Notes under the pieces: model-generated
The model's database searches: none
Told to the model about the DNA's origin: nothing
What the model saw: the letters and a program-made list of their open reading frames with translations, nothing else
Part shown: in pieces, positions 1 to 38,934 of the stretch
How positions within the stretch are numbered: position 1 is the first letter of the stretch
How the letters are laid out: every line of letters starts with the position of its first letter
Origin: Syntrophus sp. PtaU1.Bin005
Lineage (GTDB): Bacteria; Desulfobacterota; Syntrophia; Syntrophales; Syntrophaceae
Assembly (NCBI GenBank): GCA_002067745.1
Contig: MVRU01000021.1
Span: forward strand, 1-38,934
DNA: 38,934 nucleotides
Reading direction: 5' to 3'
Translations under genes and position numbers: made by a program

Positions 1-1
1 A

Positions 2-133
2 CCCTCTAAAATGACGGAAAAGGCGCACTTCTCCGTGATGGACTTCCGTGACAGCATAAATCGGGCCTGTTATAATGCTAAGCCGACTTTCACGAAAGAT
101 CATGCTCCGCCGCTTTACGGCTGGACCAAGTAG
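2..133 (+). CDS. Possible C-terminal end of an unrecognised protein, cut by the window edge
   Basis: A plus-strand frame is open from the left edge to a TAG at 131-133 (about 43 residues), with an in-frame ATG at 11. It ends in the residues PPLYGWTK. I do not recognise the family, and the codons look plausible for a coding region but this is weak evidence. The minus strand is also open across the same bases, so the strand is uncertain. A good sigma-70-like promoter lies inside it, which argues against coding or is a coincidence. The stretch 134-254 that follows holds no gene I can support. Confidence 0.3.
   Translation, partial: PSKMTEKAHFSVMDFRDSINRACYNAKPTFTKDHAPPLYGWTK
48..76 (+). promoter_or_regulatory. 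Candidate sigma-70 promoter without an obvious gene
   Basis: GTGACA at 48-53 (5 of 6 to the -35 consensus) is followed after exactly 17 bases by TATAAT at 71-76 (6 of 6). The predicted start is near 83. Downstream on the plus strand there is no convincing gene: the next real gene, the patatin-like phospholipase, is on the minus strand. It could drive a small RNA or antisense transcript into that gene, or be a chance match. Confidence 0.3.
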
Positions 134-254
134 CTGTTCCGTTGGAAGTGATGGCGATCGTTCGGTCAATAAAACGGGAGGGTGCTTCGAGTTTCTTCAG
201 ATGATTCACGCAACGGCTTAGCGCCATCCCCGATGAGGATGAAATGGTCTCGTT

Positions 255-1127
255 TCATGGGCACGGGGTCCGCTTTATGGCCGTTTTTCGGAGGCCCCCT
301 GTCCGATAAGTCACTGTTTTCAGTCTTTTTCTCAACAAGTCGATGGCTGGCGCTGCCTGCAGGAAAATCTCCTCCGCCTTTCCAAAATCAAGCATTCGCA
401 CATCCTGGATCTGCGGCTGAACATAAATATCGGGCTTGCAGTGCTTCATCTTTTCCGCAATGGCTGAAGCCTGCATGATATTGAAAGCCCGCAGAACAGA
501 CTCAAGAGCGCCGGGAATTTCTCCTTTTCCATGGTTGCGCACCTTGCTCACATCCACGGCGATGGTGAAATCGGCCCGCTCTAAAAGGTGGTCGTAGGGC
601 ACCAGGTTAACGACGCCTCCATCCACAAGGACTCTCCCCTCGATGGACGCCGGGGCAAAGACCCCCGGCACAGCCATCGTGGCCTGCAGCGCAGGGATCA
701 GATCGCCTTTCTCAAACACGATCTCCTCCGCAGTCCAATAGTCCGCGGCAATGACCAAAAGAGGAACCTCCAATTCTTCGAAAGTCCGAATCCTTATCTC
801 GCTGAAGAGATACTCCAAAAATCCCTGCGTTTGAATGAACCCGCCGCGTGGAAATTCCGCGGAAAGGGCCGTGACCCATTTCAAGAGATGGTTTTTTTTC
901 GCCATGATGTCCCGCCAGGTATCATCTTTCAGGATGAGGTGCCTGCTGATGCGTTCTCTGATCTCCCTGCCGGACATCCCGGAGGCATACAGCGCGCCGA
1001 TAACCGCACCCATGCTGGTTCCTGCGATAATGCACGGCTTGATGCCTAAATCATCGAGCGTCTCCAGGACAGGAATATGCACCAAAGCTCGAACGCCGCC
1101 ACCTCCCAAAGCCAAGCCGATTTTCAT
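255..1127 (-). CDS. Patatin-like phospholipase family protein (RssA/YlbK type)
   Basis: A 290-residue predicted serine lipid acyl hydrolase. The patatin signature is complete: a glycine-rich oxyanion loop GGGGVRA at 8-14, the nucleophile elbow GTSMG at 36-40 with Ser38, and the DGG of the Ser-Asp dyad with Asp169. No signal peptide or membrane segment is apparent, so a cytoplasmic location is likely. The frame extends further upstream, but ATG at 1127 is chosen because AAGGGGG lies just before it and the family motif begins at once (MKIGLALGGGG). The substrate cannot be read from sequence. It lies downstream of a small hypothetical gene and is not tied functionally to the ribosomal genes. Confidence 0.88.
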   Translation of the reverse strand: MKIGLALGGGGVRALVHIPVLETLDDLGIKPCIIAGTSMGAVIGALYASGMSGREIRERISRHLILKDDTWRDIMAKKNHLLKWVTALSAEFPRGGFIQTQGFLEYLFSEIRIRTFEELEVPLLVIAADYWTAEEIVFEKGDLIPALQATMAVPGVFAPASIEGRVLVDGGVVNLVPYDHLLERADFTIAVDVSKVRNHGKGEIPGALESVLRAFNIMQASAIAEKMKHCKPDIYVQPQIQDVRMLDFGKAEEIFLQAAPAIDLLRKRLKTVTYRTGGLRKTAIKRTPCP

Positions 1128-1271
1128 GGTCCCCCTTTTTTCAGTAGAATAGAACGCCGAAATCAACGGCGGCTGTAAGATCTCCGATGTTTTAAAAAAC
1201 TCGTATAGTCCTGGTTTTTTGACTCTTGATACCATTGAATGCGCCGCCCGTCTTTCCGGGTCGGCACGAGT

Positions 1272-1297
1272 AAAATATCATGAGGAGCCTCTCATGA
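1272..1297 (-). terminator. Weak intrinsic terminator at the end of the 1278-1670 gene
   Basis: On the minus strand a perfect 7-bp stem (TCATGAG/CTCATGA, loop AGGCTC) is followed by TATTTTA. It overlaps the last codons and stop of the small hypothetical gene. The U-tract is short and the stem AT-rich, so efficiency is doubtful. Confidence 0.35.
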
Positions 1298-1670
1298 AAT
1301 CTGAAGCAAAAGATTCTTTCAAGGGGCCTAAAATTGGCTCCAACTCTGATGGATCAACTGTTTTTGCAGAGAGCCCTTTTTGCTGCCCTTGATTTTTAAA
1401 GGCATCATCCGCTGGAGAGTTTCCAGTTAAGATTAACATGTCCGCCCACTGGTTTTTGGCCTCAAATGCTGTTTGAAATAATTCTTTTAAATCCTTTTCT
1501 TGGGGCGCTTCATCCACGACACGGAATAAAACATGCCCCAATACATAACAGCTGGCGGCATCCACCAATACATAAACATCGTAAGGTTCATCCTGGATAA
1601 ACAAGAAACGTTCATTAATTCTGACTGCAATCCATGCTTCATTTACTCGAAATTGATCCGGGGTAATCAT
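1278..1670 (-). CDS. Small hypothetical protein (130 aa)
   Basis: I do not assign a family. The protein is 130 residues, acidic, and without a signal peptide or membrane helix. Visible features are an N-terminal FRVNEAWIAVRINERF stretch, a central DAASCYVLGHVL segment, a KNQWADMLIL segment and a C-terminal LGPLKESFASDF. The alternation of hydrophobic and polar residues suggests a compact alpha/beta fold. The start is ATG at 1670, with AAGGATGGGAT upstream as a ribosome binding site. It stands between the phospholipase gene and an integrase relic, so it may be accessory cargo; that is inference. Small proteins with a similar ASCxxLG core are my recollection, unverified. Confidence 0.65.
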   Translation of the reverse strand: MITPDQFRVNEAWIAVRINERFLFIQDEPYDVYVLVDAASCYVLGHVLFRVVDEAPQEKDLKELFQTAFEAKNQWADMLILTGNSPADDAFKNQGQQKGLSAKTVDPSELEPILGPLKESFASDFMRGSS

Positions 1671-1800
1671 TTATATCCCATCCTTCTGCTGTTCAATTTA
1701 TCGAGACTCTCAAAACAGTCCCAAATGTTTCTGAGTGGCAGATCAGACAGACAGATGATGCAATGCCGCTCTATTTCTGTTCCGTAACGTGCTTCGCTGA

Positions 1801-2069
1801 GAAACCGGCGATCTGTCCAACGCGGTTCGTTCAAAACGCGGACAACGCTTTCCTGTTGCCTTATCGGTTGAGGAAGCAAGAAAAACACTCATATAATGTC
1901 TTGAAAAATCGCCTGATTCGGGAGGTTCAGGGGCTTCTTGGGCATAAAAATGTCGAAACGACCAATGACCAATGGTGGACCAATGATCTTGCCCACGTGC
2001 TGAGACAGGACTGGAGCGTCTAAAAGCCCATTGGATGACCTGTTCGGGAAAGACAAAAGCCATATGTGA
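1801..2069 (+). pseudogene. Decayed tyrosine recombinase (integron integrase / XerC type)
   Basis: Three successive frames give pieces of one tyrosine recombinase in the correct order. Frame 1 (1801-1893) reads AVRSKRGQRFPVALSVEEAR, matching the usual RLPVVLTxEE entry to the catalytic domain. Frame 2 (1913-2020) reads REVQGLLGHKNVETT, matching the box II LLGHxxxxTT region, and then AHVL. Frame 3 (2010-2069) reads SKSPLDDLFGKDKSHM and a stop, matching the SPLDxL tail of integron integrases. The middle of the catalytic domain, with box I Arg, is missing. The tyrosine of the expected MIYTHVL is destroyed by an insertion with repeated ACCAATG (1961-1984) and a one-base loss. It cannot be functional. 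The rest of 1671-2157 shows no other gene. Confidence 0.75.
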
Positions 2070-2157
2070 AAAGATTGCAGAGTTCTTCCTTGTGGCAATC
2101 GGAAACTGATGCAAGGTGACCTTACCATCCCGGCCGGGTGGTCAGAGGTCTATGGCG

Positions 2158-3642
2158 CTAGGCCACTTTCCAGGTCGTCCCGGTCGGGGTGTCCTTCAGG
2201 ACAATCCCTTTTTCCGTCAGAATTTTACGGATTTCGTCAGCCCGCTGCCAGTTCTTTTCTGTTCTGGCCGCCCAGCGCTCGGCAATGAGCTGTTCAATCT
2301 CGGCGGGTTCGATGCCCCGTTTGCGGGTTTCCCGTTCGCGGTCCCTCTGGAAATAGAGATCGGGATCCTCCTGGAACAGCCCCAGGACGTAACCGATCTC
2401 CTTGATCGTCTTTTCCGCCAGCGCCAGGACGTTGCGTCCCGCATCGGACCTGGCAGCTTTCGCATCACTCAGGAATGCGTTGAGCTGGCGGGCGGCATCA
2501 AAAAGGTACCCGATGGCCCGGGCGGTGTTTAAATCATCGTCCATGGCCTCGACAAAACGATCCGGCAAACTCTGAATAAGGGTGAAGAGCTCAGCCGTTT
2601 TTCCCGACAGGGATTCGGGCGAAGGGGGCGCGGAATCCCCCCCGGATGCCGCTAGAAGGTCCGAAATGGCCTTCAGGGCTGTGTAGAACCGATCCATGCC
2701 CTGGCGCGCCTCCGACAGGGATTCCTCGGAAAAATCCACAGCGCTGCGGTAGTGGCTCTGGAGCATGAACAGTCGGATGGCCTCGGCGGAGTAGCGGGAC
2801 AACATCTCCTGAATGGAAAAGACATTCCCCAGCGACTTGGACATCTTTTCGCTGTTGATCTTCACAAAGCCGTTATGAACCCACAGATTGGCCAGCGGCT
2901 TGCCCGTGGCCCCCTCGGATTGGGCGATTTCATTTTCATGATGGGGGAAAACCAGATCCTCGCCGCCGCCATGGATGTCAAAGCTGTCGCCGAGATACTT
3001 CTGGCTCATCACGGAGCACTCGATGTGCCAACCCGGCCGTCCCGGCCCCCAGGGGCTGTCCCAGGCAGGTTCATTGGGTTTGCTGGCCTTCCAGAGGGCA
3101 AAGTCCATGGGATTGTTCTTTTGCTCATCGACATCGATCCGGGCACCGGCCATCATGTCTTCCAATTGGCGCCCTGAAAGCTTTCCATAACCGGGGAACC
3201 GCTCCACGGCATAATAGACGTTGCCGTTCACGGCATAGGCCAGTCCGCGCTCCACGAGCTTTTCAATGAGCCTGATCATTCCGTCGATGTGTTCCGTCGC
3301 CCGTGGAGTGACCGTCGGCCGAAGAACCCCCAGGCCCGACATGTCTTCATCGTGGGCAGCGATATAGCGGTTGGAGATATCATAGATGCTCACCCCTTCC
3401 GCATTGGCGCGGGCGATGATCTTGTCGTCGACATCGGTATAATTCTTGACATAGATGACTTCGTAACCCCGGTACTCCAGGTATCTTCTCAGGACGTCAA
3501 AGACAACGGCCGACCGGGCATGACCCACGTGGCAGATGTCGTAGACGGTGATTCCGCACACATAGAGTCCGACCCGCCCCTCCTGAAGGGGAACAAGGAC
3601 TTCCTTTCTGTTTCTAAGGGTGTTGTAAAGCTTCAAAGTCAT
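2158..3642 (-). CDS. cysS: Cysteinyl-tRNA synthetase
   Basis: A class I aminoacyl-tRNA synthetase (494 aa) that attaches cysteine to tRNA-Cys in the cytoplasm. The HIGH motif is HVGH at 38-41 and the KMSKS loop is at 266-270. The zinc ligands that recognise the cysteine thiol are all present: Cys29, Cys209, His234 and Glu238. The C-terminal part contains the helical DALR-like domain and ends with a KGIVLKDTPTGTTW tail typical of the family. The start is ATG at 3642, with GGAGG five bases before it; a longer frame to 3714 would overlap argC and has no support. It lies 55 bases after argC and probably shares its transcript. Confidence 0.97.
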   Translation of the reverse strand: MTLKLYNTLRNRKEVLVPLQEGRVGLYVCGITVYDICHVGHARSAVVFDVLRRYLEYRGYEVIYVKNYTDVDDKIIARANAEGVSIYDISNRYIAAHDEDMSGLGVLRPTVTPRATEHIDGMIRLIEKLVERGLAYAVNGNVYYAVERFPGYGKLSGRQLEDMMAGARIDVDEQKNNPMDFALWKASKPNEPAWDSPWGPGRPGWHIECSVMSQKYLGDSFDIHGGGEDLVFPHHENEIAQSEGATGKPLANLWVHNGFVKINSEKMSKSLGNVFSIQEMLSRYSAEAIRLFMLQSHYRSAVDFSEESLSEARQGMDRFYTALKAISDLLAASGGDSAPPSPESLSGKTAELFTLIQSLPDRFVEAMDDDLNTARAIGYLFDAARQLNAFLSDAKAARSDAGRNVLALAEKTIKEIGYVLGLFQEDPDLYFQRDRERETRKRGIEPAEIEQLIAERWAARTEKNWQRADEIRKILTEKGIVLKDTPTGTTWKVA

Positions 3643-3697
3643 GGAATCCTCCGCGTAAAAACGCCTTTTGAGACCATTTAGCGGGTCATGCCGGATC

Positions 3698-4735
3698 TCA
3701 GGGGAACAGAGCAATCATCTCGAGCCCCATGTCCTCCGGAAATCCACAGAGTATATTCATATTCTGGATGGCCTGACCGGCCGCGCCCTTCACCAGATTA
3801 TCAATGGCCGAGACGACGATCAGGCGATGGGTCCGGGGATCGACAGCGGTGCCGATATCGCAGTAGTTGGAGCCGCGGACGAAGGCCACATTTGGAAATG
3901 TTCCCGGCCGGCATATCCGGACAAAGCGTTCTCCCGCATAAAAGTCCCGGTAAATTTCCGATAGTTCCGCTGAGGTCACCTCTCGGGTGAGCGTCGCATA
4001 GATGGTGCTCAGAATGCCCCGATCAATGGGAAGGAGGTGCGGGGTGAAGGAGATGTTCATCTCCTCACCGGCCAGGCGGCTCAACTCCTGTTCGATCTCG
4101 GGTGTGTGGCGATGGCTGCCGACCTTGTAGGCCTTGAACGCTTCGTTGACTTCGCAGAAGAGAGACCCTACCTGGGGTTCACGGCCGGCGCCGCTGGTGC
4201 CGGATTTGGAATCCACGATCACAGATGCCGGGTCAATGAGCTTGTTTTTCAAGGCGGGGGCCATTCCAAGGATGACGCTTGTCGGGTAACAGCCGGGGTT
4301 TGCCACAAAACGGGTCTTTGCCACTTCCTCCCGATACAGCTCCGGAATTCCGTAAACGGCCTCTGGAACGAGGTGAGGGGAAGCATGTTTTCCGTACCAG
4401 GATTCGTAAACGGCGATGTCCCGCAACCGATAGTCCGCGCTGAGATCGACTACCTTTTTCCCGCTTTCCCAGAAAAGCGGGGCAACCTTCATGGATTCGC
4501 TGTGGGGCAGCGCCAGAAAAATCACGTCGGCCAGTTCAGTGACCTCCTGCGGCGAAGCATCCATGAAACTCAGGGAAGTCAACCCGGAAAAAACCGGATA
4601 GACATCAGCGATGGGAAGCCCGGCATACCGCCGTGAGGTAATCGCCACCACCTCAACGCCGGAGTGACGGAGAAGCAAGCGGAGGCATTCCTGGCCCGTA
4701 TAACCACTGGCGCCGTAAATCCCTATTTTAATCAT
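3698..4735 (-). CDS. argC: N-acetyl-gamma-glutamyl-phosphate reductase
   Basis: A 345-residue NADPH-dependent enzyme of arginine synthesis that reduces N-acetylglutamyl phosphate to the semialdehyde. The N-terminal nucleotide-binding motif is GASGYTG at 8-14. The catalytic cysteine lies in NPGCYPT (Cys149), and the substrate-binding [11 protein letters not shown] segment follows. The length fits the type 1 family. The gene follows the rplM-rpsI operon across a 128-base gap that contains a strong terminator, so argC probably has its own promoter, although I could not identify one. The rplM-rpsI-argC order recurs in other deltaproteobacteria as I recall. Confidence 0.97.
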
Positions 4736-4827
4736 AGATTATCCCTCTCTCACTCTACGGTTCCTGGTTCCGATGCCGGAGCTGGGCGCTTCCGCATGGA
4801 AGAAAGAAATTCGAATGTTCGAACAGC

Positions 4828-4852
4828 AAAAAAAAGGGGGCCATGGCCCCCT
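4828..4852 (-). terminator. Strong Rho-independent terminator after rpsI
   Basis: On the minus strand a perfect GC-rich palindrome of 18 bases (AGGGGGCCATGGCCCCCT, 4835-4852) is followed directly by a run of seven or eight T. It begins 11 bases after the rpsI stop and separates the ribosomal genes from argC-cysS. Confidence 0.92.
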
Positions 4853-4863
4853 CTGTAACGTTC

Positions 4864-5256
4864 TTAGCGCTTTGAAAACTGGAAGCGTTTCCGCGCACCG
4901 GGCTGGCCGTATTTCTTCCGCTCCTTCGCCCGAGGATCCCGCGTCAGAAAACCCGCTTTTTTAAGGGGGGAACGCAGGTCTGCGTCATACTCCTGAAGGG
5001 CCCTCGAAATGGCATGCTTCACGGCTCCGGCCTGACCGGCAATCCCGCCCCCTCTGACATTGACGTAACAGTCAAAGGCATCGGGCTTTCCGACAACCTC
5101 AAAGGGCTGACGAATGAGCATCTTCAGGCTTTCCCGCGGAAAATAATCATCAAAGCCCCGTTTATTGATCGTCAGCACTCCGCTGCCTTCCTTCATATAG
5201 ACCCTCGCGATGGCGCTTTTCCTTCGCCCCGTCGCATAATAGCGTTTTTCTAACAT
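4864..5256 (-). CDS. rpsI: 30S ribosomal protein S9
   Basis: S9/uS9, 130 residues, a small-subunit head protein whose C-terminal tail reaches the P-site tRNA anticodon. The sequence shows the [15 protein letters not shown] start, the [21 protein letters not shown] core and the basic tail ending RKRFQFSKR with the conserved terminal KR. The start is ATG at 5256, with GGAG six bases upstream; a GTG four codons earlier at 5268 is in frame but would include that site. It is co-transcribed with rplM, 63 bases upstream, and followed by a strong terminator. Confidence 0.97.
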
Positions 5257-5319
5257 ACGATTCTCCACATCCGCAAATTTACAGTATTAATCATAAGCCG
5301 GGGAAGCCATCCCCGGTCC

Positions 5320-5748
5320 CTACAGCGAAAGCAGCTTGGGACACTGCGCTTCGTGGCGATGGTCGTTTCCGGCATAAACCTTCAACTTCTTCAACATCCG
5401 CCTTCCCAGGGAATTTTTGGGAAGCATACCCTTTACGGCCATATTCAACACTTCAACAGGCTTTTCCTTCATCATCTTGCCCGCGGTAGTCTCTTTCAAT
5501 CCGCCGGGATATCCGGAATGATGATAGTACATTTTGTCGCGAAGCTTGTTGCCTGTAAGGACCATCTTCTCCGCATTGACGACAACAATAAAATCACCGG
5601 TATCCGTATGGGGCGTGTAAACAGGTTTATGTTTACCGCGAAGCCGCCTGGCAATTTCACTGGCCATTCTTCCCAGCACCTGCCCTTCGGCATCAATCAG
5701 ATACCAGTCCCGTACAACTTCAGATTCCTTCGCTTGATATGTCTTCAT
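5320..5748 (-). CDS. rplM: 50S ribosomal protein L13
   Basis: L13/uL13, 142 residues, an early-assembly large-subunit protein. Recognisable segments are the start [20 protein letters not shown], the [20 protein letters not shown] core and [20 protein letters not shown]. The start is ATG at 5748, with AAGGA about 11 bases upstream. It forms the usual L13-S9 operon with rpsI. The 148-base gap separating it from lptD contains a possible weak terminator and a possible promoter, so this operon can probably be expressed independently of folC-lptD. Confidence 0.97.
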
Positions 5749-5780
5749 AGAAACACCGATCCTTGAAAATTCAAAAGCAC

Positions 5781-5809
5781 TACCTATGCAATTTCAGGAT
5801 GTTTGTCAA
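5781..5809 (-). promoter_or_regulatory. Candidate promoter of rplM-rpsI
   Basis: On the minus strand a perfect -35 box TTGACA (5804-5809) is followed after 17 bases by TAGGTA (5781-5786), a poor -10 box. The predicted start near 5775 would give a leader of about 27 bases before the rplM ATG. The perfect -35 and the position between two operons support it; the weak -10 does not. Confidence 0.35.
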
Positions 5810-5810
5810 G

Positions 5811-5829
5811 AGAAAAACCGAATCGGTTT
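5811..5829 (-). terminator. Possible weak terminator after lptD
   Basis: On the minus strand an AAACC/GGTTT stem with loop GATTC (5815-5829) is followed by two more T, so that the 3' arm runs into a T-rich stretch ending TTTTTC. It lies 68 bases past the lptD stop and just before the candidate rplM promoter. The stem is short, so this is a tentative call. Confidence 0.25.
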
Positions 5830-5896
5830 CGATATTATTCCCTTTCCATCCAGAGCCCGCCTTCCAGCGCCGATACTCCCTCATCCCTGAATGCAC

Positions 5897-8116
5897 TTAG
5901 TTTCCAATGCCATAAAGGGAAACGGACAGAAGAAAACGCTGGTCGTCACCCTCGTCTGCAAAGCCGACATCAACGCTCCAGCACTGTCTGTGATATTTTA
6001 TCAGCACGGATTTTTCCACATCTTTACCGTCCTGTTCGTTCCTCTTTATGGTAAACAGGGCGTCCAGGTCGCGAGTCAATTTTGCGTTGACCCGTAAATT
6101 GATTTCTTTCACCAAATCTTCGGTATACCGATACTGCAGATGGGCCGAATCTCCCCGTTGGTCCCTCACCACGAGATCGTAGTCCGTTTTCCACCACTCC
6201 CCGTTGTTCACGTTCAGCCTGTTGCGTGCGGAAAAGGAGAGAAAGGAGCAGGGGTCCAGATTGAGTTCCATATTGAGATCCTGGAAGTGCTCATCCTCGG
6301 GCTGTCCGACCTCATGGTAATAATGCTCCACCTTATCGATCTCATAGGTCTGAAACACCTTGAATCTCAATATTTCCCTGTATGTGGTTGTCCCGTCTTC
6401 GCCCTTCATCCTCGCCGTCAGTGTGTTGGTCAGTGCATAGGTCAGCCCGTTTGTTTCATCAATCCGCTGCACATAATCCGGGGCATCATCCTGATGGGGA
6501 TCAGGAATATACGCATAGGTCAATTCCGGCTTGATCACATGCCTTAGCTTGTCGAACAGCTTCCACCCGACAGAATAAATCCGGGAGAATTCCGTATTCA
6601 GATTGGCCTCCATCCTATAGACCTGGCGGTCTCCCTGGTGGGTTCCCTCGGATGAGTTCTCTTCATCATGGTCATTCCGATCCCAGATTGTCTGCTGCAC
6701 ACTGAATTCCGGAACAAACCGGGCATAACGCCCCAGGCGGACGGGAAGAGTAACCACCGGCTGGACATCGTACAGGTGCCCCTTCTGTCCCTCGGACCGG
6801 TAAAAATAATCGTAGGTCCCATTCACCATTCCATACAGAGGCGTTTTCAGGAGAGGCCGCCTGACGGTATAAAGAGAGATTTCCGGATATTTCTGCAGGG
6901 TTTCGTCGTTGGACGGGCTCCTGAAATCATCGGTATAGCGCGCCAGGGCCGTAATATTGTAAAGTTCCTCATCCTTCACCATCCTTACCGTGGAATCCAG
7001 GGAGTTGAGGGCCTTGTCGGCATCGAAGGAAACCTTCCTGAACCGCTGCATCGGATCGGTGGAATAGTTGCTCTTGTAATAGTTCTGAGAGGAGAAATCC
7101 TTGAAATACCAGTTGTCGGAAACTTTATTGATGTCGGTGCGCAGGTAAAAGCCCGGGCTGAAGGTGGTCTGGGAGTTGAAGTAGAAGGACCCACGCTGTT
7201 GATCAGAGTGCCAGTCACGCTTGATGGACCCGGAAGTCTCCCTGATATCCTTGGTGTCATTCAGATAGTCCGCATAAAACGTCCCATAGGTATCCGGGCT
7301 GATCATGTAACGGAATTCCACCCCTTCCTTGAAGCCGCGCTTGGACATATACCTCTGGTAAAAGGTCGCGTCAAGGTTCTTGGAGATTTCCCAGAAGAAT
7401 GGAACTTCAACATCCACGCCGTGCTTATCCCGTGAATAGGCGAGGGTGGGCATCAGCAGACCGGATTGCCGGGTCGTTTTAACGGGGAAGATGAGATAGG
7501 GGGTGTAAAATATCGGCTGATCGAGAACGTTGAATTTCCCATGTTTCACGGTCCCGTACCCGTCGATCGTCACAGCCATTTCCTTGCCCGAGATGCTCCA
7601 TTCCGGGATTTCTCCATCGCATGTCGTGACTTTTCCGTCAAAAATCCGGTAATGCGCCTCCCCTTCCTTTTCGATGCGAGCCCCCTTCAAATAGACATTG
7701 TTGCGTACCATGAAAATCCGCCCATTTTCAGTGGCCCCGCTTTTTGTTTCTATATTGAATCGAAGAGTATCCCCTTGGAGAATATCCCCCCCGCTTTTCA
7801 GGACGACATGCCCTTCGGCCAACGCTTCATTCGTCGCCTTGTTCAGGGAAACACGATCCGCTTCCAGAACCCCGTCGGTAAAGCGGATGATCACATTTCC
7901 CCTGGCAAAATACGTGTCCTCATCCTTCCTGTAATCCAAGAAATCCGATTCAATATTAACCGGTCCCTGAATCTTCCGGGTCATTGCCGAAAGGTCTTCC
8001 GCGGGAAGCAAGAGGGCCAGGAACAGGAGAATTAAAAAAAGAATTCTCCCGGTTCCACCTGCATAACGGTTGAATTTCATATTCCTGATTCCGAAAGACG
8101 CGCCGTTCGGGCTCAT
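5897..8116 (-). CDS. lptD: LPS-assembly protein LptD (OstA/Imp)
   Basis: An outer-membrane beta-barrel of about 739 residues that, with LptE, inserts lipopolysaccharide into the outer leaflet. A basic N-terminus and a hydrophobic stretch (RILFLILLFLALLLPA) form a signal peptide. The mature N-terminus is an OstA/LptA-like beta-jellyroll (VNIESDFLDYRKDEDTYFARGN, and GDTLRFNIETKSG further on), and the long remainder, rich in alternating aromatic and polar residues, is the C-terminal barrel domain. It ends in a short beta-strand, LLSVSLYGIGN. ATG at 8116 is preferred because AAGGTGAG precedes it; ATG at 8080 would also leave an intact signal peptide. It lies 25 bases after folC, suggesting co-transcription. 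It shows that the cell has an LPS-bearing outer membrane. Confidence 0.93.
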   Translation of the reverse strand: MSPNGASFGIRNMKFNRYAGGTGRILFLILLFLALLLPAEDLSAMTRKIQGPVNIESDFLDYRKDEDTYFARGNVIIRFTDGVLEADRVSLNKATNEALAEGHVVLKSGGDILQGDTLRFNIETKSGATENGRIFMVRNNVYLKGARIEKEGEAHYRIFDGKVTTCDGEIPEWSISGKEMAVTIDGYGTVKHGKFNVLDQPIFYTPYLIFPVKTTRQSGLLMPTLAYSRDKHGVDVEVPFFWEISKNLDATFYQRYMSKRGFKEGVEFRYMISPDTYGTFYADYLNDTKDIRETSGSIKRDWHSDQQRGSFYFNSQTTFSPGFYLRTDINKVSDNWYFKDFSSQNYYKSNYSTDPMQRFRKVSFDADKALNSLDSTVRMVKDEELYNITALARYTDDFRSPSNDETLQKYPEISLYTVRRPLLKTPLYGMVNGTYDYFYRSEGQKGHLYDVQPVVTLPVRLGRYARFVPEFSVQQTIWDRNDHDEENSSEGTHQGDRQVYRMEANLNTEFSRIYSVGWKLFDKLRHVIKPELTYAYIPDPHQDDAPDYVQRIDETNGLTYALTNTLTARMKGEDGTTTYREILRFKVFQTYEIDKVEHYYHEVGQPEDEHFQDLNMELNLDPCSFLSFSARNRLNVNNGEWWKTDYDLVVRDQRGDSAHLQYRYTEDLVKEINLRVNAKLTRDLDALFTIKRNEQDGKDVEKSVLIKYHRQCWSVDVGFADEGDDQRFLLSVSLYGIGN

Positions 8117-8141
8117 TCTCACCTTCAACGCCGACAAATGT

Positions 8142-9443
8142 TCAGTTTACGCTTGTTGTCAAGGAATTCTTCCTGTCGCTTCGGCCTGTTTCCGTATATC
8201 GCTTTTTGATTTCTCCGACCAGATAAAGTGAACCGGTGACACAGATCAGGTCATCCTCTTCTGCAAGAGACAGGGCTCTTTGCAGTGCCTCCAGGCTGTC
8301 CTCCACGGCATCGGCCGCATGGCCATGATATCCTGCGATCGGGACCAACTGATCCAAGTCCACGGCTCGCCCTGTTTTCGGCTTGGTAAAAATGACATGG
8401 TGAAAAAAAGGCAGCAGTTTTTTCAGCATCATGGGATAATCCTTATCAGCAAGAACACCGAAGACGAGCAGCCGGCGCCTGTCTCCGCGGCGGCTCCGAA
8501 GAGCTTCGCAGAGCGCACTGGCCCCTGCCGGATTGTGAGCCCCGTCGACGAGGACGGTGGGCCTCTCCTGGAGAATCTCCAGGCGCCCTTCCCATTTTGC
8601 CCCGGCCAGCCCCATACGCATGTCCTGTTCATCTACCCTTCGCCCCTTGATGGCCATGAGCTCCGCCGCAGCCAGGGCAAGAGCCGCATTCCTGAGCTGA
8701 TGCGCGCCGGATAAAGGGCAGGTAAGGTGAGGGATCTTACAGCCTATACCTGAATAGGAAAAGGCTCCAGCCCCTTTCGATCGAATCCGTATCTCCTTTC
8801 CCAGCCGGAAAAAGGGGATCCCCTTTTTCCGGCACGCCTCCGTCAGAATGCCAAGGACCGCCCTCTGATTTGCAGCACTCACGCAGACGCTCTTTTCCTT
8901 GATGATCCCCGCCTTTTCAGCGGCGATATCCTTCAGATGGCGGCCAAGGTAGTCCTGGTGATCCTGATGAACATTCGTAATCACGGATACCTCTGGATCC
9001 ACCACATTGGTCGCATCAAGGCGCCCCCCCATGCCCACTTCCAGAACGGCAGCATCCACCTTTTCCTGGAAGAAATACAGGAATGCCGCCGCCGTAAGAA
9101 ATTCAAAATACGTCAGAGATTCTTCAAGACAGCTGCGGACGATCTCGATGCACTCCTGCATTCTCTTTTCAGAAATCAGGCGATCGTTGATTTTGATCCG
9201 CTCGCAGATGTCGATCAGGTGAGGAGACGTATAAGTCCCGATTTTGAACCCGCTGTGCCCCAGGATAGATGACAGAATGGCGGCAACAGACCCTTTTCCG
9301 TTGGTTCCTCCAATCAGAACCGCGGGATATGCCCGTTGCGGATTGCCGATTCTTTCGAGAAGGCGCGTGATGGGCCCCAGGCCAAGGTGAACGACATCCG
9401 AGTTCAAATCCGGCAATATCGGGAGCCTGCTGTTCTTGCCCAT
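8142..9443 (-). CDS. folC: Bifunctional folylpolyglutamate / dihydrofolate synthase
   Basis: A 433-residue Mur-ligase-type ATP-dependent amide ligase that adds glutamate to folates (and to dihydropteroate in bifunctional members). The ATP-binding P-loop GTNGKGS is at 46-52, followed by TYTSPHL and the conserved EVGMGGRLDATN and NVHQDHQDYLG segments. The Mur C-terminal domain contains LVDGAHNPAGASAL and the FGVLADKDYPMML segment. The ATG at 9443 is preceded in frame by a TGA two codons earlier, so the start is well fixed although its ribosome binding site is weak (GGAA). It is followed closely by lptD and separated from the upstream small gene by a terminator. Confidence 0.95.
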   Translation of the reverse strand: MGKNSRLPILPDLNSDVVHLGLGPITRLLERIGNPQRAYPAVLIGGTNGKGSVAAILSSILGHSGFKIGTYTSPHLIDICERIKINDRLISEKRMQECIEIVRSCLEESLTYFEFLTAAAFLYFFQEKVDAAVLEVGMGGRLDATNVVDPEVSVITNVHQDHQDYLGRHLKDIAAEKAGIIKEKSVCVSAANQRAVLGILTEACRKKGIPFFRLGKEIRIRSKGAGAFSYSGIGCKIPHLTCPLSGAHQLRNAALALAAAELMAIKGRRVDEQDMRMGLAGAKWEGRLEILQERPTVLVDGAHNPAGASALCEALRSRRGDRRRLLVFGVLADKDYPMMLKKLLPFFHHVIFTKPKTGRAVDLDQLVPIAGYHGHAADAVEDSLEALQRALSLAEEDDLICVTGSLYLVGEIKKRYTETGRSDRKNSLTTSVN

Positions 9444-9481
9444 TCGTCAATTCCGGTCTTTCTTTCAAATCCGATTCAAAA

Positions 9482-9529
9482 CAAAAAAGCCACGGACTTT
9501 TCTTTTTGAAATCAAATCATCCATGGCTT
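9482..9529 (-). terminator. Intrinsic terminator before folC
   Basis: On the minus strand AAGCCATGGA pairs with TCCGTGGCTT (10 bp with one G-U pair, loop about 23 bases) and is followed by TTTTGTTTT. It would end transcription of the alpha operon and the small EF-Tu-like gene. The wide loop lowers confidence. Confidence 0.6.
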
Positions 9530-9560
9530 CTTCTGACTTTTCAGCTTTTAAGCAGCTTGC

Positions 9561-9821
9561 TTAATCGGAGGTGACCTTGAAAACCTCGTCACCGGGACGC
9601 ACGCGGCCGGATACCTTGATCCCGATAAAATCGCCGGGAACCGCTTTGTCGACCTTTTTGTTGTCCACTTCAATGGACTCAACGGTATCGGAAATATCCG
9701 TTGTGTGCCCCACGTACTTGATGGTGTCCCCGATGCTGAGTTGACCTTGCGTTATTTTTACCGCCGCAACACTCGGCTTTGCAAAAAACTTGACCACTTC
9801 ACCGACTTTTTCTTCTGCCAT
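9561..9821 (-). CDS. Small translation elongation factor-like protein (single EF-Tu domain II-type beta-barrel)
   Basis: An 86-residue protein resembling the second, beta-barrel domain of translational GTPases on its own. The pattern VGEVVKFFAKPSVAAVKI, then GQLSIGDTIKYVG, then VESIEVDNKKVDKAVPGDFI and VRPGDEVFKV is the usual domain II course, with the GD turns conserved. There is no GTPase domain: the P-loop, DCPGH and NKxD motifs are all absent. ATG at 9821 is chosen because GGAGGAG precedes it. Stand-alone proteins of this sort are annotated as translation elongation factor-like and, as I recall, often lie near U32 peptidases, but not here. It follows rplQ by 99 bases and is closed by a terminator. 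The function is unknown. Confidence 0.8.
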   Translation of the reverse strand: MAEEKVGEVVKFFAKPSVAAVKITQGQLSIGDTIKYVGHTTDISDTVESIEVDNKKVDKAVPGDFIGIKVSGRVRPGDEVFKVTSD

Positions 9822-9920
9822 AACGAAATCTCCTCCGTCAGCACATCTTAAAAAGCTAGCATTGTTTAGTCCTGGCCACCACGCTCGGTCTCTCGTTAAC
9901 GGTTCTGGCACCCCACCGCC

Positions 9921-10274
9921 TTATCGAACGCACTCGATAATGGAGATCGGAGCGTTATCCCCTTCACGGTATCCCATTTTAATGATCCGGGTATATCCAC
10001 CGGAGCGTTCGCGGTACCGCGGAGATATTTCATTGAACAATTTCGCCACTACATCACGATCCCGGATCACGGCAAGCGCCTGCCGTCTCGCATGCACGTC
10101 GCCCCGCTTCCCCAGGGTGATCATCTTCTCTGCAATTTTCCGTAATTCCTTCGCTCTTGTATCTGTTGTCTTCACAGATTCATACTTCAAGAAGGAAGTC
10201 ACCATATTTCTCAACATGGCAGCCCGGTGGCTCGATGTTCTACCTAATTTTCTTCCTGATTTCCCGTGACGCAT
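9921..10274 (-). CDS. rplQ: 50S ribosomal protein L17
   Basis: L17/bL17, 117 residues, located near the peptide exit tunnel. The N-terminus [20 protein letters not shown] is diagnostic, followed by the [20 protein letters not shown] helix and a C-terminal [20 protein letters not shown] segment. It is the last gene of the alpha operon, 27 bases after rpoA, the same place as in most bacteria. No intrinsic terminator is seen immediately after it, so transcription may continue into the EF-Tu-like gene. Confidence 0.97.
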
Positions 10275-10301
10275 ACGATCTTAACCCCTTTTTCGTAATG
10301 T

Positions 10302-11333
10302 TTATCCTTCCTCTGGGATTTCGGCTGTTTCTTCTCTCAGTTCCTTATTCCAAGGGGGAAACTCCAGTTTCATTCCAAAGGTCAAACCATACTCTGCAAG
10401 TATTTCCTTGATTTCACTCAGAGACTTCCTGCCGAAATTCTTGGTCTTGAGCATTTCGGCTTCACTCTTCTGAACGAGTTCCCCGATCTGATTGATTCCA
10501 GCATTTTTAAGGCAGTTGGCGGATCTTACCGACAGCTCCAGGTCTTCCACATGCCTCAGGAGGATATCGTTGAGATTTTCCTTTTCGCTGATTGTCTCCT
10601 CTTCCTCTTCAATCTCTTCAGTGCCGATGACCGTATGCAACCCAACAAAGACCTGTAGCTGCTGCTTCAATATCTTCGCCGCCAGCGCTATGGCATCCTC
10701 AGGAAGCACATCGCCATCCGTCCACACCTCAAGAGACAGCTTGTCATAATCGGCCACCTGCCCTACACGGGCATGCGTTACGGTATAGTTCACCTTTTTT
10801 ATGGGCGAATACAGGGCGTCAATATTGATTGTCCCCTCCGGCTGGTCGATATCCCGTTCCTTTTTTGCAGGCACATAGCCTCTTCCGATGTTGACGACCA
10901 TCTCCATTCGGAAGGGAATTTCACCCGATCGCGAAGCGATATAATGGTCTGTGTTCAGCACTTCCACCGTACCGTCTGTAATGATATCCGCCGCGGTGAT
11001 GACGCCTTCCTTCTTTGTATCGATTCTGATGACTCTCGGACCATCGCTGAAGAGCTTCAACCGAACCCCTTTAAGATTGAGGATGATGTCGGTCACATCT
11101 TCCTTCACCCCTGGAACCGTTGAGAATTCATGAAGAACGTTATCAATTTTTACCGAAACGATTGCTGCCCCCTGGATGGAGGAAAGCAATACCCTTCTCA
11201 ATGCATTACCGAGGGTGATGCCGAAGCCTCTTTCGAGCGGTTGACAGACAAATTCCCCATAAAACCTGGTATGGGTATTTTCGTCAATTTCTATTCTTCT
11301 TGGTCTGATTAAGCTGCACCAATTTTTAACCAT
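10302..11333 (-). CDS. rpoA: DNA-directed RNA polymerase subunit alpha
   Basis: The 343-residue alpha subunit, which dimerises to nucleate polymerase assembly. The N-terminal domain contains [19 protein letters not shown], the dimer and assembly region. A flexible acidic linker ([11 protein letters not shown]) leads to the C-terminal domain. There, [14 protein letters not shown] contains the Arg, Asn, Cys and Lys residues that contact UP-element DNA and activators, and [15 protein letters not shown] forms the last helices. The start is ATG at 11333, with AGGG about eight bases before it. It is in the alpha operon between rpsD and rplQ. Confidence 0.98.
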
Positions 11334-11393
11334 TGTTCATTCCCTACCCTTCGGGTCTTGACAACTGACATCGTATTCAGAATACACAACGCT

Positions 11394-12023
11394 TTATTTT
11401 GAATAAAGCTCTACGACTAATTGTTCTTGAATTGGCATCGTCAATTCTTCGCGGGTTGGGAACATTTTTACCTTTCCCTTGAAATTCTCCTGCTCCAGCT
11501 CAAGCCATTGCGGAACTCCTCGTCTCGCAACAGTTTCCATCGCTTCGATAATTTTATTGTTGGTTCTGCTTGCCTCTGTAATTTCTATGGCGTCCCCGAT
11601 ATCAACCAGGTAGGAAGGGATATTCACCTTCTTCCCATTGACGGTGAAATGATTGTGCCTGACGAGCTGTCTCGCTTCATTTCTTGAATTCGCGAAACCC
11701 AGACGATAAACCATATTGTCCAGCCTTCTCTCAAGATAAAGCAAAAGATTTGTACCTGTTATTCCCTTTTTCCGGTCGGCTTTTTCAAAGTATCCCTTGA
11801 ACTGCTTTTCAAGCAGCCCGTACATCCTCTTGAGCTTCTGCTTCTCCCTCAACTGCACCCCATAGTCCGACTGCTGTTTCCTTCTCAGCTGACCGTGCTC
11901 TCCAGGAGCGTATCCTCTCCGTTCAAACGCACACTTTTCACCATAACAGCGGTCTCCCTTGAGAAAGAGCTTCAAGCCTTCCCTACGGCACAGCCTGCAC
12001 ACGGATTCCTTATATCTTGCCAA
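11394..12023 (-). CDS. rpsD: 30S ribosomal protein S4 (zinc-binding form)
   Basis: S4/uS4, 209 residues, a primary 16S rRNA binder that nucleates the 30S body and in many bacteria regulates its own operon. The N-terminal zinc site is intact, with Cys9, Cys12, Cys26 and Cys31. The S4 RNA-binding domain follows, [20 protein letters not shown] and then [20 protein letters not shown]. The start is TTG at 12023, with GGGAGG five bases before it. The 91-base gap to rpsK is AT-rich and holds no gene; it is a reasonable place to look for an S4 binding site, but I cannot identify one. Confidence 0.97.
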
Positions 12024-12114
12024 GAATGCCTCCCTTTTCCATCATGTCTTTCATATTTATATTTATTGATTTAATCGACTAGTTTTCTGCAAATACATCT
12101 GTGGTACAGAGATC

Positions 12115-12507
12115 TTAGACTCTTCGTCTCTTCGGGGGACGACAACCGTTGTGCGGAATCGGAGTTACATCTCGAATCAGGGATATGGTCAACCCGGCAG
12201 CCTGCAGTGAACGCAACGCAGATTCACGACCGGAGCCAGGGCCCTTCACATAAACCTGCACCTTTCTCAAACCGTGCTCTTTCGCTTTTTTGACGCAGTC
12301 TTCAGCAGCCATCTGAGCGGCAAAGGGTGTGCTTTTCCTCGATCCTTTAAACCCCTGCATTCCGGAAGACGACCACGCGATCACGTTGCCCACCGGATCG
12401 GTAATGGTTATGATCGTGTTATTGAAAGTGGACTGTATATGCGCAATTCCCTCGGGAATATTCTTTTTTTCCTTCTTCTTGCCTGTCTTTCTGACTTGCT
12501 TTGCCAT
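12115..12507 (-). CDS. rpsK: 30S ribosomal protein S11
   Basis: S11/uS11, 130 residues, a platform protein that contacts the 3' domain of 16S rRNA. Diagnostic segments are [40 protein letters not shown] and the C-terminal [21 protein letters not shown] short lysine-rich N-terminal extension (KKKEKK) is present. It starts at ATG 12507 and lies 40 bases after rpsM in the alpha operon. Confidence 0.98.
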
Positions 12508-12547
12508 TTCCTTCCCCTGTCCAATTCTTTTGTATTCTATTTATGGT

Positions 12548-12916
12548 TTATTTTTTCTTTCCGGCAATGGCTCGTCTCGGACCTTTGCGTGTCCTCGCAT
12601 TGGTATGAGTTCTCTGTCCTCTTACGGGTAGCCCCTTACGATGACGAAGGCCTCTGTATGCCCCCACATCCATGAGTCTCTTAATCGACATGGAAATCTC
12701 TCTTCTCAGATCTCCCTCCACTTTGTGGTCCCTGTCGATAATATTCCTGATAGCATTGATTTCAGAATCAGCAAGCTCATCACTCTTGGTATCATAGCTG
12801 ATTTCCGCCATATCCAGTATTTCCTTGGCCTTGGTCCGGCCAATTCCATAGATGTATGTTAACGCTATTTCGATTCTTTTATTTTTTGGTAAATCTACTC
12901 CTGCAATTCTTGCCAC
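12548..12916 (-). CDS. rpsM: 30S ribosomal protein S13
   Basis: S13/uS13, 122 residues, a head protein that forms intersubunit bridges and contacts P-site tRNA. It starts [20 protein letters not shown] and contains [14 protein letters not shown], the helix-hairpin-helix-like core. It ends with the basic [16 protein letters not shown] tail. The start is GTG at 12916, supported by GGAGG seven bases upstream. It is the first ribosomal gene of the alpha operon, 31 bases after rpmJ. Confidence 0.98.
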
Positions 12917-12947
12917 CGGATTTCCTCCTGCTCACAAATTCGATATG

Positions 12948-13061
12948 CTATCCCTGCCGCTGCTTATGCTTTGGATTTTCGCAGATAACTCTCAGCAGTC
13001 CGCGCCTTTTGATGATCTTGCACTTATCGCAGATTTTTTTGACAGATGATCTTACTTTCAC
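12948..13061 (-). CDS. rpmJ: 50S ribosomal protein L36 (zinc-binding form)
   Basis: A very short gene of 37 codons plus stop, read [20 protein letters not shown] and onward, ending HKQRQG. The zinc ribbon ligands Cys11, Cys14, Cys27 and His32 are present. The start is GTG at 13061 with a GGGGTGG stretch upstream. It lies between infA and rpsM, the conserved place for L36. L36 binds 23S rRNA near the base of the L7/L12 stalk. Confidence 0.95.
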
Positions 13062-13153
13062 GATGTTAATTCCACCCCTCTATCTGAATATTATTTATTG
13101 CCCCAGGACGTTGATGCGCCTGACAAGCAGAGAGCTTTTCTCCGCCTGCTTTT

Positions 13154-13372
13154 TTATTTTGTCCGATAGACGATTCTCCCCCTTGTCAAATCGTAAGGGG
13201 ACAACTCCACGGTCACTTTATCGCCGGGCAAAATTTTTATGAAATGCATCCTCATTTTACCGGAAATGTGAGCCAGAACACGATGGCCATTCTCCAACTC
13301 CACCCTGAACATCGCGTTCGGCAGGGGTTCGATCACGCGCCCCTCTACTTCTATGGGTTCTTCCTTGGCCAT
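13154..13372 (-). CDS. infA: Translation initiation factor IF-1
   Basis: A 72-residue single OB-fold protein that occupies the 30S A site during initiation. It reads [20 protein letters not shown] and contains [20 protein letters not shown], then [20 protein letters not shown], the standard IF-1 sequence. The start is ATG at 13372 with two GGATAG-type ribosome binding repeats before it. It is followed by rpmJ after 92 bases. Confidence 0.98.
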
Positions 13373-13482
13373 AACCTATCCTATCCTGTTTCTAAATCGC
13401 TACGAAAGTTCACAAATCCGCGTTCATGCGGATCCCTGATTCTGACTCACCCTTTGCCAGCCGCCAAGCTGAGAACGGCCGT

Positions 13483-14232
13483 TCAGTTTACGTAGCTTAA
13501 TATTTCCGGTCCCTTATCCGTTATCGCAACGGTGTGTTCAAAGTGAGCAGAATTTTTACCGTCCTCCGTCACGACAGTCCAATGGTCCTTTAAAACTTTT
13601 ATCTGGAATTTACCGGCATTTACCATTGGTTCAATCGCAAGGACCATCCCTTTTTTCAGCAGCATTCCCCTGCCTTTGATGCCGTAATTAGGAACCTGGG
13701 GATCCTCATGCAGGCTTTTGCCGATGCCGTGTCCTACATAATCTCTCACTACGGAAAAACCGGCGCTCTCGACGTAATTTTGTATGGCCGCCGAAATGTC
13801 TCCTAGACGATTTCCTTCCTTCGTCTCGTCAATGCCTCGATAGAGACCTTCCCTGGTCGCCTTCAGCAGCTTCGACGATTCCTCAGAGATCTTGCCAACC
13901 GGCACCGTAATCGCTGTATCTCCATAATACCCGTTGCAAAAGACACCGTAGTCGAGGCTGACAATATCCCCTTCTCTCAGAACACGTTTCGAGGGCATCC
14001 CATGAACAACCTCCTCATTCACGGAAACGCACAACCCGAAGGGAAATCCGTTGTAGCCTTTAAATGCCGGGCGCACCTTTTTCCGGGCGGCCAGTGCCTC
14101 GGCATACTGCTCGAGCTCCATGGTTCTGATGCCAGGCTCCACCAGACTTTCCAGTTCCTTCAAGACCTCGGCCGCAATCCTGCTGCTTGTCCTTATCTTC
14201 TCAATCTCTTCAGGCGCCTTGATAATAACCAT
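13483..14232 (-). CDS. map: Type I methionine aminopeptidase
   Basis: A 249-residue dinuclear metalloprotease that removes the initiator methionine from new proteins. The five metal ligands are visible: Asp94 (LDYG), Asp105 (GDTAIT), His168 (GHGIGKSLHE), Glu201 (AIEPM) and Glu232 (HFEHTVAI); His77 (VVHGMP) is the active-site histidine. ATG at 14232 is preferred; a GTG four codons earlier (14244) is possible, and neither has a strong ribosome binding site. It follows secY by 34 bases. The adk gene that often lies between secY and map is absent. Confidence 0.96.
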   Translation of the reverse strand: MVIIKAPEEIEKIRTSSRIAAEVLKELESLVEPGIRTMELEQYAEALAARKKVRPAFKGYNGFPFGLCVSVNEEVVHGMPSKRVLREGDIVSLDYGVFCNGYYGDTAITVPVGKISEESSKLLKATREGLYRGIDETKEGNRLGDISAAIQNYVESAGFSVVRDYVGHGIGKSLHEDPQVPNYGIKGRGMLLKKGMVLAIEPMVNAGKFQIKVLKDHWTVVTEDGKNSAHFEHTVAITDKGPEILSYVN

Positions 14233-14266
14233 TGATCCGTTCACGCGGCTGCCAAGACCGACTCCG

Positions 14267-15574
14267 CTACCTTCTTCTCGCGATCTTGCCCTTCTTCAGG
14301 AATCCCTCATACTGCCTCGTGAGGAGATGCGTTTCCAATTGGCCTGCCGTGTCCAGAGCAACGCCCACGACAATCAGCAGCGCCGTACCTCCGAAATAGA
14401 AGGGTACGTTGAAATACGCGATCAGGATGCTTGGCAGGACGCACACGGCAGACACGTAAATGGCGCCACTGAACGTCAACCGGGTCAAGACATCGTCTAT
14501 GTATTCCGCCGTTTTCTTCCCGGGTCGGATTCCCGGGACATATCCGCCGTACTTTCTCATATTTTCGGCTACATCGGTGGGATTGAATGTTACAGCTGTG
14601 TAAAAATAGCAAAAAAAGACGATAAATCCCACATATAAAAGTTCATAGCCTATTCTTCCCGGAATTAATGCATCCGCCACGGCCTTCATCCACGGATGCG
14701 GGATAAAATTCGCGATCGTGGCGGGAAACATGATGATGGAAGAGGCGAAGATCGGCGGAATGACCCCTGCCGTATTCACTTTCAGAGGCAGGTGCGTCGA
14801 CTGGCCTCCGTATACTTTCCTACCTACAACCCTCTTGGCATATTGCACGGGAATTCGTCTCTGCCCGCTTTCAACGAACACGATGGTCCCTACGACGCTG
14901 ATCATCATGACAATCAGGATAATGATCAGGAAAAACCCCATCTCACCCGTCGATAAGAGACGGAACGTATTGATGATCGCTTCCGGTCCCCGACAGACGA
15001 TGCCGGCGAAGATGATCAGGGAGATGCCGTTTCCTATACCCTTTTCGGTAATCTGTTCTCCGAGCCACATCAAAAACGCCGTACCGGCCGTCAAGGTCAA
15101 TACGGTCATTAACCGGAATCCCCAGCCGGGCTGAAGAACGATTGACACCCCCGTGGGACCGGCCATGTTCTCCAGTCCAACGGATATTCCAAATCCCTGG
15201 ATGATGCTCAGTCCGACGGTTCCATACCGGGTGTACTGGGTGATCTTTCTTCGGCCCGCCTCGCCTTCCTTTGACAGCCGCTCGAGATGAGGAATGGCCA
15301 CGGTAAGGAGTTGAAGAATAATGGAAGCACTGATGTACGGCATGATCCCGAGGGCAAAGACGGACAGGTTACTCAACGCTCCGCCGGCAAACATGTCAAA
15401 GAGCCCCAGCAGCGATCCCTTTGCCTGCTCGAAAAAGGCCATCAACGCCGCCGTATCTATTCCGGGAGTTGGAATATGCGCCCCGACTCGATATACGAAC
15501 AGCATCAAAAGCGTATAGAGAATTCTCTTTTGTAGCTCCGGTATTTTATTTATATTTCTTAAGCCGTCTATCAA
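14267..15574 (-). CDS. secY: Protein translocase subunit SecY
   Basis: The 435-residue channel-forming subunit of the SecYEG inner-membrane translocon, with about ten membrane helices. It shows [20 protein letters not shown] leading into the first helix, the plug and helix 2 region, [17 protein letters not shown] and [18 protein letters not shown]. The cytoplasmic loop 5 ([20 protein letters not shown]) and a basic C-terminus (KKGKIARRR) are present. The start is TTG at 15574, one base after the rplO stop, with GAGG nine bases upstream inside rplO. It is the last membrane-protein gene of the spc operon. Confidence 0.98.
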
Positions 15575-15575
15575 A

Positions 15576-16019
15576 TCAGACTACCTCGATAACCGATCCA
15601 CCTGCCGCTTCAATCTTCGTTCGTGCCCCTGTACTGATCATCGCTATTTTCACCGTCAAAGGATGATCAACTTCTCCGCATCCAAGAATCTTGACGTTTT
15701 TCGCGGAATTCTTAATCAGCCCGCTTTTCCTCAGCTGATCCACATCGATGACCATGCCGGTCTCAAAGACATTCAGCTTATCAAGATTGAGCGTAGCGAT
15801 ATCCTTGCAGAGCCTGCTCCGGAATCCCCTTTTTGGCAAACGCCGCGTCAAGGGCATCTGTCCGCCTTCGAATCCGTCTCTGACACCACCGCCGGACCTT
15901 GAATTCTGGCCTTTGTGGCCTTTACAGGCTGTCCCGCCGTGTCCGGAACCGTTTCCTCTGCCGACTCTCTTCTTCTTTTTCCTCGAACCCGCAGGCGGCG
16001 CTAATTGACTGAGATCCAT
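15576..16019 (-). CDS. rplO: 50S ribosomal protein L15
   Basis: L15/uL15, 147 residues, an extended 23S-binding protein. It contains [20 protein letters not shown], the [20 protein letters not shown] glycine-rich extension and the C-terminal [20 protein letters not shown]. Its ATG overlaps the stop of rpmD by one base (TAATG), a sign of translational coupling. It is followed at once by secY. Confidence 0.98.
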
Positions 16020-16213
16020 TATTCCCCTCCCTCAAGTTCCTCGCAAATCACAAGATGACTCACCTTGTTCACCATACCTCTTATTTCAGGACTGTCCTTG
16101 AGGATGACCGCCTTGTTGATCTTCAAAAGTCCCATGCCCCTAAGGATATCCCTCTGCTTGGAAGGTCTCCCGATCATACTTTTCTTGAGCGTTATCTTCA
16201 GTTTCCTAGTCAA
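16019..16213 (-). CDS. rpmD: 50S ribosomal protein L30
   Basis: L30/uL30, 64 residues. It shows [20 protein letters not shown], a [20 protein letters not shown] core and VSHLVICEE near the C-terminus. The start appears to be TTG at 16213, with GGGGA about seven bases upstream and no ATG alternative. It lies 18 bases after rpsE and overlaps rplO by one base. Confidence 0.96.
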
Positions 16214-16231
16214 TGTACCGTCCCCTTAATT

Positions 16232-16726
16232 CTATAGTTCCGCTACGGTCCTGCCGCGCAGAGAAGCAATCCTTTCCGGGCTGTCCAATCGACGCAGTCC
16301 CTCAAGAGTTGCCTTAACAAGGTTATGCGGATTGTGAGAGCCTAAGCATTTTGTAAGGATATTTCGGATTCCGGCTACTTCCAGCACTGCCCTGACGGCT
16401 CCACCCGCAATCAACCCGGTTCCTTCGGATGCCGGTTTCAGAAGCACGCGCCCCGCCCCGAATTTGCCAATCACTTCGTAGGGTATGGTCCCTCTTTCGA
16501 CTTCGATTCTCGTCATGCTTTTTTTGGCCTGCTCCATGCCTTTTCTGATGGCTTCAGGAACCTCGTGCGCCTTTCCCAAGCCGGCGCCGACAGACCCGTT
16601 GCCGTCACCCACAACGACAATCGCACTGAATCGAAATCGCCTTCCACCTTTCACGACCTTCGCAGTCCTGTTGATCGCGATGACCCTGTCCAGAAATTCA
16701 ACTTCACCGAAATCTTTCTTATCCAA
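16232..16726 (-). CDS. rpsE: 30S ribosomal protein S5
   Basis: S5/uS5, 164 residues, at the mRNA entry side of the 30S subunit and important for fidelity. The N-terminal double-stranded RNA-binding-like domain contains [20 protein letters not shown] and [20 protein letters not shown]. The C-terminal domain contains [20 protein letters not shown] and the [18 protein letters not shown] segment. The start is TTG at 16726, with AGGGA seven bases before it. It is 41 bases after rplR. Confidence 0.97.
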
Positions 16727-16767
16727 TGATCAATCCCTTCAAGATGAATAGAAAATGAATTTTTGTT

Positions 16768-17133
16768 CTAAAATTTTAACCCTTCTTCCCTGGCACCGTC
16801 AGCTAATGCCTTCACTCTTCCATGATACAGGTAGCATGAGCGGTCAAACACGGCCTCTTGTATCCCCATAGCCTGAAGTTTCCTGGATATTTCCCGTCCA
16901 ACCTCTTTGGCCGCGTCCACCTTTTTCGCTTCAAGCACCTTGCTCTTTACTTCTTCATTAATTGTAGAGGCCTGCGCAATCGTTTTCCCTACATTGTCGT
17001 CCACGGCTTGCACGTAAATATGCTTCGCGCTCCTGAAGACTGCCAGCCTCGGTCTCTCGGTCGTACCGCTGATCTTTGCACGAACCCGAGATTTTCTCTT
17101 CTTCCTGATTTCCTGAACTTTTTTCGACGCCAA
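16768..17133 (-). CDS. rplR: 50S ribosomal protein L18
   Basis: L18/uL18, 121 residues, which binds 5S rRNA in the central protuberance. It shows KKRKSRVRAKISGTTERPRL, AVFRSAKHIYVQAVDDNVGK and the C-terminal VFDRSCYLYHGRVKALADGA segment. The start is TTG at 17133, with GAGG seven bases before it. It is 52 bases after rplF. Confidence 0.97.
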   Translation of the reverse strand: MASKKVQEIRKKRKSRVRAKISGTTERPRLAVFRSAKHIYVQAVDDNVGKTIAQASTINEEVKSKVLEAKKVDAAKEVGREISRKLQAMGIQEAVFDRSCYLYHGRVKALADGAREEGLKF

Positions 17134-17185
17134 CTTTCTACCTCGCCGTATTACCGATATAAATTGTATTGTTTTACTTTAGACG

Positions 17186-17725
17186 TCATGCCCCTACAGA
17201 TTTCCCGACCTTGCGTCTTACTACCTCACCGGCATATTTGATTCCCTTTCCCTTATAGGGTTCGGGTTTTTTAATTCTGCGGATGTCAGCAGCAACCTTT
17301 CCCACCTGCTCCTTGTCGATTCCGGACAGGATAATCGCTGTCTGCTTTTCGATCCTGAAATCGATCCCCTCGGGCACGGTATAGATTACAGGACTCGAAA
17401 AGCCGATGGTCAATTTAAGATTTTTCCCGTCCGCCTCCGCCTTGTATCCAACACCCACGATCTCAAGATTCTTCTCATAACCGGTATTCACACCAGTAAC
17501 CATATTCTGTATCAGGGTTCTTACCAGTCCGTGATACGCCCGGTCCTGCCTGCTGTTTGAAGGCCTGTTCACCACGACCTTCCCGGGCTCCATGACAACA
17601 TCGATCCGTTCCGGTATAATGGCCGCCAATTCACCGCGCGGACCGGTAACTTTTATTGTGTTTACCGTGCGCTCACATGTTACCTTCGCCGGCAGTTCTA
17701 TAGGTTTTTTACCAATTCTTGACAT
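17186..17725 (-). CDS. rplF: 50S ribosomal protein L6
   Basis: L6/uL6, 179 residues, two tandem L6 domains near the sarcin-ricin loop and the stalk base. It starts MSRIGKKPIELPAKVTCERT. The second domain has GVGYKAEADGKNLKLTIGFS, a DKEQVGKVAADIRRIKKPEP segment and the family signature YKGKGIKYAGEVVRRKVGKS. It starts at ATG 17725, 54 bases after rpsH. Confidence 0.98.
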   Translation of the reverse strand: MSRIGKKPIELPAKVTCERTVNTIKVTGPRGELAAIIPERIDVVMEPGKVVVNRPSNSRQDRAYHGLVRTLIQNMVTGVNTGYEKNLEIVGVGYKAEADGKNLKLTIGFSSPVIYTVPEGIDFRIEKQTAIILSGIDKEQVGKVAADIRRIKKPEPYKGKGIKYAGEVVRRKVGKSVGA

Positions 17726-17779
17726 GATAACTCTCCTGTCGTTATCCTTCTGCTACCCTATCACCAACTCCTATGCTTC

Positions 17780-18181
17780 CTACCAGACCTTGCAGAGCAC
17801 TTCGCCACCGACGTTCTTTTCCCTGGCCTCTTTGTCTGTAATCACACCCTTCGATGTGGATATGATGGCGACACCGTATCCGTTGAGCACCTTTGGAATC
17901 TTATCCCGCTTGACATAGATCCGTCTGCTTGGTTTGCTGACCCTCTGGATGTCTTGAATGATGGTCGTCTTGCTGTCGGGATATTTCAGATAGACATTAA
18001 GAACGTCGAAGCCCTTCTCGTTCTTTTTGATGTCATATCCGCCAATATACCCGGCTTTCTTTAACACTTTCACTATGTTCAGATTGATCCCTGAATGCAG
18101 CACCTCGACACTCTTGAAACGTGCTCGATTTGCATTTCTTATCCTTGTGAGCATATCTGCGATCGGATCGGTCATCCCCAT
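17780..18181 (-). CDS. rpsH: 30S ribosomal protein S8
   Basis: S8/uS8, 133 residues, a central-domain 16S rRNA binder and, in enterobacteria, translational repressor of the spc operon. It reads MGMTDPIADMLTRIRNANRA and ends with the signature ISTSKGVITDKEAREKNVGG and EVLCKVW. GGAG is seven bases before ATG 18181, which favours that start over the ATG two codons further in. I did not find a helix 21-like S8 binding site near rplE, but could not fold it exhaustively. Confidence 0.98.
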   Translation of the reverse strand: MGMTDPIADMLTRIRNANRARFKSVEVLHSGINLNIVKVLKKAGYIGGYDIKKNEKGFDVLNVYLKYPDSKTTIIQDIQRVSKPSRRIYVKRDKIPKVLNGYGVAIISTSKGVITDKEAREKNVGGEVLCKVW

Positions 18182-18205
18182 ATACCTACTCCTTAAATAT
18201 ATTGA

Positions 18206-18391
18206 CTACCAGCTGGATTTAATCACGCCGGGAATTTCGCCTTTTGACGATAACTGCCTCAAACATATCCTGCACATACCAAATTTCCTGTAATATGCCC
18301 TTGGCCTGCCGCATATCGCACATCTATTGTAGGTTCTCACAGAATATTTCGGCTCTCTTTTTGCCTTCGCTATCAAGGATTTTTTTGCCAC
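18206..18391 (-). CDS. rpsN: 30S ribosomal protein S14, zinc-binding form
   Basis: The short 61-residue S14 (type Z), located in the 30S head. The zinc ligands are Cys24, Cys27, Cys40 and Cys43 in [20 protein letters not shown] and RICL. It ends in the usual [12 protein letters not shown]. The start is GTG at 18391 behind a GGAGGAG site. Neighbours are rplE (40 bases upstream) and rpsH (24 bases downstream), the usual spc order. Confidence 0.97.
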
Positions 18392-18431
18392 TCCGACTCC
18401 TCCGGTTATTTCTCTTCCCTAGCTGTTTTCT

Positions 18432-18971
18432 TTAACTTCTGAAAGGAACTCCCATATGCTTCAAAAGCGCCCTTGCTTCCTCATCTGTGGCGGCATTCGT
18501 CACGATGGCGATATTCATTCCTCGAATTTTTTCTATTTTATCGTATTCAATTTCAGGAAAGATGATCTGCTCTTTTACACCGATCGAAAAATTTCCACGG
18601 CCGTCGAACGTATTGGGGGATACCCCACGGAAATCGCGAATCCGCGGAAGGGCCACGTTAATGAACCGATCGAAAAACTCATACATTCGCTCACGCCTCA
18701 ACGTGACTCTGCATCCGATGGACATGCCCTTTCTCAGTTTGAACGTAGCAATCGACTTCTTGGCTTTCGTAATAACAGCCTTCTGACCCGTAATCAGTTC
18801 CAGCTCCCCGGTTGCTGTGTCAAGAATCTTCACGTTCTGTATCGCCTCACCCAGCCCCATGTTTACCACAATCTTCTTCATCACCGGAACCTGCATGGGA
18901 TTGCTGTATCCGAACTGTGAAATCAGAGCAGGAACGACTTCTTTTTTATAATACTCCTTTAATCTCGCCAT
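18432..18971 (-). CDS. rplE: 50S ribosomal protein L5
   Basis: L5/uL5, 179 residues, which binds 5S rRNA and touches P-site tRNA in the central protuberance. It shows the [20 protein letters not shown] start, [20 protein letters not shown], and [20 protein letters not shown] followed by RDFRGV. It ends near [20 protein letters not shown]. It begins at ATG 18971, 11 bases after rplX. Confidence 0.98.
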
Positions 18972-18982
18972 GTCTCCACTAC

Positions 18983-19303
18983 CTACACATCCAATATTTC
19001 ACTGCATTTTTTGCAAATCCGAACTCTCTTCCCGTCCTCGAAAATCTTGATGCCGATCCTTGTTTCCTTGTTACACTTTCCGCACAGAATGCTTACATTC
19101 GATGCGTGAATCGGCCCCTCCTTCTCCACGATGCCGCCTTTTCCCATTGCATTGGCTTTCTGGTGCCTTTTTATCATGTTAAGCTTTTCTATGACGACCC
19201 TGTTATTATCCTTGAGCACCGTCAGGACTTTTCCGGTTTTCCCCTTTTCCTTTCCTGCGATGACCTTGACCAGGTCGCCTTTTTTCAAATGCTTCACTTG
19301 CAT
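18983..19303 (-). CDS. rplX: 50S ribosomal protein L24 with a C-terminal zinc ribbon
   Basis: L24/uL24, 106 residues, an assembly initiator near the exit tunnel. The KOW motif is [20 protein letters not shown], followed by [20 protein letters not shown] and the HASNV segment. Two CxxC pairs (ILCGKCN and RICKKCS) form a zinc ribbon in the C-terminal part, which many anaerobes have. ATG 19303 is very close to AGGA; a GTG two codons in (19297) has better spacing, so the true start may be there. Confidence 0.96.
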
Positions 19304-19372
19304 TTCCTATTCTCCATCTTCTCGTCCGCGGTTATGCCTATCATCAACAGCGCAATTTCAAGATCCCGAGTT

Positions 19373-19741
19373 TCAGAGCACTTCCGGCGCCAGTGATATA
19401 ATCTTCATAAATTGCCTGGCCCTGAGTTCCCTTGCTACGGGGCCGAATATTCTTGTTCCAATGGGCTCCATCTGGTTGCTGATCAGAACGGCAGAATTGT
19501 CATCGAACTTCAAATAAGATCCATCCGGACGTCTGACCTCTTTTGCCGTTCGAACGATGACGGCTTTCATGACATCGCCTTTCTTGACCTTCGAATTCGG
19601 CATGGCTTCCTTTACAGCCACAACTATGACGTCACCCACGCCGGCATACCTTCGTTTCGAGCCCCCTAGCACTTTAATGCAGGCGACTTTCTTAGCACCG
19701 GAATTATCGGCCACATTAAGCACCGTTTGCATCTGTATCAT
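19373..19741 (-). CDS. rplN: 50S ribosomal protein L14
   Basis: L14/uL14, 122 residues, located at the intersubunit face next to L19. It is highly conserved: [60 protein letters not shown] and the C-terminal [19 protein letters not shown]. It is the first gene of the spc operon, 34 bases after rpsQ, with no terminator between, so S10 and spc are likely one transcript here. Confidence 0.98.
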
Positions 19742-19775
19742 AACGCGACTCCATCAACCTTCCCGTATTTTCGAT

Positions 19776-20033
19776 CTACTTCGCCTTTTCGACGATATTG
19801 AGCATTCTCCATCTCTTCAATCTGCTGAGCGGGCGCGACTCCATGATGATCACGGTATCTCCCACCTGACATTCATTTCTTTCATCATGAGCAAGGTATT
19901 TTGTGTGCCTTTTTGTGTATTTATGAAAAACAGCATGCTTCACAAGGCGCTCGGCTCGAATGACGATGGTTTTGTCCATCTTGTTACTGACGACAACCCC
20001 TTTGATTGTTCTGTTCTTACCCCGTTCTTTCAA
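19776..20033 (-). CDS. rpsQ: 30S ribosomal protein S17
   Basis: S17/uS17, 85 residues, an OB-fold 16S binder. It contains [40 protein letters not shown] and the signature [20 protein letters not shown]. The start can only be TTG at 20033, because a stop lies three codons upstream and no ATG fits. It overlaps the rpmC stop by four bases (TTGA), and GGAG is only two bases away, so translation is probably coupled to rpmC. Confidence 0.96.
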
Positions 20034-20227
20034 TGCTCCTTAACCCCCTTTTCCCGCAATATCGTTTTTGCCCGGGCGATATCCTTCTTGATCTTTCCGA
20101 ATGCAGCCGTAGATTCAAGTTGCCCTGAAGCACTGCGCATTCTCAGGTTAAAAAGCTCCTCAACCAGCTCGTTCTTCTTCTGCCTTATTTCATCAAGGCT
20201 TTTGTCTCTCCATTCCTTAGCCTTCAT
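20030..20227 (-). CDS. rpmC: 50S ribosomal protein L29
   Basis: L29/uL29, 65 residues, an antiparallel helical hairpin at the tunnel exit near the docking site for trigger factor and SRP. It reads [20 protein letters not shown] and contains [20 protein letters not shown], followed by [15 protein letters not shown]. The start is ATG at 20227, seven bases after GGGAG; a longer frame to 20245 lacks support. It overlaps the end of rplP by 11 bases and the start of rpsQ by four. Confidence 0.97.
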
Positions 20228-20639
20228 CTGACAACTCCCTAGCAAGAAACCTCGTTCCTATTGGAAGTTTATGTGATGCAAGCCGGAAAGCTTCCCTTGC
20301 CACATCCTTTGAAACTCCCTGCATCTCATAGAGCACCGTTCCCGGCTTGACGACCGCCACCCATTCCTCCGGCGCACCCTTTCCTTTTCCCATTCTCGTT
20401 TCGGCTGGTTTCTTCGTTATCGATTTATGAGGAAATATCCGTATCCATATCTTTCCGCCTCTGCGGACATGACGCGTGATGGCAATTCTGGCCGCTTCAA
20501 TCTGCCTAGCCGTAATCCAGCCGCATTCCTCGGCTTGAAGTCCGTAATCTCCAAAGGATACTTTGCTGCCACGTGTTGCAGTTCCTGTTCTGCGTCCTCT
20601 CTGCAGCTTTCGATATTTAACTCTTTTTGGCATTAACAT
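20217..20639 (-). CDS. rplP: 50S ribosomal protein L16
   Basis: L16/uL16, 140 residues, near the A site and central protuberance. It shows [80 protein letters not shown], and [15 protein letters not shown] at the end. The arginine that is hydroxylated in some bacteria lies in the GKGKGAPE region, but modification cannot be seen. ATG 20639 is favoured by a GAGGG site nine bases upstream; ATG 20633 is an alternative. Confidence 0.98.
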
Positions 20640-20694
20640 GGAACTTATCCCTCTGTTCTTTTCTGCATGGTTTTATGTTAGAACTTGGCGGATC

Positions 20695-21345
20695 CTATGG
20701 CCGTTCCAGTTCCTTCTTCCCCGGCAGGACTTCTCCGTGAAAGATCAGGACCTTGATGCCGATCTGTCCGTAGGCCGTCTTCGCTTCCGTGAAGCCGCTA
20801 TCGATATCCGCCCTCAGTGTATGCAACGGGACTCTTCCTTCGCGGTACCATTCGGTCCGTGACATCTCAGCCCCTCCCAATCTTCCCGAACAACTGACCC
20901 GAATACCCTTCGCACCGAATTTCAGCGCGGTGAGGACGCACTTTTTCATGGCCCTTCGAAAGGCGACTCTTCTCTCCAGCTGCATTGCAATATTTTCGGC
21001 GACAAGCTGCGCATCAATCTCGGGTTTCCGTACTTCAAGGATATTGATGATGATCTCGCTCGTCGATACGTTCTCAAGGTCTTTTTTCAGCTTTTCAATC
21101 TCGGCACCCTTTTTCCCGATGATGATCCCGGGACGCGCCGCATATATATTTACCTTGGCCTTATTGACCGCTCTTTCGATGTCAATATGGGAAATGCCCG
21201 CGTGATAAAGCTTCTTCTTCAGATACCGGCGGATTGCCAGATCTTCATACAGCATCTCCCGATAATTCTTATCGGCATACCACCTGGAATTCCAGTTCTT
21301 GTTGATTCCCAGCCTCAGACCGACAGGATTAACCTTCTGCCCCAA
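20695..21345 (-). CDS. rpsC: 30S ribosomal protein S3
   Basis: S3/uS3, 216 residues, which lines the mRNA entry tunnel and contributes to the 30S helicase activity. It has [20 protein letters not shown], the KH domain with [20 protein letters not shown], and the C-terminal [20 protein letters not shown] and [22 protein letters not shown] at 21345 is chosen because it gives the universal MGQKVNP start, with GGGAGGTG about seven bases before it; the in-frame GTG at 21360 would put that site inside the gene. Confidence 0.97.
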
Positions 21346-21363
21346 TCTAGCACCTCCCACTCG

Positions 21364-21696
21364 TTACTTTTCGTCAAGTATAACGGTAATATGACTCATC
21401 CTTTTTTTGATTGATGCAGCTCGGCCCTGGGCCCTGGCGCGCCATCTCTTCAATGATGGTCCCTGATCGACGAGCACTTCCTTCACGAAGAGAATTTTCT
21501 CGTCTATGTTCGGATTCTGTGTAGCATTCGCAACCGCCGATTTTAGAACCTTTCCCACAATTTCGCCGGACCGCTTCTGAGAATAGGTCAGAATCTCCCT
21601 TGCATCTTCCACCCTTTTGCCGCGGATCAGATCCACAACCAGCCTCGCCTTCTGGGGTGACATTCTTATATATTTTGCTACTGCTCTCGCTTCCAT
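21364..21696 (-). CDS. rplV: 50S ribosomal protein L22
   Basis: L22/uL22, 110 residues, whose long beta-hairpin lines the peptide exit tunnel. It shows AKYIRMSPQKARLVVDLIRG, VLKSAVANATQNPNIDEKIL and the hairpin part VDQGPSLKRWRARAQGRAAS, IKKRMSHITVIL. No macrolide-type hairpin deletion is apparent. The start is ATG 21696, 54 bases after rpsS. Confidence 0.98.
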   Translation of the reverse strand: MEARAVAKYIRMSPQKARLVVDLIRGKRVEDAREILTYSQKRSGEIVGKVLKSAVANATQNPNIDEKILFVKEVLVDQGPSLKRWRARAQGRAASIKKRMSHITVILDEK

Positions 21697-21750
21697 ATTT
21701 TCCGTCTCTATGATCTTTTCTTTGTCGGTTCTGTCAAAATAACCAATTTC

Positions 21751-22032
21751 CTATTTCCGCACTTTCGATTTTCTGTCACCTGCATGACTGAAGAATATCC
21801 TCGTGGGTGCAAACTCACCCAGTTTATGGCCGACCATGTTTTCTGTCACGAAGACCGGTATAAATTTCTTTCCGTTGTGCACCGCAAAGGTAATTCCTAT
21901 CAAATCAGGGGTTATTGTTGACCGGCGCGACCAGGTTTTAATGACATTTTTATTCCCTGAAGCAACAGCCTTACTGACCTTATCAAGAAGCTTTTCATCA
22001 ACAAACGGACCTTTTTTGATTGATCGTGCCAC
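21751..22032 (-). CDS. rpsS: 30S ribosomal protein S19
   Basis: S19/uS19, 93 residues, in the 30S head beside S13. It reads [20 protein letters not shown] and has [40 protein letters not shown] and [20 protein letters not shown]. The start is GTG at 22032, only three bases after the rplB stop. Confidence 0.98.
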
Positions 22033-22035
22033 TGC

Positions 22036-22857
22036 CTATCCCCTTCTCTTTACGATGTATTTATCTGTATCCTTATTGGTTCGCGTTTTATGCCCCTTTG
22101 TTGGTATGCCCCAGGGAGTGCACGGATGCCTTCCCCCGGAAGACCTTCCTTCACCGCCACCCATCGGATGATCAACCGGATTCATGACCACACCCCGGAC
22201 CTTGGGTCTTTTACCGCTCCATCGTGTCCGTCCCGCTTTTCCGATGCTGATATTTTCATGATCGTTGTTTCCGACCTGACCAATGGTGGCACGGCAATTG
22301 ATGAAGATTTTTCTCACTTCACCCGAGGGCAGTCTTACTTGAGCGTAATTTCCTTCTTTCGCCATTAACTGCCCATACGTTCCGGCGCTTCTTATGAGCT
22401 GACCGCCCTTCCCCACCTTCAATTCTATGTTGTGGATAAGAGATCCAAGGGGAATGTTTTTCAAGGGCAGGGCATTGCCTGCTTTTATATCCGCCTTCTC
22501 GCCGCTTAAAACCTTTTCTCCAAGTTCGACTTTTGCCGGGGCAAGAATATAGCGCTTTTCTCCATCTTCGTAGTTGACCAAGGCGATCCTGGCGGACCGG
22601 TTCGGATCATACTCTATCGACGCGATTCTGCCGGGCACATCCAGCTTTTCCCGTTTGAAATCGACGAATCGATAGCGCCGCTTATGCCCGCCACCAACGT
22701 GTCTGCTCGTTATTCGTCCTAAATTGTTTCGACCGCCTGTCTTTTTAATTGTTTTCAGAAGACTCTTTTGCGGTGAATCCGATGTAATCTCTTCAAACGT
22801 CGAGCAGGTCTGATATCTTCTCCCTGGTGAGGTTGGTTTATATTTTCTGATCGCCAT
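22036..22857 (-). CDS. rplB: 50S ribosomal protein L2
   Basis: L2/uL2, 273 residues, needed for subunit association and peptidyl transfer. It begins [20 protein letters not shown] and contains [20 protein letters not shown] and [10 protein letters not shown]. The C-terminal signature is [20 protein letters not shown]; the histidine in this loop (the E. coli His229 equivalent) is present in NPVDHP. It starts at ATG 22857, 17 bases after rplW. Confidence 0.98.
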
Positions 22858-22874
22858 CCGTCTCTATCCCTTCT

Positions 22875-23162
22875 CTATACACCGTATATGTCAATCGAAT
22901 TTCCCGGGGCAAGCGTTACGACCGCCTTTTTCCAGTCTTTTCTCTTCCCCATCGTCCGGCCCATTCTTTTCTTCTTGCCCTTAACATTTATGACATGCAC
23001 GTCATCAACGACCACCTTCAGAAGTTTCTCCGCGGCCCTGCGAATCTCTATCTTGTTCGCCCTGGGATCCACTTCAAAGAAATACTTATTTTTTTCTTCC
23101 TTTTCGATGGTGCTTTTTTCAGTGACCAACATTCTCTTAATAATCGAATGCATTTCCATCAT
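22875..23162 (-). CDS. rplW: 50S ribosomal protein L23
   Basis: L23/uL23, 95 residues, at the tunnel exit, where trigger factor and SRP bind. It shows IIKRMLVTEKSTIEKEEKNK, YFFEVDPRANKIEIRRAAEK, VVVDDVHVINVKGKKKRMGR and the C-terminal KKAVVTLAPGNSIDIYGV. Its ATG overlaps the rplD stop in an ATGA arrangement, suggesting translational coupling. A start at the fourth codon (23153) is also possible. Confidence 0.97.
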   Translation of the reverse strand: MMEMHSIIKRMLVTEKSTIEKEEKNKYFFEVDPRANKIEIRRAAEKLLKVVVDDVHVINVKGKKKRMGRTMGKRKDWKKAVVTLAPGNSIDIYGV

Positions 23163-23782
23163 GACAGCAGCGCCCCTTCCAATTTCTTGACTGCCGGCTC
23201 CAGAATGACAAGGTGCTCATGATTCAGGACATCATAAACATTAATGCCTTCGGACCTTATCATCTTGATCCCTTCTATATTTCTGGAAGATTTTTCCAGG
23301 ACCTCATTGCGCTCGTCCGTTACAAACAAGGCTTTCCTCAATCCAAACCGATCAACGACTTCCTGAAACTTCTTGGTCTTTATCTCTTCCAGCGGGAACT
23401 CCTTCAGGACGACCAGCTTCTGCCCCTGATACTTCATGGTCAGTACGGACCGCAACGCACTCTTTCGCACCTTCTTGGAAACTTTATGCTTATATTCTCT
23501 CGGCAATGGCCCGAAGACGATTCCTCCGCCCCGCCAGATGGGTGACCGGCTCGTTCCCGCGCGCGCCCGCCCGGTACCCTTTTGCCGCCAAGGCTTCTTA
23601 CCGCCACCACTCACATCACTTCTACCTTTGGTCGCTGCCGTACCCAAGCGCCGTGACGCCATCTGCATTCTCACCACGTCATAAATCACCGCATCATTAA
23701 CTTCGGCACCAAACACGGCATCATCAAGCTCGATCTCAGACACTTTATTTTTACTTATGTCAAATACTTCAGCAACCAACAT
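23159..23782 (-). CDS. rplD: 50S ribosomal protein L4
   Basis: L4/uL4, 207 residues, which lines the exit tunnel and in E. coli represses the S10 operon. It contains VVRMQMASRRLGTAATKGRS, the loop GGGKKPWRQKGTGRARAGTS, and RSPIWRGGGIVFGPLPREYK. ATG 23782 has GAGGGG eight bases upstream; the in-frame TTG at 23788 is too close to that site. It is 27 bases after rplC. I see no E. coli-type S10 leader upstream of rpsJ, where the gap to tuf is only 45 bases. Confidence 0.97.
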   Translation of the reverse strand: MLVAEVFDISKNKVSEIELDDAVFGAEVNDAVIYDVVRMQMASRRLGTAATKGRSDVSGGGKKPWRQKGTGRARAGTSRSPIWRGGGIVFGPLPREYKHKVSKKVRKSALRSVLTMKYQGQKLVVLKEFPLEEIKTKKFQEVVDRFGLRKALFVTDERNEVLEKSSRNIEGIKMIRSEGINVYDVLNHEHLVILEPAVKKLEGALLS

Positions 23783-23809
23783 CTTCAATTCCCCTCAAAT
23801 AGCAAACAT

Positions 23810-24439
23810 TCACGCCTTTGCAGACTGTTTTATGAATAGATAGCCGTTTCGCGCACCGGGCACGGCTCCTTTGATCATGATCAGGTTCTTTTCAGAGCGG
23901 ATGCTCCAGATCATAAGATTCTTCACCGTCTTCTGCTTGTTGCCCATTTGCCCGGGCAGCTTTTTGCCTTTAAGAACCCGCGACGGGTACGCGCTGGCGC
24001 CTATGGATCCAGGGGCCCGATGAAACATCGACCCATGCGTCGCCCTTCCTCCACCAAAACCGTGGCGTTTGATGACTCCGGCGAACCCTTTTCCCTTTGT
24101 TGTTCCCGTTATATCCACGCTCTCGCCGACGCTGAACGCCTCCACCGTAATTTCCTGACCCAATTCATAGTCATCGATCGAGTCTGAACGCATTTCCTTC
24201 AAGACGCGGAAATATCCCTTGTTCGCCTTGTTAAAATGACCCTGTAACGGCTTCGTCACCTTGTTCTGCTTCATTCTGCCATAACCAAGTTGAACCGCGT
24301 CATACCCGTCTGTATCGACCGTTTTTTTCTGAGTAACCACCGATGGTTCAACTTCAACGACCGTCACCGGAACGGCAGCCCCATCCTCGGCAAATACCTG
24401 CATCATCCCGATTTTTCTGCCAATGATCATCTTTTTCAT
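23810..24439 (-). CDS. rplC: 50S ribosomal protein L3
   Basis: L3/uL3, about 209 residues, an early-assembling protein reaching towards the peptidyl transferase centre. It contains IGRKIGMMQVFAEDGAAVPV, VEAFSVGESVDITGTTKGKG, FAGVIKRHGFGGGRATHGSM and GSIGASAYPSRVLKGKKLPG followed by QMGN. The start is uncertain among GTG 24448, ATG 24439 and ATG 24430; 24439 is chosen as the ATG with GGAT just upstream. The 101-base gap to rpsJ contains no gene. Confidence 0.96.
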   Translation of the reverse strand: MKKMIIGRKIGMMQVFAEDGAAVPVTVVEVEPSVVTQKKTVDTDGYDAVQLGYGRMKQNKVTKPLQGHFNKANKGYFRVLKEMRSDSIDDYELGQEITVEAFSVGESVDITGTTKGKGFAGVIKRHGFGGGRATHGSMFHRAPGSIGASAYPSRVLKGKKLPGQMGNKQKTVKNLMIWSIRSEKNLIMIKGAVPGARNGYLFIKQSAKA

Positions 24440-24540
24440 CAGATCCACTTTATCATCTACGTGTATTTTTTAAACGTTTGTTGCCCGACTACCAACGATA
24501 CCGCCTGTCCGGAGAGTCCCGTCCGCCGCCTGCTTGGAAT

Positions 24541-24849
24541 CTAAGCCTTTATTTCCACATCTACGCCAGCCGACAAATCCAGTTTCATCAAGGCATCCAC
24601 CGTTGATTGCGTTGGCTCTATAATGTCAATCAATCGTTTGTGCGTTCTTATCTCAAACTGCTCTCTTGATTTCTTGTCGACATGCGGGGAACGATTCACA
24701 CAGTACTTGTTGATCTCCGTCGGAAGCGGCACAGGGCCCGCCACTCGAGCGCCTGTACGCCTCGCTGTCTCCACAATCTCCTCTACCGAACGATCAAGTA
24801 ATTTATAATCGTACGCTCTTAGACGAATCCTAATTTTCTGATCTTTCAT
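24541..24849 (-). CDS. rpsJ: 30S ribosomal protein S10 (NusE)
   Basis: S10/uS10, 102 residues, a 30S head protein that also acts as NusE in transcription antitermination with NusB and binds NusG. It shows [40 protein letters not shown] and [20 protein letters not shown], then [20 protein letters not shown]. It starts at ATG 24849, 45 bases after tuf, so str and S10 operons are joined. Confidence 0.98.
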
Positions 24850-24894
24850 GTCCTCGTTCGACCCAATATCTCATCAAGTATTTCATTCAATTGC

Positions 24895-26088
24895 TTATTC
24901 AATGACCTTACTGACAACGCCGGCACCGACGGTTCTTCCACCCTCCCGGATGGCAAACCGCAGCTGCTCTTCCATGGCAATAGGCGTGATCAGGGTCACT
25001 TCCATCTCCACATTGTCGCCAGGCATAACCATCTCGACACCCTCAGGGAGCTTCGCCACACCGGTCACATCGGTGGTCCTGAAATAGAACTGCGGACGAT
25101 AGCCTGTGAAGAACGGGGTATGCCGACCGCCTTCCTCCTTGGTCAGAACGTACACCTGAGCCATGAACTTCGTATGCGGGGTAATGGAACCCGGTTTGGC
25201 GACAACCTGGCCTCTTTCAACATCCTCCCGCTTGATGCCGCGCAGCAGCAAGCCGACATCGTCACCGGCTCTTCCCTCATCCAGGGTCTTGCGGAACATC
25301 TCCACGCCTGTGCAAACGGTCTTCTGTGTCGTACGGATCCCGACGATTTCAACTTCCTCACCGGTTTTGACGATTCCCCGGTCCACTCTTCCCGTGACAA
25401 CGGTTCCACGACCGGAAATGGTAAAGACATCCCCGACAGGCATGAGAAATGGTTTATCCAGAGCGCGTTCCGGCTCAGGGATATAATTATCGACGGCGTC
25501 CATCAGTTCATAGATGGTTTTCACGTCGGGATCTTCCGCACTTTCGCTTTCCAGGGCCTTCAGCGCCGACCCTCGGATAATGGGAATGTCATCTCCGGGA
25601 AATTCATATTCGTTCAGCAGTTCCCTCAACTCCAGCTCAACGAGATCAAGAAGCTCCGGGTCATCGACGAGGTCTACCTTGTTCATGTAAACCACGATGT
25701 AGGGAACCTGCACCTGCCTTGCAAGAAGGATATGTTCACGGGTCTGCGGCATGGGGCCGTCTGAAGCGGCAACCACGAGAATCGTCCCGTCCATGTGAGC
25801 CGCACCGGAAATCATGTTCTTGATATAGTCGGCGTGCCCCGGACAGTCCACATGGGCGTAGTGGCGTTTGTCCGTCTGATATTCCACATGGGAGATGTTG
25901 ATCGTAACGCCTCTTTCTTTTTCTTCCGGCGCATTGTCGATGGAATCAAAGGCCCGGAATTCGGCTAAGCCTTTTTTTGCAAGCCACTTTGTGATCGCTG
26001 CCGTCAAAGTGGTTTTTCCGTGATCGACATGTCCAATGGTTCCAATATTCAAGTGCGGCTTTGTCCTTTCAAATTTCTTCTTAGCCAT
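24895..26088 (-). CDS. tuf: Elongation factor Tu
   Basis: The 397-residue GTPase that delivers aminoacyl-tRNA to the ribosome. The G-domain motifs are GHVDHGKTT at 19-27, the RGVTI switch I end, DCPGHAD at 81-87 with the catalytic His, NKVD at 136-139 and SALKAL. Domains II and III are complete, ending [11 protein letters not shown]. The start is ATG 26088, with AAGGAGG and CGGAGG in tandem just before it. It directly follows rpsG by 143 bases: fusA, which normally separates them, is missing. Confidence 0.98.
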
Positions 26089-26199
26089 CCTCCGACCTCC
26101 TTAATCTTTATAATTCTCTTGAATAAGTATCATCCTTGATCCTTCAGGTCCCGCCTGCTGCGAAGCCCAAAGATTTTTTTCCGGTTCCTGCATCAACGA

Positions 26200-26221
26200 A
26201 AGGCTGATCGACATCAGCCTT
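26200..26221 (-). other. Perfect 9-bp hairpin between rpsG and tuf
   Basis: On the minus strand AAGGCTGAT, loop GTCG, ATCAGCCTT forms a perfect 9-bp stem 10 bases after the rpsG stop. The following bases TCGTTG are too poor in T for a convincing terminator. It may be an mRNA-processing, stability or attenuation element at the place where fusA is usually found. The rest of the 143-base gap shows only the tandem ribosome binding sites of tuf. Confidence 0.55.
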
Positions 26222-26231
26222 CTGCAAATAT

Positions 26232-26702
26232 CTAGAAGCGGTAGTGGGCAAAAGCCTTATTCGCCTCTGCCATTTTATGCACGCTTTCTCTCTTTTTGAT
26301 TGACCCGCCCCGGTTATTGGCTGCATCCATAAATTCACCGGCCAGTTTTTCCCTCATCGTTTTTTCAGACCGGTCGGTCGCGTTGGAGATGATCCAGCGG
26401 ATGGCAAGGGCAACTCTTCGCGATGACGCCACCTCTGTGGGGACCTGATACGTCGATCCTCCCACCCGCCGCGACTTGACTTCAATGACGGGTTTCACAT
26501 TGTTGACGGCCCTTTCAAACAGCTCCACGGGGGATTCCTTCGCCTTTTTCTCGATGATATCAAAAGCACCGTAAAGGATGGACTCGGCAACGCTCTTCTT
26601 CCCCTTCTTCAGAAGGTTGTTGACGAACTTTGCCACTAGGACATTCTTGTATTTCGGATCCGGCAGGATCACCCTTTTCGCAATCTCTCTTCTTCTTGGC
26701 AT
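26232..26702 (-). CDS. rpsG: 30S ribosomal protein S7
   Basis: S7/uS7, 156 residues, primary binder of the 16S 3' domain and, in E. coli, repressor of the str operon. It shows [20 protein letters not shown], the [20 protein letters not shown] segment, [20 protein letters not shown] and the C-terminal [20 protein letters not shown]. It starts at ATG 26702, 16 bases after rpsL; such a short gap leaves no room for the long S7-binding leader known from E. coli. Confidence 0.98.
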
Positions 26703-26718
26703 AATTCAGAACCCCGTT

Positions 26719-27090
26719 CTAACTTGGCTTTTTAGCCCCGTATTTTGATCTCCCCTGTTTTCTGTCCTGAACGCCGACCGCGTCAAGGGTCCCGCGGACA
26801 ATATGATATCTCACACCGGGAAGATCTTTGACACGCCCACCGCGAACCAGCACGACGGAATGCTCCTGAAGGTTATGGCCGATCCCCGGGATGTAAGAAG
26901 TCACTTCATAGCCGCTGGTCAGGCGGACCCTGGCCACTTTCCTCAACGCGGAATTGGGCTTTTTGGGTGTCGACGTGTATACCCGGACACATACCCCGCG
27001 CCTCTGCGGAGACCCTGCCAGAGCCGGCGTTGATGCTTTTTTTGCAGCCCGCAATCTCCCATTGCGAACCAACTGATTAATCGTAGGCAT
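26719..27090 (-). CDS. rpsL: 30S ribosomal protein S12
   Basis: S12/uS12, 123 residues, at the decoding centre. It reads [40 protein letters not shown] and [20 protein letters not shown]. Lys43 and Lys88, whose change gives streptomycin resistance, are wild type, and Asp89, the methylthiolation target, is present. ATG 27090 is chosen for the universal MPTINQL start, with GGAGGGG just upstream; the frame extends ten codons further without support. It follows rpoC by 63 bases with no terminator, so the rpoBC transcript may continue into str. Confidence 0.98.
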
Positions 27091-27153
27091 TACCCCTCCA
27101 GTAAACTGTACTTCAAGCAAAAATAATTTGACTAAGAAAAGTTTGGTTAACTA

Positions 27154-31299
<4,146 letters not shown>

Positions 31300-31353
31300 A
31301 GTTTTTACTCCCGGTTATATGTAACTCGATGTCGGCGATGAAGGAGGCCTTTA

Positions 31354-35445
<4,092 letters not shown>

Positions 35446-35466
35446 GGCATTCCTAAATAATAGTTC

Positions 35467-35485
35467 GGGCACAATGACTGTGCCC
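35467..35485 (-). other. Hairpin in the rplL-rpoB gap
   Basis: On the minus strand GGGCACA, loop GTCAT, TGTGCCC makes a perfect 7-bp stem 13 bases after the rplL stop. No T-run follows, so it is not a full terminator. The location matches that of the attenuator and RNase III site between rplL and rpoB in E. coli, so an analogous role is possible, by inference only. It would also mask the alternative GTG start of rpoB. Confidence 0.55.
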
Positions 35486-35498
35486 TTGTTATATTCAA

Positions 35499-35882
35499 TT
35501 ATTTAACTTCGACGGTCCCGCCGACTTCTTCAATCTTCTTCTTGATGTCAGCGGCCTCATCCTTGGATACCGCTTCCTTGATGGGTTTTGGTACACCTTC
35601 CACCAGGTCTTTCGCCTCTTTCAGGCCAAGGCCCGTGATGGCCCGGACAACCTTGATGACCTGGATTTTCTGATCGCCGAATCCCGTCAGGATCGCATCG
35701 AATTCCGTCTTTTCTTCGGCTGGCGCCGCCGCCTCCGCCGGGCCCGCAACCGCGGCAACCGCTACAGGGGCCGCCGCCGACACACCGAATCTCTCTTCCA
35801 GTTCCTTGACCAGCTCGGACAGTTCCAGAACGGTCATCCCTTCAATGAATTTCACGACATCTTCTTTTGTAATATCCGCCAT
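35499..35882 (-). CDS. rplL: 50S ribosomal protein L7/L12
   Basis: L7/L12 (bL12), 127 residues, the multicopy stalk protein that recruits translational GTPases. The N-terminal dimerisation domain contains [20 protein letters not shown], the hinge is the alanine-rich [20 protein letters not shown], and the C-terminal factor-binding domain contains [20 protein letters not shown] and [16 protein letters not shown]. It is acidic, as expected. The gene follows rplJ by 51 bases. Confidence 0.98.
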
Positions 35883-35933
35883 TTTCTATCCCTTCCTGTG
35901 TGTTTTGTTTAATGTTCCTCAAGGAATGGGTCT

Positions 35934-36458
35934 TTAATTGCCCTCTTCCTTTTTAGCTCGATATCCATCCAGCACCCGGACAAACCCTCGCGGTACAGCG
36001 CTGAGTACATTGACCAGCTGCGTCTGAACGCCCACCATTACAGAAAGCATCTTGGCAAGCAGAATCTCCCTGCTGGGAAGTTCCGCCAACGCCTTCAGCT
36101 GCTCAATCGTAATGACCTTATCGCCCAACATGCCGACTTTAAGCTCCAATTCTGCATTCTTCTTCGCGAAATCAGACAGAATCTTACTCGGCTCCACGGG
36201 ATCGCCATAACTGAGAATCAAAGCCAACGGCCCTTTGAAATGGTCCTGCAATGCCTCAAGGGAAGTATCCCGTGACGCGATGTTCAAAAGGGTGTTTTTT
36301 ACAACTTTCAACTCCGTGTTAGACTTCCGCAGGTCATTTCGCAGGGCTGTCATCTTGGCGACATCGATTCCTCTGAAGTTTGCCAAAACGGCCAGCTTGA
36401 ATGACTTGACCTTCTGGTGGAGCTCAACGGCAACCTGCTCTTTCGTTCTCCGATCCAA
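35934..36458 (-). CDS. rplJ: 50S ribosomal protein L10
   Basis: L10/uL10, 174 residues, the stalk base that carries L7/L12 dimers and autoregulates its operon. It shows MDRRTKEQVAVELHQKVKSF, AVLANFRGIDVAKMTALRND, LRKSNTELKVVKNTLLNIAS and a C-terminal helix for L12 binding. The start is TTG at 36458, with AGGAGG six bases upstream. The 292-base region before it contains an L10 leader, an extra hairpin and a U-tract, consistent with autogenous control. Confidence 0.97.
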   Translation of the reverse strand: MDRRTKEQVAVELHQKVKSFKLAVLANFRGIDVAKMTALRNDLRKSNTELKVVKNTLLNIASRDTSLEALQDHFKGPLALILSYGDPVEPSKILSDFAKKNAELELKVGMLGDKVITIEQLKALAELPSREILLAKMLSVMVGVQTQLVNVLSAVPRGFVRVLDGYRAKKEEGN

Positions 36459-36477
36459 CCTTAACCTCCTTTCTCGC

Positions 36478-36500
36478 CCGCCACGCGATGGGCATGGCGG
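36478..36500 (-). promoter_or_regulatory. Hairpin just upstream of the rplJ ribosome binding site
   Basis: On the minus strand CCGCCATG, loop CCCATCG, CGTGGCGG forms an 8-bp stem with one G-U pair. It ends seven bases before the AGGAGG of rplJ. It could set the accessibility of that site together with the L10 leader; there is no direct evidence of function. Confidence 0.45.
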
Positions 36501-36545
36501 AATAAATTATCTTCCCGGGAAATCAGAACCTGTTACTAAGGAATT

Positions 36546-36690
36546 AAAAAAATAGGAGAACTGAGCAGCACACAGGAACATACACACAAACTTATGGCAC
36601 TGAAGCATGACTCTGCTTCACTCAATAGCTATCTCGGCAGGCCGATGCGCGCATCGTTTAAACCCTGTACCTGCTGTCTCAGATTTCTCT
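36546..36690 (-). promoter_or_regulatory. L10 leader (ribosomal protein autoregulatory RNA) with alternative pairing
   Basis: The 5' strand AUCUGAGACAGCAGG (36684-36670) and the 3' strand CCUGCCGAGAU (36641-36631) match the L10 leader found before rplJL in many bacteria: CAGCAGG pairs with CCUGCCG, flanked by the GA-rich kink-turn and an AUCU/AGAU outer helix. Between them lies the palindrome GATGCGCGCATC. A further hairpin, TGAAGCA/TGCTTCA, is at 36601-36620. Alternatively the 5' strand (36664-36689) can pair with 36555-36576 in four blocks of five base pairs, right before a run of seven U (36546-36552). The two folds exclude each other. The part nearer rplA (36691-36750) shows no clear element. 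Confidence 0.78.
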
Positions 36691-36750
36691 ATTTAGTGGT
36701 ATGATTTCACATCTGCCTTGAACTGATTAAAACAGAAGTAATTTGAATTC

Positions 36751-37449
36751 TTAAAGATTTCTCAAATCCAGCGGATCGACCCTCACCCCGGGTCCCATCG
36801 TCGAGGAAACCGCAACCCCTTTGATATAGGTTCCCTTGCTGGTGGCGGGTTTCAACTTGACGATCATTTCCATGAGAGCCTGAATGTTTTCCATCAGCTT
36901 CTCCGGGCCAAAGGATACTTTTCCCACCGGGCTGTGGACGATTCCTGCCTTCTCCACCCGGAATTCGACTTTACCCGCTTTGACATCCCTGACGGCCTGG
37001 GCGACATCGAAGGTCACCGTCCCCACTTTCGGATTAGGCATCAATCCCCGGGGGCCGAGAATCTTCCCGAGCTTACCGACATTCCCCATCATATCGGGTG
37101 TTGCGATCACACGGTCGAATTCAAGCCATCCCCCCTTGATCTTTTCGATGTATTCATCGGATCCGGTGTAGTCGGCTCCCGCGTCCATGGCTTCCTTTTC
37201 CTTCTCGCCCTTCGCAAAAACCAGAACCCGCACCGATTTCCCCAATCCGTTCGGCAGAACGACGCTGCCCCGGACCATCTGATCCGCATGGGCCGGGTTC
37301 ACACCGAGGCGGACAGCGGCCTCGACCGTTTCGTCAAACTTCCCCCTTGCAGAACTCGTTACAAGTTCCAGGGCTTCGGAAAGCGTATAGCGGTGTCCCG
37401 CCTCTACCTTCTCTTTCGCAGCTAGATATGTCTTTCCCCTTTTTGGCAT
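36751..37449 (-). CDS. rplA: 50S ribosomal protein L1
   Basis: L1/uL1, 232 residues, forming the mobile L1 stalk that moves deacylated tRNA out of the E site. It contains [60 protein letters not shown] and the C-terminal [20 protein letters not shown]. The start is ATG 37449, with GAGG nine bases before it. L1 often represses its operon through a 23S-like mRNA site; I could not identify one in the 144-base gap to rplK, though that gap has a small CCTGAA/TTCAGG hairpin. Confidence 0.97.
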
Positions 37450-37593
37450 GATTCAACCTCAATGTACAGTTTCGACCCGTCGTGACGGACAGCATCCTCT
37501 TTTTCAGGGTCTCAGCTGGTTTTTTTATAGAATCGATCTTTCCGTCTTCCCTGAAAAACACTTCAGGCAACCGCAGATGGCATGGCCCGCAGC

Positions 37594-38019
37594 TTAATCG
37601 GCGATCTCAATCCCCATCGATTTCGCCGTCCCTTCGACGATCCGAATCGCCCCTGCCATGTCCACGGCGTTCAAGTCCTTGTACTTCAAATCGGCAATCT
37701 CCCGCACCTGCTGTGCCGATACCGTCCCCACCTTGTCCCGCTTCGGGTCACTGGCGCCCTTGGCGATTTTTGCCGCCTGCTTCAGCAGTACGGAGGCAGG
37801 GGGCGTTTTTGTGACAAAGGTAAAGGACCGGTCCGCATAAACGGTTATCAGCACGGGGATGACCGTCCCTTCCTGGTTTTGCGTCAAAGCGTTATACGCC
37901 TTGCAGAATTCCATGATATTAACGCCATGCTGGCCCAAAGCCGGACCGACCGGCGGTGATGGTGTTGCTTTTCCCGCTTTGAGTTGAAGTTTGATATTAG
38001 CGATGACTTTCTTGGCCAT
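37594..38019 (-). CDS. rplK: 50S ribosomal protein L11
   Basis: L11/uL11, 141 residues, in the GTPase-associated centre with 23S helices 43-44. The N-terminal domain contains the proline-rich [20 protein letters not shown], the thiostrepton-binding face, with standard residues. The C-terminal domain contains [20 protein letters not shown] and [20 protein letters not shown], and ends with [12 protein letters not shown]. It starts at ATG 38019, with AAGGTGG eight bases upstream, 54 bases after nusG. Confidence 0.98.
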
Positions 38020-38073
38020 AATATAACCACCTTACGTTATGATCTTGAGGCTGTCCGGACGGTTTCTTCCTGA

Positions 38074-38604
38074 TCAGCTCTGAACAACCTGAATAAAATC
38101 CAGCTCCACCGGCGTCGGTCGACCGAAGATGCTGACAATGACTCTCAACTTTCCCTTCTCAGCCTTGACCTCGTCGATCACTCCATCGAAATTTGTAAAG
38201 GGACCATCCACGATGGTCACATGGTCACCCACTTCAAATTTGAACTTGGGCTTGGGCTTCAAGGTCCCTTCGTCGATTCTCGTTTTCAGCAGCTCCACGT
38301 CCCGGTCGGGAATAGGCGAAGGTTTCTCCCTGCTTCCGATGAATCCCGTCACCTTCGGAGTATCCTTCACAAGGTGCCACGTATCATCGTCCAGCTCCAT
38401 CTTTACAAGAATGTACCCCGGAAAGAACTTGCGCTTCGACGTCTTTTTCGTACCGGACACCAGTTCGACGACATCCTCTTCGGGAATCAGGATGTCTGAA
38501 AAACGGGACTGCATGCCTGCGGCCCCTATCCGTTCCTGCAGAGACTGTTTCACCTTGCTTTCGAAACCGGAATATGTATGCACGACATACCATTTGAAAG
38601 CCAT
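38074..38604 (-). CDS. nusG: Transcription termination/antitermination protein NusG
   Basis: A 176-residue processivity factor that binds the RNA polymerase clamp and links it to Rho or to S10. The NGN domain begins [20 protein letters not shown] and includes [20 protein letters not shown], then VTGFIG. The KOW domain lies near residues 121-147 ([20 protein letters not shown]). It starts at ATG 38604, six bases after secE. The secE-nusG-rplKAJL-rpoBC order is the standard one. Confidence 0.98.
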
Positions 38605-38610
38605 AGTATT

Positions 38611-38826
38611 TTAACCTAACACCAGCTTGATCGTCTTGGTAAGGCCGAAATCTACGATCCCGAGGAAGGTGGAAACAATGAAGACAACGATAATGACCAC
38701 GGAGGTGGAAGCCAAGGTCTGCTTCGGCGTGGGCCACGTCACCTTTTTAAGCTCCGCCCTCGCTCCCTTTAAAAACAGGCTTATAATTTCGATATAGCCC
38801 TTCAACTTGATCATTATATTTCCCAT
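38611..38826 (-). CDS. secE: Protein translocase subunit SecE
   Basis: A 71-residue short-type SecE, the clamp around SecY in the inner membrane. It has an amphipathic stretch, the conserved ELKKVTWPTPKQTLASTSVV motif and one membrane helix (VVIIVVFIVSTFLGIVDFGL). The ATG at 38826 has no strong site before it; ATG at 38814 has GGGA nine bases upstream and may be the real start. It begins 29 bases after the tRNA-Trp gene. Confidence 0.95.
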   Translation of the reverse strand: MGNIMIKLKGYIEIISLFLKGARAELKKVTWPTPKQTLASTSVVIIVVFIVSTFLGIVDFGLTKTIKLVLG

Positions 38827-38855
38827 GTCCAGGACCCTTGACCTACTAAAAAAAA

Positions 38856-38932
38856 TGGCAGGCCAGGAGGGACTCGAACCCCCAGCATCCGGATTTGGAG
38901 TCCGGCGCTCTATCCATTAGAGCTACTGGCCT
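38856..38932 (-). tRNA. trnW: tRNA-Trp (anticodon CCA)
   Basis: A complete cloverleaf of 77 bases with encoded CCA. The acceptor stem is AGGCCAG/CTGGCCT with discriminator G. The D stem is GCTC/GAGC, and the anticodon stem is CCGGA/TCCGG with loop CTCCAAA, giving anticodon CCA. The T arm is GGGGG-TTCGAGT-CCCTC, with one G-U pair. It reads in the same direction as secE and is 29 bases before it, with only a short T-run and no terminator hairpin, so co-transcription is likely. Such a tRNA before secE is a common arrangement. Confidence 0.97.
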
Positions 38933-38934
38933 GT

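Follow-up and report, generated by a model that had tools for sequence, protein, structure and literature searches.

The leader of rplJ in the stretch of Syntrophus DNA analysed here (38,934 nt, hereafter the window) probably acts as a three-strand switch, by which the L10(L12)4 complex would control translation of rplJ and, presumably, of the co-regulated rplL. The predicted outcome is likely autogenous translational repression with the normal sign. The leader is located on the minus strand between rplA (36751-37449) and rplJ (35934-36458). The local gene order, tRNA-Trp...nusG-rplK-rplA-rplJ-rplL-rpoB-rpoC, is the usual one; genes were named from sequence and order. The relevant features are:

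36663-36689, minus strand: proximal strand of the long helix, overlapping the L10 site (22-pair duplex; swap tests)
36631-36684, minus strand: predicted L10(L12)4-binding hairpin (Rfam RF00557 match, local minimum free energy fold, stems kept in relatives)
36556-36577, minus strand: distal (switch) strand with two alternative partners, the L10-site strand and the rplJ translation start (computed pairing)
36546-36552, minus strand: U7 tract, read as part of the sequestering stem and not as a terminator tail
36538-36568, minus strand: 5' arm of the predicted start-sequestering stem, comprising the lower switch strand and U7 (minimum free energy fold of 36425-36600)
36465-36472, minus strand: Shine-Dalgarno (SD) sequence AAAGGAGG of rplJ, conserved in leaders of the order
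36435-36471, minus strand: 3' arm of the sequestering stem (SD, UUG, rplJ codons 1-8)
35934-36458, minus strand: rplJ (L10), open reading frame with UUG start at 36458-36456; relatives have the same start and SD
35499-35882, minus strand: rplL (L7/L12), open reading frame identified from sequence and gene order

In the proposed mechanism the distal strand would pair with the proximal strand as long as free L10 is lacking. This long helix would represent the ON state, with the L10 site melted, the rplJ start open and translation on. Free L10(L12)4 would bind and hold the kink-turn hairpin, which would be the first structure to fold during transcription. The proximal strand would then be unavailable, and the freed distal strand could pair with the SD, the start codon and the first codons (36435-36471), shutting translation off. 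Thus, translation and not transcription would be the main output in the window. On the computed pairings, both helices are present, mutually exclusive and coevolving across families. In the window, the unbound fold is favored over the L10-held fold by about 9-13 kcal/mol; therefore, early or tight binding of the hairpin by L10 is required. As to the kinetics of the switch, which we infer, a race between the folds is plausible, since the hairpin is transcribed first.

The comparison covers relatives of the window's genome within Syntrophus and among other members of the order (records named Syntrophus, Syntrophaceae and Smithella). rplJ leaders were taken from 96 genomes of the order and a few named records, and the 89 distinct leaders with an L10 motif form the set used within the order. 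A further set of 28 leaders represents 20 families outside the order.

An L10-binding motif in the rplJ leader, as claimed by the first-pass annotation, is indeed present. It is situated directly upstream of rplJ-rplL, and its hairpin contains GACAG..GG / CC..CCGAG and an unpaired UAA. The outer stem is formed by AUCU (36684-36681) and AGAU (36634-36631) and the C-stem by GCAGG (36674-36670) and CCUGC (36641-36637); further parts are a GAGACA internal loop, UUUAAA (36662-36657) and an apical GAUG..CAUC hairpin. We infer that L10 itself binds here. The Rfam model RF00557 (L10_leader) matches 36537-36701 with 26.7 bits (E 0.014). Since this score is below the curated gathering threshold of 44, the leader of the window is classed as L10-type but not as a formal member of RF00557, and the current Rfam model does not include it. 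In the order, the gathering score is exceeded in only 1 of 99 genomes, though most carry the leader. Hence, the current model under-detects the leaders of this order. The stems are conserved and compensated in relatives. The C-stem is paired in 100% of the 89 leaders, including one GCGGG/CCCGC double change (L012). In the outer stem, 83 leaders have G-C and 2 have A-U, which fits AUCU/AGAU of the window. The motif is not recognisable in L007, L050 (f4) and L074 (one f7 genome), nor in L141/L145/L148/L149 (f29) and L136 (f23). Several of these motif-less leaders have an rplA-rplJ gap of only tens of bases, and they are apparent losses of the switch. The leader is absent from some families of the phylum.

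The long helix of the window connects 36663-36689 with 36556-36577 by 22 pairs at -27.9 kcal/mol, using the segments GAGAA/UUCUC, CUGAG/CUCAG, CAGCA/UGCUG and UACAGGG/UCCUGUG. A helix of 20 pairs between 36664-36689 and 36555-36576 had been described before; its presence is confirmed, whereas its extent had to be corrected. The helix belongs to the minimum free energy fold of 36459-36750 (z -2.15). It dominates the unconstrained ensemble, with an expected number of about 20 formed pairs. When the downstream sequence was shuffled 2000 times with its dinucleotides kept, 17 shuffles reached -27.9 kcal/mol. Judged from the window sequence alone, the helix is therefore uncommon but not extreme, which is suggestive and not decisive. 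The CAGCA/UGCUG middle is paired in the long helix of the window and breaks the L10 C-stem, and the GUC in GUC/GAC of the L10 site is the same GUC that the long helix uses. Because these bases are shared, the L10 hairpin and the long helix exclude each other, as had been assumed earlier.

In nearly all of the 89 leaders the proximal consensus AAGUCnGAGACAGCAGGUACAGG faces a distal CCUGUAU...UUCUCnGACUU, with duplex energies mostly from -17 to -37 kcal/mol. Most leaders form a near-continuous duplex of about 20 bp; internal loops break it in most families, and its middle pairs poorly in many. In a sequence-only alignment, pairing reaches 85% in the outer part, where 60 cells carry two-sided changes, and 89% in the inner part, where 44 do. 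Controls in which the partner strand was slid along the alignment reached at most 53% and 37 cells for the outer part and at most 62% and 27 cells for the inner part. In a swap test, the proximal strand of each family was combined with its own downstream region or with those of other families (20000 permutations). For 17 families of the order the energy was -25.4 kcal/mol with the own region and -22.2 ± 0.45 kcal/mol with permuted ones, and for 20 families outside the order -19.6 and -16.5 ± 0.57 kcal/mol. The own value was matched in 0 of 20000 permutations in either set, and both results stayed at 0 of 20000 after composition correction. Outside the order the strands diverge widely, for example to GUCAAAGACAGCGGG/CCCUCUGGCUUUGAC in L119. 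At the level of column pairs, covariation with a tree-aware null yielded zero pairs with E below 0.05, because substitutions are few and ancestry is shared. The covariation check suggested earlier is thus positive for the helix as a whole and negative for single column pairs. Taken together, the swap tests within and outside the order argue that L10 leaders across much of the phylum have preserved the long helix. The earlier view that a helix of this length is unlikely to be a coincidence is upheld by its conservation and by the swap tests across families. In L011 and L098 about 90 nt, with TGAGACTCAAATTTCAAAAACG...GTTGAAATTTGTAAGTC as inverted ends, are inserted immediately ahead of the distal strand; the long helix persists on either side of the insert.

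When the distal strand is free, 36538-36568 is predicted to pair with 36435-36471, forming about 31 pairs over the SD, UUG and codons 1-8. Folding with and without a constrained L10 site, as recommended by the first-pass annotation, gave the corresponding result: imposing the L10 hairpin on the window reduces the unpaired fraction of the SD from 61% to 21%. In whole-leader folds the SD accessibility falls by more than 0.1 in only 36 of 89 leaders. In the 89 leaders, the predicted cost of opening the region from -16 to +16 is 13.3 kcal/mol when the distal strand is left free and 8.2 kcal/mol when it is blocked; if equally long stretches elsewhere are blocked instead, the cost is 13.4 kcal/mol. 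On blocking the distal strand the cost falls by at least 2 kcal/mol in 71 of the 89 leaders and rises in 0. Composition accounts for part of the start sequestration, as 3.2 of the 5.1 kcal/mol remain when the distal strand is shuffled. The real distal strand exceeds its shuffles at the family level (p 5e-4). In the window's own genus the excess is only modest, and L013 shows none.

The pairing of the distal strand with the start was examined by the same swap test. Within the order the permuted combinations matched the own ones in 4 of 20000 cases (241 of 20000 after composition correction), and outside the order in 1 of 20000 with and without correction. A first test restricted to sequestration of the SD gave zero signal in the window's genus. 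With the target extended to codons 1-9, the start of the coding sequence is the target in f1, f3, f7, f9 and others, and the SD is the target in f2 (CGGCCUC:GAGGCUG), f10 and f16. In L142, L143, L156 and L159 (f70, f35, f24) the SD region contains a sequence nearly identical to the L10-site strand. By eye, AAGACAGUAGGGG of the L10 site and AAGACAGAAAGGGG of the SD region in L142 both match CCCCUUCUGUCUU. One strand thus alternates, by computation, between the ON helix and the SD/start, and the distal strand appears to be the stretch that controls the predicted accessibility of the rplJ start. Translational control had been listed earlier as one of several alternatives; computed accessibility and coevolution of strand and start make it the best-supported role of the helix. 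Several f7 genomes (L025-L032) carry a hairpin repeat, GGGGACACCTTGC(C/T)GCAAGGTGTCCCC, between distal strand and SD, near the SD.

The first-pass annotation had combined the long helix and U7 to a long-range terminator that L10 would prevent, i.e. a positive feedback. A helix of 22 pairs close to a U tract indeed suggests such an arrangement, but this reading is almost certainly wrong. The distance between helix and U7 is 3 nt (C 36555, U, A) and not two as noted before, and the loop would comprise about 85 nt. The tract is not conserved within the genus, and the three relatives that are closest have U5, UAUU and UUU in its place; the consensus of the order after the helix is only GACUUUC. 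A promoter/terminator scan of 36300-37000 found 0 terminator-like sites. A scan of the window for longer hairpins gave only a long irregular stem-loop of 69 nt, with CUA between the stem-loop and U7. Helix and U7 as a terminator were rejected on the variation of U7 in relatives and the negative terminator scans. With the distal strand free, U7 is predicted to lie inside the stem over the translation start, so the sign would be that of ordinary autogenous repression and the inverted logic is dispensable. Transcription attenuation of the B. subtilis type, in which L10 changes termination in the leader and the long helix would act as an antiterminator or arise as a by-product, has more in its favor and is nevertheless unlikely. 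It is the mode used by B. subtilis (PMC4538822). Leaders of f2 hold the L10 hairpin, CCGAGACUCG:CGGGAAUCGG and AACGG..CCGUU-U7 in this order, and L056 of this family matches RF00557 at 44.2 bits with the terminator stem included. Leaders of f18 and some of f3 have a hairpin and U-run just upstream of the distal strand. In the window, the competing structure of such an attenuator is available in the form of the long helix, but no intrinsic terminator was detected in the leader, and many families have none. The terminators predicted in other leaders precede the distal strand, and the long helix can form there only once the terminator has been passed. Moreover, attenuation does not explain why distal strand and translation start coevolve.

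A coexistence of both helices within one extended L10 site is very unlikely. In this case the outer part would close the structure and the inner part would form a pseudoknot with the hairpin loop, which would suit the two conserved halves flanking an invariant L10 stem and the poorly paired middle in many families. The paired CAGCA/UGCUG of the window, which breaks the C-stem, and the GUC needed by both GUC/GAC and the long helix are incompatible with this arrangement, and the complementarity to the translation start would remain unexplained. It is extremely unlikely that the duplex serves mainly as an RNase III processing or stability element. Its near-continuous length of about 20 bp in most leaders would be suitable, but internal loops interrupt it in most families, and the mimicry among L10 site, distal strand and translation start would have no explanation. 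23S rRNA, wanted for a comparison of this mimicry, was not found in the assembly of the same genome as searched. Two further ideas were dropped. GUUCUCUGA in the distal strand resembles boxA; a boxA-like antitermination signal was rejected, since f2 and f10 lose the sequence yet keep the complementarity. A leader peptide starting at AUG 36581 was set aside as well, with no SD-like sequence upstream of the short open reading frame and ends that differ in relatives. This frame (MFLCAAQFSYFF..., 36507-36581, minus strand) spans the distal strand; its first residues are common to the genus, probably due to the RNA pairing.

The three-strand translational switch may be only one version of a more general wiring. 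In f2 (29 genomes; L056, L072, L080 and others), CCGAGACUCG:CGGGAAUCGG would compete with AACGG..CCGUUUUUUU upstream of the translational switch; the attenuator-like part comes first, followed by distal strand and SD. This sister family seems to hold both terminator and translational switch, i.e. two layers of L10 control. We give about even chances to a phylum-wide and probably ancestral L10 translational switch, in which L10 site and translation start resemble each other and one strand serves either, with the terminator of f2 added upstream. Outright copies of the L10-site strand at the start occur in families such as f70, f35 and f24. Among complexes of ribosomal proteins, L10(L12)4 was the first for which repression of its own mRNA was demonstrated. 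If correct, the switch provides a concrete model for translational repression by L10 bound far upstream. Dozens of natural variants display the connecting strand and its coevolution with both partners, so that a few point mutations would suffice to test the mechanism. Within one order, the same sensor hairpin would be wired to translation, termination or apparently both.

In translational riboswitches a strand toggles between an ON helix and an SD-hiding helix (anti-sequestor and sequestor). The proposed switch likewise uses one toggling strand, but its effector is a ribosomal protein complex and its ON helix destroys the effector's own binding site. In the literature searched, with most subscription journals outside it, the arrangement was not found described for this phylum. 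For E. coli an SD-sequestering rearrangement had been proposed, not established (PMC4538822, introduction). A 2024 review calls the mechanism of L10 repression in E. coli unresolved because a long distance separates the L10 site from the ribosome-binding site (PMC10931766). The E. coli rplJ leader and, as predicted, that of the window both use a distant L10 site to repress translation. The long helix in the form described for the window was not detected in E. coli (shuffle fraction 0.57). Binding of L10(L12)4 in B. subtilis stabilises an anti-antiterminator at the expense of the antiterminator, and the terminator can form (PMC4538822). The window shares with the B. subtilis rplJL leader the protein-binding motif (kink-turn, UAA) and a set of three structures, namely an L10-bound one, a competing one that permits expression and one that blocks it (PMC4538822). 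The first-pass impression that the arrangement differs from B. subtilis is therefore only partly correct: the three-structure logic is the same and f2 also seems to carry a B. subtilis-like attenuator, whereas the output is predicted to be translational in most of these leaders. Unlike the B. subtilis terminator, the third structure in the window is predicted to cover the SD and start. Thus, the new element proposed here on computational grounds is that SD/start sequestration replaces the terminator in the logic of the L10 leader.
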